Positions 1-64,000 of a stretch of DNA of 64,000 nucleotides are shown here, piece after piece. The stretch is from Candidatus Izemoplasma sp. Lineage in GTDB: Bacteria; Bacillota_I; Bacilli_A; Izemoplasmatales; Izemoplasmataceae. The translations under genes and the position numbers were made by a program. Location of the stretch: NCBI GenBank assembly GCA_021736205.1, contig JAIPGF010000002.1:1-64000 (forward strand), given 5' to 3'. How positions within the stretch are numbered: the first letter of the stretch is position 1; the number at the start of each line of letters is the position of its first letter. The notes beneath the pieces were generated by a model that was not told the DNA's origin, ran no database searches, and saw only the letters and a program-made list of their open reading frames with translations.

Positions 1-13
1 CTTATTCTCCTTT
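1..13 (-). promoter_or_regulatory. Ribosome binding site of a gene starting left of the window
   Basis: The complement of the first 13 bases reads AAAGGAGAATAAG, a strong Shine-Dalgarno sequence on the minus strand. Its start codon would lie just outside the window, so the 1-220 region is probably shared by two divergent genes. The identity of the left gene cannot be seen. Confidence 0.5.
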
Positions 14-83
14 GTTTTTAGGGGGAGGGCAGGAAAAAAGTATTTTATCAATAACTTTTCACCGGAATGTTTGACAAATCTAC

Positions 84-140
84 ACTGTGCATTTACGTGA
101 ATCTGGATGAGATGTCATATATCTATTGTAAATGCACAGT
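84..140. promoter_or_regulatory. Perfect 13-bp inverted repeat in the divergent region before yebC
   Basis: ACTGTGCATTTAC at 84-96 is exactly repeated in inverted orientation (GTAAATGCACAGT) at 128-140. The arms are 31 bases apart and their centres are 44 bp apart. No T-run follows, so it is not a simple terminator. It could be a pair of operator half-sites for the divergent genes or a long-loop RNA hairpin. A TTGACA at 71-76 lies beside it without a good -10 at normal spacing. Confidence 0.5.
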
Positions 141-168
141 ACAATCTTAAATAGTCAAAAAGACAATA

Positions 169-197
169 TTGATTAAACACGTAACCTATACTATAAT
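169..197 (+). promoter_or_regulatory. Promoter of yebC
   Basis: A -35 box TTGATT (169-174) is followed after 17 bp by a perfect -10 box TATAAT (192-197). Transcription should begin near 204, leaving a leader of only about 20-27 bases before the coding region. Confidence 0.75.
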
Positions 198-221
198 AGA
201 TATGTTGAATATAAAAAGTAG

Positions 222-938
222 GTGATCACAATCGGAAGAAAATACAACGTTAGAAAAGAAGCAATGAAAAAGACAATGCTTAGAAAAAGTAAACTTTATT
301 CTCGTTATGGCAAAGAAATTTATATGTGTGCTAAAGAAGGTGGAACAAGTTTAGAAGCCAATTTAACTTTAAAACACCTTGTCGATCAAGCTAAAAAAGA
401 AGAAGTTCCAAACGACGTAATAGAACGTAACATTAAAAAAGCTGAAGAAGGAACTGGCGAAGACTTTGAACCACAACGTTATGAAGGATTCGGACCAGGT
501 GGTGTGGGTATTATCGTAGATACACTAACAGATAATATCAATCGTACAGTAGCGGAAGTGAGAGCAGCTTTTGCTAAAGCAGATTCTAAAATAGGTGTGA
601 ACGGTAGTGTAGAACATGGCTATAAGCATCTATCATATGTTCGAATAAAAGAAATGGACCAAGAAGAAGCGCTTGAGACATTATTAATGGAAGATATCGA
701 TGTGTTAGATCTTTCAATTGACGATGATATTGTTGAAGTTGAAGGTGAAGGATTTGACTTAAACAAAATTCGTAAAGCGTTAGAAGATGCCGGGGCAGCT
801 ATTGAAGATACTGAACGTGGTTGGTATCCGATGGAATATATTGAACTTGATGAAGAAACAAAAGAACGATTCGATGCATTAGTTGAAAAACTCAATGAGA
901 TTGAGGATGTTCAAAATATTTATCATAATGCAAAATAA
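222..938 (+). CDS. yebC: YebC/PmpR family protein (translation/transcription factor)
   Basis: This is a YebC/PmpR (DUF28) family protein of about 235 residues. The family includes proteins that help ribosomes through proline-rich stretches and members proposed as transcriptional regulators. Visible family signatures are the N-terminal GRKYN segment, KLYSRYGKEIYMCAKEGG, IERNIKKAEEG and the YEGFGPGGVGIIVD core. The start is unusual. GTG at 222 has no spaced Shine-Dalgarno, whereas AGGTGA (220-225) sits 5 nt before an ATC at 231, which would give the family-typical M-GRK N-terminus. An ATC start at 231 is therefore possible; 222 is the in-frame canonical alternative. A 7-bp-plus hairpin terminator follows directly. 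Confidence 0.9.
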   Translation: MITIGRKYNVRKEAMKKTMLRKSKLYSRYGKEIYMCAKEGGTSLEANLTLKHLVDQAKKEEVPNDVIERNIKKAEEGTGEDFEPQRYEGFGPGGVGIIVDTLTDNINRTVAEVRAAFAKADSKIGVNGSVEHGYKHLSYVRIKEMDQEEALETLLMEDIDVLDLSIDDDIVEVEGEGFDLNKIRKALEDAGAAIEDTERGWYPMEYIELDEETKERFDALVEKLNEIEDVQNIYHNAK

Positions 939-939
939 A

Positions 940-965
940 AAAGCCAAATTTGGCTTTTTTTTATG
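940..965 (+). terminator. Rho-independent terminator after yebC
   Basis: The self-complementary sequence AAGCCAAATTTGGCTT starts 3 bases after the yebC stop and is followed by a T-run. A second A/T-only palindrome (963-984) follows at once and may add to it. Confidence 0.85.
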
Positions 966-1038
966 GTTTTTTTAAAAAAACCATACCATTTATCTCCTTA
1001 ATGTACTATATTAAAAATAGAAAGAAAGAGGTGAATGA

Positions 1039-1574
1039 ATGACATTCAAAGAACAATTTCAACAAGAAAGACAAGAATTAAGAGATGGAAACAGACCGTA
1101 TGAAACTGCTGCATTTATTATATTTGCTGTGATGTTAATCCAGCAATAGGTTATTGTGTTCTAAGGTTATTACAATTCAATAAAAATGGCTTTATGAATA
1201 CCAATCTACCCACAACACCAGCCTTTGTTAGAAACATTATTTCAGTAGATATAACAAAATGGATTTGGGTATTGGCAGGACTTTTAGGACTTGTTGTATG
1301 GTATGCTTTACTTTATTTGCTTGGTTGGAATTACTGTAGAAAACACGGGTATGCTAAATGGATATGGACAACATTAATTGCCTTCGGTCCAAATAGTATT
1401 TTTCTAGTACCAACCTATCTAATCTATGCAGTATATCTTTTTAGACCTTATCTATTTAGATTTATCAGACGTGGTGTTGATGAGTACAACGCGTATGATT
1501 CAAATTACGCATTCAAAGAAGAGGTGCAATCACCATCATCTGATCAATCTAGCGATTCAATTGCACAAGAATAA
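1039..1574 (+). pseudogene. Frameshifted small membrane protein gene
   Basis: A reading frame opens at ATG 1039 behind a good Shine-Dalgarno (GAAAGAGGTG, 1025-1033) and starts MTFKEQFQQE. It stops at TAG 1147-1149 after 36 codons. The next frame is open through the same region (reading ..VNPAIGYCVLRLLQ..) and runs to a stop at 1574, so one missing base near 1125-1135 explains the break. The restored product would be about 178 residues: a charged N-terminus, two or three hydrophobic helices (roughly WIWVLAGLLGLVVWYALLY and SIFLVPTYLIYAVYLF) and an acidic Ser-rich tail. I do not recognise the family. The downstream ATG 1194 has no ribosome binding site and is unlikely to be the true start. Confidence 0.55.
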
Positions 1575-2031
1575 GAACACAAAAAAAACTGAGTAGAATC
1601 AGCCTTTTTACTTACTCGAAATCGCCTCAATTTCAATTAATACATCGTAAGGTAATTTTGCTACTTCAACTGCAAAACGAGCAGGTTTATGATTACCAAA
1701 GAATTCTGCATACACCTCATTCATCTCATTAAATAAAGATAAATTTATCATAAAAACACCACATGTAACAATATGTTCTTTATCAAACCCGGCTTCTTTC
1801 ACAATTGCTAAGATATTTTCTAGCGATCGTTTTGTTTGTATATTTATCCAATATGTTCAAGAAAACTCCCTGTTCAAAGATACAGAGTATCATAACTTTG
1901 AACCAGTTTAGGTTTAAAAAATAGTGAGGTTTTTCAATAGGATGTCATAGAAAAGCATTCAAAGATAAGGTGTAATATATGTAGGTAGTCAGTAACATAT
2001 CATATGTATTCAATATTTAGACGCACTAGAG

Positions 2032-2263
2032 ATGACGAAAACCAAGTTATTTCACAAATCAATCTTTGATATTCTATCATTAAACCGCGTTCATAGACTA
2101 AGACAAAATAAATAGGGTTTACCCATCCACAAAAACATATCGTAAGTGTGGCAATGTTCAAGATAGATGCTTATCACACATATGCTATTTATCTGATTGT
2201 GGGAATAAGATGGATAGAAATCAAAACACTGCGATTCACATCGCTAGAAGATCTAACAAGTAA
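2032..2263 (+). pseudogene. tnpB: tnpB remnant (RNA-guided nuclease ancestor of Cas12), C-terminal part
   Basis: The frame 2135-2263 encodes ..YRKCGNVQDRC.. and ..DCGNKMDRNQNTAIHIARRSNK, then a stop. This matches the TnpB zinc ribbon and its terminal DRDxNAAxNI signature. The first zinc Cys is replaced (YRKC for CxxC) and the last Asp of the RuvC-III motif reads DRNQN. A short upstream piece in another frame (from 2032) resembles the preceding TnpB segment. Multiple stops and deletions mean no active protein is made. Confidence 0.65.
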
Positions 2264-2264
2264 A

Positions 2265-2379
2265 CTAAAAAAAGAGTGCTGGACAGACTCGGTAGCTTGG
2301 TAAGTTTGCGAACAATAGTTCGCACAACCCATGAAGCCCCCACTTTAAATTTTTAATTAAGTGGTGGGAGCAGGTTCAC
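2265..2379 (+). ncRNA. Right end of the IS element; omegaRNA-like scaffold relic
   Basis: Immediately after the tnpB stop are two hairpins: TGCGAAC-aata-GTTCGCA around 2306-2323, and a GC-rich one, GCCCCCACTT paired with AAGTGGTGGGAGC (about 2336-2371). The element ends GGTTCAC. This is the layout of an IS605 right end that also encodes the guide scaffold (omegaRNA). The adjacent 3' sequence, the place of the guide, is ridA itself. Whether it is transcribed cannot be seen, and its TnpB partner here is dead. Confidence 0.45.
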
Positions 2380-2531
2380 ATCATTACCAGCGCATTCATT
2401 TTTTTGGATTATAGGGAATTTGTCCTAAAACATAAAGTGTATTACCTTGTAAAACATCTTGTGAATAAGGACCAACAGCTTTTGGAGCATTTGTTGTATG
2501 GATTAGTTTCATTGTATCATCTCCTACTATC

Positions 2532-2560
2532 AGTATACAATTTTTAAAATTTTGTGACAA
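2532..2560 (-). promoter_or_regulatory. Promoter of ridA
   Basis: On the minus strand TTGTCA (2560-2555) is followed after 17 bp by TATACT (2537-2532), then the Shine-Dalgarno GGAGAT and the ridA ATG at 2512. Confidence 0.65.
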
Positions 2561-2607
2561 TATTTCTTTTAAGTTACAAAATTAATTAAAAAAATCTTGA
2601 TATGGTG

Positions 2608-2625
2608 TATAATAAGGATAAGGAG
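2608..2625 (+). promoter_or_regulatory. -10 box and Shine-Dalgarno fixing the start of the 2633 gene
   Basis: TATAAT at 2608-2613 is followed closely by AGGAG at 2621-2625. If both are used the leader is very short. No convincing -35 box is seen at the right distance. The Shine-Dalgarno favours ATG 2633 over the upstream in-frame codons. Confidence 0.45.
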
Positions 2626-2632
2626 TGATATG

Positions 2633-3214
2633 ATGAGAATGGTAGAACTAAACACATTTTTACAAATAAGAAATATGATCGCTAAACGTATTGCGACAAT
2701 TTATGCGTTATTTATTGGAATTGTATTCTTTGTTTTGATAATTTTTTCAGGACATATATATACAGCATTAATAACAGGCGTTGTCGTTGGTCTTATTATT
2801 TTTGTAGTAGTATTTCTTATGCGTCATTCAATGTATAAACACACTGAGATGAAACGTAAATCAATGGTGTTTGATAATCCACATATTGATGTTCGTTACA
2901 AAAATGAAATTGGCGTTTTAGAATTTAAAGCAAATAAAATAAGTTATATAGGTCTAGTGTCAGGGGCCGAAAATAAAGAAATCGAAATAGATATTAATGA
3001 GGATTTGTTTATGGCATGTGGCCCAATTGATCACACAAAATTTGATTTATTAAAACATGGTAAGATAAAACGTGGCTATATTCTCTTAAAAGAGATGCCG
3101 CATGGGGAGTCTTATAAATTTATATTTTTAAATATTGATAATACACTAGAGAGTGTAAATAAAGAACTTGAAAAATTAAATCAATATAATAAAGCAAAAC
3201 ATAAAAATAATTAA
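2633..3214 (+). CDS. Unknown membrane protein with a cytoplasmic domain
   Basis: This protein of 193 residues is of no recognised family. Two adjacent hydrophobic helices near the N-terminus (about residues 20-42 and 45-62, ..IYALFIGIVFFVLIIF.. and ..LITGVVVGLIIFVVVF..) are followed by a basic segment (MRHSMYKHTEMKRK). A soluble domain of about 120 residues follows, rich in beta-type alternation (IDVRYKNEIGVLEFKANKISYIGL). The layout recalls membrane-anchored PH-like or YcxB-like proteins, but that is only a resemblance. AGGAG at 2621-2625 supports ATG 2633. The gene stands alone, between the ridA relic and a GNAT gene. Confidence 0.7.
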   Translation: MRMVELNTFLQIRNMIAKRIATIYALFIGIVFFVLIIFSGHIYTALITGVVVGLIIFVVVFLMRHSMYKHTEMKRKSMVFDNPHIDVRYKNEIGVLEFKANKISYIGLVSGAENKEIEIDINEDLFMACGPIDHTKFDLLKHGKIKRGYILLKEMPHGESYKFIFLNIDNTLESVNKELEKLNQYNKAKHKNN

Positions 3215-3215
3215 T

Positions 3216-3238
3216 CAATAGGGACATCTATTGTTTTG
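3216..3238 (+). terminator. Weak possible terminator
   Basis: CAATAG (3216-3221) pairs with CTATTG (3228-3233), followed by a short T-run. The stem is only 6 bp, so function is doubtful. Confidence 0.3.
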
Positions 3239-3340
3239 TACATACTTAATAACGCTTTCATTACCTATATGATTGACTAATATTATGTTTATGATACATT
3301 ATAATTAGAGGTTACATTAATCTTCTAGGTGGAGGGAAGT

Positions 3341-3850
3341 ATGAAACGATATCATTTTGCTGTATGTACAAAAGAAGACGTACCAGAAATCAACCGGATA
3401 ATGGATGAAATTGACCATGAAGTAAATACTGATGAAATCTTTGTTAAAGATGATCACACATTTATTGAAAACCATATTTCTAAACAAGGATTCATTGTGA
3501 AGGTGTCTAAAAAACACAAGATCATCGCATTTTTAATTGTGCGGTTTCCTAAAAGTGCCAAAGATAATTTAGGAAAAGATGCTAATCTTAATAAAGAAGC
3601 ATTAAATAATGTTGCTCATATTGAATCACTGGCCGTCGTACCAAAACATCGTGGGAAACGTTTAGGACGTAAAATGATAAAGTACGCGGATAAAATTATT
3701 AAACAAAAAGGAATAAAGCATAGTATGGCAACGGTGTCTCCCCGTAATAAATACAGTTTAATTACTTTTTTGAAACGCGATTATGAAGTAATAAAAATTT
3801 CTAACAAGTATTCTGGTGTAAAAAGACTAATTTTAAGAAAAAAAATATAA
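3341..3850 (+). CDS. GNAT-family N-acetyltransferase
   Basis: This 169-residue protein is a Gcn5-related N-acetyltransferase, moving an acetyl group from acetyl-CoA to an unidentified amine. The acetyl-CoA-binding motif A is plain: IESLAVVPKHRGKRLGRKMI (V-x-P-x-x-R-G-K-x-x-G, about residues 94-113). It is preceded by the beta strand IIAFLIVRF and followed by SMATVSPRNKYSLITFLKR, the usual C-terminal helix and strand. GGAGGG (3331-3336) fixes the start at ATG 3341. It is monocistronic, with a strong terminator behind it. The RimI-like layout does not prove a ribosomal protein substrate. Confidence 0.85.
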   Translation: MKRYHFAVCTKEDVPEINRIMDEIDHEVNTDEIFVKDDHTFIENHISKQGFIVKVSKKHKIIAFLIVRFPKSAKDNLGKDANLNKEALNNVAHIESLAVVPKHRGKRLGRKMIKYADKIIKQKGIKHSMATVSPRNKYSLITFLKRDYEVIKISNKYSGVKRLILRKKI

Positions 3851-3890
3851 ACTTTAGTAATAGACAATTAAATATCTAACTAATTTTCTA

Positions 3891-3927
3891 AAAGAAAACA
3901 ATCAAATTTAGATTGTTTTCTTTTTGT
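3891..3927 (+). terminator. Rho-independent terminator after the GNAT gene
   Basis: A 13-bp perfect stem (AAAGAAAACAATC, 3891-3903, with GATTGTTTTCTTT, 3911-3923) with a 7-base loop is followed by T's. Confidence 0.85.
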
Positions 3928-3972
3928 CTTTTTAAGAGTTTGTGTTAGAATTGTCTTTGAGGATGTGACATC

Positions 3973-5193
3973 ATGAAAACTATAAAAAATATATTTACTG
4001 TCCCTAAATTAAACAAAGAAATTATTGTTATTTTTATTTTAGCAGGTATACAAGCTATCTATAATAATTTAGGACATCCTGTAACACCCAAATTAGTAAA
4101 AACATTTGATATTCCGGATATCTATTTTGGTATCTTTTTTGCTGCGATGAGTTTAGGACTTACAATTGGTGCACCGATATGGGGAATATTAGGAGATAAG
4201 TTTGATAAGCGTGTCTTTATATCATTAGGACTTATTGTCTATGCAATAGGACAATACTTATTTGCCTATAGTGGTAATTTATATATTATGATTGGTGTGC
4301 GTTTCATCAGTGGATTTGGTGTTAGTGCTAGTTTAACACTCTACATTAGCCATATCTTAGAATTCACAGAGAGAAAAGACCGTTCTACTGTACTCGCTTG
4401 GAATGCTGCTTTGATGATGGTCGGAACATCGATTGGTTATTTTCTTGGTGGATTTCTCCACCAAAATACATTTTTTATTAGACAACTAAATACCGATGAT
4501 TTACGCGTTATATTCTTGATCCAAAGTGTTTTAATAGTCGGACACGCATTTGTTGGATTTTTCCTACTTTCAAAAGATAAAAAAGAAACGACTCTTAAAA
4601 GTCCAAGTTTTATTGATGGACTTAAAAATATTAGAAAATTAAACTTACAATTATTTATTTTCTTTATTAGTTTAACCCTTATTTCACTGGGTGCGATTAA
4701 CATTTCAAAATTTATAGAAGTATACATGAATGAACTTAGTTATACCCCTCTTCAAATCGGACAATTTGTTGGTGCAACAGGAATAGTCTCATTATTAGCA
4801 AGTATATTTGTAGTACCTGTTCTAGCTAAACTTAAAAAAGATTTTCCGCTAATGATTGTTGTTCAAGCGTTGAGCGCTATTATTATATTTATTGTTTTTA
4901 GATCAAATCAATTAATGTTGACACTTTATACCTTCTTCATGTTATATGTTGTGTTGAAGACAGTATATCGTCCACTGGAACAAAATTATATCGCAACACA
5001 TGCTAAAGATAATGAATACGGTACTCTCATGGGACTAAGACAAGCATTTTTCTCACTTGGCTTAGTATTTGGACCATTAATCGGTGGTGTGCTTTATGAA
5101 ATCAAACCACTTTGGGTCTTTGATTTTAGTGCATTAATGTTTGTTGTGGCCTTTATATTATTACTTATTATCCGTAAAAAAGCATTGAAGTAA
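3973..5193 (+). CDS. Major facilitator superfamily transporter
   Basis: This 406-residue membrane protein has about 12 hydrophobic helices, the standard MFS length. The cytoplasmic loop 2-3 motif A is present as APIWGILGDKFDKR (about residues 67-80, consensus GxLxDRxGRR). Loop 4-5 carries SGFGVSASLTLYISHI. It probably exports or imports a small solute by proton antiport or symport. Multidrug-type MFS exporters are the nearest overall fit, but no substrate can be assigned. GAGGATG (3959-3965) precedes ATG 3973. No partner gene overlaps; pgsA downstream has its own promoter. Confidence 0.85.
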   Translation: MKTIKNIFTVPKLNKEIIVIFILAGIQAIYNNLGHPVTPKLVKTFDIPDIYFGIFFAAMSLGLTIGAPIWGILGDKFDKRVFISLGLIVYAIGQYLFAYSGNLYIMIGVRFISGFGVSASLTLYISHILEFTERKDRSTVLAWNAALMMVGTSIGYFLGGFLHQNTFFIRQLNTDDLRVIFLIQSVLIVGHAFVGFFLLSKDKKETTLKSPSFIDGLKNIRKLNLQLFIFFISLTLISLGAINISKFIEVYMNELSYTPLQIGQFVGATGIVSLLASIFVVPVLAKLKKDFPLMIVVQALSAIIIFIVFRSNQLMLTLYTFFMLYVVLKTVYRPLEQNYIATHAKDNEYGTLMGLRQAFFSLGLVFGPLIGGVLYEIKPLWVFDFSALMFVVAFILLLIIRKKALK

Positions 5194-5219
5194 AACCTGT
5201 TTTAATACCGTAACGAATA

Positions 5220-5228
5220 TGGTATAAT
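5220..5228 (+). promoter_or_regulatory. Extended -10 promoter of pgsA
   Basis: TGG-TATAAT: TATAAT at 5223-5228 is preceded by the extended -10 dinucleotide TG (5220-5221). No good -35 is present, which is usual for extended -10 promoters. The Shine-Dalgarno GAGGTGA and ATG 5247 follow. Confidence 0.6.
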
Positions 5229-5246
5229 CTAGGGTGAGGTGACACA

Positions 5247-5846
5247 ATGAATTTACCGAATAAACTTTCCCTTTTCAGGGTTATTATCATACCAATTTTA
5301 ATTCTTTATTATTATTTAGAAGTCAATTATATTAGACAAGGTGGTTCTGCCATTATTTATGCATTGTTTTTAGCCCCGCTTTTCATTATTGCATCGTTAA
5401 CAGATTTTTTAGACGGGTATTTAGCTAGAAAACATGATTTAGTAACAACATTTGGCAAATTTATTGATCCATTAGCTGATAAATTACTAGTTGTTACTGC
5501 GTTATTAATATTAATGAATCCACACCAAATAAGTACGTTACCGATAATTCCTATGTGGATCGTCGCAACCATTTTAGCTAGAGAATTTATTGTTACAGGT
5601 ATTCGTTTGGTTGCTGTAGGTGATGGGAATGTGATTGCCGCTAGTAAATTAGGAAAATACAAAACCGCTTCAACAATGATTGCAATCATATTACTGTTAT
5701 TAAAACCGTATTTATTCCAAACAGTTTTCGTTGATGGTGTTATGAAAGCGGGATTAATCATTCTTTATATCGCAACATTATTAACTGTTATAAGTGGCAT
5801 TGATTATTTTATAAAAAATAAATCAGCACTTTTAAAATCTGTGTGA
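5247..5846 (+). CDS. pgsA: CDP-diacylglycerol--glycerol-3-phosphate 3-phosphatidyltransferase
   Basis: PgsA makes phosphatidylglycerophosphate from CDP-diacylglycerol and sn-glycerol-3-phosphate, the committed step to phosphatidylglycerol, in the membrane. The CDP-alcohol phosphotransferase motif D-G-x2-A-R-x8-G-x3-D-x3-D is complete in DFLDGYLARKHDLVTTFGKF followed by IDPLADK (about residues 51-77). Length (199) and the 5-6 hydrophobic helices fit the family. It precedes recA as in Bacillus, where cinA lies between; cinA is absent here. The stop is TGA, evidence for the standard genetic code. Confidence 0.95.
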   Translation: MNLPNKLSLFRVIIIPILILYYYLEVNYIRQGGSAIIYALFLAPLFIIASLTDFLDGYLARKHDLVTTFGKFIDPLADKLLVVTALLILMNPHQISTLPIIPMWIVATILAREFIVTGIRLVAVGDGNVIAASKLGKYKTASTMIAIILLLLKPYLFQTVFVDGVMKAGLIILYIATLLTVISGIDYFIKNKSALLKSV

Positions 5847-5870
5847 GAAAAAAAGGCTTCTTATGATTAT

Positions 5871-5876
5871 TATAAT
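5871..5876 (+). promoter_or_regulatory. -10 box upstream of recA
   Basis: TATAAT (5871-5876) lies 24 bp before the recA ATG, preceding AAGGAGG. No good -35 box and no recognisable LexA/DinR-type operator is visible in this short spacer, so SOS control is not evident. Confidence 0.5.
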
Positions 5877-5899
5877 AATAGAGACTAAGGAGGAGAAAA

Positions 5900-6889
5900 A
5901 TGGCAAACGAAGATAGAAAAAAATCATTAGATAAAGCAATTAAAGAAATAGAGAAACAACACGGTAAAGGATCAGTTATGGTTCTTGGAGATGACAAACT
6001 TTATGAGGGACTTGAATCAATTTCATCAGGGTCATTACAACTTGATGATGCCCTAGGAATAGGTGGATATCCTAAAGGTCGTATTATTGAAATTTATGGA
6101 CCTGAATCATCTGGTAAAACAACACTTGCATTGCACGCAATTGCCGAAGCACAAAAACATGGGTATGCTGCGTTTATAGATGCCGAACATGCATTAGACC
6201 CAGGGTATGCGAGAAATTTAGGTGTTGATGTTGATAACTTATTATTATCTCAGCCAGATACGGGAGAACAAGCACTGGAAATTACTGAAGCGTTGATTCG
6301 TTCTGAAGCGGTTAGTATGGTCGTTGTTGACAGTGTTGCTGCACTTGTACCAGAAGCAGAAATAAGAGGCGAAATGGGAAGTTCGCATATTGGATTACAA
6401 GCGCGTTTAATGTCGCAAGCTATGCGTAAATTAAGTGGTGCAATTTCTAAATCAAATACGATTTGTGTATTCATTAATCAAATTCGTGAAAAAGTTGGTG
6501 TGATGTTTGGAAATCCTGAAACAACACCGGGTGGAAGAGCATTGAAATTTTATAGTAGTATCCGCGTTGAAATCCGCCGTAATAAGCAAATTAAAGAAGG
6601 ATCGGATGTTATCGGAAACAAAGCAAAAATCAAAGTTGTTAAAAATAAAGTAGCACCGCCATTCAAACAACTTATGGTTGACATTATTTATGGTAAAGGT
6701 GTTAGTAAAGTAGGAGAAATCATTGATTTAGGTGTTGAGTTTGATATCATTGAAAAAGCTGGATCATGGTACTCTTATGGCGAAGATAAAATTGGCCAAG
6801 GTCGTCAAAATTCAATTGATTATCTTGTGGAACATAAAGATATATTAGATGAATTAGAAACTAAAATTAGAGAAAAATTAGGCATTTAA
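5900..6889 (+). CDS. recA: Recombinase RecA
   Basis: RecA polymerises on single-stranded DNA with ATP, performs homologous pairing and strand exchange, and stimulates self-cleavage of LexA-type repressors. The Walker A motif GPESSGKT is at residues 67-74. [16 protein letters not shown] (Walker B and following), the L1 segment [20 protein letters not shown] and the L2 region [22 protein letters not shown] are intact. At 329 residues it lacks the long acidic C-terminal tail of some RecA proteins. It has a strong Shine-Dalgarno (AAGGAGG). The terminator hairpin overlaps the last codons. Confidence 0.98.
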
Positions 6890-6906
6890 TCATGCCTTTT
6901 TTTTAT
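6881..6906 (+). terminator. Rho-independent terminator of recA
   Basis: AGGCAT and ATGCCT form a stem spanning the recA stop codon, followed by a run of eight T's. Confidence 0.8.
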
Positions 6907-6925
6907 ATAATAAGAGGTGGTAATG

Positions 6926-7714
6926 ATGAAAGTAACACTTGTTCAATCTGATATAAAAGAAACTAAAGAAGAAAATATTGCACACATTAAACGTATAATT
7001 CCTGATGATTTACAAACAGATATTTTGGTTCTACCTGAAATGTTTGTCACGCCTTATCAAAATGATTATTTTGCACAAAATGCGATTCAAAAAAACGATG
7101 AAGACTACAAAATAATTGCCTCTATTGCCAAACAATATAGCTGTTATTTAATCGCTGGCAGTGTGCCAGAAAAACGCAACAATACCTTATACAACACAAC
7201 CTTTGTATTTGACAAAACAGGAAAAGAAATCGCTAGGTATGCGAAAAGACATTTGTTTAAAGTGACGTATCCAAGCGGTAAGACGTATGATGAGTCAGAT
7301 ATTTTAAGTGCAGGGGATTCTCTTGCAATAGTTGATACAGAGTTTGGAAAAATAGGCTTGATGATTTGTTTTGATATTCGTTTTCCCTTGTTAGCTAAAA
7401 AATATCAAGAACAAGGTGTTAAAATGATTATTGTTCCTGCTGCGTTTAATACCTATACAGGTCCGTTGCATTGGCATTTAACATTTCGAGCACGCGCTGT
7501 TGATAATCAACTGTTTATGGTCGGTGTTTCTCAAAGTAGAGACTCATTTGGCACATATGAACCTTATGGACATTCATTAGTTGTTGGACCGCTTGGTCAT
7601 ATTATAAGTGAATGTCAGACAGCTGAAGCAATTCAAACAATTGATGTTGATTTAGCGGATATAAAAAGTGCAAGACAATCAATTCCTATCGTTAATAATC
7701 AAAAAATATTATAA
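6926..7714 (+). CDS. Carbon-nitrogen (nitrilase-superfamily) hydrolase
   Basis: This 262-residue cytosolic amidase belongs to the nitrilase superfamily. The Glu-Lys-Cys catalytic triad can be read as the Glu of VLPEMFVTPY, the Lys of KRHLFKVTYP and the Cys of GLMICFDIRFP. The arrangement and the FRARAVDNQLFMVGVSQS segment fit omega-amidase/Nit2-like or YafV-like members, which hydrolyse alpha-keto acid amides in metabolite repair. The exact substrate is not determined. AGAGGTGG (6913-6920) supports ATG 6926. No promoter is obvious after the recA terminator. Confidence 0.85.
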   Translation: MKVTLVQSDIKETKEENIAHIKRIIPDDLQTDILVLPEMFVTPYQNDYFAQNAIQKNDEDYKIIASIAKQYSCYLIAGSVPEKRNNTLYNTTFVFDKTGKEIARYAKRHLFKVTYPSGKTYDESDILSAGDSLAIVDTEFGKIGLMICFDIRFPLLAKKYQEQGVKMIIVPAAFNTYTGPLHWHLTFRARAVDNQLFMVGVSQSRDSFGTYEPYGHSLVVGPLGHIISECQTAEAIQTIDVDLADIKSARQSIPIVNNQKIL

Positions 7715-7760
7715 CGCAAGCTTTACACAGTACTATATCTCATTTTTCAGTCCTTTTTCA

Positions 7761-7790
7761 TTGACTTTCACCTAAAAAAATTGTTATAAT
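7761..7790 (+). promoter_or_regulatory. Promoter of rny
   Basis: TTGACT (7761-7766), 18-bp spacer, TATAAT (7785-7790) with an extended TG at 7782-7783. The leader is about 65-70 bases, AT-rich, without an obvious riboswitch fold. AAGGAGG precedes ATG 7864. Confidence 0.75.
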
Positions 7791-7863
7791 GAATTAGTTA
7801 CAAATTAATCTCTACTCATAATTTTTATATTTATATATAGATAAAACCTAAGGAGGAATAATT

Positions 7864-9426
7864 ATGCAGGATGCATTACTTATTGTCCTCGGTCTGGTTT
7901 TACTCGTTGTAGGTACGATGGCTGGATTCAGCTTGAGTATATATATTGGTGAAAGAGGTTTATTCAAAGCTCGACAAAAAGCTGAAAGTATAATAGAAGA
8001 CGCTAAAAAAGACGCAGATAGAAGTAAGAAAGAAGTATTACTAGAAGCGAAAAAAGAAGTCCATAATATGAAATTGGACTTTGATAAGCGTGCAAAGGAA
8101 CGTAAAGATGAATTAGATACTATGGACAACAAGCTCTTAAGACGAGAGCAATCATTAGATAACCGTAGTGCCAATTTAGATAAACGTGATGCTAATTTGG
8201 ATAGTAAAGAACAAACTATTGAGAGCCAAAAGCAATCTATCAACGATAAAAATAAAAGACTAGATGGACTAATTAAAGAACAAAACGAAAAGCTTTATGA
8301 AATTGCGCAATTTTCAAAAGATGACGCCAAAGAAATAATTTTCGAAAGAGTAGAAGATGAAATGGCAAGCGAAATTGCTCAATACATTAAAGAACAAGAA
8401 GACGAAGCAAGACTAACCGCAGATAAAAAATCGAAACAATTATTAAGTACCGCCATTCAAAAATATGCACAAGATGTTACAAGTGAACATACCGTGAGTG
8501 TCGTTAGTTTACCAAATGACGAAATGAAGGGACGTATCATAGGTCGAGAAGGACGTAATATCAGAACGATTGAAGCGTTAACTGGTATTGATTTAATTAT
8601 TGATGATACACCTGAAGCAGTCGTTTTAAGTGGGTTTGACCCAATTAGACGTGAAATTGCAAAACGATCAGTTGAAGCACTTGTTGCAGATGGACGTATT
8701 CATCCAGGACGCATTGAAGAAGTTGTTGAAAAAACAAGAAGCGAAGTAGATCGTTTCATTCGCGATAAAGGAGAAGAAGCTGTATTTGAAGTTGGAATTG
8801 GGAAAATCCATCCCGACTTAGTTAAATTACTTGGTCGTCTTCACTTCCGTACAAGTTATGGACAAAATGTCTTAAGACATTCAATTGAGTGTGCCTTCTT
8901 AGCCGGAAAACTCGCTGCAGAACTCGGTGAAAGTGAACAACTTGCTAAACGCGCAGGATTGTTACATGATATTGGAAAAGCAGTCGATCATGAAATCGAA
9001 GGATCTCATGTCGAAATCGGCTTAAATATTGCTAAACGCTATAAAGAACCAAAAGAAGTATTAGATGCGATTAATTCACATCATGGTGAAGTTGAAGCAG
9101 AAACCATCATCGCTGTATTAGTTGCAGCTAGTGATGCCTTAAGCGCAGCTCGACCTGGTGCACGTAGCGAAACACTTGATTCTTATATTAAACGCTTAGA
9201 ACAATTAGAAACCATTTCAACCGATATTAAAGGTGTTGATCAAGCATACGCAATCCAAGCAGGACGTGAAGTGCGAGTCATTGTCCAACCTGATAAAATT
9301 GATGATGTTATGGCGCGTAAAATAGCACGTGATATCAAAGGTAAGATTGAAGATCAAATGTCTTATCCGGGTACAATAAAAGTAACAGTTATTCGTGAAA
9401 CAAGAGCACAAGATATTGCCAAATAA
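7864..9426 (+). CDS. rny: Ribonuclease Y
   Basis: RNase Y is the membrane-anchored endoribonuclease that initiates mRNA decay in Firmicutes. In order: an N-terminal membrane helix ([20 protein letters not shown], residues about 5-24), a long Lys/Glu-rich coiled coil (about 35-200), a KH domain (about 205-270, with [20 protein letters not shown]), and an HD phosphodiesterase domain with the metal pair His368-Asp369 in [13 protein letters not shown]. Length 520 is typical. The neighbours ymdB, miaB and a YmcA/YlbF-family gene reproduce the Bacillus ymdA-ymdB-miaB-ymcA order. YmcA-type proteins modulate RNase Y, so the grouping makes functional sense. Confidence 0.97.
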
Positions 9427-9445
9427 AACATAAAAACATAAAAAA

Positions 9446-9470
9446 AAGCCTTCGCGAGAAGGCTTTCTTA
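9446..9470 (+). terminator. Rho-independent terminator of rny
   Basis: AAGCCTTC (9446-9453), GCGA tetraloop, GAAGGCTT (9458-9465) and then TTCTT. The stem is strong; the T-run is short and broken, so some readthrough into the Nudix gene is possible. Confidence 0.75.
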
Positions 9471-9483
9471 TTTAGGAGTTATT

Positions 9484-9999
9484 ATGGAAATATTTGATTT
9501 ATATGATGCAGAGTTTAATAAACTAGATAAAACAATGCCACGTGGTGGGAGTAATAATCCTGGCGAATACCACTTGGTGGTGCATGTTTGGATTGAAGTA
9601 AGCAAGGGTAAATACTTAATTCAACAGCGGAATAAATCCACTGATCTTGTCCCATTTCAATGGGGCATAACAAGTGGTGCCGCGATTAAAGGAGATACCT
9701 CAATCAATGCTGCTATTAGGGAGACAAAAGAGGAAATAGGTCTTATATTAGATGCAGAAGACTTAAATCTTATAAAGCGTTATTTTATTTCCCATCCCAC
9801 CTCAAACTATATTACAGATGTGTATCTTGTAAAAAAATCACTTGCTTTAACCTCCCTTATTTTAGATCCAAATGAAGTGAAGCAAGTTGCTGTAAAAACT
9901 CTCCCCCAAATTAAAGAAATGATCAAACAAAAAACCTTTTGGGATTATGAACGATTATTAGAGCGAACTGGTTATTTTAACGTAATAGAAAGAAGTTGA
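9484..9999 (+). CDS. Nudix hydrolase (isopentenyl-diphosphate-isomerase-like subgroup)
   Basis: This 171-residue Nudix protein cleaves X-linked nucleoside diphosphates or a similar pyrophosphate. The Nudix box is G65-x5-D71-x7-R79-E80-x2-E83-E84-x-G: every key residue is present except that the first box Glu is Asp. The leading segment (EIFDLYDAEFNKLDKTMPRG, EYHLVVHVWIE) is that of YfcD/IDI-1-like Nudix proteins, often annotated as IPP isomerase-like hydrolases. Actual IPP isomerase activity is not implied. The Shine-Dalgarno is AGGAG; the stop is one base before the YmdB TTG codon, so the two are probably cotranslated. Confidence 0.85.
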   Translation: MEIFDLYDAEFNKLDKTMPRGGSNNPGEYHLVVHVWIEVSKGKYLIQQRNKSTDLVPFQWGITSGAAIKGDTSINAAIRETKEEIGLILDAEDLNLIKRYFISHPTSNYITDVYLVKKSLALTSLILDPNEVKQVAVKTLPQIKEMIKQKTFWDYERLLERTGYFNVIERS

Positions 10000-10003
10000 T
10001 TTG

Positions 10004-10762
10004 ATGCGTGTGTTATTTATCGGTGATGTGTTTGGTGATTTAGGAAAGAAAGCGTTAAAAGCATACCTTCCTGAACTGAAACGAGAACATAAACCCCATA
10101 TTATTATAGTGAATGGTGAAAATATTAGTGGTGGATTTGGTATTACAGAAGAAGATTATAAAGACTTAATGTTGCAAAATGTGAGTTGTGTTACACTGGG
10201 TAATCATTCTTTTAGCAAACGTGAATTAAAAGAATTTATTGATGAAAGTAATATTATCAGACCGGCTAATTATCATCAACGGGTTCCCGGGAAAGGGTAT
10301 TTGACAATTAATTTCAATGGCAAAACATTAACGATTATTAACCTTATGGGACGTATTTTCATGGGTGACCCTATCGATAACCCCTTTATCAAAATTGATG
10401 AAATTTTAGCAAACTTAACCAGTGATTATATTATTGTTGATATGCATGCCGAAGCGACAAGCGAAAAGATTGCTTTAGCCCATTATTTAGATGGTCGGGT
10501 TGATGCATTTATAGGAACACACACACACGTTCCTACAGCTGATTCTATGGTGTTTCCTAATGGATTACTCTATCAAACTGACGTAGGGATGACAGGCGCA
10601 AAATACGGTGTATTAGGCGCTGAAGAAGAACCTATTATAGATAAATTCATCGATGGAATGCACCGACGTATCAAGCAAAAAACAAGTGGAAAACTGCAAT
10701 TGAACGCAACCTTATTAGACTTAACAACTAAAACGATTAAACCAATTCAAAAATATGAATAA
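10004..10762 (+). CDS. ymdB: YmdB-family cyclic nucleotide phosphodiesterase (TIGR00282)
   Basis: This calcineurin-like metallophosphoesterase of 252 residues is orthologous by sequence and position to Bacillus YmdB. YmdB hydrolyses cyclic nucleotides and affects RNase Y-linked gene expression and biofilm versus motility decisions. Metal-ligand motifs in order are GDVFGD (residues 7-12), NGEN (about 34-37), GNHSFSK, VDMHAEATSEK and GTHTHVPT. The start is ATG 10004, not the upstream TTG. The gene begins 4 bases after the Nudix stop with only a weak GAAAGAAG site, suggesting coupling. Confidence 0.93.
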   Translation: MRVLFIGDVFGDLGKKALKAYLPELKREHKPHIIIVNGENISGGFGITEEDYKDLMLQNVSCVTLGNHSFSKRELKEFIDESNIIRPANYHQRVPGKGYLTINFNGKTLTIINLMGRIFMGDPIDNPFIKIDEILANLTSDYIIVDMHAEATSEKIALAHYLDGRVDAFIGTHTHVPTADSMVFPNGLLYQTDVGMTGAKYGVLGAEEEPIIDKFIDGMHRRIKQKTSGKLQLNATLLDLTTKTIKPIQKYE

Positions 10763-10770
10763 TATATGAG

Positions 10771-10798
10771 TTGATTTAACAATAAATTAAGATATACT
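10771..10798 (+). promoter_or_regulatory. Promoter of miaB
   Basis: TTGATT (10771-10776), 16-bp spacer, TATACT (10793-10798), just after the ymdB stop. The miaB start follows 18 bases later, so the leader is very short. Confidence 0.65.
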
Positions 10799-10815
10799 AT
10801 TAACTGGTGATAATA

Positions 10816-12255
10816 ATGGCAAAAGATTATAGTCAACATTTCAAAAAACCGTCTATAAAAAAAGCACGTAAACGTGTAAAAGACAATACAAAAACCATTG
10901 ATTTTTCAACATGTGCAAACATTGAAGGATTTGGTGACGGAAAAACATATAAAATACAAACTTATGGCTGCCAAGGTAATGAAGCAGACGGTGAAAAAAT
11001 CAAAGGTATTTTAGAGTCACTTAAATTTACAGAAGCTGACACACTAGAGGACGCTGATTTAATTTTACTTAACACCTGTGCAATAAGAGAAAATGCTGAA
11101 AACAGAGTATTTGGAGAATTAGGACGACTTAAACAATATAAACGCAACAACCCAGAATTAATTCTAGGTGTATGTGGTTGTATGGCACAAGAAGAAAATG
11201 TTGTTGAGCGAATTTTAAACAAATTTCAATATGTTGATTTGGTATTTGGGACACATAATATTTACAAACTGCCCCAATACTTAGAAAATGTTTTGTTTCA
11301 AAAAGAACGTGTCATTGAAGTCTTTTCTGAAGAAGGCGCAATTGTGGAAAACATTCCTAAATTAAGAGATAATGCCAAAAAAGCATGGGTAAATATCATG
11401 TATGGTTGTGACGAGTTTTGTACCTATTGCATTGTTCCTTATACAAGAGGGAAAGAACGTTCTAGAGAACCGAAACATATTATAAGTGAAATTAAAGATC
11501 TAATTAAAGAAGGCTATCAAGAAGTAACTTTGCTGGGACAAAACGTCAATAGTTATGGACGCGATTTCACAGATAAAACGTATCGTTTTGCGCAATTACT
11601 ATCTGACTTAAATAAGTTAGATATTCCTCGCATTCGATTTACAACATCTCATCCGAAAGACTTTGATTCAGAGACAATAGACGTACTTGCAAGAGGCGGT
11701 AATTTAATGCCTTATATTCATTTGCCTGTTCAAAGTGGTTCAACTGAGGTATTAAAACGTATGAATCGTAAGTATACTCGTGAATCTTATATTGCACTTG
11801 TCGATGAAATTAAAGAAAAAATACCTAGCGTCTCTTTAACGACTGATATTATAGTTGGGTTCCCAGGTGAAACTGAAGCACAGTTTCAAGAGACATTGTC
11901 TTTAGTAGAAACGTGTCAATTTGAGGGTGCATTTACTTTTGTGTTTTCTAAACGCTCTGGGACACCTGCAGCAAACTATGAAGATAAAACACCATTAAAA
12001 GAGAAAAAAGACCGATTACATAGACTAAATAACATCATAAATGATGGATATTTAAGAGGTACTAAACGCTTTGAAGGAAAAACGGTTAAAGTATTAGTCG
12101 ATGGTCACAGTAAAAATGATAAAAATATATTAGCTGGATACACTGAACACAATAAATTAGTGAATTTCAAAGGAGATTCTTCGCAAATTGGTGAAATTGT
12201 TAACGTGAAAATTACCGAAGCAAAAACATGGTTTATGCTTGGTGAACAACAATGA
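10816..12255 (+). CDS. miaB: tRNA-2-methylthio-N6-dimethylallyladenosine synthase
   Basis: MiaB is a radical-SAM methylthiotransferase that adds the 2-methylthio group to i6A37 of tRNAs. The N-terminal MTTase domain has the three cluster Cys in TYGCQGNEADG, LNTCAIRENA and GVCGCMAQE. The radical-SAM CxxxCxxC is CDEFCTYC. A C-terminal TRAM domain (about residues 415-478, TVKVLVDGHSK..KLVNFKG) binds tRNA. Length 479 is usual. ATG 10816 is chosen because GGTGAT lies 5-10 bases before it. MiaA, which makes the substrate, is 8 kb downstream. It overlaps the next gene by 4 bp (ATGA). Confidence 0.97.
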   Translation: MAKDYSQHFKKPSIKKARKRVKDNTKTIDFSTCANIEGFGDGKTYKIQTYGCQGNEADGEKIKGILESLKFTEADTLEDADLILLNTCAIRENAENRVFGELGRLKQYKRNNPELILGVCGCMAQEENVVERILNKFQYVDLVFGTHNIYKLPQYLENVLFQKERVIEVFSEEGAIVENIPKLRDNAKKAWVNIMYGCDEFCTYCIVPYTRGKERSREPKHIISEIKDLIKEGYQEVTLLGQNVNSYGRDFTDKTYRFAQLLSDLNKLDIPRIRFTTSHPKDFDSETIDVLARGGNLMPYIHLPVQSGSTEVLKRMNRKYTRESYIALVDEIKEKIPSVSLTTDIIVGFPGETEAQFQETLSLVETCQFEGAFTFVFSKRSGTPAANYEDKTPLKEKKDRLHRLNNIINDGYLRGTKRFEGKTVKVLVDGHSKNDKNILAGYTEHNKLVNFKGDSSQIGEIVNVKITEAKTWFMLGEQQ

Positions 12256-12569
12256 AAGAACTAGATAAACTCATTGAAAAGATTACAGACCAACCTAAAG
12301 TAAAACGTTTTAAACAATTAGAAAAAATCATTGATCAAAACGATGAACTAATGCAAGAGTATAAAAAACTACTCAATTTGCAAAAACAATTAGTTCAAAA
12401 AAAACATCAAAAAACATCCAATGTGAATTCACTACAAAAAACATATGATGCACAAAAAAAACGTGTAGAAACATATCCACTTATTAGTGAATATTTAGAT
12501 TTATTGGATGAGATTAATAATGATCTTGATCTAATTCAATCTATAATAACAGAAGAGATAAATGCATAA
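12252..12569 (+). CDS. ricA: YlbF/YmcA (RicA) family protein
   Basis: This 105-residue, highly charged, all-helical protein is of the YlbF/YmcA family. In Bacillus, YmcA (RicA) with YlbF and YaaT forms an Fe-S-containing complex that directs RNase Y to polycistronic mRNAs and affects Spo0A phosphorylation. Family-type features are PKVKRFKQLEKIIDQNDELMQEY followed by LLNLQKQLVQKKH. The position right after miaB, overlapping its stop by 4 bp, is the same as Bacillus ymcA, and rny is in the same cluster. YlbF and YaaT partners are not in this window. Confidence 0.8.
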   Translation: MKELDKLIEKITDQPKVKRFKQLEKIIDQNDELMQEYKKLLNLQKQLVQKKHQKTSNVNSLQKTYDAQKKRVETYPLISEYLDLLDEINNDLDLIQSIITEEINA

Positions 12570-12594
12570 ATTCTAATTTATGCATTTTTATTTT
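12560..12594 (+). terminator. Rho-independent terminator after ricA
   Basis: AAATGCATAAAT (12560-12571) pairs perfectly with ATTTATGCATTT (12576-12587), then T's. The left arm contains the ricA stop codon. Confidence 0.85.
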
Positions 12595-12626
12595 TGTGGG
12601 AAATCGCTTTAAAAAGCAATATCCTA

Positions 12627-12655
12627 TTGATTTAGAATTAGAAAAATAGTATAAT
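12627..12655 (+). promoter_or_regulatory. Promoter of the frameshifted 12689 gene
   Basis: TTGATT (12627-12632), 17-bp spacer, TATAAT (12650-12655). A Shine-Dalgarno (GGAAAGGA, 12673-12680) and ATG 12689 follow, marking the true gene start. Confidence 0.75.
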
Positions 12656-12688
12656 TAATTAAAGATTATACTGGAAAGGATTGAGAAT

Positions 12689-13671
12689 ATGGCAAAAAAG
12701 AAAAATTTCATCTACTTATATTCCAAAAAAGTTAAAATTACAAAACTTGTTTTGATTTTAAAGCAATCCCTTCATTTGAAATTGTAAAATATTTAAAAAA
12801 CAAAGAAATCTATTTACCTGATTATGTCCACAAAGCATTATTACGAAAAAATATCGCTCCAATCATTGCAAAAGCGGATGAATCAGACAAATTTTCAGCT
12901 GAAATGAAATATCGCTTAAAATGGTTTGATGAATTTACAATCTTTCAATTAGAGCGCCTTGCTTTTGGTTACCAACTCGAGATTGATATTGATGAGTATA
13001 AAAAAGATTTTTGGGACTTGATTGTACGAAATAGAAGTGAACTTGGAATCAACAATTTAGAGTTTATGAAACTTCAAAATCTCACGTTAAAATATTCTGA
13101 TCATAAACAAGAAACATATCAAGAAATGATGGAGCATTTTAACGAGATTTATTTTGAGGCTGAAGGATACTTTGATGGCTCAAAAACGGATAAGGCTAAA
13201 GAAGTCCTAAATAATGCTACAACACTTTCTGAAATTCGTTCATTAGGAAAAAAATATGGTGTGGAAATTCCCCGACGCATAACAAAAAAACAACTTGTAG
13301 ATATTGTATCTATAAAACTTGAATTACCACAAGAAAAAGAAGAAGAAATTTCAAAAAAATCGATTTTAGACATTGAGCGTTATGCCAAACGTCATGATGT
13401 AAATGTCTCTATTGAGTTGAAGAAAGCCGATATGATTGAATACATTTTAATTAAAAAACCCAATAAAACTGAGAAAAAATATGCTAACTCAATGAAAGTT
13501 TTTAAAGGAATGGATGTTGAGGAGTATTTATATACTATTAAGTTTGAAGAAATTGCTAATCGAGTGAAAGAACATAAATCTGCCCGTATTAAACGTGCTT
13601 TAATCATTTTCACACTCATTACAATTATTGGCATTTTAGGATATTACACACTCGTCACCTATATTTTGTAA
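12689..13671 (+). pseudogene. Frameshifted gene: SAP/Rho-N-like helical domains with a C-terminal membrane anchor
   Basis: Promoter, Shine-Dalgarno and ATG 12689 (MAKKKNFIYLYSKKVK) lead into a frame that stops after about 32 codons. A second frame is open from about 12736 to 13671. One extra base in the AAAA at 12734-12737 would fuse them into a protein of about 327 residues reading ..KKVKNYKTCFDFKAIP... The long part holds short helical repeats of SAP or Rho-N type (YLKNKEIYLPDYVHKALLRK; IRSLGKKYGVEIPRRITKKQLVDIV; LDIERYAKRHDVNVSIELKKADMIEYIL). It ends with one membrane helix (ALIIFTLITIIGILGYYTLVTYIL). ATG 12904 has no ribosome binding site. Function unknown; possibly a membrane-tethered nucleic-acid-binding protein. 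Confidence 0.6.
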
Positions 13672-13681
13672 AGGATTAACT

Positions 13682-16243
13682 ATGGAAACAATTGATAAAA
13701 GTAAATATACACCGATGATGCAACAGTATCTTACAATAAAAGAAGACTATATGGATGCTATAGTCTTTTTTAGACTGGGTGATTTTTATGAAATGTTTTT
13801 TAAAGATGCTTTTTTGGCTTCTCGTGAATTAGAAATTCAATTAACAGCTAGAGATGCAGGGGCGGAAGAACGTGTACCTATGTGCGGTGTACCCCATCAC
13901 AGTGCGGAAAGTTACATTGAAAAATTGATTGATAAAGGCTACAAAGTTGCTATTTGTGAACAAGTTGAAGCGGCATCCAAAACAAAAAAATTAGTTAAAC
14001 GCGATGTTGTTAGACTTATCACACCTGGAACTTATATTGAAAAAGATCACGAAGACTTAAATTTTATTGCTGCAATTGGCATCAACGCTAGCAATTATAC
14101 TATTAGTTATCTTGAGTTATCTACAGGCGAGAGTTATGCCCTATTACTCCCCAAAGATATTAATATTTTACTCAATGAACTAAGACAGATAAATCCCACA
14201 GAAATTATTATATCTAATTATTTTGATAAATCGCATTTAGAATCCTATTTTAAACAAGAAGATATTACTGTTTCAATTCAATCTGATACAACAGTTAGTG
14301 ATACTTTTAATTCATTATATAAACACTTACCATCAAAAGAAGAACAAAAGACATATAAACGATTAATCGCATACATCACAAAGACACAAAAAAGAGAACT
14401 TATGCATATTAAAAAAGCGACTATTTTAGAAGCAAGTTCTTATTTAAAAATGGATTCTAACACCATTCGCAATTTAGAACTTGTCACCACCCTGCGTGAC
14501 AGAAAGAAAAAAGGCTCATTGTTCTGGCTACTCAATAAATGTGAGACTGCTATGGGAAGTCGATATTTAAAAAAACAACTTCTTAGACCACGCATCAACA
14601 AAGAAATCATTATAGCACGTTATGATGCAGTTGATACACTTAATACAGAGTTTATCATCAAAGATGAACTCAAAGAGCTACTTAAAAACGTGTATGACTT
14701 AGAACGTATTGTCGGACGCATTTCTTATGGGAACACAAACGCAAAAGACTTAGTCCAACTAAGACGTTCATTAAGCATCATACCAACACTTAAAGAAAAA
14801 CTAAAAACTGTCTCAGACGACCGTTTAACTTTTTTAGGAGAAACCCTAGATCCTCTAAGTACCTTTCATCAGTTACTCAAAATAGCCATTGTTGATGATC
14901 CCCCTTTAACGGTTAAAGAGGGCGGAATTATTAAAAAAGGGTATAACAAAGAATTAGATGATATTAAAGATGCCGCTTTAAATGTCAAAGAATGGCTAAA
15001 AGATTTAGAACAACAAGAACGAGAAAAAACAAGTATAAACAAACTTAAAATAGGATTTAATAAAGTATTTGGCTATTACATAGAAATCCCCAAAGGACAA
15101 ATTAAAAACGTTAAAGAAGAATTCAATTGGACGCGCAAACAAACCCTAACGAATTCTGAGAGATATATTACAGAAGAACTTAAAGAAAAAGAGAAAATAA
15201 TTCTATCAAGTGAAGAAAAAAGTATTAAAATAGAGTATGACTTATTTCTTGATTTAAGACAAAAAGCAAAAACAAAGATTAGTATTTTACAGAAAAACGC
15301 TGATATATTAAGTGAAATTGATCTACTAGCAACGCTAAGTGAAGTAAGTGAAACACTTAATTTAGTTAGACCAACTATAACCGATAACAACACCGTATCA
15401 ATCACAGACTCTAGACATCCAGTTGTGGAAAAAGTATTGGTAGAAGAGTCGTTTGTACCAAATCATATTACCCTTGATGAATCAACTCAAATCTTACTCA
15501 TCACAGGACCTAACATGAGTGGTAAATCTACTTATATGAGACAAATGGCACTCTCTGTTATAATGGCACAAATTGGGTCGTTTATTCCAGCTAAAGCAGC
15601 TGAGATACCTATATTCGATGCGATATTTACTCGAATAGGTGCTGCAGATGATCTTGTGAGCGGTAAATCAACCTTTATGGTTGAAATGCTAGATGCGAAT
15701 AATGCCATCCAAAATGCGACTAAAAACTCATTAATTTTATTTGATGAAATAGGACGAGGAACAGCTACCTATGATGGTATGGCGCTTGCGCAATCTATCA
15801 TTGAATACATTCATGAAAAAATACAGTGTAAGACACTTTTTTCAACTCACTATCACGAGTTAACAGATCTAGAACAATCCCTTGAACATTTAAAAAATGT
15901 CCATGTCACCGCAACAAATGAAAAAGGGAAAATAACGTTCTTACACAAAGTTAAAACAGGACCTACTGATAAATCTTATGGTATTAATGTTGCTAGTTTA
16001 GCGCATTTACCAAAAGGATTAATTGAACGCGCAAAATTGATATTAAACGACTTAGAAAAAAATCATAAACCACTTAATGATGAAACAAATATCACCTTGT
16101 TTAATTTTGATGATTATGAAGAAGAAACACCTAAAATTAATGAAGATAGTATACTTAAAGAAGAGTTAAAAGATATTAGTATTGATGAATTAACCCCCCT
16201 AGAAGCACTTAATATTTTAAATAAACTAATCCACAAGCTATAA
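13682..16243 (+). CDS. mutS: DNA mismatch repair protein MutS
   Basis: MutS recognises base mismatches and small loops and starts mismatch repair with MutL. The N-terminal mismatch-binding domain carries the F-x-E motif in GDFYEMFFKDAF (about residues 36-47). Next come the connector and lever domains, then the ATPase: Walker A TGPNMSGKST (608-617), ILFDEIGRGTATYDG (Walker B) and STHYHEL. Length 853 is normal. The C-terminal NITLFNF could be a beta-clamp contact. It begins 10 bases after the preceding frame's stop with AAAGGAT. msrB separates it from mutL, whereas they are adjacent in Bacillus. Confidence 0.98.
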   Translation: METIDKSKYTPMMQQYLTIKEDYMDAIVFFRLGDFYEMFFKDAFLASRELEIQLTARDAGAEERVPMCGVPHHSAESYIEKLIDKGYKVAICEQVEAASKTKKLVKRDVVRLITPGTYIEKDHEDLNFIAAIGINASNYTISYLELSTGESYALLLPKDINILLNELRQINPTEIIISNYFDKSHLESYFKQEDITVSIQSDTTVSDTFNSLYKHLPSKEEQKTYKRLIAYITKTQKRELMHIKKATILEASSYLKMDSNTIRNLELVTTLRDRKKKGSLFWLLNKCETAMGSRYLKKQLLRPRINKEIIIARYDAVDTLNTEFIIKDELKELLKNVYDLERIVGRISYGNTNAKDLVQLRRSLSIIPTLKEKLKTVSDDRLTFLGETLDPLSTFHQLLKIAIVDDPPLTVKEGGIIKKGYNKELDDIKDAALNVKEWLKDLEQQEREKTSINKLKIGFNKVFGYYIEIPKGQIKNVKEEFNWTRKQTLTNSERYITEELKEKEKIILSSEEKSIKIEYDLFLDLRQKAKTKISILQKNADILSEIDLLATLSEVSETLNLVRPTITDNNTVSITDSRHPVVEKVLVEESFVPNHITLDESTQILLITGPNMSGKSTYMRQMALSVIMAQIGSFIPAKAAEIPIFDAIFTRIGAADDLVSGKSTFMVEMLDANNAIQNATKNSLILFDEIGRGTATYDGMALAQSIIEYIHEKIQCKTLFSTHYHELTDLEQSLEHLKNVHVTATNEKGKITFLHKVKTGPTDKSYGINVASLAHLPKGLIERAKLILNDLEKNHKPLNDETNITLFNFDDYEEETPKINEDSILKEELKDISIDELTPLEALNILNKLIHKL

Positions 16244-16255
16244 AAATGTATTTCT

Positions 16256-16285
16256 TTTACATAATAATGCTTAAATTGTTATACT
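16256..16285 (+). promoter_or_regulatory. Promoter of msrB
   Basis: TTTACA (16256-16261), 18-bp spacer, TATACT (16280-16285) with extended TG at 16277-16278. GAGGGGTGAT follows as the ribosome binding site. Confidence 0.65.
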
Positions 16286-16311
16286 ATTAGTACCCAAGAG
16301 GGGTGATTAAT

Positions 16312-16737
16312 ATGAAAGAATTTGAAAAAGAAATTAACAAACTTAATAAAGAACAATACGAAGTAACACAAAACAACAAAACAGAAACACCTTACGATAA
16401 CGCCTATAATGATCACTTTGAAGAAGGAATCTATGTCGATGTTATCTCAAAAGAAGTTTTATTCACATCAAAAGAAAAATTTGATGCTGGCTGTGGTTGG
16501 CCATCTTTTACCAAGCCAGCAAGTGATGAGAACATTGAAGAATTACCTGATTTCTCACATGGCCTTAAACGCACTGAAGTTAAAAGTAAAAAAGCTAAAA
16601 GTCATTTAGGACATGTTTTTGATGATGGACCTGATGGTAATTTACGTTACTGTATTAACTCGGCAAGTTTAGAATTTATTCCTAAAAAAGATATGGCTAA
16701 AAAAGGCTATGAGGAATATTTAAAATTATTTGAATAA
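16312..16737 (+). CDS. msrB: Peptide-methionine (R)-S-oxide reductase
   Basis: MsrB reduces methionine-R-sulfoxide in proteins with thioredoxin. The catalytic Cys is C114 in [11 protein letters not shown] and the resolving Cys is C61 in [18 protein letters not shown] is the family core. The two CxxC zinc pairs of some MsrB proteins are not present, so this is the zinc-free form. Length 141 is standard. ATG 16312 is preferred because GAGGGGTGAT ends 4-5 bases before it. It is monocistronic, with its own promoter and terminator between mutS and mutL. Confidence 0.95.
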
Positions 16738-16764
16738 AAAACCTTAATTAATTAAGGTTTTTTT
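16736..16764 (+). terminator. Rho-independent terminator of msrB
   Basis: The palindrome AAAACCTTAATTAATTAAGG is completed by TTTT and more T's directly after the msrB stop. A TATAAT (16767-16772) immediately after it is the likely -10 box of mutL. Confidence 0.8.
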
Positions 16765-16796
16765 ACTATAATGATAGTAAGAGAGAAGGTATGATT

Positions 16797-18584
16797 ATGG
16801 GAAAAATCATTGAATTAAACACGGATTTAAGAAACTTGATCGCAGCCGGTGAAGTGATTGAAAATATGGCAAGTGTGGTGAAAGAACTTGTTGAAAACAG
16901 TATTGATGCTAATAGTCAAATGATTAGTGTGAATTTAAAAGAAGCCGGTCTGACAGAAATTAAAGTAGTAGATGATGGCGAAGGCATGACAAAAGAAGAC
17001 ATGAAAATGGCGGTAAAACGTCACGCGACATCAAAAATTAAAACAAAACATGATTTATTTCATATTGGAACCTTAGGCTTTCGTGGAGAAGCACTTCCTT
17101 CAATCGTTAGTGTTAGTATCTTTGAACTTATCTCTACAACAGATAAAAGTGGATATAGACTGTTACTTAAAAATGGGCGTATTATTGAAGAAGGAACACA
17201 CGCGCCTACACAAGGCACAAGTATCAAAGTTAAAAATCTATTTTACAATACCCCCGCAAGGTTAAAACATTTAAGATCAACCAATGTTGAATTATCTAAA
17301 ATAGTAAAATATATGAATAAAATTGCCCTAAGTCATCCAGAAATCAGATTTACTTTAATCAATGATGAGAAGACATTATTAAATACACCAGGAACGAAAA
17401 ACTATTTGAAAGTTTTATCTAGTATTTATTCATTAGACATTATAAAATCAATGGAAAAATTCTCAGGCAAAAATGCCTATTTTAAAATTGAAGGGTATTT
17501 TGCAAAACCTTTTTTCAATCGTTCTTCAAACAAACATATTACATTAATCGCAAACAATCGCATGATTTATAATAAATCACTCATTAAAGCAATTCAAGAT
17601 AGTTTTTCAACGTATTTACCAATCCGCAAAAAACCTATTGTTTTATTAAAGATAACAGTTGACCCATTAATGATTGATGTTAATATACATCCGCAAAAAT
17701 TAGAGGTTAAATTTACAGAAGAACGAAGTCTAAAATCATTGATTAAACAAGTCATTCAAGAAAAACTGAAAACATTAGATGTCATTCCTAAGATTACACA
17801 AGAAAAAAATAAACCACCAAAAAATGAATCACTAGATCTTAGTAATACACCACATAAAAATAATTCAAATGAAACATATGATAAACCAAATCAATCAGAA
17901 GAAACCCCACCTAATAATCACTACGTTAAAGAAACGTTTGACATGCCAATGACAACTACAACATCTAAAAAAGAAGAATCTAGTTTTTATTCACATCCTA
18001 AGCTACCTTATTTAGACTATATTGGACAATTTCACGGTACTTATTTACTGTTTCAAACAGATGAGAAATTGTACTTACTAGATCAACATGCAGCCGCAGA
18101 ACGCATTCGATATGAACGGTATTTAAAGAAGTTAAAACAAACAAATATTAATACACATACATTATTACTTCCTATGCATCTAGATTTATCTAATGAAGAG
18201 ATTTTATTATTGAAAGATCACTTAGATGTTTTTAAACCACTGGGATTAACACTAGAAGTGGATACAAATAATAGCTTTAAAATCACTGAAGTACCTAATT
18301 GGTTTTTAAAAAATCACGAAGAAACCTTTAGTGAAGAGATGATAAACTTTTTCTTAGAAGGCAAAGATTTAAACGTTGAAGGTGTCTTAAATCATCTTGC
18401 TAAAAATTTAGCATGTAAGCGATCTATCAAAGCTAATAAATATATCAACAAATCAGAGATTGATACAGTATTATCTAATTTAAACGCATGTGATAACCCT
18501 TATACATGTCCACATGGTAGACCGACAATTATCTCGTTTTCAACAACTGAGATAGAAAAAATGTTTGAAAGGATTCAATCATGA
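16797..18584 (+). CDS. mutL: DNA mismatch repair endonuclease MutL
   Basis: MutL couples MutS recognition to strand incision. The N-terminal GHKL ATPase motifs are intact (LIAAGEVIENMASVVKELVEN; DDGEGM; ATSKI; GFRGEALPSI). After a linker of low complexity (about 340-400) the C-terminal domain has the endonuclease motif DQHAAAERIRYE starting at residue 429, ACKRS, and CPHGRPT. It is therefore the nicking type, expected in bacteria without MutH. GAGAAGG (16783-16789) sits 7 bases before ATG 16797, which gives the family-typical MGKI start. The ATGA at the end overlaps miaA by 4 bp. Confidence 0.97.
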   Translation: MGKIIELNTDLRNLIAAGEVIENMASVVKELVENSIDANSQMISVNLKEAGLTEIKVVDDGEGMTKEDMKMAVKRHATSKIKTKHDLFHIGTLGFRGEALPSIVSVSIFELISTTDKSGYRLLLKNGRIIEEGTHAPTQGTSIKVKNLFYNTPARLKHLRSTNVELSKIVKYMNKIALSHPEIRFTLINDEKTLLNTPGTKNYLKVLSSIYSLDIIKSMEKFSGKNAYFKIEGYFAKPFFNRSSNKHITLIANNRMIYNKSLIKAIQDSFSTYLPIRKKPIVLLKITVDPLMIDVNIHPQKLEVKFTEERSLKSLIKQVIQEKLKTLDVIPKITQEKNKPPKNESLDLSNTPHKNNSNETYDKPNQSEETPPNNHYVKETFDMPMTTTTSKKEESSFYSHPKLPYLDYIGQFHGTYLLFQTDEKLYLLDQHAAAERIRYERYLKKLKQTNINTHTLLLPMHLDLSNEEILLLKDHLDVFKPLGLTLEVDTNNSFKITEVPNWFLKNHEETFSEEMINFFLEGKDLNVEGVLNHLAKNLACKRSIKANKYINKSEIDTVLSNLNACDNPYTCPHGRPTIISFSTTEIEKMFERIQS

Positions 18585-19495
18585 TTATTTCACTATTAGG
18601 ACCCACCGCAGTTGGGAAAACTGCCTTATCCATTGCACTTGCAAAACACTATGAAACAGAAATAATTTCTGGCGATAGTGTCCAAGTTTACAAAGGATTA
18701 GATATAGGTAGTGGCAAAATAAAAGACGCAAAAATGCAGGGAATTAAACATCACTTAATTGATATTCTTGATCCAAAAGAATCTTTTAGTGTTGCTAATT
18801 TTCAACGAATTGTTCGTAAAAAAATAAAAGAACTTGAAACCAAAAATAAATTACCTTTAATTGTTGGCGGTACAGGCCTTTATATTAAAAGTGTGCTATA
18901 TGATTACAATTTTGAAGACACCAAACGTGACAAAGATAAATTAAAGAAATATAACAACACATCCAATGAAAAATTACATCATATCTTACAACAAAAAGAT
19001 TTCGAAGCAGCAAGTACCATCCACCCTAATAATAGGAAACGTGTGTTACAAGCAATTTCTAGAAGCGATAAAAACAAAGTCTCAAAAAATAAAAACAAAG
19101 ATCAAAAACTCTATGAATTTTTAGCAATTGGATTAAAAATGGACAGACAGAAACTTTATGAGCGAATTAATGCGCGAGTTGATCATATGATAGAAGTGGG
19201 ATTATTAAAAGAAGTTAGACATCTATATGACTTAGGAATTCGTTCAAACTGTGTTAGTGCTATCGGTTATAAAGAACTATATAAGTATTTTGATGGTGTT
19301 TGGACATTAGATAAAGCAGTGGCTAAAATAAAACAGCATTCAAGAAATCTAGCTAAAAAACAAATGACGTTTTTCAGAAATCAATTCGACATATCTTGGA
19401 TTGATGTCACAGATAAAACAGACGAAGAAATCACAAAAGAAGCGATTAAATTGATTGATCAAAATTGGAGGAAAAATAATGGAAAAAGCATATGA
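18581..19495 (+). CDS. miaA: tRNA dimethylallyltransferase
   Basis: MiaA transfers dimethylallyl from DMAPP to A37 of tRNAs reading UNN codons, giving i6A, the substrate of MiaB. The P-loop GPTAVGKT is at residues 7-14. ISGDSVQVYKGLDIGSGK (substrate-binding DSxQVY), LIVGGTGLYIKSV and the RNxxRVxRAL-type NNRKRVLQAI follow. Length 304 is usual. It overlaps mutL by 4 bp and the next gene by 17 bp, so the three are translationally coupled. DMAPP would come from the MEP pathway, whose dxs and ispH genes are in this window. Confidence 0.97.
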   Translation: MIISLLGPTAVGKTALSIALAKHYETEIISGDSVQVYKGLDIGSGKIKDAKMQGIKHHLIDILDPKESFSVANFQRIVRKKIKELETKNKLPLIVGGTGLYIKSVLYDYNFEDTKRDKDKLKKYNNTSNEKLHHILQQKDFEAASTIHPNNRKRVLQAISRSDKNKVSKNKNKDQKLYEFLAIGLKMDRQKLYERINARVDHMIEVGLLKEVRHLYDLGIRSNCVSAIGYKELYKYFDGVWTLDKAVAKIKQHSRNLAKKQMTFFRNQFDISWIDVTDKTDEEITKEAIKLIDQNWRKNNGKSI

Positions 19496-20582
19496 TACAT
19501 ACACATTTAATTCTGGTTTAAGGGTTAAGAATAGATTTTCACTTGCACCAATGACCACCTATTCTTCAAATGATGATTTAACATTATCCGCTGAAGAAGA
19601 ACGTTACTTTAAAGCACGATCAGGTCAGTTTGGCATGATCATATCTCCAGCGGTTGCTGTTAATAAAAATGGGCAAGGTTTTAGTCACCAAATATCAATT
19701 TGTAGTGATCAATATAACGACTCATTAAAGCGTTTATCAAGTGCTATTAAAACAGATGGCTCGAAAGCCATCATTCAACTGTATCATGGTGGTCGCATGG
19801 CTGTGCCCAACTTATTTGATGGGCAACGTATTTTAGCACCATCCGCCGTTAAAGCACTTAGGGATTACGCAGAAACACCAGAACCATTAACACAAAAAGA
19901 AATAAAACTAATAATCAACGACTTTAAACAAGCAACCATTCGTGCCATGAAAACTGGCTTTGATGGTATTGAACTTCATGGTGCTAATACGTATTTAATA
20001 CAACAGTTTTTCAGCCCACATTCTAACAGACGAACAGATAGATATGGTGGATCAAAAGAAAAACGCATCACCTTTATCAAAGAGTTAATTGAAGCCTGTT
20101 TAGAAGCGAAAGAAGAACAAAACAACGACACATTCATTATTGGATATCGTTTTAGTCCTGAAGAACATGAAACACCTGGTATTACACTTGAAGATACAGA
20201 ATATTTATTAGAAGAAATCAGTCAATATCCACTAGATTATATCCACATATCACTTTCTCAATATGATCAATCATCTGTGAGAGATGAAGAAGATAACAGA
20301 GCTATTGCAAAAGTATTATTACCACATATTCACAATAATATCCCATTTATTGGTGTGGGTAATATTACGACTCCTACCGATATAAAAAATGCACTTGACT
20401 TAGGATATGAGTTACTTGCTGTCGGTAAAATTGCACTAGCTAATACGAATGTGATTGATCAACTAAAAAATGGAAAAACACCACCTAAAGTAATATCTAA
20501 AGAGTCAAAACTTCCCGAACCACTGTATAAGAAACTAAAGAAAAATATGTCAGGCCAAGATAGTGAATACACAGTTAAATAA
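19479..20582 (+). CDS. NADH:flavin oxidoreductase (old yellow enzyme family)
   Basis: This FMN-dependent ene-reductase of 367 residues reduces activated C=C bonds of enones, quinones or nitro compounds. Family signatures are RFSLAPMTTYSS (FMN binding), IIQLYHGGRMAVP, and the OYE motif GFDGIELHGANTYLIQQFFS followed by PHSNRRTDRYGGS. It is cytosolic and has no C-terminal Fe-S/NADH domain. GGAGG (19467-19471) 7 bases before ATG 19479 fixes the start inside the miaA 3' end (17-bp overlap). The operon just downstream on the other strand (pirin, MarR, reductase) deals with similar electrophiles. Confidence 0.88.
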   Translation: MEKAYDTYTFNSGLRVKNRFSLAPMTTYSSNDDLTLSAEEERYFKARSGQFGMIISPAVAVNKNGQGFSHQISICSDQYNDSLKRLSSAIKTDGSKAIIQLYHGGRMAVPNLFDGQRILAPSAVKALRDYAETPEPLTQKEIKLIINDFKQATIRAMKTGFDGIELHGANTYLIQQFFSPHSNRRTDRYGGSKEKRITFIKELIEACLEAKEEQNNDTFIIGYRFSPEEHETPGITLEDTEYLLEEISQYPLDYIHISLSQYDQSSVRDEEDNRAIAKVLLPHIHNNIPFIGVGNITTPTDIKNALDLGYELLAVGKIALANTNVIDQLKNGKTPPKVISKESKLPEPLYKKLKKNMSGQDSEYTVK

Positions 20583-20596
20583 AATGACTATAAAAA

Positions 20597-20632
20597 AAAA
20601 TAGAAAACCAATTTTGGTTTTCTATTTTTTAT
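20597..20632. terminator. Bidirectional terminator between the OYE and reductase genes
   Basis: AAATAGAAAACCAA pairs with TTGGTTTTCTATTT, flanked by an A-run on the left and a T-run on the right. It serves the convergent genes ending at 20582 (+) and 20637 (-). Confidence 0.85.
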
Positions 20633-20636
20633 AATA

Positions 20637-21311
20637 TTAATATCCAACGAAGGGATCACTGATAATTCTAGACTTATCAACATCGTTATTTTGTAAAAAT
20701 TCTTTAATTGAATTGATGACTTTTGGTGCACCACTAATATAATAATAAGCGTTATTTTCATACTGCTTAATAAGTGATTTTAGTGTATCTTGAGTTTCTT
20801 CAACTTCGGTTGTGTAATGAACAGATGCATTGTCATTTTGATTAAAGATATCAAAATCCTCTTTAAAAAGGTAGTCCCCATATGCGGCGTAAACAATTTC
20901 TACTTGTTTATCAGTATCTTCTAATGATTTTATCATTGAACGGATTGGTGTCACACCGACGCCCGCAGCAAATAACACCATTGGTGATGCATCATTTCTT
21001 TCTGTAAATTTACCAATTGGACCTTTAAAATGAACCTTTTCACCTGCATTTAAATTTATAAGAGCTTGTTTAAATGAACTTGGTTCATCCCCTGTTCTTG
21101 TTCCAACAATGATTTTTCCTTCTGATTTAATTGAAGCAAGTGAAAAGATTCTAAACGTTTTACCTTCTATATCTTTATCAGGTAATTCAAAACGTCCGTG
21201 TTGACCTGCTTCCCAGTTAAACTCATTATCAAATGTCATTTCTATAACCCAATAATCATCAAATGGATTCTCAACAGATTTTACTGTGAAAATATCGGTT
21301 TCATTTCCCAT
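20637..21311 (-). CDS. Ferredoxin-NADP-reductase-like flavin oxidoreductase
   Basis: This single-chain FNR-fold protein of 224 residues moves electrons between NAD(P)H and a flavin-linked acceptor. The FAD-binding R-x-x-S type motif is FRIFSLAS (about residues 53-60). The NAD(P)-binding GVGVTPIRSM, the pyridine-nucleotide segment YYYISGAPKVI and the C-terminal DPFVGY follow. There is no fused ferredoxin domain, so the partner is separate. It is the last gene of a pirin-MarR-reductase operon. Its ATG lies inside the marR end (11-bp overlap) with AGGTAATT as ribosome binding site. Quinone or flavin reduction is a reasonable but unproved role. Confidence 0.82.
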   Translation of the reverse strand: MGNETDIFTVKSVENPFDDYWVIEMTFDNEFNWEAGQHGRFELPDKDIEGKTFRIFSLASIKSEGKIIVGTRTGDEPSSFKQALINLNAGEKVHFKGPIGKFTERNDASPMVLFAAGVGVTPIRSMIKSLEDTDKQVEIVYAAYGDYLFKEDFDIFNQNDNASVHYTTEVEETQDTLKSLIKQYENNAYYYISGAPKVINSIKEFLQNNDVDKSRIISDPFVGY

Positions 21312-21762
21312 AATTACCTCTTTCTATTTCTTTACCAAAATATTTTAATTGTTTTATTAATTCATGTTTTGTAGTGTAATCAAATGTACTTAATAAAGAG
21401 TCTAAATAAACTTTGTGTTGTTGATGAATGGATTGGAAAAATGTTTCTCCCTTGTTCGTTATTTCTATCCAGTAGACTCTATTGTCCGTTTTATCTTTTA
21501 TTTTAGTCACGAATTTACGTTTTTTTAATTTATTGACCAAGTGAGTAATCGTCCCGCTAGTAACAAAAGCTTTTTCGCCAAGTTTTTGTGTGGTTTCTTT
21601 TTTAACATTATATAAATGAGCCAACATTGTATACATACTTGGTGTTATTTTCAACTCTAAAAGATTTTTTTCAAGTCTGGATAACAGACTTTGATTTAAC
21701 TTTTGTAATACAACGACTAACTTAATATTTAAATCCATAGAATCAAGAGCCGAATGTTTCAT
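21301..21762 (-). CDS. MarR-family transcriptional regulator
   Basis: This 153-residue winged-helix repressor of MarR type has helix-rich ends for dimerisation. The recognition region is KKETTQKLGEKAFVTSGTITHLVNKLKKRKFVTKIK, with wing DNRVYWIEITNKGE. Such proteins bind pseudo-palindromes as dimers and release on contact with phenolics, quinones or oxidants. A perfect 18-bp palindrome just before the operon (22567-22584) is its probable operator, so it would be autoregulated. Its start overlaps the pirin gene by 20 bp. ATG 21738 is a possible shorter start, but neither has a strong ribosome binding site. Confidence 0.88.
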   Translation of the reverse strand: MKHSALDSMDLNIKLVVVLQKLNQSLLSRLEKNLLELKITPSMYTMLAHLYNVKKETTQKLGEKAFVTSGTITHLVNKLKKRKFVTKIKDKTDNRVYWIEITNKGETFFQSIHQQHKVYLDSLLSTFDYTTKHELIKQLKYFGKEIERGNYGK

Positions 21763-22552
21763 TTTTGATATCTTTAAATGTTTCTTCTAACTCTTTTTGT
21801 GTATTCATGACAATTGGACCATACCATGCAACTGGCTCATTAATGGGACGTCCCTCAGCGAAAATAAACTCAAGATGTTCATTTGCTTTTATTGTTATTT
21901 CACCGGGTGTTAGTTTATAAGCGGTGTTGTCATCTGTTGTAGTATCATTTAATTTACCATGACCTTGATAGAAATAAACAAAGCCATTTTTATCATCTTG
22001 TCTCACCAAAGAAATCTCCTTGTCTTTATCGAGTGATATGTGATAGATATTAATTCCTAACATATTTTTTTGAATCGGTCCTTCAATGTCATTGAAATGC
22101 CCACTTATCACGCGAACCAATTGACCATTCTTGTTAAATGATGGCATTTCACCTGTTTTGATATAGGTGTAGTTTGGTGGGATAAGTTTTTGTTTTTTAG
22201 GTAAATTTACCCAAAATTGAAATCCTCTGATGACTTTTTCTTTACCAGGCATTTCTTTATGATAAATTCCTTTTCCAGCTGTCATCCACTGTAACTCACC
22301 AGGTTTTAATTCTCCTTTATTACCAAGATTATCTTCATGTTTAAAGGTTCCATCTAGCATATAAGTAATCGTTTCAAATCCTTTGTGAGGGTGCCAATCA
22401 AATCCCGCTTTTTTTGTGCCATCTAACTGAAATAAATCAAGCATTAAAAAGGGATCGAGTTCATTTTTTTGATAAAAGCCAAAGACACGTGTTACTGTCA
22501 CACCTGAACCTTCAGGTGTTTTTTTACCTTTATATGTGTTAATTATTGTCAT
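21743..22552 (-). CDS. Pirin-family bicupin protein
   Basis: This 269-residue bicupin is of the pirin (YhhW/YhaK-like) family. Some members oxidise quercetin; others act as redox-sensitive iron proteins. The iron-site cupin motif is clear: DWHPHKGFETITYMLDGTFKHEDNLGNKG then GELQWMTAGKGIYHKE (three His and one Glu ligands). AGGTG (22560-22564 complement) 7 bases before ATG 22552 sets the start. It is the first gene of the operon with marR and the flavin reductase. The substrate is unknown. Confidence 0.9.
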   Translation of the reverse strand: MTIINTYKGKKTPEGSGVTVTRVFGFYQKNELDPFLMLDLFQLDGTKKAGFDWHPHKGFETITYMLDGTFKHEDNLGNKGELKPGELQWMTAGKGIYHKEMPGKEKVIRGFQFWVNLPKKQKLIPPNYTYIKTGEMPSFNKNGQLVRVISGHFNDIEGPIQKNMLGINIYHISLDKDKEISLVRQDDKNGFVYFYQGHGKLNDTTTDDNTAYKLTPGEITIKANEHLEFIFAEGRPINEPVAWYGPIVMNTQKELEETFKDIKNETFGS

Positions 22553-22566
22553 TTTATTCACCTCAT

Positions 22567-22584
22567 TATCTTGATGTCAAGATA
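22567..22584. promoter_or_regulatory. Perfect 18-bp palindrome, probable MarR operator
   Basis: TATCTTGA-TG-TCAAGATA: two 8-bp arms with a 2-bp centre, 15 bp upstream of the pirin start. The size and TATCT..AGATA ends are like the Bacillus MhqR operator (TATCTCGA..TCGAGATA), as I recall it. Its position at the promoter/leader of the operon that encodes a MarR protein makes autorepression the simplest reading. Confidence 0.7.
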
Positions 22585-22595
22585 CTTTAATGATA

Positions 22596-22629
22596 ACAAA
22601 AAAAGTATACCTTTAAAAAGGATATACTT
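22596..22629 (-). terminator. Terminator of the ADP-ribosylglycohydrolase-like gene
   Basis: On the minus strand AAGTATATCCTTT pairs with AAAGGTATACTT (one bulge), followed by a run of T's. It lies between the 22636 gene end and the pirin promoter region, which has to fit into about 30 bp. Confidence 0.75.
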
Positions 22630-22635
22630 AAAATG

Positions 22636-23529
22636 TTAATCAAGTGTTACATTTAATTTATCAACGAATTTATCAGGAATACCAGTACTTAAGTTGTAAT
22701 AGGCACTAATAAACATACCACGCGCACTACTTGCACCACCCAATTGAGCGTTCATTCGCAGAGCACCTTCATAATTATTTGTCGCATGTATTATATGTAA
22801 TATAAGCGGTAATGCTTCTTTAACACCACAGGCAACACCACTATATTTATCGATGAATTTATCAGTCTTTAATGTGTTGATTGCAAGTTCTAAAGTTTTT
22901 TTATGGCCCTTAGGTGCTTTTTTAACAGCCCGTTTCAGAACTTCTTTTTTATCATCACTTTCCTCTGTAAGTGTAAATAACTCATATAACACATCAATGA
23001 ATCCTGATACCTTATCATAAGCAGTTAAAACTTTTGCGTATTTTAAAGCCTCATCTTTAACATCTAAATGTTTTTTGTAATCATAAAGAGCGAGTAAAAA
23101 TGCAGGTCCAATTAGTTGTTTATCCACATATTCAGTCTTGACTTTTTCTACTGTATTATTTTGCTTTTCTAAATTCATTCGTTTTAGCAATTCTTCTCCA
23201 TAATGCTCAATATATCCATCATAATGACTCTTTTTATTAAATTGCTCATAAAAGAAACGTCTAAATTCTTTTGGTGTTTTTGACGGTGTATAAAACACAC
23301 TAAATTTGTAAATCACTTCACCAAGGAAATCTAAATCTCCTGCTTGATGATTGGGATACACGTCAAACCCACTTTTTGCTTTTTTATAAAGTTCGTGTTC
23401 AATAGGTAAAAACAATAGCTTGTGTTTCTTGGCAAAGTCGTCTAATAATGATCGATCATAGATCCAATTTAGACCAAGTGCACTTGCACTACCAAGTAAA
23501 CTGGCTTTTAGAGATGAGGTTCTTTGCAT
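22636..23529 (-). CDS. ADP-ribosylglycohydrolase-like protein with an altered metal site
   Basis: This 297-residue all-helical protein has the ADP-ribosylglycohydrolase (ARH/DraG) layout. It has an N-terminal helix KASLLGSASALGLNWIYD, the GD segment HQAGDLDFLGEVIY and a C-terminal NAQLGGASSARGMFISAYYN. In active ARH enzymes that last motif is GGDTDT with Mg-binding Asp residues; here it is GGASSARG. Either the protein is not a classic hydrolase or it belongs to a subgroup with another metal arrangement. GGTGG precedes the ATG. It is transcribed alone, divergently from the gamma-glutamyltransferase-like gene. Confidence 0.6.
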   Translation of the reverse strand: MQRTSSLKASLLGSASALGLNWIYDRSLLDDFAKKHKLLFLPIEHELYKKAKSGFDVYPNHQAGDLDFLGEVIYKFSVFYTPSKTPKEFRRFFYEQFNKKSHYDGYIEHYGEELLKRMNLEKQNNTVEKVKTEYVDKQLIGPAFLLALYDYKKHLDVKDEALKYAKVLTAYDKVSGFIDVLYELFTLTEESDDKKEVLKRAVKKAPKGHKKTLELAINTLKTDKFIDKYSGVACGVKEALPLILHIIHATNNYEGALRMNAQLGGASSARGMFISAYYNLSTGIPDKFVDKLNVTLD

Positions 23530-23548
23530 AGTTTGCCACCTTTCTGTT

Positions 23549-23581
23549 ATGTAATTACATTATATAGTAGAAATTTATTTA
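23549..23581 (-). promoter_or_regulatory. Promoter of the 23529 gene with a 12-bp palindrome
   Basis: On the minus strand TATAAT (23564-23559) has TTTAAA about 17 bp upstream, a poor -35. Overlapping the downstream edge of the -10 is the palindrome ATGTAATTACAT (23549-23560), a position where a repressor could act. Confidence 0.45.
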
Positions 23582-23632
23582 TTTAAACTCTTATGGACAT
23601 TTTTGTGTTAAAATAAAACTAGGAGTGATAAC

Positions 23633-25222
23633 ATGCAAAAAGAATATAAATCAATTAAACAACCAACGTATGCCAAACATGGGGTTGTAGCGACAAGTGA
23701 AGGCCTGGCTGCACAAGCAGGACTCGAAATACTGAAAAAAGGTGGGAATGCCATCGATGCTGCAGTTGCAACAGCAGCAGCACTGACCGTTGTAGAACCA
23801 ACAAGTAACGGTATTGGAAGTGATTGTTTTGCACTCATTTATTATAATGATAAATTGTATGGCATGAATAGTAGTGGTTACACATCACAAAATATTTCAA
23901 TTGATAGACTTAAACAAAAAGGGTTAAAAGAGATGCCAACACTCGGTGTTGTCCCTATTACTGTTCCCGGAACTCCTAAAGGATGGGCGAAAGTAACAAA
24001 AGAATTTGGAAACAACACATTACTAGATAATTTAAAACCAGCTATTAAACTTGCCAAAGAAGGATTTATGATTAGTGAGACGGTTGGATATTATTTCAAA
24101 CGCGCCATCAATGCATATAAACACCATAACAAGACCGAAGAATTTAACGCATTTTTTGATCTTTTTACCAAAGATGATGGAACCGCTTATGAAACTGGGG
24201 ATGTTTTCAAGTCCGATGTTATGGCTGAAACACTTGAAGAAATTGGTAAAACAAACGCAACCAGTTTTTACGAAGGAACACTTGCTAAAAAAATTGTTCA
24301 GTTTATGAAAAAATATAACGGGTTTATTGACGCAGATGATTTAAAAGAATATCAAGCAGAATTGGTTGAACCAATTCATGTTAATTATAAAGGCTACGAT
24401 GTATGTGAGATTCCCCCAAATGGACAAGGAATTACTGCTTTAATGGCACTGAACTTATTAAATGGAGAAGCTGTTAAAGAAACAGACGTTATAACTCTGC
24501 ACAAACAAATTGAAAGTTTAAAAATTGCTTTTAGTGATACGTTAAAATATGTTACCGATCCAGCATTCATGAAAGTAAAATCAGAGTTTTTACTTAGTGA
24601 TGCCTATGTCACAAAGCGTAAGAAAGATATTAAAGAGACAGCCCATAACCAAGAACCCCTAGATTACAAAGATGCTGGAACAGTCTATCTAGCAACCGCA
24701 GACAATGATGGAAATATGGTATCTTTTATTCAAAGTAATTATATGGGATTTGGTAGTGGTATCGTGATAGAAGGAACGGGTATTTCTATGCAGAATAGAG
24801 GTCATACCTTTAGCTTAGATAAAACACATCATAATAAACTAGCACCAAGAAAAAGAACTTATCACACAATTATTCCAGGGTTTTTAATGAAAGATAATCA
24901 AGCTGTTGGACCCTTTGGTGTTATGGGCGGATTTATGCAACCACAAGGACACTTGCAAGTGTTGATGAATATTATTGATTTTAATATGAATCCTCAAAGC
25001 GCACTAGATGCACCAAGATTTAGATGGGATAAAAATAAAGATATCTTTGTTGAACATCACTTTAATCCTTATTTAGCTAAACAACTTAAACAAAAAGGAC
25101 ACATAATAAAAGTTGCCCTTGAAAGTGGATCATTTGGTCGTGGACAAATCATATTCAAACACAACAAAGGATACATTGCAGGAACAGAAACAAGATGTGA
25201 CGGCCATATTGCGTATTATTAG
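23633..25222 (+). CDS. Gamma-glutamyltransferase-family Ntn hydrolase (YwrD-like)
   Basis: This 529-residue member of the gamma-glutamyltranspeptidase family makes an autoprocessed precursor cleaved before a catalytic Thr. The likely nucleophile is T350 in DAGTVYLATAD. The large-subunit motif GGNAIDAAVATAAALTVVEP (about 38-57), NGQGITALMAL, IQSNYMGFGSGIV and MGGFMQPQGHLQVL all fit. There is no signal peptide, unlike secreted GGTs, so it should act in the cytosol, resembling Bacillus YwrD. The donor is unknown. AGGAGTGAT precedes ATG 23633; amrS follows after 11 bases. Confidence 0.88.
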   Translation: MQKEYKSIKQPTYAKHGVVATSEGLAAQAGLEILKKGGNAIDAAVATAAALTVVEPTSNGIGSDCFALIYYNDKLYGMNSSGYTSQNISIDRLKQKGLKEMPTLGVVPITVPGTPKGWAKVTKEFGNNTLLDNLKPAIKLAKEGFMISETVGYYFKRAINAYKHHNKTEEFNAFFDLFTKDDGTAYETGDVFKSDVMAETLEEIGKTNATSFYEGTLAKKIVQFMKKYNGFIDADDLKEYQAELVEPIHVNYKGYDVCEIPPNGQGITALMALNLLNGEAVKETDVITLHKQIESLKIAFSDTLKYVTDPAFMKVKSEFLLSDAYVTKRKKDIKETAHNQEPLDYKDAGTVYLATADNDGNMVSFIQSNYMGFGSGIVIEGTGISMQNRGHTFSLDKTHHNKLAPRKRTYHTIIPGFLMKDNQAVGPFGVMGGFMQPQGHLQVLMNIIDFNMNPQSALDAPRFRWDKNKDIFVEHHFNPYLAKQLKQKGHIIKVALESGSFGRGQIIFKHNKGYIAGTETRCDGHIAYY

Positions 25223-25233
25223 GATGTGTAAAT

Positions 25234-26100
25234 GTGAGAACAATACTTCAAAAATCATTAAAAGACTCAATTGTTAAATGTCAAGTTTGCCCCCATTACT
25301 GTGTGTTAAAACCAGGAGATATTGGAAAATGTCAGGTTAGAAAAAACAAAGCAGGTGAGATTGTTCTTCTTTATGAAAATCTCGTTGTCGCAACACATAT
25401 AGACCCTATAGAGAAGAAACCACTCTATCATTTTTTACGTGGTACTACAACCTATTCCATTGCTTTAGCTGGTTGTAATATGAAATGCCCGTGGTGCCAA
25501 AACTATGCCATTTCCCAAATTGATTCATCTTACCCCAGACATCAGACAATCAATCCCCAAACACACATTGAAAATGCCATCAAATCAGGATGTAATTCAA
25601 TTTCCTATACGTATTCTGAGCCAACTATTTATTTAGAACATGCATTAGAAACAATGAAATTAGCTAAACAACATAATCTAAAAAATGTTTGGGTAACAAA
25701 CGGCTTTTTTACGAAAGAAACAAGAGAGAAAATATTGCCTTTTGTTGATGCATTTAATATCGATTTAAAAGCAGCAGATGATCATACATATAAGACAATG
25801 ATGAATGCACGCTTAGATCCAGTATTAGACAATATTAAAGCGTTATATAAGGCAAAAAAACATCTGGAAATTACCACACTCATTATTCCTGGTATGAACG
25901 ACTCAACTAAACAACTAAACAAAATGGGTGAATTGATCAAAGAATATGCTAGCACTGATGTTCCGTGGCATCTGTCGAGGTTTTTCCCGAGTTATTTAAT
26001 GAAAAACAAACCTAAAACCCCTCGTAAGACGATGAAGAAAGCCAAATACATCGCAGATGATTTAGGATTTAAAAATAGTTATTTAGGAAATATGTTTTAG
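25234..26100 (+). CDS. amrS: AmmeMemoRadiSam system radical SAM enzyme
   Basis: AmrS belongs to the radical SAM proteins that co-occur with Memo-like and AMMECR1-like proteins; the reaction is unknown. The CxxxCxxC cluster motif is C81-NMK-C85-PW-C88. Upstream Cys pairs CQVCPHYC and GKCQVRK resemble those of pyruvate-formate-lyase-activating-type members. SISYTYSEPTIYLEH and NVWVTNGFFT are typical for the family. The start is GTG 25234 behind AGGATGTG. Its partner gene lies 10 bases downstream, completing the conserved pair. Confidence 0.88.
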   Translation: MRTILQKSLKDSIVKCQVCPHYCVLKPGDIGKCQVRKNKAGEIVLLYENLVVATHIDPIEKKPLYHFLRGTTTYSIALAGCNMKCPWCQNYAISQIDSSYPRHQTINPQTHIENAIKSGCNSISYTYSEPTIYLEHALETMKLAKQHNLKNVWVTNGFFTKETREKILPFVDAFNIDLKAADDHTYKTMMNARLDPVLDNIKALYKAKKHLEITTLIIPGMNDSTKQLNKMGELIKEYASTDVPWHLSRFFPSYLMKNKPKTPRKTMKKAKYIADDLGFKNSYLGNMF

Positions 26101-26110
26101 AGGTGATTCT

Positions 26111-27406
26111 ATGTCAATAATAAGTTCTTATATTGTACCCCATCCACCAATTGTTGTTCCAGAAGTTGGGGGTAAACAGATTAAAAAGATTCAACAAACG
26201 TTTGATATGTATCAAACAATTGCAAAAGAAATTGCACAGCAACAACCAGACATCATTATTATTAGTTCACCCCATGCAATAACGTACAAAGATTTTTACA
26301 CCATAAAACAACAAAAAAAACTAACCGGTAATTTTCATCAATTTAGAGACAGAAGTATTGCTCTAGAATTTTCTGTTGATGAAGTTCTTACAGAAAATTT
26401 AATAAAAACGTGTACAAACAACGATATTCCTCTCCAAGTAGAACAAGATGATGCTGCACTTGACCATGGAACCCTTGTACCACTTTATTTTATTAATCAA
26501 GTATATCAGGGATTTAATATTGTTGTGTTGAGTTCTTCCTATCAATCTTTAAACAAACATTTTCAACTTGGAAAAACAATTCAAGAGATTGGGCCAGAAG
26601 AAAAACGTGTTATTTATATCGCTAGTGGAGACTTATCCCATAAATTAAAAAAAGATGGTCCCTATGGCATAAGTAAAGAAGGACCTGTATTAGATGAACG
26701 TATCACTAATATCGTAAAATCCAACACATTAAAAGACCTACAAGAAATTCCAGATGATTTACGTCGAAAAGGCGCTGAATGTGGTCTTGGGTCGTTTGTT
26801 ATGATGAGTGGAGCAATTGATTCACTAAAGTTTAAATCAACTATTTATTCCTATGAAAAAACATTTGGTGTTGGATATTTGATTGCTTCTTTCAAAGGGA
26901 AAGATCCCTATGTTGAATTGGCTGAAAAAACCATTCACAATTACATTAAAAACAAGACAAAAATAACGTGTCCACCTAACTTAGAAAAACAATTATCTGA
27001 TGCGAATCACGGGGTGTTTGTGACACTTCATAAAAACGGTAGATTAAGAGGCTGCATTGGAACAGCTACCAATACACAACCTACATTGGCAGATGAAATT
27101 ATTGAAAATGCCATTAGTGCATCCACAAAAGATCCAAGATTTCCGCCCGTTACAAAAAAAGAATTACCAGATTTAGAAATAAGTGTCGATGTGTTACAAA
27201 GGGCCACTAAGACAACAAAAAAAGAACTTAATCCCAAACATTATGGTATTATTATTAAAAAAGGCTTCAAATCTGGCCTATAATTACCAGATTTACATGG
27301 AGTTGATACGATAGAAAGACAAATTGAAATCACTAAACAAAAAGCAGGAATACATTCTGATACGTATCAATTATATAAATTTAAAGTAAAACGACATCAT
27401 GATTAA
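26111..27406 (+). pseudogene. AmmeMemoRadiSam LigB-like + AMMECR1 fusion with an in-frame premature stop
   Basis: The N-terminal part (residues 1 to about 265) is a class III extradiol-dioxygenase/Memo-like domain (IVPHPPIVVPEVGG; IIISSPHA; ALDHGTLVPLYF; YIASGDLSHKL). The C-terminal part is AMMECR1 (GVFVTLHKNGRLRGCIGT; ASTKDPRFPPV; LEISVDVL). The frame ends at TAA 27281-27283 after 390 residues, exactly inside the conserved GLLLPDL segment (here GL-stop-LPDL). The frame then stays open to 27406 with the expected AMMECR1 tail (LPDLHGVDTIERQI, KQKAGIHSDTYQLYKFKVKR). A TTA-to-TAA change explains this. The LigB-like domain could still be made. Confidence 0.8.
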
Positions 27407-27409
27407 AAA

Positions 27410-27441
27410 TAAAAGCCAAGCTCGCTAGAGTTTGGCCTTTA
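27410..27441 (+). terminator. Terminator after the AMMECR1 gene
   Basis: AAAGCCAAGCTC and GAGTTTGGCCTTT form a stem with a GCTA loop, one mismatch and a bulge, ending in TTTATAT. Confidence 0.65.
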
Positions 27442-27674
27442 TATATTGAAACAGGATTCGGAAAAAAATGGAACCTGATAATTAAAAATCACCAAATTCA
27501 CTTGGATTACAAATTCTATATAATCCCCTACACCTTAATATATATGTTTAAAATCCAAAGAGAAAACTTGAATCCTATCTCACCTTATTTAAAATACTTC
27601 CTTTGTATAAAAAAACTATCTTTGTTTATACATACTAATTCAACCATAAACAAAACAACTCACATATTCAAGCC
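27442..27674. other. Intergenic stretch without a recognised gene
   Basis: About 230 bp of AT-rich sequence with stops in all frames on both strands. The only structure seen is an inverted repeat, TGTATAAA (27604-27611) with TTTATACA (27625-27632). No tRNA, IS end or ORF is recognisable. It could be decayed sequence. Confidence 0.4.
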
Positions 27675-27704
27675 TTGAAAGTTTAAGATTAATTGATGTA
27701 TAAT
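27675..27704 (+). promoter_or_regulatory. Promoter of the XRE/TPR-like regulator
   Basis: TTGAAA (27675-27680), 18-bp spacer, TATAAT (27699-27704). Transcription should begin near 27711, giving a leader of about 130 bases. Confidence 0.7.
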
Positions 27705-27710
27705 AAAAAC

Positions 27711-27842
27711 TTAAGGATTGTAGTTTTCAAATTAAATTTTCGAAACTTACAATACAATTAAAGCTACGGAAGCACTACATATATAAGTTTACTATTGATT
27801 GAACATTTTGTGTAGGGCCTAACGGGCCCGGAAGGGATAAAA
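27711..27842 (+). promoter_or_regulatory. Structured leader of the XRE/TPR-like regulator
   Basis: The leader can form ATTGTAGTTTTC (27717-27728) with GAAACTTACAAT (27742-27753) and, just before the ribosome binding site, a GC-only stem GGGCC (27815-27819) with GGCCC (27825-27829). The latter stands out in such AT-rich DNA and abuts GGAAGGG (27830-27836). This layout could control translation initiation. It matches no riboswitch class that I recognise. Confidence 0.4.
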
Positions 27843-28768
27843 ATGCCAGAAAAAGATATTGATTATATCTCAATTATTGATTCATTAAGATTAGAAAAAA
27901 AATTAACAGTTGAAGATTTATGTGAAAATATTGTCAATCCAAGGACCTATAGAAGATATTTATCCGGAGAAAGAAAAATGTCACATGAGAAAATCGGAGA
28001 GTTTTGTGAAAATTTAGAAATTACTTCTAGCGATCTTTACTTTTTAACAAACCGAACTGAACGAGATGAATATGTTAAAGTTATAAAACTTTATAATTTG
28101 GTTAATGATCAAAAATATGATGAATTTTATGATGGTTTAAAAGAAATAGATAAAGATAAAATAATTGCAAAGCAAAACAAAAAAATTTAGAATTATGTAT
28201 TCAACAAGTAAGATTTTTAACTGGAAAATCAAATCATTATATGATAAAAAGAAAAGCATCAAAACTTATTGATTATCCTAATTGTCTTAATCGAACAATG
28301 TTTGATTTCGTTGATATTATGGGACTAAAATTAATTGCTGAGCTTGAAATTAAAGATGAGAAAGAAGATGCACTGAATAAATTAATTCGTATTTTAGAAA
28401 ACAGAAATACAATTTATATAAATAGTGAAACTAGACACATACTCCCAACTCTATATGCAAGTGTTGCAATTTTATTAGGTCGGCTCGATAAGTATGAAAA
28501 AAGCCTTGGTGTCGCTGAAGAAGGCATTAAACTTTCGTTACATTATAATGACCATAGTGCACTAGCTCATTTGTATTATATGAAAGGTGTGTCTCTAAAA
28601 AGAGTTGGAACGGCTACTGAGTCGAAAAAATATTTAGGTAAAGCAATTATTGTTGCAATTATAAAAGATAGCGAAGAAGAGACTAAAATGTTTAAAAAAG
28701 CAGTGAAAGATCATTTTGGTATTGAAACAGATGATGCAATTATTAATACTTTAAAAAGCGCTATCTAA
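27843..28768 (+). pseudogene. Frameshifted XRE/Rgg-like regulator with TPR-type C-terminus
   Basis: Residues 1 to about 65 form a helix-turn-helix of XRE/Rgg type (IIDSLRLEKKLTVEDLCENI, PRTYRRYLSGERKMSHEKIG). The frame stops at TAG 28188-28190. Another frame is open straight through (..KKNLELCIQQVRFLTGKSNHY..) to 28768. One additional A in the seven-A run at 28179-28185 joins them into about 308 residues. The second part has helix pairs of TPR kind (HILPTLYASVAILLGRLDKYEKSLGVAEEGIKLSL). The shape is that of RRNPP-type peptide-sensing regulators. No pheromone gene was recognised nearby. It may be a real pseudogene or a sequencing error. Confidence 0.6.
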
Positions 28769-28773
28769 TAAAA

Positions 28774-28806
28774 ATAGAAGAACTCGTGAGTTCTTCTATA
28801 TTTTTA
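28774..28806. terminator. Bidirectional terminator
   Basis: ATAGAAGAACTC (28774-28785) pairs perfectly with GAGTTCTTCTAT (28788-28799), then TATTTTT. It separates the regulator (+) from the convergent rhodanese gene (-). Confidence 0.85.
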
Positions 28807-28808
28807 AA

Positions 28809-29186
28809 TTATTCAGATAAGTTTTTATAGCCATTTTTTAATACATAAACAATTTTATAATTATCTCGCACAAGTTTCTTAGCAATTCTTTTACTCTTTC
28901 TACCATTATTACAGAACAAATATACTGGTAAGTCTCTTCTTAGTTTCGTATATTTTGAAGTCATTTCTTTTGGCTTAAAGTTTCTTGCACCTTTAATAGT
29001 ACCCTCTTTATAATGTGTCTCTTTTCTGATATCAATTAATTGACCTTTACGCATATTGTTTTTAAATTCTTCTTCGTTTAATAGGACTATTCTTGATGTA
29101 TCAGTGTTCTTATTTCGGATGATAAGCCATCCAATAAAAATTCCTAAAACAGCAGCAATTAATGTATTCCAACTAAATATTTCCAT
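28809..29186 (-). CDS. Membrane-anchored rhodanese-like protein
   Basis: This 125-residue protein has one N-terminal membrane helix (LIAAVLGIFIGWLII, about residues 8-22) and a rhodanese domain. The active-site loop is LFCNNGRKSKRIAKKL, with Cys in the CxxGxRS-type position, and LIDIRKETHYKEGTIKGARN is the family N-motif. It probably carries sulfane sulfur or handles a small anion at the membrane surface. The Shine-Dalgarno GAGGAGTG upstream fixes ATG 29186; longer in-frame starts lack a site. A similar gene (yqhL) lies near efp in Bacillus. Confidence 0.85.
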   Translation of the reverse strand: MEIFSWNTLIAAVLGIFIGWLIIRNKNTDTSRIVLLNEEEFKNNMRKGQLIDIRKETHYKEGTIKGARNFKPKEMTSKYTKLRRDLPVYLFCNNGRKSKRIAKKLVRDNYKIVYVLKNGYKNLSE

Positions 29187-29318
29187 GTTTTCACTCCTCA
29201 CAAAAATTATATAAGGACTGTAACTGTTTGTCAAACAGGAAAAAAATAAAAAAAAACCTCTATTCGGTTGTAATATTATAGTATTTAATATAATATATGA
29301 AAGTAACACTTATAATTT

Positions 29319-29347
29319 TAGACAAATAACAAAATATTTATTATAAT
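29319..29347 (+). promoter_or_regulatory. Promoter of efp
   Basis: TAGACA (29319-29324), 17-bp spacer, TATAAT (29342-29347), then AGGAGTG before ATG 29376. Confidence 0.7.
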
Positions 29348-29375
29348 AGTAATAGATATTTTTAGGAGTGAAATC

Positions 29376-29933
29376 ATGATAACAACAAATCAATTTAAAA
29401 CGGGCGTTACAATTCAATCAGATGGTGATTTATGGACCGTTATTGAGTTTCAACATGTGAAACCAGGTAAAGGAAGTGCATTTGTACGTAGTAAACTAAG
29501 AAACATGCGCACAGGAGCAATCTTAAATAAAACTTGGCGTGCTGGAGAAAAAGTAGAAACTGCACATATCGATAAGTTTGTTATGCAGTACTTATATTCA
29601 AACGCAGATATGCATGTATTTATGAACAATGAAAATTATGAACAAATCGAAATTCCGGGTGATCGTATTGATCGACAATTAAATTTTATTGTTGAAGGAA
29701 TGGAAGTTGAAGTTATAAGCTTCGAAAAAGAAATTTTAGGTGTTGAAGTACCTGAAAAAGTTACCCTAGAAGTGACAGAAGCAGATCCTGCTGTTAAAGG
29801 AAATACGGCACAAAGTGCAACAAAAGATTGTGTTGTTGAAACAGGGTATATGTTACAAGTACCACTTTTCGTTGAGAAAGGTGATCAAATTATTATAAAT
29901 ACAAGCACAGGAGAGTACGATACCAGGGCTTAA
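29376..29933 (+). CDS. efp: Elongation factor P
   Basis: EF-P binds between the ribosomal P and E sites and relieves stalling at consecutive prolines. The 185-residue three-domain protein has the KOW-like N-domain with the tip loop [15 protein letters not shown], whose Lys is the modification or contact residue. The C-terminal signature is present ([28 protein letters not shown]). The AGGAG site and own promoter make it the likely head of an efp-CNNM unit. It functionally complements yebC, another proline-stalling factor, at the other end of the window. Confidence 0.97.
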
Positions 29934-29946
29934 GGAGGATATTATT

Positions 29947-31287
29947 TTGGATTATTCCGCCAGGATGTTAGCAATCAACATATCAAATATATCATGGAGT
30001 TTATTAATTCCAATGATTCTACTCATATTCGTTTCCGCATTCTTTTCCATGAGTGAAACGATTTTTTCGAGTGTAAACCCTATACGATTAAAGACGTATA
30101 TTGAAAATGATAAAATCGGAAGTAAAAAAGCGCTTTGGATAACAGAGCACTTTAATAGAACCATTGCAACGATTTTAGTTGGAAACAATCTTGCAAACAT
30201 TGCACTTGCAACAATCAGTGTTAGTTTCTTTGCAAGTGTCTTTACCACAGATACACTAATTAGCGTAATGAACACACTTGTTATGACAACCATCATTTTG
30301 ATTTTTGGAGAGATTATTCCAAAATCATTTGGTAAACACAATGCTGAAAAATTAAGTTTAATACTTAGTGGTATTTTATATTGGCTAATTTATATCTTAA
30401 GTCCAATCACCTATTTCTTTATTAAATTACAAAACAGACTCATTACACCAACTGATGAAGTAAGTGTCACAAACGATGAATTAGAGACAATTATTGACAC
30501 TATGGAAGAAGAAGGCGCCATTGATGAAGATGAAGCTGAAATGTTACAAAGTGTGCTTGATTTACATGAACGTAAAGTTTATGAAATAATGGTCCCCCGT
30601 GTGGATATGATTGGTGTTGATCTTGAAGATGATAGCGTAGAGGATGTAAAACAGACATTCTTTAAATATAAATTCACTAGATTACCTGTTTTCTTTGATA
30701 CACCAGATAATATCGTAGGCGTCTTACACGAACGTGATTTCTTAGAAAAAGTTGTCTTAGGTGAAGAAATTGATTTGAAAAAACTTTGCACAGAACCAAT
30801 ATATGTTAGTGAATCAATGCGTGTAGATACCTTAATTGAAACATTACAACGAGAAAACTCTCATCTAGCAATCGTTAGTGGTGAATACGGTGGAACAAGC
30901 GGTATTGTAACCATGGAAGATGCTGTTGAAGAACTTGTTGGGGAAATATATGATGAACACGATGAAATCCAAGGAGAGTTTATTCAACAAATTAAAAAAG
31001 ATAAATTCTGGATTAATGCCGATGTTGATTTAGAAGATTTATTTGAATATTTAAAACTTGGTGATCCACCAGAAACACATTATGCCACACTTGGTGGCTG
31101 GCTATATGATTTATTTGAAGATATCCCTGAGGTGGATGAAGGATATACATACATCCACCAAATGAAAAATTATCACCATGAGGATGATAAACCAATTATT
31201 TACACCCTAAGATTTATCATAAAAGACGTGAAAGAACGTCGCATTAGTTATGTACATCTTAGTTTAAATAAAGAAGAAACAAAGTAA
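29947..31287 (+). CDS. CNNM/CorC-family transporter or hemolysin-like protein (DUF21-CBS-CorC)
   Basis: This 446-residue membrane protein has the DUF21/CNNM domain (about residues 10-190; several helices, SMSETIFSSVNPIRL and GEIIPKSFGKHNAE). A CBS pair follows (about 205-330; YEIMVPRVDMIGV, HLAIVSGEYGGTSGIVTMEDAVEELVGEI), then a C-terminal CorC_HlyC domain. CNNM/CorC proteins are linked to Mg2+ export; the old name hemolysin is not evidence of toxicity. The start is TTG 29947, 5 bases after AAGGAGGAT. It is 13 bases from efp and so cotranscribed. Confidence 0.9.
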   Translation: MDYSARMLAINISNISWSLLIPMILLIFVSAFFSMSETIFSSVNPIRLKTYIENDKIGSKKALWITEHFNRTIATILVGNNLANIALATISVSFFASVFTTDTLISVMNTLVMTTIILIFGEIIPKSFGKHNAEKLSLILSGILYWLIYILSPITYFFIKLQNRLITPTDEVSVTNDELETIIDTMEEEGAIDEDEAEMLQSVLDLHERKVYEIMVPRVDMIGVDLEDDSVEDVKQTFFKYKFTRLPVFFDTPDNIVGVLHERDFLEKVVLGEEIDLKKLCTEPIYVSESMRVDTLIETLQRENSHLAIVSGEYGGTSGIVTMEDAVEELVGEIYDEHDEIQGEFIQQIKKDKFWINADVDLEDLFEYLKLGDPPETHYATLGGWLYDLFEDIPEVDEGYTYIHQMKNYHHEDDKPIIYTLRFIIKDVKERRISYVHLSLNKEETK

Positions 31288-31325
31288 CATTAACACAAAA
31301 TAGCACCATTAATGGAGGTGAATTA

Positions 31326-32051
31326 GTGGAACGATTACAGAAATATATTGCACATTGTGGTTACACATCAAGACGAAAAGCAGAAGACTTAATTTCGGCT
31401 GGCAAAGTTAAAGTTAACGGAGATATTATCACAGAACTCGGTAGTAAAGTTACCAACGATGATGTTGTTGAAATTGCTGGGAAAGTCTTAGAAAAAGAAA
31501 ACAAAGTTTACTATGTTCTTTATAAACCTGAGAACTATATTAGCACAACCGATGATGAAGTTGGACGCGACATGGTAATTGACCTAATTCAAACCGATAA
31601 ACGCATATATCCCGTCGGCCGATTAGATTTTGACACTTCAGGTGTTTTATTGATGACAAACGATGGCGATTTTGCAAACAAAATGATTAATTCAAAATAC
31701 AACGTTGAAAAAGAGTATCGTGTTAAATTAGACGGATTTCTACGTAAAAAAGAATCTAGACGATTAATGCGAGGTGTTAAAATAGATAATTATGAAACAG
31801 CTCCTTGTATTATTAAGGATGTTGAATATGATACAACACAAAAACGCTCATATGCAACGATCATTATTACCGAAGGTAAATACCATCAAGTAAAAAAAAT
31901 GTTTGAACATGTTGGACATGAAGTCCTTAAACTTAAACGTGTCCGTTTCGGATGTGTTGACCTTAAATACTTAAGAACTGGGCAATATAGAAGATTAAAA
32001 CCCCATGAACGGAAAAAACTTATTCATTTAAGTCAAAAAGAGATTCAATAA
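31326..32051 (+). CDS. rluB: Ribosomal large subunit pseudouridine synthase B
   Basis: This pseudouridine synthase of the RsuA/RluB family modifies 23S rRNA near the peptidyl-transferase centre. The N-terminal S4 RNA-binding domain (about residues 1-60: LQKYIAHCGYTSRRKAEDLI) is followed by the catalytic domain, with the Asp in GRLDFDTSGVLLMTNDG and KYHQVKKMFEHVGH. The start is GTG 31326 with GGAGGTGAA ahead. In Bacillus rluB also lies upstream of the cmk region. RluB is preferred over RsuA from neighbourhood and length (241), not from a diagnostic residue. Confidence 0.9.
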   Translation: MERLQKYIAHCGYTSRRKAEDLISAGKVKVNGDIITELGSKVTNDDVVEIAGKVLEKENKVYYVLYKPENYISTTDDEVGRDMVIDLIQTDKRIYPVGRLDFDTSGVLLMTNDGDFANKMINSKYNVEKEYRVKLDGFLRKKESRRLMRGVKIDNYETAPCIIKDVEYDTTQKRSYATIIITEGKYHQVKKMFEHVGHEVLKLKRVRFGCVDLKYLRTGQYRRLKPHERKKLIHLSQKEIQ

Positions 32052-32056
32052 AATGA

Positions 32057-32084
32057 GTGACAAATCATATTTTTTTGTTATAAT
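32057..32084 (+). promoter_or_regulatory. Promoter of the cmk-rpsA-der-gpsA operon
   Basis: GTGACA (32057-32062), 16-bp spacer, TATAAT (32079-32084) with extended TG (32076-32077). Confidence 0.65.
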
Positions 32085-32110
32085 ATAGTATGGTTGAAAG
32101 AGGTGAGAAC

Positions 32111-32764
32111 ATGAAAACCACCCAAATCGCCATAGATGGACCAGCTGGTGCGGGTAAAAGCACTATTGCTAAAATGGTTGCAAAGGAACTTTCCTTTCAA
32201 TATTTAGATACCGGTGCCATGTATCGTGCGGTCACATACTTTGCCATAGAAGAAAATATTAACTTAAAAGATCCCAACTCTTTTAGATTTGTAAAAGATT
32301 TAACGTTTGATTTTAAGCATAATCATATCTTTTTAAATGGTAAAGATATTACAAACAAAGTTAGAACACATCAGGTTTCAAACAATGTATCAGATGTTGC
32401 AGCTATTAAATTGGTTAGACAATATCTCGTTGAGAAACAACGTGAAATTGCCGAAGCAAAAGATATCGTGATGGATGGTAGAGACATTGGAACCAAAGTA
32501 TTAAAGAACGCAGATTACAAATTCTTTTTAACCGCAAGCATTGAACAGCGAGCAAAAAGAAGATATAATGAAAACTTAGAAAAAGGCATTGATACAGATT
32601 TTGATAAACTCGTCCAAGAGATAAAAAGACGAGATGATATTGATTCAAACAGAAAGATCAATCCTTTAAGACCGGCTGATGATGCGGTCATAATAGATAC
32701 ATCATCACTAAACCAAAATCAAGTATTACAGTTAATAACTGATAAAATAAGAGGAGTCGAGTAA
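32111..32764 (+). CDS. cmk: Cytidylate kinase
   Basis: Cmk phosphorylates CMP and dCMP to the diphosphates, needed for pyrimidine recycling. The P-loop is DGPAGAGKST near the N-terminus. LDTGAMYRAVTYFA, MDGRDIGTKVLKNADYKFFLTAS and the lid/substrate segment RRYNENLEKGIDTDFDKL complete the family set. AGAGGTGAG supports ATG 32111 (217 residues). rpsA begins one base after its stop, so the two are coupled, as in many bacteria. Confidence 0.97.
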   Translation: MKTTQIAIDGPAGAGKSTIAKMVAKELSFQYLDTGAMYRAVTYFAIEENINLKDPNSFRFVKDLTFDFKHNHIFLNGKDITNKVRTHQVSNNVSDVAAIKLVRQYLVEKQREIAEAKDIVMDGRDIGTKVLKNADYKFFLTASIEQRAKRRYNENLEKGIDTDFDKLVQEIKRRDDIDSNRKINPLRPADDAVIIDTSSLNQNQVLQLITDKIRGVE

Positions 32765-32765
32765 A

Positions 32766-34142
32766 TTGGAATTTGAAATGGAGAAAGTAAGAAGAGGAAA
32801 AATAGTCGAAGGAACAGTGATATTAGTATCAGATGAGGAATGCTACGTTGATATTGGAGCATTTGCTGATGGTGTTGTATACAAAGATCATTTAAGCTTA
32901 GAATCTATTGAGTCATGTCATGATGTTGTAAGCGAAGGAGATACATTAACGTTTAAAGTAACGGATATTGCAAACGACGATGAAGAACAACGTATTTTAT
33001 TATCACGTTTAGCTGTTATCCATCATGAAAAACGTAAAGAATTCAATGACTTTTTAGAAGAAAATGAAGTATTTGAAGCCAAAGTTATTAAGTCTAACAA
33101 AGGTGGATTAATTCTAAAAAAACAAGGCGTAGAAATGTTTATGCCAATGAGTCATATTGATTTCAAACGTGTACAAGCTAAAGATTTCATTGGTAAAACA
33201 CTTAAATGTACAGTGTTAGAAAATGAAGGAAGAAACTTAGTTGTATCACGTAAAAACGTTTTAAGACAACTACATAAAGAAGAGAAAAAAGAAGAACTAG
33301 ATGAGATGAATGTTGGCGACGTATTAGAAGGATCAATTGTTCGCGTATTAGACTTTGGAGCTTTTGTTCGATTTGAACGTGTTGAAGGACTACTTCACAA
33401 AAGCGAAATTAGCCATTACCGTGTTAATGATGCAAGAGACGTTCTTAAAAAAGGCGAAAAAGTACAAGTTAAAGTTATTTCAAGAGAGAAAAACAAAGTT
33501 GGCTTAAGCGCTAAACGTTTAAAACCATCTCCTTGGGATAAATTTGCTAAAGAACATAACGTTGGAGATAAAGTAGAAGGTAAAATCGTTAAGAAAATGG
33601 CCAACGCTATGCTTTTAGAAATCGAAAAAGAAGTTGTTGGAATCATCAACAAGCGCGATTATTCTTGGGATCCTAACCATAACTTAGCAGGGGACGTTGA
33701 AGAAGGCGACTCACTAGAAGTTAAAATCTTAAACATGAACCCAAAACGCGAACGCATGACACTATCGAAAAAACATCTAGAATATAACCCGTGGAACGAT
33801 GTATCAGTAAAAGTTGGTGAAGAAACAAGTGGTGTCGTAAAAGAATTGCGTGAAAATGGTGCGATTGTTGAAGTTCAAGGGGTCGAAGCATTCTTACCAA
33901 TTGGAGAAATTAAAGACGAACATGTTTCTGATGTAAAAGCAGAACTAACAGTTGAAGATGCTATCAAGGTCTTAGTTAAAGATTTAGATAAGAAAAACTG
34001 GAAAATGATTGTTTCTATTAAAGCATTAAAACAACGTAAAGAAAAAGAAACATTTAAAAAGTTCAAAAAAGATGAAAAACAAGCTCAAAAACAAACACTT
34101 GGAGACTTATTTAAAGATAAGTTCAAAGAGTTAAAAGACTAA
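32766..34142 (+). CDS. rpsA: 30S ribosomal protein S1-like, five S1 domains
   Basis: This 458-residue protein has five consecutive S1/OB RNA-binding domains, roughly at residues 8-78, 98-164, 182-250, 267-335 and 352-420. Each has a recognisable GxxxxGxV..GAFVxF..EGLLHxSE-type core (third: VRVLDFGAFVRFERVEGLLHKSEISH). A Lys-rich tail follows. Firmicutes homologues have four or so domains and are not always ribosome-bound; the Gram-negative S1 has six. The start is TTG 32766, about 9 bases after AGAGGAG; ATG 32778 is the alternative. It sits between cmk and der as in Bacillus (ypfD). Confidence 0.92.
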   Translation: MEFEMEKVRRGKIVEGTVILVSDEECYVDIGAFADGVVYKDHLSLESIESCHDVVSEGDTLTFKVTDIANDDEEQRILLSRLAVIHHEKRKEFNDFLEENEVFEAKVIKSNKGGLILKKQGVEMFMPMSHIDFKRVQAKDFIGKTLKCTVLENEGRNLVVSRKNVLRQLHKEEKKEELDEMNVGDVLEGSIVRVLDFGAFVRFERVEGLLHKSEISHYRVNDARDVLKKGEKVQVKVISREKNKVGLSAKRLKPSPWDKFAKEHNVGDKVEGKIVKKMANAMLLEIEKEVVGIINKRDYSWDPNHNLAGDVEEGDSLEVKILNMNPKRERMTLSKKHLEYNPWNDVSVKVGEETSGVVKELRENGAIVEVQGVEAFLPIGEIKDEHVSDVKAELTVEDAIKVLVKDLDKKNWKMIVSIKALKQRKEKETFKKFKKDEKQAQKQTLGDLFKDKFKELKD

Positions 34143-34162
34143 CATAAAAAGGGTGTGGTTGT

Positions 34163-35470
34163 ATGATCCCGACAGTTGCTATTGTAGGACGACCTAACGT
34201 AGGAAAATCTACCTTATTTAATCGTATTGTCGGTGAACGTAAAGCTATAACCGATGATGCACCGGGAATTACGAGAGATCGTATCTACGGGAAAGCCACA
34301 TGGCTGACAAAAGAATTTAATATTATTGACACTGGGGGTATCGACTTTGACGATACTCCTTTTACGCATAGTATAAAATCTCAAGCAGAAATTGCGATTA
34401 ACGAAGCAGATTTTATTCTTTTTGTATGTGATATCAATGTTGGCTTAACCAACGCTGATTTAACCATTGCAAAAATGCTTTATAAATCAGATACATCAGT
34501 CGTGGTTGCCCTAAACAAAGCAGATAATTTATCTCGTGCAGAAAACAAATACGAGTTTTACAGTTTAGGACTTGGTGATCCCATTCCAGTTAGTTCCCAA
34601 CACGGAACAGGAGTTGCTGATTTGCTTGATCACTTAATTCATAATTTAAAACCAAAAGAAGATGTAACCTATGAAGAAGATCGGATTAAACTGTGTTTAA
34701 TTGGTCGACCAAACGTTGGTAAATCATCGTTGATGAATTCCTTACTTGGTGAAGAACGTGTTATTGTCTCAGATATAAAAGGGACAACACGTGATAGTGT
34801 CGATAGTTTATTCACTCATAATGAACAAGATTATGTTGTGATTGACACAGCTGGACTTAGAAAAAAAGGTAAAGTCTATGAAAACGCCGAAAAATACAGT
34901 GTTTTTCGTGCACTTAGTGCGATTGAACGCAGTGATATTGCACTGATCTTAATCGATGCTGAAACAGGCATTAGAGAACAAGATAAACGGATTGCTGGAT
35001 ATGCAGTGGATGAGAATAAGGCAGTGATTATTGTTGTTAATAAATGGGACACAATTAGTAATGATTCTAATACGTACAAGTATTGGGACACACTAATTCG
35101 TTCACACTTTAAATTCATTCCTTATGCGCCTATTATTTACTTAAGTGCATTAACTAAAAAACGGGTTCATACGTTATTTCCAGCTATCACAACCGCGTTT
35201 AAAAATTATACAAAACGGGTTCAAACAAGTGTACTAAATGACGTTATCATGGACGCGATGTATATTAATCCTCCAAAAGAACATAAAGGTGCTAAATTGA
35301 ACGTGTTTTATGCCACACAAGTGGCCATAAGACCACCCACGTTTGTGTTATTTGTGAACGATGAAAATTGTATGCATTTTACGTATGAACGCTATATAAA
35401 AAACAGAATTAGAGATGCTTTTGGTTTAGAAGGCTCTCCAATGAAAATCATCTTAAGGAAGCGTGATTAA
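34163..35470 (+). CDS. der: Ribosome assembly GTPase Der (EngA)
   Basis: Der is the only bacterial protein with two tandem GTPase domains and is needed for 50S maturation. G1 motifs are GRPNVGKSTLFN (about residues 8-19) and GRPNVGKSSLMN (about 181-192). G3 motifs are DTGG and DTAGL; G4 motifs are NKAD and NKWD. A KH-like C-terminal domain ends the 435-residue chain. TTG/GTG alternatives are not needed: ATG 34163 follows GGGTGTGG. GpsA begins 1-2 bases after the stop. Confidence 0.98.
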   Translation: MIPTVAIVGRPNVGKSTLFNRIVGERKAITDDAPGITRDRIYGKATWLTKEFNIIDTGGIDFDDTPFTHSIKSQAEIAINEADFILFVCDINVGLTNADLTIAKMLYKSDTSVVVALNKADNLSRAENKYEFYSLGLGDPIPVSSQHGTGVADLLDHLIHNLKPKEDVTYEEDRIKLCLIGRPNVGKSSLMNSLLGEERVIVSDIKGTTRDSVDSLFTHNEQDYVVIDTAGLRKKGKVYENAEKYSVFRALSAIERSDIALILIDAETGIREQDKRIAGYAVDENKAVIIVVNKWDTISNDSNTYKYWDTLIRSHFKFIPYAPIIYLSALTKKRVHTLFPAITTAFKNYTKRVQTSVLNDVIMDAMYINPPKEHKGAKLNVFYATQVAIRPPTFVLFVNDENCMHFTYERYIKNRIRDAFGLEGSPMKIILRKRD

Positions 35471-35471
35471 C

Positions 35472-36473
35472 ATGAAAATTACAATTATTGGTGGTGGATC
35501 TTGGGGACTGGGACTAGGAACCGTACTGAGTCAAAATAAACACGATGTATTGGTCTATGATAATGCCCCTAAAATCGTGGATAAAATTAATCAAAAACAT
35601 ATTTGTTTACAATTAAATGAATCAATTCCCAAAACAATAAAAGCAACCAATTCAGTAAAAGAAGCAGTATCTTTTTCAGACATTATTTTATTTGTTGTGC
35701 CAACTAAAGTATTACGCTCTGCAATCAATAGTGTTACCGATGTCTTAACGTCTCCTAAATTATTTATCAATGCTGCAAAAGGGATCGAACCAGAGACATT
35801 TATGCGCATCTCAGAGATTTTTGAAGAAATGGTACAACCAAACTACTTACGTGGATTTGTCACGCTTAGTGGACCATCTCACGCCGAAGAAGTGATTAAG
35901 GGTATGACAACGGTTATTACTGCAACCAGTTTAAATGAAAACCACGCAAAAGAAGTCCAAGAGTTATTTCATAATTCAGTTAATTTTCGCGTGTATACTT
36001 CAACCGATTTAAAAGGTGTTGAATTAGCTGGAGCACTAAAAAATATTTTTGCCTTGGCAAGTGGACTCATTGCTGGTAAAGGACTGGGAGATAATGCACG
36101 TGCTGCATTAATTACACGCGGGCTTGTAGAAATGAAAAAAATCTTTCAAGCAGAAGGTGCCAATGTACAATCACTCATGTCATTACCCGGCATTGGTGAT
36201 TTAATTGTCACATGTACCTCAAAACATTCCAGAAATTTTCAGGCAGGTTATAAAATAGGAAATGGCAAAGATTTAGAAGAAACGCTAAACGCTATGACAA
36301 TGGTTGTTGAAGGAATTAGAACCTGTGAAGCTGCGTATCATTATGGACAAAAGAACAATCTAGATTTGCCTATAATTAGCGCTATATACGATATTGTCTT
36401 CAATAAAATGGACCCCGAAAAAGCATATAAAGAACTTTTTGAAAGAGAGAAAAAAAATGAATACGCTATCTAA
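35472..36473 (+). CDS. gpsA: Glycerol-3-phosphate dehydrogenase [NAD(P)+]
   Basis: GpsA reduces dihydroxyacetone phosphate to sn-glycerol-3-phosphate, the precursor of phospholipids and of PgsA's substrate. The Rossmann motif is IIGGGSWGLGLG (residues about 5-16). LFVVPTKVLRSAI, TLSGPSHAEEVI and the catalytic Lys in GVELAGALKNIFALASG follow. Length 333 is usual. AAGGAAG at 35456-35462 supports ATG 35472. It is the last gene of the cmk-rpsA-der-gpsA run; a strong terminator follows. Confidence 0.96.
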   Translation: MKITIIGGGSWGLGLGTVLSQNKHDVLVYDNAPKIVDKINQKHICLQLNESIPKTIKATNSVKEAVSFSDIILFVVPTKVLRSAINSVTDVLTSPKLFINAAKGIEPETFMRISEIFEEMVQPNYLRGFVTLSGPSHAEEVIKGMTTVITATSLNENHAKEVQELFHNSVNFRVYTSTDLKGVELAGALKNIFALASGLIAGKGLGDNARAALITRGLVEMKKIFQAEGANVQSLMSLPGIGDLIVTCTSKHSRNFQAGYKIGNGKDLEETLNAMTMVVEGIRTCEAAYHYGQKNNLDLPIISAIYDIVFNKMDPEKAYKELFEREKKNEYAI

Positions 36474-36510
36474 AAAACACTTATATAACTCAATAAAGCG
36501 ATTAACATAG

Positions 36511-36547
36511 AACACCAAAAATTATTATATTTTTGGTGTTTTTTTTA
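36511..36547 (+). terminator. Rho-independent terminator of the cmk-gpsA operon
   Basis: AACACCAAAAAT (36511-36522) pairs with ATTTTTGGTGTT (36529-36540), followed by T's. Confidence 0.85.
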
Positions 36548-36565
36548 TTGAAACACAGAAAAAGG

Positions 36566-36594
36566 TTGCAATAAAGCCGAGTACTTGCTATAAT
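36566..36594 (+). promoter_or_regulatory. Strong promoter of hup
   Basis: TTGCAA (36566-36571), 17-bp spacer, TATAAT (36589-36594) with extended TG (36586-36587), then AAGGAGG. Together these are among the best signals in the window, fitting an abundant protein. Confidence 0.8.
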
Positions 36595-36626
36595 ATAGTT
36601 AGTTAAAAAAATAAGGAGGTAAAGAA

Positions 36627-36899
36627 ATGAACAAAACAGAATTAATCGCTAGAATTGCTGAAGTTTCAGGACTAACTAAAAAAGACTCTGAAACAGCTTT
36701 AAATTCTACACTTTCAGTTATTCAAGAATCTTTAGTTTCAGGGGAAAAAGTTGTATTAACAGGGTTTGGTACATTTGAAGTACGTCACAGAAAAGCTAGA
36801 ATCGGACATAACCCAAGAACTGGTGAAAAAATTAATATTCCTGAACAAGACTCACCTGCTTTCAAAGCTGGTAAAGTTTTAAAAGAAGCAGTAAGATAA
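36627..36899 (+). CDS. hup: DNA-binding protein HU
   Basis: HU is the small histone-like dimer that bends and compacts DNA. The 90-residue sequence has the full fold: MNKTELIARIAEVSGLTKKD helices, the VVLTGFGTFEVRHRKARIGHNPRTG arm and the tip RNPxT-like NPRTGEKINIP, then VPAFKxGKxLK-type SPAFKAGKVLKEAV. It stands between its own promoter and terminator. The position after gpsA matches hbs in Bacillus. Confidence 0.98.
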   Translation: MNKTELIARIAEVSGLTKKDSETALNSTLSVIQESLVSGEKVVLTGFGTFEVRHRKARIGHNPRTGEKINIPEQDSPAFKAGKVLKEAVR

Positions 36900-36923
36900 G
36901 TACTTTTTCTAAACAATAAATAA

Positions 36924-36957
36924 AAAAATATCACATTCTATGTGGTATTTTTTTATA
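36924..36957 (+). terminator. Terminator of hup
   Basis: AATATCACAT pairs with ATGTGGTATT (one G-U), then a T-run. Confidence 0.8.
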
Positions 36958-36996
36958 TTTTGTGCTATTTTTTTAATGAAGGCAGGAGGTGGTTTT

Positions 36997-38199
36997 GTGA
37001 AATATAAAAAATATCTGAACCATTCAAATGGACGCAGTGAAGATATCTTCATTGCTGCTTTAAATGACGACACAAAATTCATCGTTAAATATATTGAAAA
37101 AAAGAATGATATTCATATACTTGATGAACGAAATCAAACGTTGTTGCATCTTGCAACAAGAAATAAAGCAAAGATGGCAGTTGAATTGTTGTTAGAATTA
37201 GGAGTGGATCCGAACGCAAAAGATAGACATCTAGATACGCCATTACATATCGCGTCTTATATGGGAGATTGTGCGATTGTTAAGTTGTTACTTGCGTATG
37301 ATGCTGATCCAAACCAAGTGAACAAAAGTAAAGAAGCACCGCTTCATAAAGCATGCTTAAAAGGAAATTTAGATACAGTTAAGGAATTGGTTGAACAGGG
37401 CGCAAATATTTATCTTAAAGATGAATATTTAAGAAGTATCATGCATTACGCGGTTAAATCAAAAAAAATTAAAGTTGTGAGTTATCTAACTAACCAGGGA
37501 GCCATTATTAATTCATTAGATATCAAAGGGGAATCAACGCTGCATTATACGGCGAAGTATTCGCTAGTATCGATAATGAATTACTTACTAGAACAAGGCG
37601 TCAATCCTTATATTAAAGACACCTATAAAATGACACCACTTCATGCAGCTGTTTTACATCCCAATGTTGATATGATTGACACACTCATTAATAGTGGGCT
37701 TTCTTCATACGATAAATCTAAGTTTAATGAATCGCCATATGATTTAGCTCAGAAAAAAGGGAAATATGAAGCGATTGAACGTTTTACAAAACTTAAAAAT
37801 AATAAAGACTATCAAAAAAAACTTAAGGAAAATAAATTAACATTTAGTATTATAAGTAATAAAATCTTTTTAGCGAGTTCACTGTTGAACCGAAAAGATA
37901 TTAATAAACGCGATAGATTTAACAACACACCACTATTTTATGCAATTATGAATGAAGAATTATTTTTAGTTGAAGCATTACTTAAAAAAGGTGCACAAAC
38001 TTCAGAAGTTGATAAAACAAAAAAAGATGCCATTCATTTTGCAGTATTACTCCAAAATGAAGACATCGTTAAGTTATTATTAGATTATCCAATTGATTTT
38101 TCTAAAAAAATAAACAATCTTACTGTATTAGAGTTTGCTAAAAAGTTAGATAATTACCACATTATAAAACAACTAGAACAAATTAAAAACAACCGTTAA
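36997..38199 (+). CDS. Ankyrin-repeat protein
   Basis: This 400-residue soluble protein is made almost wholly of ankyrin repeats, at least eight. They include TLLHLATRNKAKMAVELLLELG (about 45-66), DTPLHIASYMGDCAIVKLLL, EAPLHKACLKGNLDTVKELVEQG, IMHYAVKSKKIKVVSYLTNQG, STLHYTAKYSLVSIMNYLLEQG and TPLHAAVLHPNVDMIDTLINSG, with a less regular second block from about residue 290. No enzyme domain, signal peptide or membrane helix is seen; it presumably binds a protein. AGGAGGTGG (36984-36992) selects GTG 36997. The terminator overlaps its stop. The partner is unknown. Confidence 0.85.
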   Translation: MKYKKYLNHSNGRSEDIFIAALNDDTKFIVKYIEKKNDIHILDERNQTLLHLATRNKAKMAVELLLELGVDPNAKDRHLDTPLHIASYMGDCAIVKLLLAYDADPNQVNKSKEAPLHKACLKGNLDTVKELVEQGANIYLKDEYLRSIMHYAVKSKKIKVVSYLTNQGAIINSLDIKGESTLHYTAKYSLVSIMNYLLEQGVNPYIKDTYKMTPLHAAVLHPNVDMIDTLINSGLSSYDKSKFNESPYDLAQKKGKYEAIERFTKLKNNKDYQKKLKENKLTFSIISNKIFLASSLLNRKDINKRDRFNNTPLFYAIMNEELFLVEALLKKGAQTSEVDKTKKDAIHFAVLLQNEDIVKLLLDYPIDFSKKINNLTVLEFAKKLDNYHIIKQLEQIKNNR

Positions 38200-38213
38200 A
38201 ATGGTTGTTTTTT
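38185..38213. terminator. Terminator between the ankyrin and CPBP genes
   Basis: AAAAACAACC (38185-38194) pairs with GGTTGTTTTT (38203-38212) around the ankyrin gene's stop. The A-run on the left allows use on the minus strand too. Confidence 0.75.
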
Positions 38214-38216
38214 AGG

Positions 38217-38903
38217 TTAAGCTAAAAACATAATGAGTGTTCCAATTAAATTCCATGCCATGTGGACAATAATCGCTGTATATAAGTTTTTAGAATAATA
38301 ATAGACAAGTCCGAGTCCGAGTCCTAAACCGCCATAGACAATGATATAAATATAATCACCGGTAAAGACATGAATACCTCCAAATGCTAAAGAAGTAAGT
38401 AAAATCGTTAACGAAGGACTATTAAAATGACTCACTATATCGAATCCAACTTTTCTAAAAATAAATTCCTCAACAACTGGCGCAAGCAGAACAACAAATA
38501 CAACAAGTAAAACTTTATCAAAAACTGAACCACCAAGTGATTGTTCTAATAGTGCTTGATTCGCTGCTTGATCAGTCACGCCTAACCACATCATAATTTG
38601 TGATGTTGATAAGCCTACAACAATCAACCCAAATATTCCGATGATACTGACTTTTATCTGATATTTAAATGATTGAAAAAAGCGGAAGAATTCACGTTTC
38701 CAAAAAAAGAAAAAAAGACTTATAAAGAGTAAAAATAAGGAACCGTAAAAAAATAAATTTGTGTATGTTGATAACTTGATTAAGTTTGTTTGTACGCTGA
38801 CATCAAGATTGAAGACATACACTGAAATCAGTTGTATAACAAAAACCAAGATAAAAAATAAAAAATAAAGGCCTAACGTAATCGGGGTTATGTGTCGTTT
38901 CAT
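38217..38903 (-). CDS. CPBP-family intramembrane metalloprotease (CAAX-like)
   Basis: This 228-residue protein has about six to eight membrane helices. The Abi/CPBP glutamic protease-type motifs are in order: APVVEEFIFRKVGF (EExxxR), FGGIHVF (FxxxH) and HMAWNLIG (HxxxN). Bacterial members act in bacteriocin self-immunity or membrane-protein processing; the substrate here is unknown. GGAGGT, 7 bases before ATG 38903, sets the start. It is transcribed alone, divergently from rdgB. Confidence 0.88.
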   Translation of the reverse strand: MKRHITPITLGLYFLFFILVFVIQLISVYVFNLDVSVQTNLIKLSTYTNLFFYGSLFLLFISLFFFFWKREFFRFFQSFKYQIKVSIIGIFGLIVVGLSTSQIMMWLGVTDQAANQALLEQSLGGSVFDKVLLVVFVVLLAPVVEEFIFRKVGFDIVSHFNSPSLTILLTSLAFGGIHVFTGDYIYIIVYGGLGLGLGLVYYYSKNLYTAIIVHMAWNLIGTLIMFLA

Positions 38904-38986
38904 TTGTATTACCTCCAATATTGATTATAGCATAAACAAACTTCAATGTTGATTAAATAATAAAAAAAATAAGAAGGATGATTTTT

Positions 38987-39571
38987 TTGAAAGAAGTATT
39001 AATTGCAACCAAAAATAAACATAAGATAAAAGAACTAAGCACCGTTTTGTTACCACTAGGCTTCAACATAAAAAGTTTATATGATTACCCGCAATTACCA
39101 GATATTATTGAAGATCAAAAAACGTTTAAAGGCAATGCATTGAAAAAAGCTAAAACACTTAGTCAATTGACAAACAGACCAGTAATTGCAGATGATAGTG
39201 GACTTCAAGTGAAAGCATTAAACGATGCGCCAGGGATTTATTCATCAAGATTTGCCAGTAAACATGCAACCGATAAACAAAATAATAATCTACTGCTTAA
39301 AAAGTTAAAAAATATTAGTAATAGAGAAGCACGTTTTATTACTTCTATTTGTTTATATATTCCCACCAAAGAGCCTATTTATTTTACGGGGATTTTAAAT
39401 GGACGTATAGCAACTAACTATAAAGGAGAAAATGGCTTTGGATATGATCCTATTTTTATTGAAGAAGGTTCAAATAAGCATCTTGCAGAACTGACTTTAC
39501 AAGAAAAAACTCAGATTTCACATCGAGCTAAAGCAACTCAGAAATTAATTTCATATTTAAAAACACTTTAA
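38987..39571 (+). CDS. rdgB: XTP/dITP diphosphohydrolase (RdgB/HAM1)
   Basis: RdgB removes non-canonical purine nucleotides (dITP, XTP) from the pool by hydrolysis to the monophosphate. Family motifs: EVLIATKNKHKIKEL (TxNxxKxxE-type), VIADDSGLQVKALNDAPGIYSSRFA, GENGFGYDPIF and SHRAKA. The start is probably TTG 38987, because AGAAGG (38972-38977) directly abuts the ATG at 38978 but is well spaced for the TTG. It lies near the yfcE-type phosphodiesterase as in Bacillus (ysnA-ysnB), here with rubrerythrin between them. Confidence 0.93.
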   Translation: MKEVLIATKNKHKIKELSTVLLPLGFNIKSLYDYPQLPDIIEDQKTFKGNALKKAKTLSQLTNRPVIADDSGLQVKALNDAPGIYSSRFASKHATDKQNNNLLLKKLKNISNREARFITSICLYIPTKEPIYFTGILNGRIATNYKGENGFGYDPIFIEEGSNKHLAELTLQEKTQISHRAKATQKLISYLKTL

Positions 39572-39575
39572 AATT

Positions 39576-39584
39576 TGATATAAT
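39576..39584 (+). promoter_or_regulatory. Extended -10 promoter of rubrerythrin
   Basis: TGA-TATAAT (TG 39576-39577, TATAAT 39579-39584) directly after the rdgB stop; AAAGGAG follows before ATG 39611. No good -35 or recognisable PerR box is seen. Confidence 0.55.
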
Positions 39585-39610
39585 AATTAAAAAGAGTAAA
39601 GGAGAAAATT

Positions 39611-40183
39611 ATGTCTATAAAAGGAACTCAAACAGAAAAGAATTTATTAAAAGCATTTGCTGGAGAATCACAAGCAAGAAATCGTTACACTTTATTCGCA
39701 GAAGTCGCTAAAAAAGAAGGGTATGAACAAATTGCTGAGGTATTTTTAGAAACTGCAGAGAATGAACTAGAACATGCTAGAATATTTTTTAATTATTTAG
39801 AAGGTGGGAATGTAGAAATAACAGCTACTTATCCTGCCGGTGTTGAAGGCAAAACAACTGAGAACTTACATGCTGGAGCTGATGGTGAAAATGAAGAATG
39901 GAATGATTTATATCCACACTTTGCCAAAACAGCAGATGAAGAAGGCTTTAAAAAAATTGCAGCTAGTTTTAGAATGATTGCTAAGATAGAAAAGGAACAT
40001 GAAGAACGTTATCGTAAATTTATACAAAATCTAGAAGAAGATGTTGTCTTTGAAACAGACGGACCAACGATTTGGTTCTGCCGTAAATGTGGCTATGTTC
40101 ATGTCGGTAAAAAAGCACCTGGTATGTGTCCAGTTTGTTTACATCCTAAAGCTTACTTTGAACGTAAAAAACAAAATTATTAA
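39611..40183 (+). CDS. rbr: Rubrerythrin
   Basis: Rubrerythrin is a non-heme iron peroxidase that protects anaerobes from hydrogen peroxide. The ferritin-like diiron domain has its Glu/His ligands in LKAFAGESQARNRY, ETAENELEHARIFF (ExxH) and AKIEKEHEERY (ExxH). The C-terminal rubredoxin domain has two CxxC pairs in FCRKCGYV and MCPVCLHP, holding the electron-relay iron. At 190 residues it is a typical forward-order rubrerythrin. It is monocistronic by promoter and terminator. Its presence argues for an anaerobic or microaerobic life. Confidence 0.97.
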   Translation: MSIKGTQTEKNLLKAFAGESQARNRYTLFAEVAKKEGYEQIAEVFLETAENELEHARIFFNYLEGGNVEITATYPAGVEGKTTENLHAGADGENEEWNDLYPHFAKTADEEGFKKIAASFRMIAKIEKEHEERYRKFIQNLEEDVVFETDGPTIWFCRKCGYVHVGKKAPGMCPVCLHPKAYFERKKQNY

Positions 40184-40191
40184 TTGGTTAA

Positions 40192-40228
40192 AAATACTGA
40201 ACAGTTCTAGTTCAGTATTTTTTATTTT
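40192..40228 (+). terminator. Rho-independent terminator of rubrerythrin
   Basis: AAATACTGAAC (40192-40202) pairs with GTTCAGTATTT (40210-40220), followed by T's. Confidence 0.85.
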
Positions 40229-40244
40229 AGTTTGCTTTTTAGTT

Positions 40245-40253
40245 TGGTATACT
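40245..40253 (+). promoter_or_regulatory. Extended -10 promoter of the yfcE-type gene
   Basis: TGG-TATACT (TG 40245-40246, TATACT 40248-40253) is followed by AGGTGATGA before ATG 40271. Confidence 0.5.
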
Positions 40254-40270
40254 ATATATAGGTGATGATC

Positions 40271-40756
40271 ATGAAAATAGTTATATTTAGCGATGCACAC
40301 GGTAATAAAGAGGCTGTTGATACTATTTTAAAAAATAACCAAGATGCGGCTTATGTGATTTCTCTTGGGGATACGGAACTTACTTCAACGTACTTAGATA
40401 CCAATAATATCCTCGCAATAAAAGGCAATTATATTAATGATCCTGGTCTCGGATACAGTAAAGAACTTCATTTGCATCATAAAAATATTTACATAACGCA
40501 TGGTCACAAACATGGGGTCCACTGGTCATTAAATAGTTTGGTATTATTTGGACGTGCCAACAACTATGATTTAATGTGTTTTGGTCATACCCATAAAGCA
40601 CTTTATTTCATGCACGAAACTATGCATGTGGTTAATCCAGGCAGTTGTTCGGAGTCGCGGAATCATCTTCCCCCGAGTTATGTTGTTGTTCATTTAAATA
40701 AGAAAATAGTTATTACATTTAAAGAAGTAGCTACCCATAAGCAACTAAAAATATAA
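40271..40756 (+). CDS. YfcE/MJ0936-type metallophosphoesterase
   Basis: This compact calcineurin-like phosphodiesterase of 161 residues has dinuclear metal motifs in order: SDAHGN (residues 7-12), LGDTE, KGNY, ITHGHKHG and FGHTHKA, with VNPGSCSESR at the end. Members hydrolyse phosphodiesters in vitro; the cellular substrate is unknown. ATG 40271 is chosen over the upstream in-frame ATG codons because AGGTGATGA ends just before it. The PDT-like gene follows after 13 bases, so the two are likely cotranscribed. Confidence 0.88.
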   Translation: MKIVIFSDAHGNKEAVDTILKNNQDAAYVISLGDTELTSTYLDTNNILAIKGNYINDPGLGYSKELHLHHKNIYITHGHKHGVHWSLNSLVLFGRANNYDLMCFGHTHKALYFMHETMHVVNPGSCSESRNHLPPSYVVVHLNKKIVITFKEVATHKQLKI

Positions 40757-40769
40757 AGGATGTGAGTTA

Positions 40770-41561
40770 ATGATTGGTTATAAACAAGATATGATCCACA
40801 ACACCTTTGATGCAGCACAAGAAATTTATGTGAAAGAAGGGATTCAACCTTTTAAAAACTTATCAAGGCTTAAAACAAGTTTATTAAATAACGAGATTGA
40901 TGGATTTGTTATCCCCTTAGGAAATGATACCAAAGGGTATGATATTGATATGTTTAATTTTTTAGTATTGAATGGGTTTCATCTATCACGTGTGATTAAT
41001 TTAACCGTAGAAATACAAGTGATTTCTCAAACATTAACACCTAAAACAATCACCAAACTTTATGGTACAACCCATTTGATCACTGAATCATATCAACATA
41101 TTAAAGAGCACCTACCACATGTTCAACTAGAAGTTATTACAAACGTTAATGACTATATAGATACCGTATCTAATGCAGAAAAAACAGCTCTTTTAACCAC
41201 AAACAGAACAGATCCTAGACATCTTAATGTTATTCTAAACGACGTTAGAGATAATACCTACAACAATCACCAACGTTTTGGCTTTATTACAAACAAACTG
41301 GAAGTATCAAACTATCATACAAAGACTTTGCTTGCTATTCAACTAATGAATAACCATTCAAACAGTATTTATGATGTGTTACATGAATTTAGCTTGCGTA
41401 ACATTCGTGTTACCAATATATTTTATAATGCGAAAAGCAACGTAAAATACTTGTATCTCATTACAGATAAGAATATACAAGATAACAAATTAAAAGACTG
41501 TCTTAAACTCTTAAACAATAAAACACGAAGGACCCAAATACTCGGGTCATATAAAGAGTGA
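40770..41561 (+). CDS. Prephenate-dehydratase-like protein with ACT domain, catalytic Thr missing
   Basis: The 263-residue chain aligns along its whole length with bacterial prephenate dehydratase. It has a PDT fold (PFKNLSRLKTSLLNNEIDGFVIPLGND, like AVxxGExDFAFVPLEN), then VRDNTYNNHQRFGFIT where PDT has RDNxTRF. An ACT-type domain follows (IYDVLHEFSLRNIRVTNIFYN), ending LGSYKE. The essential TRF Thr is Gln168 here, and the ACT ESRP phenylalanine-binding motif is not kept. It is therefore unlikely to make phenylpyruvate. It may sense an aromatic compound or serve another role. The start is supported by AAAGGATGTGAG. Confidence 0.6.
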   Translation: MIGYKQDMIHNTFDAAQEIYVKEGIQPFKNLSRLKTSLLNNEIDGFVIPLGNDTKGYDIDMFNFLVLNGFHLSRVINLTVEIQVISQTLTPKTITKLYGTTHLITESYQHIKEHLPHVQLEVITNVNDYIDTVSNAEKTALLTTNRTDPRHLNVILNDVRDNTYNNHQRFGFITNKLEVSNYHTKTLLAIQLMNNHSNSIYDVLHEFSLRNIRVTNIFYNAKSNVKYLYLITDKNIQDNKLKDCLKLLNNKTRRTQILGSYKE

Positions 41562-41587
41562 TATAGTAGTGTTATTATATCGTTTTT
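41559..41587 (+). terminator. Possible terminator after the PDT-like gene
   Basis: TGATATAGTA can pair with TATTATATCG using G-U pairs, followed by TTTTT. The stem is AT-rich and weak. Confidence 0.45.
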
Positions 41588-41703
41588 CTGATAAGGCTTA
41601 CGAGACGATTATTTTTGCTTGATTAGTTGAAAGATTCCCTTTAAAATTATACTATAAATTAGATAAAAACTGCTTGTAACTAAAACCTTAAATGGAGGCA
41701 ACT

Positions 41704-42558
41704 ATGACAATTGATGTAATATTATTTATCCAACGGTTAAGAACTCCATTTCTTGATGTATTTTTTAACGTCATTTCCTTTTTAGGCGAAGAAACGATTT
41801 ATATGTTACTGCTTAGTATTGTTTATTTTGGCATTGATAAGAAAAAAGGAGAGTTTTTAGCGTTTATTTTATTTTTCACCGGTTTATTAAACACATTTTT
41901 AAAAGGACTAATCAGTGCGCAAAGACCATTTGAAAAATATCCTAACCAGGTTGATAATTTACGTCCCCAAACAACAGGTGGTAGTAGTTTTCCAAGTGGC
42001 CATACTCAAAACTTTACAGCCTTCTTAGTAAGTGGTGCATTACTTTTAAAACAAAAGAAATATTTAGTTATAACTTTTATTTTAGCAGTATTAATGGGAC
42101 TTAGTCGAATGTATTTAGGTGTGCACTTTTTAGAAGATGTTTTAACATCTATCGTTTTAGGTACAATAACTGCTTATATAGGTTATTTTTTCTTTTTTAA
42201 TTATTATCATAAAATGACATATGTTTACTTAGTTGTTGCTTTTATCGCATTACTGTTGATTATAGTTGTGCCAACGTCATCATTTCTTGATGCGTTTAGT
42301 TTAATGGCAGGCTTCTCTTTAGCAATGTTGTTTGAAAAAACGGTTGTGAAAGTTGTTTTCAGTCCTAAATTGTATAAAAGAATTATTAGAGTCGTTACTG
42401 GTATCACACTGATGATCTTGGTTAAATGGAGTTTTTCCTTTGTTGTTGACCCAGAAAAATATGTTGAAGTCCTAATGAATATGTCACTTGTATTTATTGG
42501 CTTTGGCGTGTATCCATATATCATAAAAATATATAATAGATTAATACTTAATCAATAG
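41704..42558 (+). CDS. PAP2-family membrane phosphatase
   Basis: This 284-residue protein has about eight membrane helices and the three PAP2 motifs: KGLISAQRP (KxxxxxxRP), SSFPSGHTQNF (PSGH) and SRMYLGVHFLEDV (SRxxxxxHxxxD). Relatives dephosphorylate undecaprenyl pyrophosphate or phosphatidic/phosphatidylglycerol phosphate. The C-terminal extra helices are not part of the core. GGAGG (41693-41697) supports ATG 41704. It lies 9 bases before an ABC exporter and may be cotranscribed with it. Confidence 0.9.
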   Translation: MTIDVILFIQRLRTPFLDVFFNVISFLGEETIYMLLLSIVYFGIDKKKGEFLAFILFFTGLLNTFLKGLISAQRPFEKYPNQVDNLRPQTTGGSSFPSGHTQNFTAFLVSGALLLKQKKYLVITFILAVLMGLSRMYLGVHFLEDVLTSIVLGTITAYIGYFFFFNYYHKMTYVYLVVAFIALLLIIVVPTSSFLDAFSLMAGFSLAMLFEKTVVKVVFSPKLYKRIIRVVTGITLMILVKWSFSFVVDPEKYVEVLMNMSLVFIGFGVYPYIIKIYNRLILNQ

Positions 42559-42567
42559 GAGGGCAAA

Positions 42568-43443
42568 ATGATTAAAACTACAAAACTAACGAAATATTAT
42601 AACAAGAATGCACGCGGGATCTTAGATGTCACATTAGATATTAAAAAGGGAGAGATATTTGGATTTATCGGGCCAAATGGTGCAGGAAAAAGCACAACAG
42701 TAAGAACCATTTTAAACCTTATTTTCCCTACTAGTGGAAAAGCAACTGTTAATGGACTAGATTGTGTAACTGATTCTGTGGAAATCCGAGATTTAGTGGG
42801 ATATATTCCTGGTGAGGTTCATTTTTATGGGGATATGATTGTATCTGAGTTTTTAGAATATGCGGCTAAGTTTACTAATCGTCCATATAAGAAACGTCAA
42901 GCGGAATTGATTGAAAAACTTGAACTTGATGTGTCACGTAAAATTGAAGATCTATCACTCGGAAATAAGAAAAAAGTAGCGATTGTACAAGCATTGCAAA
43001 CGAGCCCTAAAATTTTAATTTTAGATGAACCAACAAGTGGATTAGATCCCTTAATGCAAAACACATTTTTTACGATTATTAAAGAAGAGAAAAAACAAGG
43101 AACGACTATTTTCTTTAGTTCTCATATTTTAAAAGAAGTGCAAGAAATATGTGATCGTGTAGGGATTATCAAAGAAGGACGGTTAATTCAAGTAGAAACG
43201 GTTGAAGAAATTATGCAAGCACGTGCAAAAAGAGTTAGAATCAAGACAAGTGATACAATTAAAGAAACGGATGTTTTTGTTGATGTTATAAAAAACAATG
43301 GTTATATGTCTTTTGTTTATACCGGGAAAATTAACGATCTGCTTCAAAAACTAGAAAAAATTGATTTGCAAGATTTAACAATCACAGAACCTTCTTTAGA
43401 AGAAATTTTTATGCATTATTATGAACGAGAGGAGACAAAATGA
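42568..43443 (+). CDS. ABC transporter ATP-binding protein (CcmA/NatA type)
   Basis: This 291-residue ATPase belongs to an ABC-2 type exporter. Walker A is GPNGAGKST (about residues 34-42). The signature is LSLGNKKKVAIVQAL, an atypical LSxGN..K form common in this subfamily. Walker B is ILILDEPTSGLDPL and the H-loop is SSHIL. A 70-residue C-terminal extension is typical of antibiotic or lipid exporters. AGGAGGG precedes ATG 42568. The ATGA at its end overlaps the permease gene by 4 bp. Substrate unknown. Confidence 0.93.
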   Translation: MIKTTKLTKYYNKNARGILDVTLDIKKGEIFGFIGPNGAGKSTTVRTILNLIFPTSGKATVNGLDCVTDSVEIRDLVGYIPGEVHFYGDMIVSEFLEYAAKFTNRPYKKRQAELIEKLELDVSRKIEDLSLGNKKKVAIVQALQTSPKILILDEPTSGLDPLMQNTFFTIIKEEKKQGTTIFFSSHILKEVQEICDRVGIIKEGRLIQVETVEEIMQARAKRVRIKTSDTIKETDVFVDVIKNNGYMSFVYTGKINDLLQKLEKIDLQDLTITEPSLEEIFMHYYEREETK

Positions 43444-44243
43444 GAAATTTAATCTATGCTGAATTTAAAAGAAATTTTCGTTCATTATTACTTTGGACAG
43501 CAATCATTGTTGGATTAGCTGGCTTAATGCTTATTATGTTTCCTGCTTTTGAAGATGTTTTTTCAAATATTGAAGACTTATTAGCTGCTTATCCCGCTGA
43601 ATTTTTAGAAGTTTTCGGTATGGGAGAAGGGGGTCTTGATATGTCGAATATCTATGGTTGGTTTGGCATTGAAGGATATTTATTTGTTACGCTTATAGGT
43701 GGTAGTTATGCTGCTATCTTGGGAAGCAGTATTCTCAGCAAAGAAGAAGATGAACACACCATTGAATTTTTACTTGCTAAACCAATTAGCAGAACTAAAA
43801 TTCTTGTAGGAAAATGTGTGGTTATATTACTAAATCTAATAATAATGAATCTAGTAGTAAGTATTATATTATTAATTGCTTTTTCAGTTTATGGTGATTT
43901 AAATATTGTTGTATGGTTGCTTTACTCATTTGCACCACTCTTATTGCAATTATATTTAGCAGCTCTTGCTTTATTAGCAAGTATCTTTGTTACAAAATCA
44001 CGCAAAGTTATAAGTATTTCACTTGGTTTAGCAATTGGGCTATATGTAATTATGATTATTTCTGACCTTACTGATAAAGCTGAGTTTCTGAAATATATTA
44101 CCCCATATGAATATGTCAATGCCAAAGACATTGTCACAAATCATATGATTAGACCGTTATATTTGGGTATAGCATTAAGTGTCATAACTGTATCAGTATT
44201 AACAACGTGGCAATTGTATAAACGTAAAGATATAACAGTTTAA
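43440..44243 (+). CDS. ABC-2 type transporter permease
   Basis: This 267-residue permease has six hydrophobic helices in the ABC-2 pattern. After the first helix (LLLWTAIIVGLAGLMLIMF) comes an extracytoplasmic loop (FEDVFSNIEDLLAAYPAEFLEVFG), followed by ILSKEEDEHTIEFLLAKPISRTKILVGK, the coupling segment typical of ABC-2 permeases. It works with the overlapping upstream ATPase. Nothing in the pair identifies the cargo. Confidence 0.9.
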   Translation: MRNLIYAEFKRNFRSLLLWTAIIVGLAGLMLIMFPAFEDVFSNIEDLLAAYPAEFLEVFGMGEGGLDMSNIYGWFGIEGYLFVTLIGGSYAAILGSSILSKEEDEHTIEFLLAKPISRTKILVGKCVVILLNLIIMNLVVSIILLIAFSVYGDLNIVVWLLYSFAPLLLQLYLAALALLASIFVTKSRKVISISLGLAIGLYVIMIISDLTDKAEFLKYITPYEYVNAKDIVTNHMIRPLYLGIALSVITVSVLTTWQLYKRKDITV

Positions 44244-44256
44244 TAAACTACCACAA

Positions 44257-44303
44257 AAAAACACCTTTAAACCTGCAAGTTAAAGTTTAAGGGTGTTTTC
44301 GTA
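44257..44303 (+). terminator. Terminator after the ABC exporter
   Basis: AAAACACCTTTAAAC pairs with GTTTAAGGGTGTTTT (one bulge), then a T-rich stretch. Confidence 0.75.
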
Positions 44304-44318
44304 TTTTAATATAATTTT

Positions 44319-44546
44319 TCAGTCATGCAAGAGGTTAAAGTCAGCAGCGTTTAAAGCTTTTTCTATTATTTTTAGCGGTACATCTTTAGCAGTAGAAGCT
44401 TTTTTAAGCGTCATAATACGTCCCACCGTCTGCATCATTCTTGGTTTTGTAATATCTTTAAATCCTAGATCAAATAAGACTTGCTTTAATGTTGGATATG
44501 TATTAATAAGTGTGTAGATTTTAGTGTTCACAGAAACTTCTTTCAT
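44319..44546 (-). CDS. DUF1858-domain protein
   Basis: This 75-residue protein consists of one DUF1858 domain (YTLINTYPTLKQVLFDLGFK, then KPRMMQTVGRIMTLKKA). The domain is found with hybrid-cluster and iron-sulfur or NO-stress proteins, often fused to ScdA/RIC relatives. It starts one base after the scdA stop (ATG 44546) without a clear Shine-Dalgarno, so translation is probably coupled to scdA. A helper or regulatory role in Fe-S repair is inferred from that context only. Confidence 0.8.
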   Translation of the reverse strand: MKEVSVNTKIYTLINTYPTLKQVLFDLGFKDITKPRMMQTVGRIMTLKKASTAKDVPLKIIEKALNAADFNLLHD

Positions 44547-44547
44547 A

Positions 44548-45252
44548 TTATGCACTAGTTTCATATAGCGCAATTAAGCGTTTAAATAAAACATTGTTTT
44601 CTAAGTGAATATGGGTAAATGTATTTTGTTCTAAGTCTTCAAGGTACTCATATGTCTTAACAAACATCTCACACACATCTTCAGGAATCACATAATCATC
44701 TGTGATATCACGTAATTTTTTAAGCGCATCACCAACTTCTGAATGGTCATTTTTTAATTCATTAATAATCTTAACGGCTGTTTCTAGATCATTTTTATTG
44801 TTGCTTTTAAGGTAGTTTTCAATGGCGGGATACTGAGTTGTTTCCTCTTTAATTAAATGCATATCCATTTCTGTTTTCAATTGGTGAAATACTTTAAAAA
44901 CATCTGTTAGTTCTTTGTGATGATTCCCATGAACTCTCAGTATTTTTGTGGTAAGCTTACTGATAAGTGGGAGTCGTTCATAAAGATAAGCATGATGATT
45001 TTGCAGTATAATATTAATTAACGCATTTAGAGGAACAGTTGTATAATCTTTTGCCGATGTACGTAACGAATTATAATAATCATTTAATTGTGTTAATACT
45101 TCATTGATATCTAAATCAACTTCATTACATGCCGTTATTAAAGAACGGTCACCACCACAACAATAATCTATATTTAACGATTGAAAAATATCTGCTGCTT
45201 TCGGGAATTTACTAACGATATTCCCAATTGATTGTTCTTGATTAAATGTCAT
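44548..45252 (-). CDS. scdA: Iron-sulfur cluster repair di-iron protein (ScdA/YtfE/RIC)
   Basis: RIC proteins restore Fe-S clusters damaged by nitric oxide or peroxide. The N-terminal ScdA domain has IGNIVSKFPKAADIFQSLNI and DYCCGGDRSL. The C-terminal hemerythrin-like four-helix bundle has the His/Glu diiron ligands in NHHAYLYERL, HGNHHKEL, MHLIKEE and NDHSEV, HIHLENNVLF. Length 234 is typical. AAAGGATGA fixes ATG 45252. A TGTGA-N6-TCACA site centred 41.5 bp before the expected transcription start suggests activation by a CRP/FNR-family protein. Confidence 0.95.
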   Translation of the reverse strand: MTFNQEQSIGNIVSKFPKAADIFQSLNIDYCCGGDRSLITACNEVDLDINEVLTQLNDYYNSLRTSAKDYTTVPLNALINIILQNHHAYLYERLPLISKLTTKILRVHGNHHKELTDVFKVFHQLKTEMDMHLIKEETTQYPAIENYLKSNNKNDLETAVKIINELKNDHSEVGDALKKLRDITDDYVIPEDVCEMFVKTYEYLEDLEQNTFTHIHLENNVLFKRLIALYETSA

Positions 45253-45284
45253 AAAATCATCCTTTCTAAGATGTTTATACTCTA

Positions 45285-45327
45285 ATTATACACTAGAAAC
45301 AGAATGATGTATGTGATAAGAATCACA
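45285..45327 (-). promoter_or_regulatory. scdA promoter with a CRP/FNR-type site
   Basis: On the minus strand the -10 box is TATAAT (45290-45285) and no -35 consensus is present. TGTGATAAGAATCACA (45312-45327), a perfect TGTGA-N6-TCACA, is centred at 45319.5. That is 41.5 bp upstream of the start predicted from the -10 box (about 45278): the classical class II activator position. Confidence 0.65.
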
Positions 45328-45410
45328 ATGATGAATTAAGCATCTAGAGATTTAATCAAGCAAACAATATTTTTGAATCGTTAGAAAAATGAATAATGAT
45401 TATTTAACCA

Positions 45411-45450
45411 AAAAAAATCAGACTCAAGGGTAAAACCTTAAGGCTGATTT
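45411..45450 (-). terminator. Terminator of the M29 aminopeptidase gene
   Basis: On the minus strand AAATCAGCCTTAAGG pairs with CCCTTGAGTCTGATTT (imperfect), then a run of T's (complement of 45411-45417). Confidence 0.8.
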
Positions 45451-45463
45451 TATTGTTTAAAAC

Positions 45464-46699
45464 TTAAATAACATAATCACCATTTTTAAATATTTGAACT
45501 TCCTCATCATTTTCTTTTAAACCTATAACTTCTAAGTCTTTACTACCAAACATAAAATCAACATGGGTCATTGATTGATTTGATCCGACTTCTTCAAGTT
45601 CTTCTTTAGACATATCATTTCCATTTTTAACATTCATTGGATAAGCTCTACCTAGTGCCATATGACATGAGGCATTCTCATCAAATAGTGTATTAAAGAA
45701 TAAAGTATTGGACATTGAAATAGGCGAATGGTAACTAATTAAAGCGATTTCTCCTAGATAAGAACTACCATCATCAAATTCAATTAAATTTTTGAGTGAT
45801 GGTTCTGCTTTTTCAGCACCATAATCAACGACTTTACCATCTTTAAATTCTAACCAGAAATCTTCAATTAAATTCCCTTGGTAATTAAGTGGTTTAGTTG
45901 CGACAACTTTACCATTTACACCAAATTTATGAGGCATTGTGAAATTTTCTTCTGTTGGAATATTTGGATTGAAAGTAACACCATTTTTGCTAATTTCTCT
46001 GCCACCAGACCAGACATGATTTTTTACAAGATCAAGTGTAAAATCTGTCCCAATACTATTTTTAAATTTAAGTGTTTTGAATTGGTGGTCATTTAAAATG
46101 TTATTGTGTTTTAGTAATGCTTGATTGTGTTTTTTCCATTCTTTAACAGGATCATTGTCTGCTGTTACACGTGATGCTTTGAAAATCGCGTCCCATAATT
46201 TTTCAATAGCCTCATCTGTTTCTAACTCGGGGAAAACCTTTTGTGCCCAAACACTATTAGGTGCAGCTACAATACTCCACTGTGAACGATTACCCATCAT
46301 GTGCTCACGGAAGAAGTTTAACGCTTTACTTGTTGCCATACTACGTGTTTGCAAGCGTTTTGGATCAATGTCTTTGTTCAATCCTGGGAAGGGAGATGAT
46401 ACGCTAATAACGCAGCCCTCTTTTTCTGTGAAATCTTTGAATTTGTCAATCAGCCACGTTGGCACATCTTTTAATGTTTCAAGAGATTTGTTTGCTAACC
46501 CTAGTTTTCCAACAAAGGCATCATTCCAATTCACATGAACTTCCTTAGCACCAGCTTCATACGCATATTCTGTGATTAATCGTGTTAACTCACGTGTTTC
46601 AGTTGATGAATTAATCCATACAAGTTGATCTTTTTGTACGTTTGCTCCCATTTCAACTGCAAGGTGAGCATATTTGTTTAAGATTTTTTTATTTGGCAT
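45464..46699 (-). CDS. M29-family aminopeptidase (AmpS/PepS/AmpT type)
   Basis: This 411-residue cytosolic metallo-aminopeptidase of the M29 (thermophilic aminopeptidase) family releases N-terminal residues from peptides. Metal-ligand and family segments are seen in SYLGEIALISYHSPIS, FDENASCHMALGRAYP and SMTHVDFMFGSKDLEV. The N-terminal domain has LVWINSSTETRELTRLITEYAYEAGA. GAAAGGA upstream fixes ATG 46699; the longer in-frame extension has no site. It is divergent from the alpha-glucosidase gene. Confidence 0.92.
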   Translation of the reverse strand: MPNKKILNKYAHLAVEMGANVQKDQLVWINSSTETRELTRLITEYAYEAGAKEVHVNWNDAFVGKLGLANKSLETLKDVPTWLIDKFKDFTEKEGCVISVSSPFPGLNKDIDPKRLQTRSMATSKALNFFREHMMGNRSQWSIVAAPNSVWAQKVFPELETDEAIEKLWDAIFKASRVTADNDPVKEWKKHNQALLKHNNILNDHQFKTLKFKNSIGTDFTLDLVKNHVWSGGREISKNGVTFNPNIPTEENFTMPHKFGVNGKVVATKPLNYQGNLIEDFWLEFKDGKVVDYGAEKAEPSLKNLIEFDDGSSYLGEIALISYHSPISMSNTLFFNTLFDENASCHMALGRAYPMNVKNGNDMSKEELEEVGSNQSMTHVDFMFGSKDLEVIGLKENDEEVQIFKNGDYVI

Positions 46700-46721
46700 T
46701 AAAATCATTCCTTTCTGACAT

Positions 46722-46730
46722 ATTATAACA
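46722..46730 (-). promoter_or_regulatory. Extended -10 promoter of the aminopeptidase
   Basis: On the minus strand TGT-TATAAT (TATAAT = complement of 46722-46727) lies 23 bp before the start. The -35 region (TTCAAG-like) is poor. Confidence 0.5.
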
Positions 46731-46866
46731 CAATAGCGTTTACTTGAAAATAAATGTAATGTATTTTCTGATAGCGGTTTCATAATTTCATTAATCAATG
46801 AAATTTCAAATAATGTATAGTATAATAAGTACACAGTAAGATTTAAACTAAGAAAGGATTTTAACT

Positions 46867-48555
46867 ATGAAAGACTATTGGTGGCAAGAGGCCATAATAT
46901 ATCAAATATACTTAAGATCATTTTTTGATGGTAACAGCGATGGTATAGGAGATTTTAAAGGGTTAATTAAAAAATTAGATTATCTTGATGATTTAGGTGT
47001 TGATGCACTTTGGGTCTCACCGCACTATGAATCACCGATGGATGACAATGGCTATGATGTGAGTGATTATTATAAAGTCTCAAAAGATTATGGCACCATT
47101 GAAGATGTCAAAGAATTCATTAAAGAAGCACATAAAAGAGATATTAAGGTGTTATTTGATTTAGTGTTAAATCATACATCTGATGAACACAAATGGTTTC
47201 AGGCAGCAAAAGATCCTACACATAAAGATCATGAGAAATATCATGATTATTATATATGGCAATCACCTAAATATGATGATGAAGGCAATAAAAAACCCCC
47301 AACACAGTGGCGTAGTTGGTTTGGCGGAGGGGTTTGGGAGTATAATGAACCAACCGATGAATATTATCTTCACATATTTAGCAAAAAGATGCCGGATTTA
47401 AATTGGCGTAATGCATCGATGAAACGCGATTTAAAAAATATTACTAAATGGTGGATTGACCTGGGTGTAGATGGCTTTAGAGTCGATGCATCCAATCATT
47501 TAGAAAAAAATTGGAAATTCCCCGAAGCACACCCAGGGTATGAACACTTCTCTAGTTTACCCAAACATCATGATTATCTAGAAGAATTCGGGAAAGAACT
47601 TTTTATCCCCAATAATATTTTAACGATTGGAGAATCAGGAGGTGCATCACAAGAAGAAGCATTACAATATGCTGGATTTGACTCCAAAGAATTTGATTTA
47701 CTTATTCAATTTGGACATTGTTGGGCAGATAGTGATGACTCAAACAAATTAACTGAAGGTAAATGGGCTAAAGGACACCTTTATGTAAAAGATATAAAAA
47801 ACAGTTTTCAACGTTGGAACGATATGTTAAAAGACAAAGGATGGAACCTTATTTATTGGCATAATCACGATCAACCACGAGTTATTAGCCATTATGGCGA
47901 TGATAACATATACCATAACATCTCCGGAAAGATGTTATGTCAATCACTGTATTTTATGCCAGGAACCCCAATTATTTACCAAGGTGAGGAAATCGGTATG
48001 ACCAACGTTGATTATAAAAATTTACATAATTTTAGAGATGTTGAAGTTTTCACAGAATATAATAACTTTAAACAAAATTTAACCCCTGAACCAATTGCGA
48101 TGCAAGCATTAAGAGACAGAGCAAGAGATAATGCTCGCACTCCAATGCAGTGGGATAATACAATACATGCAGGGTTCAGTGACAAAACTCCTTGGATTAA
48201 TGTTGTTGGAAACTACAGGCAGATTAATGTACAAAAAGAATCGCAAGATACAAACTCAATATTAAACACGTATAAAAAAGTAATAAGACTAAGAAAAGAA
48301 TTGAACGTTGCATTTGGTAACTTAGAATTTATTGATATAGATAACGATGATTCCTACATTTATAAAAACGAATTAGCTGATAAAATAATTTTAAGTATTT
48401 CTAATTTCAGAGGAAAACATATTGGTGTAAATTTTGACTTTGATATCAGCGGTTACAGTCTTTTAATGAGTAATTATAAAGCACAAGTACTCGCAGAAAA
48501 AATGTTATTAAAACCGTATGAATCATTGGTATATATAAAAAATAAAGAGGTCTAA
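46867..48555 (+). CDS. Alpha-glucosidase, GH13 family (oligo-1,6-glucosidase-like)
   Basis: This 562-residue cytosolic glycoside hydrolase of family 13 cleaves terminal glucose from short alpha-glucans. The (beta/alpha)8 signatures are DLVLNHTSDEH (region I), the nucleophile Asp in GVDGFRVDASNH (region II; the usual VxN tail is changed to ASN), the acid/base Glu in TIGESGG and NHDQPR (region IV). The start IIYQIYLRSFFDGNSDGIGDF is standard. It is close to oligo-1,6-glucosidase or trehalose-6-phosphate hydrolase, which sequence alone cannot separate. An esterase gene follows after 2 bases. Confidence 0.9.
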   Translation: MKDYWWQEAIIYQIYLRSFFDGNSDGIGDFKGLIKKLDYLDDLGVDALWVSPHYESPMDDNGYDVSDYYKVSKDYGTIEDVKEFIKEAHKRDIKVLFDLVLNHTSDEHKWFQAAKDPTHKDHEKYHDYYIWQSPKYDDEGNKKPPTQWRSWFGGGVWEYNEPTDEYYLHIFSKKMPDLNWRNASMKRDLKNITKWWIDLGVDGFRVDASNHLEKNWKFPEAHPGYEHFSSLPKHHDYLEEFGKELFIPNNILTIGESGGASQEEALQYAGFDSKEFDLLIQFGHCWADSDDSNKLTEGKWAKGHLYVKDIKNSFQRWNDMLKDKGWNLIYWHNHDQPRVISHYGDDNIYHNISGKMLCQSLYFMPGTPIIYQGEEIGMTNVDYKNLHNFRDVEVFTEYNNFKQNLTPEPIAMQALRDRARDNARTPMQWDNTIHAGFSDKTPWINVVGNYRQINVQKESQDTNSILNTYKKVIRLRKELNVAFGNLEFIDIDNDDSYIYKNELADKIILSISNFRGKHIGVNFDFDISGYSLLMSNYKAQVLAEKMLLKPYESLVYIKNKEV

Positions 48556-48557
48556 TT

Positions 48558-49337
48558 ATGACAGAATATCATGTTTTATTCTTGTATTCTAATTATTTAA
48601 AAAGATCCATGAAAGTACTCTATTATCTACCCAAAAATTACGCTAAAACAGATAAACACTATCCTGTATTATATATGCATGATGGACAGAATCTGTTTGA
48701 TTCAGACATGGCAACTTATGGAACATCTTGGAACATTTTAGAAGCGTATGACCAAACAACAACCTTACCTGAATTAATTATTGTAGGCATAAAAACAGCG
48801 GGCAAAACCCGCGCTGATTTATTACTACCTACACCTTTTAAATACAAAGATGGCGCAACATATGGTGGCGATGCTGATAAGTATTTAATGTTTATTAAAG
48901 AAGAACTAAAACCTGTAATTGATCAACGTTTTAGAACATTGACCTCAGCTAAAGATACTGCATTGATGGGCTCTAGTTATGGTGGGGTAAACACAATCTA
49001 TGCAGCACTACATCACACGGATACTTTTTCGAAATTTGCTGCATTAAGTAATGCGTTATTTTACGGTCCGTTTTTATCTGACTTCATATCAGACATAAAC
49101 AGAAGTAAGCATTCTAATATCGATAAATTATATTTAGATGTCGGAACTAATGAAGCTAAAAATAACCAAGAATGTCAAAACTATATTAACGCCAATAAAG
49201 ACTTATACAAACCCTTTAAAGATTACTTAACAGAAGATAAACTCATCTTTAAACTTATTGAAGGTGGGATACATAATGAATCATCCTGGGCTAAACGGTT
49301 CCCAGATATTATACACTTTCTCTTTTCTGATTCATAA
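48558..49337 (+). CDS. Alpha/beta-hydrolase, putative esterase (EstD/IroE-type)
   Basis: This 259-residue serine hydrolase of the putative-esterase family (COG2819 type) has the oxyanion region VLYMHDGQNLFDSD (about residues 36-49). The nucleophile elbow is GSSYGG (G-x-S-x-G; Ser about 139), and the final His is in GGIHNESSWAKRFP. There is no signal peptide. Related proteins deacylate carbohydrates or siderophores. Its position 2 bases after the alpha-glucosidase hints at a carbohydrate ester, but that is inference. Confidence 0.85.
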   Translation: MTEYHVLFLYSNYLKRSMKVLYYLPKNYAKTDKHYPVLYMHDGQNLFDSDMATYGTSWNILEAYDQTTTLPELIIVGIKTAGKTRADLLLPTPFKYKDGATYGGDADKYLMFIKEELKPVIDQRFRTLTSAKDTALMGSSYGGVNTIYAALHHTDTFSKFAALSNALFYGPFLSDFISDINRSKHSNIDKLYLDVGTNEAKNNQECQNYINANKDLYKPFKDYLTEDKLIFKLIEGGIHNESSWAKRFPDIIHFLFSDS

Positions 49338-49357
49338 ACTCTTTTTCCATACCACCG

Positions 49358-49390
49358 AAAAATGGATGACTCACAATGTCATCCATTTTT
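49358..49390 (+). terminator. Rho-independent terminator after the esterase
   Basis: AAAAATGGATGAC pairs perfectly with GTCATCCATTTTT across a 7-base loop. Confidence 0.85.
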
Positions 49391-49500
49391 CAATGATGTA
49401 TAAAAATTTGTCATATTTTTCAATAAAAGCTGATTCAAAAATCTTTCTATTTAGCGTTAAATGTGATATATTATTAATAGATAAAAGTTGAGGTAAAAAA

Positions 49501-49893
49501 ATGACGAAAAACAAACAAAAAACAAGAAAAAAGATGCGTACAGAAATTGTACAAAAACTCTATGAAATTGATATTAATGAAGGACAAGCAGAATTTATAA
49601 ATGAGGAATCATTTGTTCGTGATGGGGTGCTTGGTGTTACTGAAAATCAAGACACGATAGATAAAGTCATTATCGATAACCTAACAGGTTGGCACTTAAA
49701 ACGCCTAACATATATTGATCGTGCAATTATCCGTTTTGCTACATATGAACTAAAATATACAAATACTGCTGTTGAAATTGTTATAAATGAAGCGTTGAAC
49801 TTAACACGCAAATTTTCTGATGAAGGAAACGACAAGATGGTTGGATTTACAAATAAAGTCTTAGATAACATCAAAAATAGCTTAAAAAAGTAG
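49501..49893 (+). CDS. nusB: Transcription antitermination protein NusB
   Basis: NusB binds boxA RNA with NusE (S10) and promotes rRNA transcription antitermination. The 130-residue helical protein shows the family pattern KTRKKMRTEIVQKLYEIDIN, TYIDRAIIRFATYELKYTNTAVEIVINEAL and KFSDEGNDKMVGFTNKVLDNI. GAGG precedes the ATG by 6 bases. It heads a run with xseA, xseB, dxs and recN, the known Firmicutes order. Confidence 0.95.
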   Translation: MTKNKQKTRKKMRTEIVQKLYEIDINEGQAEFINEESFVRDGVLGVTENQDTIDKVIIDNLTGWHLKRLTYIDRAIIRFATYELKYTNTAVEIVINEALNLTRKFSDEGNDKMVGFTNKVLDNIKNSLKK

Positions 49894-49900
49894 GGATATA

Positions 49901-51184
49901 ATGGATAAGCAATACTTAACAGTAACCGCTTTAACAAAATATATCAAATATAAGTTTGACAACGATGCACATTTAAAAAATGTGCTTTTAAAAGGTGAAA
50001 TATCAAATTTTAAACATCATTCTCGTGGTCATTTTTATTTAACACTGAAGGATGACAACGCACAAATTAGTGCGATTATGTTTGCGTCAAATTCAAAAAA
50101 AGTTAAATTCAAGCCTGAAGATGGAATGAGTGTTACTGTTGAAGGGTATTTAAGCGTTTATGAACGTACAGGACAATATCAAATATATATTACCAAGATG
50201 AATGAAACAGGACTTGGTAACTTATATGTTGCATTTGAGCAGTTAAAAAAAGATTTAGAAAAAGAAGGACTCTTTGATCAACGTCACAAAAAACAGATTC
50301 CATCATTTCCAAAAAATATTGCTGTTTTAACCAGTCCAACTGGCGCAGCAGTACGGGATATTATTCATACAGTTAATCGCCGATTCCCTCTTACACAAAT
50401 AACCGTTTATCCAACGCTTGTTCAAGGTGAATATGCAAAGGATAATATTGTTGAACAAATAAAAAAAGTCAACGCCAACAATCGCTGTGATGTTATTATT
50501 CTTGGTCGTGGTGGTGGAAGTATCGAAGATTTATGGCCATTTAATGAAGAGATAGTGGCTAGAGAAATTTTTTCCTCTAATATTCCTATTATTTCATCTG
50601 TAGGTCATGAGACAGACTTTACAATCAGTGATTTTGTAGCTGATTTAAGAGCACCGACACCCACAGGTGGTGCTGAAATTGCGGTGCCATCAAAGGAAGA
50701 GTTATTCAAGTATTTAAAAACGTTAAATACACAAAGTGATAACGCGTTAAAACGCTTATTAAAGAATCGCAAACGCTCATTTAAAAAAGTAAGAGATTCA
50801 ATTATATTTCACGATCCTATGCGCATTACAGAAGCAATGTCGAACAAATTAGATTATTTAACACAAAAGTTAAAGATACTCGCACCTATTGCGCGCATTG
50901 AACAAGCAAAAAAAGATCTTGTCAGTTTAGATAAACAATTAGGTAATACCTATCAAGATATTTTAAACCAAAAAACAAACCAATTTAAATACATATTAAA
51001 TACATTAAAACATGTTAATCCGTTAAATATCATGGAAAAAGGATACAGCTTAACAAAAAAAGAAGGCAAAATCATTAAAAGTATTAACGATATCACTCAG
51101 GGAGACTTGGTTGATGTGAATTTAAAAGATGGTGCGTTTAAAGCAGAAGTGAAGTCTTTGAGAAAGGAGACTGAAGATGAGTAA
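49901..51184 (+). CDS. xseA: Exodeoxyribonuclease VII large subunit
   Basis: XseA, with several XseB copies, degrades single-stranded DNA to oligonucleotides. The N-terminal OB-fold (VLLKGEISNFKHHSRGHFYLTLKD, about residues 28-50) binds ssDNA. The catalytic domain has VLTSPTGAAVRDI, ILGRGGGSIEDLWPFNEE and SSVGHETDFTISDFVADLRAPTP. The coiled-coil C-terminal part binds XseB. Length 427 is normal. XseB overlaps its end by 8 bp. Confidence 0.97.
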   Translation: MDKQYLTVTALTKYIKYKFDNDAHLKNVLLKGEISNFKHHSRGHFYLTLKDDNAQISAIMFASNSKKVKFKPEDGMSVTVEGYLSVYERTGQYQIYITKMNETGLGNLYVAFEQLKKDLEKEGLFDQRHKKQIPSFPKNIAVLTSPTGAAVRDIIHTVNRRFPLTQITVYPTLVQGEYAKDNIVEQIKKVNANNRCDVIILGRGGGSIEDLWPFNEEIVAREIFSSNIPIISSVGHETDFTISDFVADLRAPTPTGGAEIAVPSKEELFKYLKTLNTQSDNALKRLLKNRKRSFKKVRDSIIFHDPMRITEAMSNKLDYLTQKLKILAPIARIEQAKKDLVSLDKQLGNTYQDILNQKTNQFKYILNTLKHVNPLNIMEKGYSLTKKEGKIIKSINDITQGDLVDVNLKDGAFKAEVKSLRKETEDE

Positions 51185-51389
51185 AGAAAAATCATTCGAA
51201 GAAGCATTAGAAGAACTAGAAACGCTTGTTAAAGAATTAGAAAATGGCGATATTGAACTCAATGATGCTGTAGAGAAATACAATAAAGGAATGGAATTAT
51301 CAAAACATTGTCATACATTATTAAAAGATGCAGAAGAAGTCATTGTTAAGATGATGGAGGACAACCAACTTAAAGACTTTGATGAGTAG
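51177..51389 (+). CDS. xseB: Exodeoxyribonuclease VII small subunit
   Basis: This 70-residue helical hairpin is the small subunit of exonuclease VII. It shows the family pattern SFEEALEELETLVKELENGDIELNDAVEKYNKGMEL. Its ATG lies 8 bp inside xseA with AAAGGAG ahead, so the subunits are translationally coupled. In many Firmicutes ispA follows here; in this window dxs follows directly. Confidence 0.95.
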   Translation: MSKEKSFEEALEELETLVKELENGDIELNDAVEKYNKGMELSKHCHTLLKDAEEVIVKMMEDNQLKDFDE

Positions 51390-51401
51390 GAGATGGTGTG
51401 T

Positions 51402-53255
51402 ATGGTTGATCTTAAGTCCATAAAAGATCCCGCTTTTTTAAAAACATTAGATCGAAAAGAATTAGAAGCTCTAAGTGAACAAATTAGAGCGTTTTTAATC
51501 AACTATATATCAGAAACAGGGGGTCATTTATCAAGTAATTTAGGAATTGTCGAATTAACCATAGCACTGCATAAAGTATTTGATAGTCCCAAAGATAAAC
51601 TGATTTTTGACGTGGGACACCAATCCTATGTGCATAAAATTTTAACTGGCCGTGCTAAAGACTTTCATACATTAAGAAAATTCAATGGATTAAGTGGCTA
51701 TATCAAACGCAGCGAAAGTGTCCATGATATTTATGAGGCAGGCCACAGTTCGACATCCTTAGCTGCTGCTGCAGGTATTGAGTTTTCCAAAAAATATCTT
51801 GGTAACTCACACAAAGTTATTCCAATTATTGGTGATGGAGCCCTAACGGGAGGGATGGCGTTTGAAGCGTTAAACTTCTTAGGTAATTACCCCAATCATC
51901 AGCCCATTATCATATTAAATGACAATGAAATGTCAATTAGTCAAAATATTGGTTATTTAGCACGCATTTTTAATCAAATACGTAGTAAAGCTGTTTATCG
52001 TAAGGTTAAAGCAAAGTCTTTAAAACTGATGCCCAACTTTTTACGAAAATTTTCTTCAAAAGTAGAACGAGGTGTTAAAGGATTTGTTAGTAACAACACA
52101 TTATTTGACGATTTTGGATTTTCTTATTACGGTCCAATTAATGGCCATAATTTTAAAGAATTAATCAAGTATTTAAACATGGCAAAAAAAGCTAATAAAC
52201 CGTGTGTTGTCCATGTATTAACCGAAAAAGGGAAAGGCTATAAATTTAGTGAAACTGATGTCGTTGGACAATGGCATGGAACTGGGCCATTCACTATCGA
52301 ATCAGGAGAACCCCTAACAACCCCAAGTCAACACATTTATTCTTGGAGTAAAATTATTAGTCATTATTTGATTCACTATAAAAAACAAAATCCCCATTTT
52401 AATGTAGTTGTGCCTGCTATGTTAGCAGGTAGTGCCTTATTAGAATTTCAAGAAATTTATCCAGATAGTATAGAAGATGTTGGTATTGCAGAACAAATGG
52501 CTGTAACAATGAGTAGTGGATATGCCATTAGTGGAATTGATGTGTTTACGCCAATCTATTCGACATTTATTCAGCGTGCTTACGATCAAGTTAATCATGA
52601 TGTTTGCCGCCAAAACTTAAAAGTTGTCTTTGGAATTGATCGCGCAGGTATCGTAGGTGCAGATGGTGAAACCCACCAAGGAATCTATGATATTCCGTTG
52701 TTAAGACATCTACCTAATATGACAATAGGACATCCAAGAAATGCAACTGAAGCCTATAAAATGTTGAATTATGCCTTTAAACAAAATAAAGGACCATTTG
52801 CTATTCGGTATGAACGTGGTAAAACAAACTATGATTTTTCACAACCAATTACGAGTGACATCATTGAACCTAAATGGGAAATTTTAAAAACAGGATCATC
52901 AGCAACTTTCATCGGGTTTGGCAGTATTTTAGAGCCCTTAAAAAGAGAAATAACCAATGCAGGACTTGATGTATGTATCATAGATGCTAAATTTATTAAG
53001 CCGCTTGATGAAACACTTTTAAAAACAGTCCTTTCTGAAACCAAGCCAATTATAATTTATGAAGAATCAAGTTTACTAGGAGGCTTCGGAAGTAGTATAT
53101 TAGAATATGCAACAATGCATAACTTATCCTCCTCACAGATTACATTATTAGGTCTTCCAGATGAATTTATTCAACATGGAAGTAAAGAAGAACTACTGAA
53201 GCATCATAACTTAGACGTCAAAAGTGTTATAAAAACCATTGAGGACGTTTTATAA
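51402..53255 (+). CDS. dxs: 1-deoxy-D-xylulose-5-phosphate synthase
   Basis: Dxs joins pyruvate and glyceraldehyde 3-phosphate with thiamine diphosphate, the first step of the MEP isoprenoid pathway. Key parts: GGHLSSNLGIVELTIALH (residues about 35-52), DVGHQSYVHKILTGR, the ThDP motif GDGALTGGMAFEALN ending in LNDNEMSIS, the Glu in GIAEQMAVTMSSG and IVGADGETHQGIYD. Length 617 is normal. TAGGAG (51387-51392) supports ATG 51402. ispH, the last MEP enzyme, is 6 kb downstream. Confidence 0.96.
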   Translation: MVDLKSIKDPAFLKTLDRKELEALSEQIRAFLINYISETGGHLSSNLGIVELTIALHKVFDSPKDKLIFDVGHQSYVHKILTGRAKDFHTLRKFNGLSGYIKRSESVHDIYEAGHSSTSLAAAAGIEFSKKYLGNSHKVIPIIGDGALTGGMAFEALNFLGNYPNHQPIIILNDNEMSISQNIGYLARIFNQIRSKAVYRKVKAKSLKLMPNFLRKFSSKVERGVKGFVSNNTLFDDFGFSYYGPINGHNFKELIKYLNMAKKANKPCVVHVLTEKGKGYKFSETDVVGQWHGTGPFTIESGEPLTTPSQHIYSWSKIISHYLIHYKKQNPHFNVVVPAMLAGSALLEFQEIYPDSIEDVGIAEQMAVTMSSGYAISGIDVFTPIYSTFIQRAYDQVNHDVCRQNLKVVFGIDRAGIVGADGETHQGIYDIPLLRHLPNMTIGHPRNATEAYKMLNYAFKQNKGPFAIRYERGKTNYDFSQPITSDIIEPKWEILKTGSSATFIGFGSILEPLKREITNAGLDVCIIDAKFIKPLDETLLKTVLSETKPIIIYEESSLLGGFGSSILEYATMHNLSSSQITLLGLPDEFIQHGSKEELLKHHNLDVKSVIKTIEDVL

Positions 53256-53266
53256 GAGGGATTTAT

Positions 53267-54946
53267 ATGCTGACATATTTAAGTGTTAAAAATTTCGCAA
53301 TTATTGAAAATATTGATCTAAACTTTAAACCAGGCATGACAGCTTTAACAGGAGAAACCGGTGCTGGGAAAAGTTTATTAATTGACGCGATTGGCCTACT
53401 TTTAGGAGATCGTGCAGCAAGTGATGTCGTAAGAACAAACGAATCAAAAGCAATTGTTAAAGGAATTTTTACATTTAAAAATGACACAATTGCTAATATA
53501 TTAAAAGAGCTCGATATTGATTATGACGATAATGAAATTAAAATCAGACGTCAAATCACTAAATCAAACAACAATACAATTAAAGTCAACAATCAAACTA
53601 TTACGCTGAGAGATTTACGCTTAATTACAGAAAATCTTGCCGATATACACACCCAACATGATACAACCAGACTCATTAATCCAGAGACGTACATTGACTT
53701 AATTGATGGATTTAATCAAGAAAAAACAGACGTGTTAATGGCTGAGTATATTAGCCTACATACTACGTATAAAAAAGCTTATACTGCATTAAAAAACATG
53801 ACCAAGAAAAATGAAACCTTAGAAGAAAAACTTGATTTACTTAAATTTCAAATTAAAGAACTTGATGCGTTAAATTTAAGAAATGGTGAGGAAGAAGAAC
53901 TTAAAGAAGCAGTTAATGCGATAAAAAATTATGATCGACTTTATAATACGCTTAATCAAGCGTACCAATTATTAGAAGAAACAAATGCCATAGATCGTAT
54001 TTATGACGCCGGAAAAGAATTAGAGAATATTGCTACAATAAACGAAACATATCAATCTATACACGATCGATTTAAATCAAACTATTATGAACTAGAAGAT
54101 GTGTATGACACCCTTGAATCAGAAATCAATCAACTTGATTTTGATCCAGACGAACTCGATGATATGCAATCTAGATTATCTGAATTAGATAAAGTAAAAC
54201 GCAAATACCGTAAATCGATTCCTGAATTGATAAATTATTTAGATGAGATAAAACATGATGTGGCTCAATTAGATAACTTTGATTATATTGTGGCACAAAA
54301 AAAAGATGCCTTAAAAGAGGCATATAATCAATTACTTAAAAAAGGAAACGAACTCACAAAACTCAGAACTAAAACAAGTCTGTTTATTGAAAAAGAATTA
54401 TTAAATATATTAGACGACCTAGAGTTACCAAAAACACGATTTAAAATTATTTTTAAACAACGCCAACCAGACGGGTTTGAAGATACTAACTATTTCTTTG
54501 AAACAGGGGTTGATGATGTAGATTTTCTTATTAGTACAAATATTGGTGAACCACTCATGTCTCTTAGTAAAACAGCTAGTGGTGGAGAAATGAGTCGTAT
54601 TATGCTAGGGTTTAAAAACCTGTTGGCATCTAGTTTAGGTTTATCCCTGATGATTTTTGATGAAATAGATAGTGGTGTCAGTGGTTATGTAGCAAATCAA
54701 GTTGCTAAAAAAATGAAAGAAATTGCTACAGAAACACAAGTTATCTGTATTACACACATTCCTCAAGTTGCTGCCACAAGTCATCATCATATTCATATTT
54801 CAAAACATGTAGTCGCTGGAAGAACAAAAGCAGCACTTACCTATTTAAATGGTGAAAAAAGAACAAATGAAATTGCGGGTATGATCAGTGGTGAGACACT
54901 AAGTAACGCAGCAAAAGTTAGTGCCAAAGAACTTTTAGACCAATAA
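53267..54946 (+). CDS. recN: DNA repair protein RecN
   Basis: RecN is an SMC-like ATPase that acts early in double-strand break repair. Walker A is GETGAGKSLLIDAIG (about residues 26-40). A long coiled coil spans about 150-370. The C-terminal half has SGGEMSRIMLGFKNLL (signature), MIFDEIDSGVSG (Walker B) and ITHIPQVAA. Length 559 is usual. It begins 11 bases after dxs; tlyA and argR, which often lie between dxs and recN, are absent. Confidence 0.96.
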   Translation: MLTYLSVKNFAIIENIDLNFKPGMTALTGETGAGKSLLIDAIGLLLGDRAASDVVRTNESKAIVKGIFTFKNDTIANILKELDIDYDDNEIKIRRQITKSNNNTIKVNNQTITLRDLRLITENLADIHTQHDTTRLINPETYIDLIDGFNQEKTDVLMAEYISLHTTYKKAYTALKNMTKKNETLEEKLDLLKFQIKELDALNLRNGEEEELKEAVNAIKNYDRLYNTLNQAYQLLEETNAIDRIYDAGKELENIATINETYQSIHDRFKSNYYELEDVYDTLESEINQLDFDPDELDDMQSRLSELDKVKRKYRKSIPELINYLDEIKHDVAQLDNFDYIVAQKKDALKEAYNQLLKKGNELTKLRTKTSLFIEKELLNILDDLELPKTRFKIIFKQRQPDGFEDTNYFFETGVDDVDFLISTNIGEPLMSLSKTASGGEMSRIMLGFKNLLASSLGLSLMIFDEIDSGVSGYVANQVAKKMKEIATETQVICITHIPQVAATSHHHIHISKHVVAGRTKAALTYLNGEKRTNEIAGMISGETLSNAAKVSAKELLDQ

Positions 54947-54949
54947 AAA

Positions 54950-54980
54950 AAGCCTATTTAAATTAAATAGGCTTAAATTT
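54950..54980. terminator. Terminator between recN and the small membrane protein gene
   Basis: AAGCCTATTTAA (54950-54961) pairs with TTAAATAGGCTT (54963-54974), with A's on the left and TTTTT soon after. The genes on either side converge. Confidence 0.8.
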
Positions 54981-55157
54981 TTACGCATTCATTGCTAAAA
55001 TCATTGTGTAAATGAGTCCAACTAGACCTGATAAAATAAAACTTAGTGCAAGAATAGTAATAACTACTCTTCCCCATTTCGTTTTAACAATATTTCTAGA
55101 TGCACGTTTTTCTTGCTCTTCTGATTGATTCTTTTTACGCTTTTTACTTACTGGCAT
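54981..55157 (-). CDS. Small basic single-helix membrane protein
   Basis: This 58-residue protein has a Lys/Arg-rich N-terminus (PVSKKRKKNQSEEQEKRASR) and one C-terminal membrane helix (VVITILALSFILSGLVGLIY). GAGGTG supports ATG 55157. It recalls small DUF4044-like proteins of Firmicutes but is too short to assign. It lies divergently 80 bp from dinB and convergently to recN. Confidence 0.6.
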   Translation of the reverse strand: MPVSKKRKKNQSEEQEKRASRNIVKTKWGRVVITILALSFILSGLVGLIYTMILAMNA

Positions 55158-55237
55158 TATTTTCACCTCTTGATTTTTATCTCTCTTATTTGCACTAATC
55201 ATTATAGTATAAATTCATAAAAAAGGAAAGTCATAAA

Positions 55238-56428
55238 ATGAAAAAAAAATACAAAGTTATTTTACATGTTGATTTAAATGCCTTTTTCGCAAGTTGCGAA
55301 ATGGCTAAAGATCCCTCTTTAAGAAAGGTCCCTCTGGGTATAGGAGGTAAATCTGATAGAGGTGTTTTAACAACGGCTAATTATATCGCAAGAGAGTATG
55401 GTGTCACAAGTGCAATGAGTGTCGTTGAAGCAAAGAAACGCTGTCCTAACTTAGTTATTTTACCAGGTAACTTTGATTTATATCGTCATTATTCTAAGCT
55501 ATTTTTTGAGGTGTTAACATCATATGGGTGTCCTGTAGAAAAAGGTTCAATAGATGAAGGGTACATTGATTTAACTGAACTAACACCCAAACGTCATCCA
55601 CTTGATATTGCTAAGGAAATACAAAACACACTCAATAGTAAACATCATTTACCAGTATCAATTGGTGTCGCCCCTAATATGTTTTTAGCTAAAATGGCTT
55701 CAGATATGAAAAAACCACTTGGAATTACTGTTTTAAGAAAACGTGATGTCAAAGAAAAACTATGGCCACTTCCAATTGATGATATGTATGGTATTGGTAA
55801 AAAAACAGCCCCTGATTTAAAACACCTAGGAATTCAAACAATTGGTGATCTAGTTCATTTTAAAGACAAACGGAAATTATCAATTGTACTGGGGAATCAA
55901 ATGGACCATTTTATTGATAAAGCTAAAGGAAACTCAAATAAAGACGTAACACCCAATCGTTATATTGACATGAAAAGTATTGGGAACTCACAAACATACA
56001 CAGCCGATATCCATGACTACCAAGAAGCGCTAAATAAATTAAAGAAATTGACTAGAAAAGTAATTGATCGCTTAGTCGAAGACAGATCTGTGGCCAAAAC
56101 ACTTTCTCTTCAAGTACGATACAATGATTTTTCACAAATTAATCGATCACAGACATTAGAATATCATACGGATAATTTTTTAGAAGTGTTTGAAACCATT
56201 GAAACCTTGTTTTATGATAATCAAAAAGATAAACCAATTCGGTTACTAGGTGTAAGTGTCAGTAATCTAAAAGACAAATCAGATCACTTTAAACAAATTG
56301 ATTTATTTAACATACCCAAAAATGCCAAACAAGATGAACGGGTCAATTCCACAATAGATAGTATTAATAAAGCATATGGTGAAACACTAATAAAAAAAGG
56401 TTTCATTCATTCAAAACAAGAAGATTAG
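55238..56428 (+). CDS. dinB: DNA polymerase IV (DinB, Y-family)
   Basis: This translesion DNA polymerase of 396 residues is low in fidelity and bypasses damaged bases. Catalytic motifs: ILHVDLNAFFASCEMAKDP (Asp and steric-gate Phe) and GSIDEGYIDLT (SxDExYxD form). The thumb is NMFLAKMASDMKKPLGITVL with GIGKKTAPDLKHLGI. The beta-clamp contact is QIDLF near the C-terminus. AAAGGAAAG precedes ATG 55238. No obvious SOS operator is seen in the short divergent spacer. Confidence 0.95.
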   Translation: MKKKYKVILHVDLNAFFASCEMAKDPSLRKVPLGIGGKSDRGVLTTANYIAREYGVTSAMSVVEAKKRCPNLVILPGNFDLYRHYSKLFFEVLTSYGCPVEKGSIDEGYIDLTELTPKRHPLDIAKEIQNTLNSKHHLPVSIGVAPNMFLAKMASDMKKPLGITVLRKRDVKEKLWPLPIDDMYGIGKKTAPDLKHLGIQTIGDLVHFKDKRKLSIVLGNQMDHFIDKAKGNSNKDVTPNRYIDMKSIGNSQTYTADIHDYQEALNKLKKLTRKVIDRLVEDRSVAKTLSLQVRYNDFSQINRSQTLEYHTDNFLEVFETIETLFYDNQKDKPIRLLGVSVSNLKDKSDHFKQIDLFNIPKNAKQDERVNSTIDSINKAYGETLIKKGFIHSKQED

Positions 56429-56467
56429 CCCATAATTAATTGATATAACGTATTTCCTATGATAAAA

Positions 56468-56473
56468 TATAAT
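56468..56473 (+). promoter_or_regulatory. -10 box of the lipoprotein gene
   Basis: TATAAT at 56468-56473 is followed by AAGGAGGAG before ATG 56514. A TTGATA at 56440-56445 is 22 bp away, too far for a standard -35. Confidence 0.45.
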
Positions 56474-56513
56474 ATAGTATATATGTGTCATATGAGGTAA
56501 GGAGGAGTTATTT

Positions 56514-59500
56514 ATGAAGAGACTCGTACTATTTTTAGGGGTAATAATGATGAGTATTATGCTTGTAGGGTGTGGAAGTGATGACTTAGACCATACAAAA
56601 CCAACCTTTACAAGTATTCAAATTGATGGGCAATCTCCCATTTCTGGCGGGAGCCTTGTCACTTTTTATAAAGCAAAACAAGAGCCAATCAGAATAGATA
56701 TTGAACTAAACAATCCTGATAATTTAGAAATTACCTCGATTGCGATAAGTGGGTACAAGTTTTTTTCTACACGCTTTTTAGAAGGGTCAACTAATCAGTC
56801 CATTTCGTTTGAAATGAATGCACCTAGTTCACTTGGCATGAATCAATTTCAAATTACGGAGATTGTTTATTTTGTTGGCGATAACTCATTTAATATAAGA
56901 GATTTTTCCAATGATAAATTTGATATTTATGTCTATAAAGAAGTTCCTAAAATTGAACGTAAAAATTACGAGACAACTAAAAACGAAATTCTCATTGATT
57001 TTAAAATACGAGATGTTGATGAGGTTATTATAGCAAACACCTTAAAAGCACAGCTCTTTGCTGGAGAAACCTTGATTGAAGAAGTCATAATTCCCACGGG
57101 AGACTTGACTGTTGTTTTTGATCGTTTATTAACAAACAAGCCTTATACCATCAAGATAAAAGGTGCCTATAATTTAGATAATGATCAAGGACTACAAGAA
57201 AACGTGGTCTTATATAGCGATACATATACCACCTTATCAAATGAAATTCCTACAGCAACCATTTCTAACTTAGTTGTTAAATCAAACACTGCCACATTTG
57301 ATGTTGGATTTACAGATAATGATGCTGTGTTAAGACCTGGTGGATTAAAAGTAGCACTTTACAAAGATGATGAGTTTGTTAAAGAAACAATCATTACAGG
57401 CGCAACAGAGAATTTATTCTTTGGTGGTTTGTTAAATGATAATAGCTATTCGATTCGGGTTTTAGCGAATTACGACTTGAATGATGGCGATGGAATAAGA
57501 CAAAATAAAATCTTGTCGAGACAAACATTTGATACCTTACCAAAAACCATTCCCACACCGCAAATTTTAAATTTACAAGTGACAGAAAATATTGTTAACT
57601 TTGACATTGCCATAGATGATATAGATGATTTAATTGTCCCTGGTTCCCTAAAAGCAATATTACGATTTGAAGATGGTGTTGAGATCTTTACCGATATTAT
57701 TGATAATCAGGCAGATTTCCAAGTTAATAATTTATTTGCGAACAATGCATTTGAAATTGCTATAATTGCTGATTATGATTTAAATGATGGTCAAGGCATT
57801 CAAACAGACCAATTACTGTATACAGACGCCTTTAGCACGATAGAAAACTCTGCTCCCCAAGTTGATGTGGGAAGCATCTTAGTTGAACAAGGCTATGTTA
57901 CCGTGCCAATCAACGTGTTAGATCCAAACAATACCTTAATCAATACAGTTGAAATTTTATTATTAGAAGAAGGTGTAGAAGTAGCGCGTGTCACAATTGA
58001 ACCAGACACCGAAGAAGTTATTTTCAATTATCCAATAAGTTATGATAATAATTATGCGATTGATGTGATTGCTGATTATAACTTAAGAGATGGTAATGGG
58101 CCACGATATGATCAAAAACTATTCAGAGCCGTGTTAATTACCAAAGAACGTAAAGCACCGGTAGCTGAATTGCTGAATATAACCAATGACACTCAAAGTA
58201 TCTCTTTAGATATTACTGTTTTAGATGCGGATGAAACAATCACACTAGGAACAACGCAAGTTCATTTATATCTAGAAGGGGTCTTAGTTGATTCTAAATC
58301 ACTTGATATAGGAGTAAATTCAGTTACATTTGATAACTTATTATCTGATAATAATTATGATATTATCGTTGAAACTAACTATGATATATCAACCGGTCTA
58401 GTGATAGATCAAACAATCGCTAGAACAGAAGTGCTTACAGATGAAAAAGAACTACCGACAGCAGAAGTTTTAAACGCAGAACAAACAGAAACATCACTTG
58501 AATTTGATGTGGTTATTACCGATCCCGATGAAGTTGTTGATTTATCATCCTTTACTGTTGAACTCTATCATGAAAATACTGTTGTTGAGACGTTAGAATT
58601 ATCTGGTGCTTTCAACTATGGTGTTAGTTTTTCTAATTTATTATCAAACAACGATTATAAAGTTAAAGTTAATTTAAATTATAACTTAAATGATGGACAA
58701 GGAACCATTGAAAACTTTGATGCAGTAACCACAACGATTAAAACAGAGGCACAAACAAAACCGATTGCAAGTGTGTTAGATCAAGTAACAACCTATGAAC
58801 AAATAAAACTAGATATTGAAATTAGTGATCCTGACAATGTTATATCAGGTAATCTAAAAGCCATATTATATCAAAACGGAGAAGCAACAGGACAAGAAAA
58901 ACTACTTACAGAAGGACTTAATCCCAATGTCCGTTTTACTGGATTATATTCGAATGCGAGCTATACCGTTATAATTGTTGCAGACTATGATCTAAATGAA
59001 GCATCTGGTCCTATCACAGAAGGTGTCTTAAATAGCCTCTCTACAAGAACCGCTACAGATGTGTCAGTAACACAAGTAGAAGGAGATTTAACGTATAACT
59101 CCAATGCCCTTGAAGTATATGTTAATAATAAACAAGGTTACTACGTCAGTGACAATGTTTTAATTGAAGTAACTGATGGTGTAACAACGATCCAAACATA
59201 TTCTGTTGGATATGATTCAACGTTTAACATTGATCTTGTTAATTTATTAAGTAATACGGATTACACTGTCTATGTTAAGGCAGATTTTGATACAGGTGAT
59301 GAGATTATTACAGATAAACTTATTTCCACTTATGCCTTTACGACAGCTGAGATTACTCCAATTGATGTGACATTTGAATTACTAGATCTGCAAACGAATC
59401 AAATAAGCTTAGAAATAGATGTTGCAGAAGACGTTGATAACTATGTTCAAGATGGCTCACTTGAAGTTGTCTTATTCCAAATAGTAGATGGTGTCAAAAC

Positions 59501-59672
59501 AGAAATTGATACACAACTATTACCCGAAAACAATACAACCGAAGTTAACTTTAATTTTGATCCCGATGATGGACAAGTTGTTATCGCAGTTAGAGGTATT
59601 ATTGATCGTAACGATGGTATTGATCCGGTACTTGAGATTATTGAACAATTTTTCTACATCAACGTAGAATAA
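56514..59672 (+). CDS. Large surface lipoprotein with about 101-residue tandem repeats
   Basis: This 1052-residue exported lipoprotein has a signal peptide (KRLVLFLGVIMMSIMLVGC) ending in a lipobox LVGC with Cys20 lipidated. After an N-terminal domain of about 140 residues it consists of beta-rich repeats. A hallmark loop of the type (N/D)YDLNDGxG recurs at about residues 217, 319, 420, 521, 622, 722, 824, 923 and 1028, a period near 101. Each unit also has a xxLLSNNDYxIxV-like strand before the loop. This resembles Ig-like or fibronectin III-like domains. The acidic loops could bind calcium. It is very acidic overall. Adhesion or substrate binding is a guess. Confidence 0.75.
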   Translation: MKRLVLFLGVIMMSIMLVGCGSDDLDHTKPTFTSIQIDGQSPISGGSLVTFYKAKQEPIRIDIELNNPDNLEITSIAISGYKFFSTRFLEGSTNQSISFEMNAPSSLGMNQFQITEIVYFVGDNSFNIRDFSNDKFDIYVYKEVPKIERKNYETTKNEILIDFKIRDVDEVIIANTLKAQLFAGETLIEEVIIPTGDLTVVFDRLLTNKPYTIKIKGAYNLDNDQGLQENVVLYSDTYTTLSNEIPTATISNLVVKSNTATFDVGFTDNDAVLRPGGLKVALYKDDEFVKETIITGATENLFFGGLLNDNSYSIRVLANYDLNDGDGIRQNKILSRQTFDTLPKTIPTPQILNLQVTENIVNFDIAIDDIDDLIVPGSLKAILRFEDGVEIFTDIIDNQADFQVNNLFANNAFEIAIIADYDLNDGQGIQTDQLLYTDAFSTIENSAPQVDVGSILVEQGYVTVPINVLDPNNTLINTVEILLLEEGVEVARVTIEPDTEEVIFNYPISYDNNYAIDVIADYNLRDGNGPRYDQKLFRAVLITKERKAPVAELLNITNDTQSISLDITVLDADETITLGTTQVHLYLEGVLVDSKSLDIGVNSVTFDNLLSDNNYDIIVETNYDISTGLVIDQTIARTEVLTDEKELPTAEVLNAEQTETSLEFDVVITDPDEVVDLSSFTVELYHENTVVETLELSGAFNYGVSFSNLLSNNDYKVKVNLNYNLNDGQGTIENFDAVTTTIKTEAQTKPIASVLDQVTTYEQIKLDIEISDPDNVISGNLKAILYQNGEATGQEKLLTEGLNPNVRFTGLYSNASYTVIIVADYDLNEASGPITEGVLNSLSTRTATDVSVTQVEGDLTYNSNALEVYVNNKQGYYVSDNVLIEVTDGVTTIQTYSVGYDSTFNIDLVNLLSNTDYTVYVKADFDTGDEIITDKLISTYAFTTAEITPIDVTFELLDLQTNQISLEIDVAEDVDNYVQDGSLEVVLFQIVDGVKTEIDTQLLPENNTTEVNFNFDPDDGQVVIAVRGIIDRNDGIDPVLEIIEQFFYINVE

Positions 59673-59678
59673 AATATA

Positions 59679-59706
59679 AAAAGAGCTATTTCACAATAGC
59701 TCTTTT
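59679..59706. terminator. Terminator between the lipoprotein and ispH genes
   Basis: AAAAGAGCTATT (59679-59690), TCAC loop, AATAGCTCTTTT (59695-59706). The right arm touches the ispH stop codon. Confidence 0.85.
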
Positions 59707-60634
59707 AGTTTGGAATAATTGTCTTGATATCAACCTGAGATGTGTTATCATGTGTAGACGGATTATTTTTATCAAAGTTCTTAAGAAAAGTAATCACTTC
59801 ATTTGTTATTTTAGTTGGTGTCGAAGCACCGCTACTAACACTAACTTTCGACATCGTCTTCAGCAAAGAAACATCAATATCCTCAACACTTTCAATGAGT
59901 GATGCAGGAATGTGGGCTTGTTGTTTACTAACTTCAACTAATTTGTTTGAATTATTAGAATATGTATCACCAACAACAAAACAATGTTCAATATCTGGTG
60001 GTTGATTTTCAATTGCTTCTTGCCTGATTCGTGTCGCATTACAAATTTCATCAATTACGACAAGCGAATCATATAATGTTTTTGCGTGTTCACTTAAAGC
60101 AAATACATCATATAAACTCATGGTCGTTTGATTGGTTAAAGCAACTTTTTGATTGGATAATGACAACTGTTTAAGATCAGCCTTTGTTTCAACCACATGA
60201 ACGCGGGGAGATAATGCTTTGGCTGCTTCACTTTCAGGATGCTGTTTTTTACCAATATAAATCACATCATACCCTTCATCTATTAAATGATGCATTGTAT
60301 CTTGAGATTTAACGACATCATCACAAGTCGTATCAATAATATCAAGTCCTTTTAACCGCGCTTTATCAATCACCTGTTGGCTTACCCCATGCGCCGTAAA
60401 AATAACCGTTCCTTGATTGATTTGATCAAGCAACTCAAGACGGGTTTTATCAGGTGCATGAAGTGTTTTAATTCCCCGATGTTTAAAATGCTCAACAACC
60501 TGTTTATTATGAATCACCATACCAAGAATTGTAATGGGATGTTTTAGTGTTTTCACATCTAATTTTTTAATTTTGTTTATCGCTTCAACGACCCCTCGGC
60601 AATAACCTCTGGGTGTAATTTTTACAACGTCCAT
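59705..60634 (-). CDS. ispH: 4-hydroxy-3-methylbut-2-enyl diphosphate reductase
   Basis: IspH (LytB) uses a [4Fe-4S] cluster to reduce HMBPP to IPP and DMAPP, the final MEP step. The cluster Cys are in PRGYCRGV (near residue 12), DTTCDDVVKSQD and DEICNATRIRQEA. VIHNKQVV, IFTAHGVS, LTNQTTMS and VGDTYSNNSNKL complete the family set. Length 309 is usual. AGGTGA 4 bases before ATG 60634 sets the start. Its promoter region is shared with the divergent helicase gene. Confidence 0.96.
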   Translation of the reverse strand: MDVVKITPRGYCRGVVEAINKIKKLDVKTLKHPITILGMVIHNKQVVEHFKHRGIKTLHAPDKTRLELLDQINQGTVIFTAHGVSQQVIDKARLKGLDIIDTTCDDVVKSQDTMHHLIDEGYDVIYIGKKQHPESEAAKALSPRVHVVETKADLKQLSLSNQKVALTNQTTMSLYDVFALSEHAKTLYDSLVVIDEICNATRIRQEAIENQPPDIEHCFVVGDTYSNNSNKLVEVSKQQAHIPASLIESVEDIDVSLLKTMSKVSVSSGASTPTKITNEVITFLKNFDKNNPSTHDNTSQVDIKTIIPN

Positions 60635-60650
60635 AAAATCACCTAGTGTC

Positions 60651-60656
60651 ATTATA
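60651..60656 (-). promoter_or_regulatory. -10 box of ispH
   Basis: On the minus strand TATAAT (60656-60651) lies 16 bp before the ispH ATG. The leader would be about 10 bases. The -35 region is poor. Confidence 0.45.
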
Positions 60657-60673
60657 TCGTAAAGTTGTTTTAT

Positions 60674-60702
60674 TTGGAAATAAAATATAAATATAGTATA
60701 CT
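60674..60702 (+). promoter_or_regulatory. Promoter of the DEAD-box helicase gene
   Basis: TTGGAA (60674-60679), 17-bp spacer, TATACT (60697-60702), then GGAGGAG before ATG 60722. Confidence 0.65.
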
Positions 60703-60721
60703 TTTAACTGGAGGAGATAGT

Positions 60722-62008
60722 ATGCAGATCAACCGAAAATTTATTAAAGACGCCATTGATGATCTTGGATTTAGAGAAATGACTGAAATTCAAGAAAAAA
60801 TTATTCCGCAAGCGAAAAATAACCGTGATATTATTGGTTGTTCCCAAACTGGAAGTGGAAAAACTCATGCATTTTTAATTCCCATTTTTGAGAATTTAGA
60901 TTTAGATAAAAACGAACTACAAGTATTAATCGCTGCCCCAACAAGAGAACTAGCGAACCAAATTTATAAGTTTGCCTCTCATATGGCAGCTTTTTCAGAT
61001 ACGCCCATAGATATTAGAAAATATACTGGTGGTTCTAACCGCGCAAAAGAAGTTGAGCGCTTAGAAAAATCACAACCAACAATTGCGATTGGTACCCCTG
61101 GTAAATTACATGATTTAAGTTTAAAAGAGCGTGTATTAAAAACCCACACGGTTACAACCTTTATTATTGATGAAGCAGATATGTCACTTGAAAGTGGCTT
61201 TTTAACAGATATTGATTTAATCGCAGGAACAATGCCAGATAAGCTTCAAATGATGGTCTTTAGTGCCACCATTCCTGAGAAAATCAGACCGTTTTTACGT
61301 AAATATATGAATCAACCTGTTGAAGTTTACATTAAACCAAAAGAACTTTCTAGTTTAAATATTACACATATTTTTATCCCTATTAAATCACAAAAAAGAG
61401 ATGATGCATTACTTAATTTACTACAAACGTTTAAACCGTATGTTGCCTTAATCTTTTGTAACACCAAAGATAAAGTCGAAGAGATAGGGTCATTACTTTA
61501 TAAAAAAGGATTTGACGTTATTAAACTTCATGGCGACATTAAACCGCGTGAACGAAAACGTGTAATGCGTGATATAAAAGCAGCTAAATATCAATACATT
61601 GTAGCAAGTGATATTGCTAGTCGTGGCATTGATATTGATGGGTTGTCACATGTTATAAACTACGAGTTACCTGAAGATATGGAGTTTTATATCCACCGTA
61701 CTGGGCGTACAGGTCGAGCAAACTATGATGGCCTTGCTATGAGTTTATACACCAAAGAAGATGACCAATACATTGACTTTTTAGAAAGTAAAGATATTAA
61801 AATACTGTATAAAGACATTAAAGATAAAGAACTAATCACAAGACGTACGCGTAAACAACGTTTCAAACGAGAAAACGTTAAAAAAGGATACAACAAACAT
61901 AAATTGAACGTTAAAAAGAATAAGAAAGTTAAACCAGGATATAAAAAGAAATATCACAGTCGTTTACAAAAAGCACGAAGAAAAGCAGACAAAAAGAATA
62001 GGAGTTAA
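60722..62008 (+). CDS. DEAD-box ATP-dependent RNA helicase (CshB-like)
   Basis: This 428-residue RNA helicase has motifs in order: Q motif ([14 protein letters not shown]), I SQTGSGKT, Ia PTRELA, Ib [28 protein letters not shown] and [11 protein letters not shown] strongly basic tail ([23 protein letters not shown]) should bind RNA. Such helicases help ribosome assembly, mRNA decay and cold growth. GGAGGAG supports ATG 60722. The nfo gene follows after 2 bases, the same pairing as cshB-nfo (yqfR-yqfS) with ispH nearby (yqfP) in Bacillus. Confidence 0.94.
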
Positions 62009-62010
62009 AC

Positions 62011-62928
62011 ATGATTAAAATTGGTTCACACGTTTCAATGAATGGGAGCGACTATTTACTAGGAAGTGTTAAAGAAGCACTTAGTTACAATTCAAACACA
62101 TTTATGATTTATACCGGAGCTCCACAAAATACCAGACGTCAATCGCTAGATAAATTAAAAATAAAAGAAGCACACGAACTTATGAAACAACGTAACATTA
62201 ACCCAGATGACATTGTCGTTCATGCACCGTATATTATTAATTTAGCGAATAAAAATCCAGAAAAAAGACAATTTGCCGCTGATTTTTTAACTGAGGAAGT
62301 TAAACGAACAGATGCAATAGGTGCTAAACAAATTGTACTTCATCCCGGGGCACATGTTAGACAAGGTGTTGAATTGGGAATTAAACACATTGTTGAAGGA
62401 TTAAATAAAGTTATTGAAAACACCAAAGATTCAGATGTTTCAATTGCGCTTGAAACAATGGCAGGAAAAGGAACTGAAGTAGGTAGAACGTTTGAAGAAC
62501 TCAAACGTATTATTGATGGTGTAGTGCATCCAGAACGTTTAACTGTTTGTTTTGATACCTGTCATACCCATGATGCAGGCTATAAGACAAAAGAAGACTT
62601 TGATGGTGTAATCGAAGAATTTGATCGGATTATAGGAAAAGATAGAATATCTGTTTTCCATATCAATGATTCAAAAAATATTATCGGCGCATCTAAAGAT
62701 CGCCATGAAAATTTAGGGTATGGACAAATCGGATTTGATGCATTAAGATATGTAGTAATACATGAAGATTTCACGCATATTCCCAAAATTTTAGAAACAC
62801 CACATATCACGAAAACAGATGAAACAAAAAAACGATTATATCCGCCATATAAAGAAGAAATTGAAATGTTTAGAAGTGGTATATATAACCCAAAATTTCG
62901 CGATAATATTCGCAAACAACAACAATAA
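62011..62928 (+). CDS. nfo: Endonuclease IV (AP endonuclease)
   Basis: Nfo cuts DNA 5' to abasic sites and removes 3'-blocking groups in base excision repair, using three Zn ions. The ligand-bearing segments are [60 protein letters not shown] and ILETPH. Length 305 is slightly longer than the 280-300 usual. TAGGAG precedes the ATG; it is cotranscribed with the DEAD-box gene. Confidence 0.96.
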
Positions 62929-62933
62929 AAATT

Positions 62934-62968
62934 AAACACTTTTCACTTTCTGAAAAGTGTTTTTTTTA
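62934..62968 (+). terminator. Rho-independent terminator of nfo
   Basis: AAACACTTTTCA (62934-62945) pairs with TGAAAAGTGTTT (62951-62962), then a run of T's. Confidence 0.85.
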
Positions 62969-62991
62969 ATGGCATAATCACTCAATTTATA

Positions 62992-63020
62992 TTGACACAA
63001 AGAAAAAAGCATACTATCCT
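62992..63020 (+). promoter_or_regulatory. Promoter of queG
   Basis: A perfect TTGACA (62992-62997) is followed after 17 bp by TATCCT (63015-63020), then AAGGTGA. Confidence 0.55.
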
Positions 63021-63038
63021 AAATGTAAGGTGACTATA

Positions 63039-63980
63039 ATGAAGAAAAAGATTGAACAAATACTGAGTAATTATTTTGAAGCATATAACTTTGTTTCAGT
63101 TGAACACTACAAACAAGAAAAAGCCCAAAATCAAACAATTGATTTTGATTTTTTAAATGAGTTTAAAACTATTATCACTGTAGGGATTCCCTATCCTTCT
63201 AAAGAAACACAGTATAAAGGGAAAGGATATGGTATCTTATCTAGATACGCGTATAATACTGATTACCATATTGTTATGAGAAACTTGCTAAATAAATGTG
63301 AAACAAAACTTGGAGCACTTGGATTTAAGACAAAGGCGGCTGTGGATACATCGTTAATCGACGAACGTTTCGCTAGTTATTTAGCACATCTAGGATATAT
63401 TGGGAAAAATCAATTTCTGATTCATAAAAAGTATGGCAGTTATATGTATTTAGGGACTATTTTAATTGATACAGAAATTTCTACTAACAAAACACCATAT
63501 GATATATGCGATGATTGTACTCTTTGTATTGAAGCTTGTCCTAGTGGAGCACTTGATGACGGCTTTGATGAACAAAAATGTATTTCTTATTTAACCCAAG
63601 CAAAAGAGCCGCTAAACGAAACAGAAATAGGTCTAATAAAAACAATGATTTACGGCTGTGATATTTGTCAAAAAGTATGTCCTAAAAATACGAGGGTTGA
63701 TGTGCATACCTATGAAGAATTTGAACCAAGTGGTATTGAAAATATTCATCTTGAGACATTGCTCAAGATGACCAATAAAGACTATATGCGTATTTATAAG
63801 AACAATGCATCAAGTTGGCGTGGTGCTACAGTAATTAAACGAAATGCCCTCTGTTTAATTGCAAATCAAAATTTAACTGAGTATATTGAGTTAATTCAAG
63901 AATCAATTATTAAATATCATGATGTTTTATGGTATAATGAAACTGCAAAGAACGTACTGAAAATATTAAATCGGGAGTGA
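63039..63980 (+). CDS. queG: Epoxyqueuosine reductase
   Basis: QueG reduces epoxyqueuosine to queuosine in tRNA using cobalamin and two [4Fe-4S] clusters. The catalytic Asp lies in AVDTSLIDERFASYLAHLGYIGKN. Cluster Cys are in CDDCTLCIEACP and CDICQKVCPKN (plus EQKCISYL). At 313 residues it lacks the C-terminal HEAT-repeat extension of longer homologues. AAGGTGA supports ATG 63039. Other queuosine genes are not in the window; cobalamin would have to be obtained. Confidence 0.93.
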   Translation: MKKKIEQILSNYFEAYNFVSVEHYKQEKAQNQTIDFDFLNEFKTIITVGIPYPSKETQYKGKGYGILSRYAYNTDYHIVMRNLLNKCETKLGALGFKTKAAVDTSLIDERFASYLAHLGYIGKNQFLIHKKYGSYMYLGTILIDTEISTNKTPYDICDDCTLCIEACPSGALDDGFDEQKCISYLTQAKEPLNETEIGLIKTMIYGCDICQKVCPKNTRVDVHTYEEFEPSGIENIHLETLLKMTNKDYMRIYKNNASSWRGATVIKRNALCLIANQNLTEYIELIQESIIKYHDVLWYNETAKNVLKILNRE

Positions 63981-63984
63981 TATT

Positions 63985-64000
63985 ATGAATCATGTTGTAC
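63985..64000 (+). CDS. Start of a further gene, cut by the window end
   Basis: GGGAGTGA (63973-63980) precedes ATG 63985, reading MNHVV before the window ends. The first residues and the position after queG would suit a TrmL/CspR-type tRNA methyltransferase, but five codons are not enough to decide. Confidence 0.4.

Follow-up and report, generated by a model that had tools for sequence, protein, structure and literature searches.

At 40770-41561 (+), the window, by which we mean the whole 64,000-nucleotide stretch analyzed here (GenBank assembly GCA_021736205.1, contig JAIPGF010000002.1, positions 1 to 64,000 of the forward strand; genome label G000), contains an intact open reading frame that spans exactly this interval and encodes a 263-amino-acid homologue of prephenate dehydratase (PDT) with an ACT domain but without the catalytic threonine. 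Open reading frame, profile and synteny analyses identified the gene as an orthologue of the pheA gene of the Izemoplasmataceae. The interpretation that we prefer over decay of the gene and over an altered but active dehydratase, and to which we give about an even chance of being correct, is that the encoded protein is a former PheA that was kept as a non-PDT protein.

Fold, locus and orthologues of the gene

The PDT plus ACT architecture that an initial annotation, made from the sequence alone, had described as complete was borne out by profile and structure comparisons. The window protein matched the Pfam PDT profile (PF00800), its sole Pfam domain, with 38.1 bits, above the curated cut-off of 25.2. 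A scan with the NCBIfam PDT equivalog profile NF008865 (cut-off 219), which covered four Thr-less proteins and one canonical enzyme, yielded 63.8 bits over residues 23-262 of the window protein. The Thr-less proteins of G025 (124 bits), G008 (74.3) and G003 (51.1) likewise failed, whereas the canonical protein of G009 passed (241.4). An AlphaFold2 model based on nine sequences (mean pLDDT 80, pTM 0.64) showed the PDT plus ACT fold; PDTs, among them 2qmw_B with Z 19.7 and an rmsd of 3.0 across 242 residues, were its best structural matches. ACT domains of other proteins matched model residues 184-261, which placed the ACT domain at codons 184-261 (41319..41552, +). In fold, domain order and length, the protein resembles PheA (PF00800 plus ACT; NF008865), canonical orthologues of which occupy the same locus in genus g7. 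It differs from PheA in the absence of the TRF threonine, Glu51, Asp63, loop 1 and the Phe motifs of the ACT domain.

As originally annotated, the gene follows that of a phosphodiesterase: a YfcE-type gene (40262..40756, +), identified by open reading frame and profile matches, ends 13 bases upstream of its start. AAGGA, a possible ribosome-binding site by reading of the sequence, lies nine bases 5' of the start codon (40756..40760, +), and the two genes possibly share one transcript. Matches to yfcE were obtained in 43 of the 49 family genomes, and the 30 best of these loci were inspected; ten have an adjoining PDT gene, and yfcE adjoined PDT in all ten PDT-bearing loci. A weak candidate for a terminator-like hairpin (two such hairpins found versus 1.2 expected by chance) was located 5' of yfcE (40190..40222, +) and, if real, would make yfcE and the PDT homologue a two-gene unit. 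Rfam searches of the window and six loci gave no match at gathering score to a T-box or any other RNA regulator around the gene. Further upstream, genes for rubrerythrin (39611..40183, +; profile match, synteny) and RdgB, an XTP/dITP diphosphatase (38978..39571, +; profile matches, synteny), complete a conserved neighborhood. At 36940-38199, the window also encodes a 419-amino-acid ankyrin-repeat protein, homologues of which occur near the same locus in several relatives.

Orthologues were found in 11 of the 49 family genomes. The four canonical copies, which carry TRF and E-S-R, all belong to genus g7 (G009, G023, G035, G072), while the seven Thr-less copies are distributed over genera g1 (G000, G003), g6 (G008) and g9 (G011, G025, G031, G061). 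The order rdgB-rubrerythrin-yfcE-PDT surrounded every orthologue except that of G072, whose contig starts within the gene; in G031, long overlapping frames masked rubrerythrin and yfcE in the open-reading-frame listing, and both were located by homology searches. A PDT tree grouped the 11 family copies (support 100/99) and, within these, the seven Thr-less copies (90/95) on long branches; the pairing of the window with G003 had a support of 38/20. A tree of the neighbor genes, gappy and with mostly weak support, placed g1 apart and split g7.

By these sequence relationships, the gene is the family's pheA by descent, and the site behind yfcE is the family's pheA locus, because a normal TRF enzyme occupies it in g7 (G009, G023, G035). 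For the same reason, position was rejected as a sign of reuse: the initial annotation had argued that a place behind a phosphodiesterase gene, rather than among aromatic synthesis genes, indicated a new role, but canonical enzymes sit at the identical locus. It had also named Thr-bearing homologues in close strains as evidence against its reading. At family level, such homologues exist, in g7. Within the window's own genus, the gene was found in just one other genome, G003, whose copy has His there rather than Thr.

An assembly or sequencing artefact might be suspected in a draft genome of 1.56 Mb in 58 contigs (completeness 91.7%). Since G011 and G025, each assembled as a single contig, and other genomes also carry a Thr-less copy at this locus, and since the window gene has neither a stop nor a frameshift, this explanation is extremely improbable.

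The orthologue was not found in 38 of the 49 family genomes, including 13 of the 20 with at least 90% completeness and at most 5% contamination. In the window's own genus, no match was obtained in G001 or G002, which are 53 and 72% complete, respectively. One family genome beyond the 11 with an orthologue, G014, gave a match, which was a short PDT of another kind.

Several further observations concern these loci. The G+C content at the loci L034 (G025), L035 (G011) and L038 (G031) was 39, 31 and 54%, respectively, a wide spread for genomes assigned to a single genus, g9. In G035, the yfcE gene 5' of the canonical PDT gene (G035:C92:17611-18093) has one in-frame TGA, which may be an error or early decay. 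A canonical PDT from another family of the class (L080; G113, a 0.8 Mb draft, 78% complete) shared 43% identity with the G009 protein and, among the matches listed from the class sample, ranked first of those from other families; this may point to a transfer.

Catalytic and phenylalanine-binding residues

Residues were compared with a canonical set of 33 PDT rows, with numbering according to G009. Twelve of these rows were labelled in advance (four from genus g7, two from Natroniella and six from the order or class). The other 21 (L080-L100) comprised every non-family locus among the 30 listed, from 90 genomes with a match, and were taken without motif screening. Five short PDTs, all of which retain the Thr, were excluded. 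All 33 rows share the Thr and Phe in T-R/K-F, the Glu and Asn in P-x-E-N, a Gly at the fourth position past that Asn and an Asp at the seventh position past that Gly (Asp63), as well as Gly198 and Ser-Arg219-220 of the ACT domain.

Alignment of the window protein with canonical PDTs revealed the following differences. At codons 3-14 (40776..40811, +), the window has GYKQDMIHNTFD versus GYLGPENSFTYF in canonical G009; its loop 1 is G-Y-K-Q-D-M-I-H-N-T-F-D. At codons 49-63 (40914..40958, +), P-L-G-N-D-T-K-G...N63 replaces the canonical P-x-E-N-x-x-x-G...D63, with Gly51 and Asn63 in place of the Glu and Asp found in 33/33 canonical rows. Codons 165-170 (41262..41279, +) read N-N-H-Q-R-F instead of N-x-T-R-F, and the catalytic Thr is gone. 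The initial annotation was thus correct about its absence, while the proposed replacement by Gln168 is one of two readings: the window has one extra residue beside TRF, and MAFFT alignments disagree on whether His167 or Gln168 occupies the Thr position. Neither alignment places Ser or Thr there.

In the ACT domain, the window has N-S-I for the G-A-L motif, with Asn198 for Gly198. Codons 219-220 (41424..41429, +) encode Tyr-Asn instead of the Ser-Arg of the Phe-binding motif E-S-R-P; the reported loss of ESRP was confirmed by the sequence I-F-Y-N-A where the enzyme has I-E-S-R-P. The names of both motifs follow PMC10845154. Losses of loop 1, Glu51, Asp63 and ACT Gly198 come in addition to those annotated initially. 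Of the 26 columns in which no more than one of the 12 pre-labelled canonical rows deviates, the window retains 11 and the six other Thr-less copies 14 to 19.

These six copies align at the Thr position: without insertion, five have His (G003, G025, G031, G061) or Asn (G011), and the sixth has Ala (G008). All seven Thr-less proteins also lack Asp63 and ACT Arg220. The window copy therefore shares with its g9, g6 and g1 orthologues both the locus and the losses of Thr168, Asp63 and Arg220. It differs from the g9 copies, which retain Gly6, Glu51, Asn52 and Gly56 and have constrained cleft segments, in keeping only Asn52 of the first three. Glu51 is missing in G003 as well.

In a fungal PDT, a Thr-to-Ala exchange in TRF is described as having abolished in vitro activity (PMC11980547). 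On this evidence, PDT catalysis has likely been lost in the window protein. In the Escherichia coli enzyme, Glu159 is described as apparently important in substrate binding (PMC8192741); by our own motif alignment, it corresponds to Glu51.

Alternatively, the protein may still dehydrate prephenate or arogenate with an altered site, for example with the His of N-x-H-K-F/Y as general acid, and provide the sole route to Phe. The presence of His at the Thr position in four of the seven Thr-less copies (five with the other window alignment) and the retention of Gly6, Glu51, Asn52 and Gly56 in g9 are consistent with such an enzyme. The variety of the replacing residue (His, Asn, Ala, perhaps Gln), the absence of Glu51 from both the window copy and G003, and the inactivity of the fungal Thr-to-Ala variant argue against it. 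Together with the pathway evidence discussed below, they make an altered dehydratase unlikely.

Two known systems offer comparisons. GqqA (PDB 7am0), described as a PDT with an added activity, the hydrolysis of N-acyl-homoserine lactones (PMC8192741), shares the PDT plus ACT fold and was a structural match, but reportedly complements a pheA mutant and has a cleft threonine, Thr174 (PMC8192741), which the window protein lacks. Plant arogenate dehydratases, which are related enzymes, are described with TRF, GALV and ESRP motifs and, in one soybean copy, an SRY triad (PMC10845154). The Ser of this triad retains a hydroxyl, whereas the window protein has none at that position. In the literature searched, no paper paired 'prephenate dehydratase' with 'pseudoenzyme', and none of the titles among the matches listed concerned a PDT family without the Thr.

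Selection and retention of the Thr-less copies

The reading frame is open in each of the seven Thr-less copies. Neutral simulations that started from the G003 gene were run at three divergences (0.3, 0.6 and 1.2 substitutions per site), and at every one of them 0 of 600 frames remained open; simulations at the divergences of the Thr-less copies yielded about 10-16 stops. The open frames of these copies therefore reflect more than chance.

Rates of evolution differed between genera. For the Thr-less g9 pair G061/G011 (72% identical), dN/dS was 0.13 at a dS of 1.72, close to the value of 0.10 for the canonical pairs G009/G035 and G009/G023; outside the G061/G011 and g7 pairs, dS was saturated or nearly so. 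This limit applies to the dN/dS of about 0.34 for the window and G003, where dS was saturated. The three signature segments of the g9 proteins had 25 invariant columns out of 45, versus 38 out of 133 in the remaining domain (p = 0.002), and those of the canonical g7 proteins 34/45 versus 76/133 elsewhere (p = 0.03). In g1 and g6 combined, 6/45 versus 17/130 columns were invariant, which represents no extra conservation. These results, with the dN/dS of one g9 pair, indicated that the g9 protein is under purifying selection near that of the enzyme, with a constrained cleft, and that the state of the gene varies by genus, being constrained in g9 and fast-evolving in g1 and g6.

For the window and G003, the tree distance was 2.98 for PDT and 0.81 for the concatenated neighbor genes, so that PDT evolved about 3.7 times faster. 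Identities between these genomes were 28% for PDT, 40% for yfcE, 50% for the ankyrin protein, 56% for rdgB, 71% for gpsA and 76% for rubrerythrin. The yfcE gene was fast too, with a dN/dS of 0.30 for G061/G011.

The rapid evolution in g1 and g6, the lack of extra constraint on their cleft segments and the failure to find the gene in 38 of 49 family genomes (including 13 of 20 of good quality) would be expected if a former pheA were decaying because selection on it had relaxed in a host that depends on Phe, with the frame still open by chance or through recent loss of function. Decay is nevertheless unlikely in view of seven open Thr-less copies where neutral simulation yields about 10-16 stops, the purifying selection in g9 and the absence of remnants behind yfcE in other family members. 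At 20 of the 30 yfcE loci viewed, tblastn detected no trace of PDT in the flanks (about 1.5 kb, less in a few). As other family members delete the gene without remnant, an open copy suggests use.

The preferred interpretation, retention as a non-PDT protein, starts from a gene that descends from the family's pheA and still lies at the pheA place behind yfcE. In this lineage, the protein has lost the TRF Thr, the Glu and Asp of P-x-E-N...D and the ACT motifs for Phe binding. It would most likely have stopped making phenylpyruvate, and Phe feedback control would most likely be gone. We infer that it was retained as a folded, probably ACT-dimerized protein of the PDT fold, whose new role would be that of a binding or partner protein. 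In g9, the continued sequence constraint on the cleft points to binding of a small molecule. Against this interpretation, the window lineage lacks extra cleft constraint and its rapid evolution fits decay too, while retained activity would fit both a pathway that is complete as far as prephenate and the growth of a strain, probably of g9, on medium without added Phe.

The original proposal that a PDT fold was reused gained from the intact gene, from the absence of a second pheA among the matches and from purifying selection in g9, and lost its argument from position. A sensor role, also suggested initially, is not directly supported: the ACT domain has lost its Phe motifs too, and the cleft of the window lineage is without extra constraint. 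A broader proposal, that a clade of at least three Izemoplasmataceae genera turned its long-form PDT either into a dehydratase with His for Thr or into a cytoplasmic, ligand-sensing PDT-fold binding protein coproduced with YfcE, is doubtful.

Phenylalanine pathway and biological context

A search for a second pheA, as proposed in the initial annotation, yielded a single PDT match (PF00800) in the window's genome, which is 91.7% complete. When the window protein was searched against its own genome, the only extra match was weak (E 0.007) and contained three stops. In G003, G025, G009 and G013, tyrA shares an operon with the genes for chorismate synthase and chorismate mutase, all three identified by Pfam searches; the further genes of this operon, judged by gene order, are presumably shikimate genes. 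In G000, the operon genes are split between the ends of contigs C2 and C57, one pathway gene is cut by a contig end, and chorismate synthase was found only as a fragment. Loss of the aromatic pathway in G000 was rejected, given the presence of chorismate mutase and tyrA.

Chorismate mutase was matched in all 22 genomes tried, in 21 of them above the cut-off. Among 101 relatives, tyrA was found above the cut-off in 61, PDT of any kind in 21 and both in 20. The 41 of 61 tyrA genomes that gave no PDT match (hand comparison; many of the genomes incomplete) suggest that PDT is often dispensable and that many relatives take up Phe or make it differently. Likely, these relatives have an unknown route to Phe or depend on Phe while synthesizing Tyr. 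The tyrA gene was present in 7/7 Thr-less genomes versus 32/49 in the family (p = 0.039, by a hand count that ignores kinship). In G010 (L064; 99% complete), chorismate synthase and chorismate mutase were found, without a match to tyrA or PDT.

A second type of PDT, of 185-209 amino acids and without ACT domain, was encountered in G011 (L017), G080 (L019), G014 (L020), G074 (L021) and G042 (L024). These short proteins have R/K-N-[NS]-x-G-G versus E-N-S-x-x-G, and T-E-F, T-T-F or T-S-F versus T-R-F; the two that were scanned both scored under the NCBIfam PDT cut-off. G011 carries both a short PDT and the Thr-less long form.

In most Thr-less genomes, the long form is the sole PDT found, and one of the genera probably includes a cultured strain. 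G025, a single contig of 1,958,905 bases whose sole PDT match is the Thr-less copy, is probably Xianfuyuplasma coldseepsis zrk13. This strain is described as having been enriched with added E. coli DNA; its purification relied on a basal medium prepared in seawater from salts, acetate and cysteine, on which growth was slow (PMC8397711). Growth on this medium hints at Phe prototrophy. Among the matches listed in the Izemoplasma literature, there was no title on phenylalanine synthesis.

These data bear further on an altered dehydratase. An active enzyme would account for the failure to find any PDT besides the Thr-less protein, apart from the short one of G011, in genomes that carry tyrA and the genes for chorismate mutase and the shikimate pathway, for the elevated constraint on the three signature segments in g9 and for the purification of zrk13, the probable source of G025, on basal medium without added Phe. 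Many relatives with tyrA show no PDT, however, and the enrichment of zrk13 with E. coli DNA, its slow growth on basal medium as described and the possibility that seawater carries traces of Phe weaken the argument from growth.

If the Thr-less protein is enzymatically dead, one locus in one bacterial family would hold a natural series from normal pheA to a Thr-less protein, which would suit study of the change from an amino-acid enzyme to a pseudoenzyme. If it is still active, the belief that PDT requires the TRF threonine would fall. A cultured relative, X. coldseepsis, is probably at hand.
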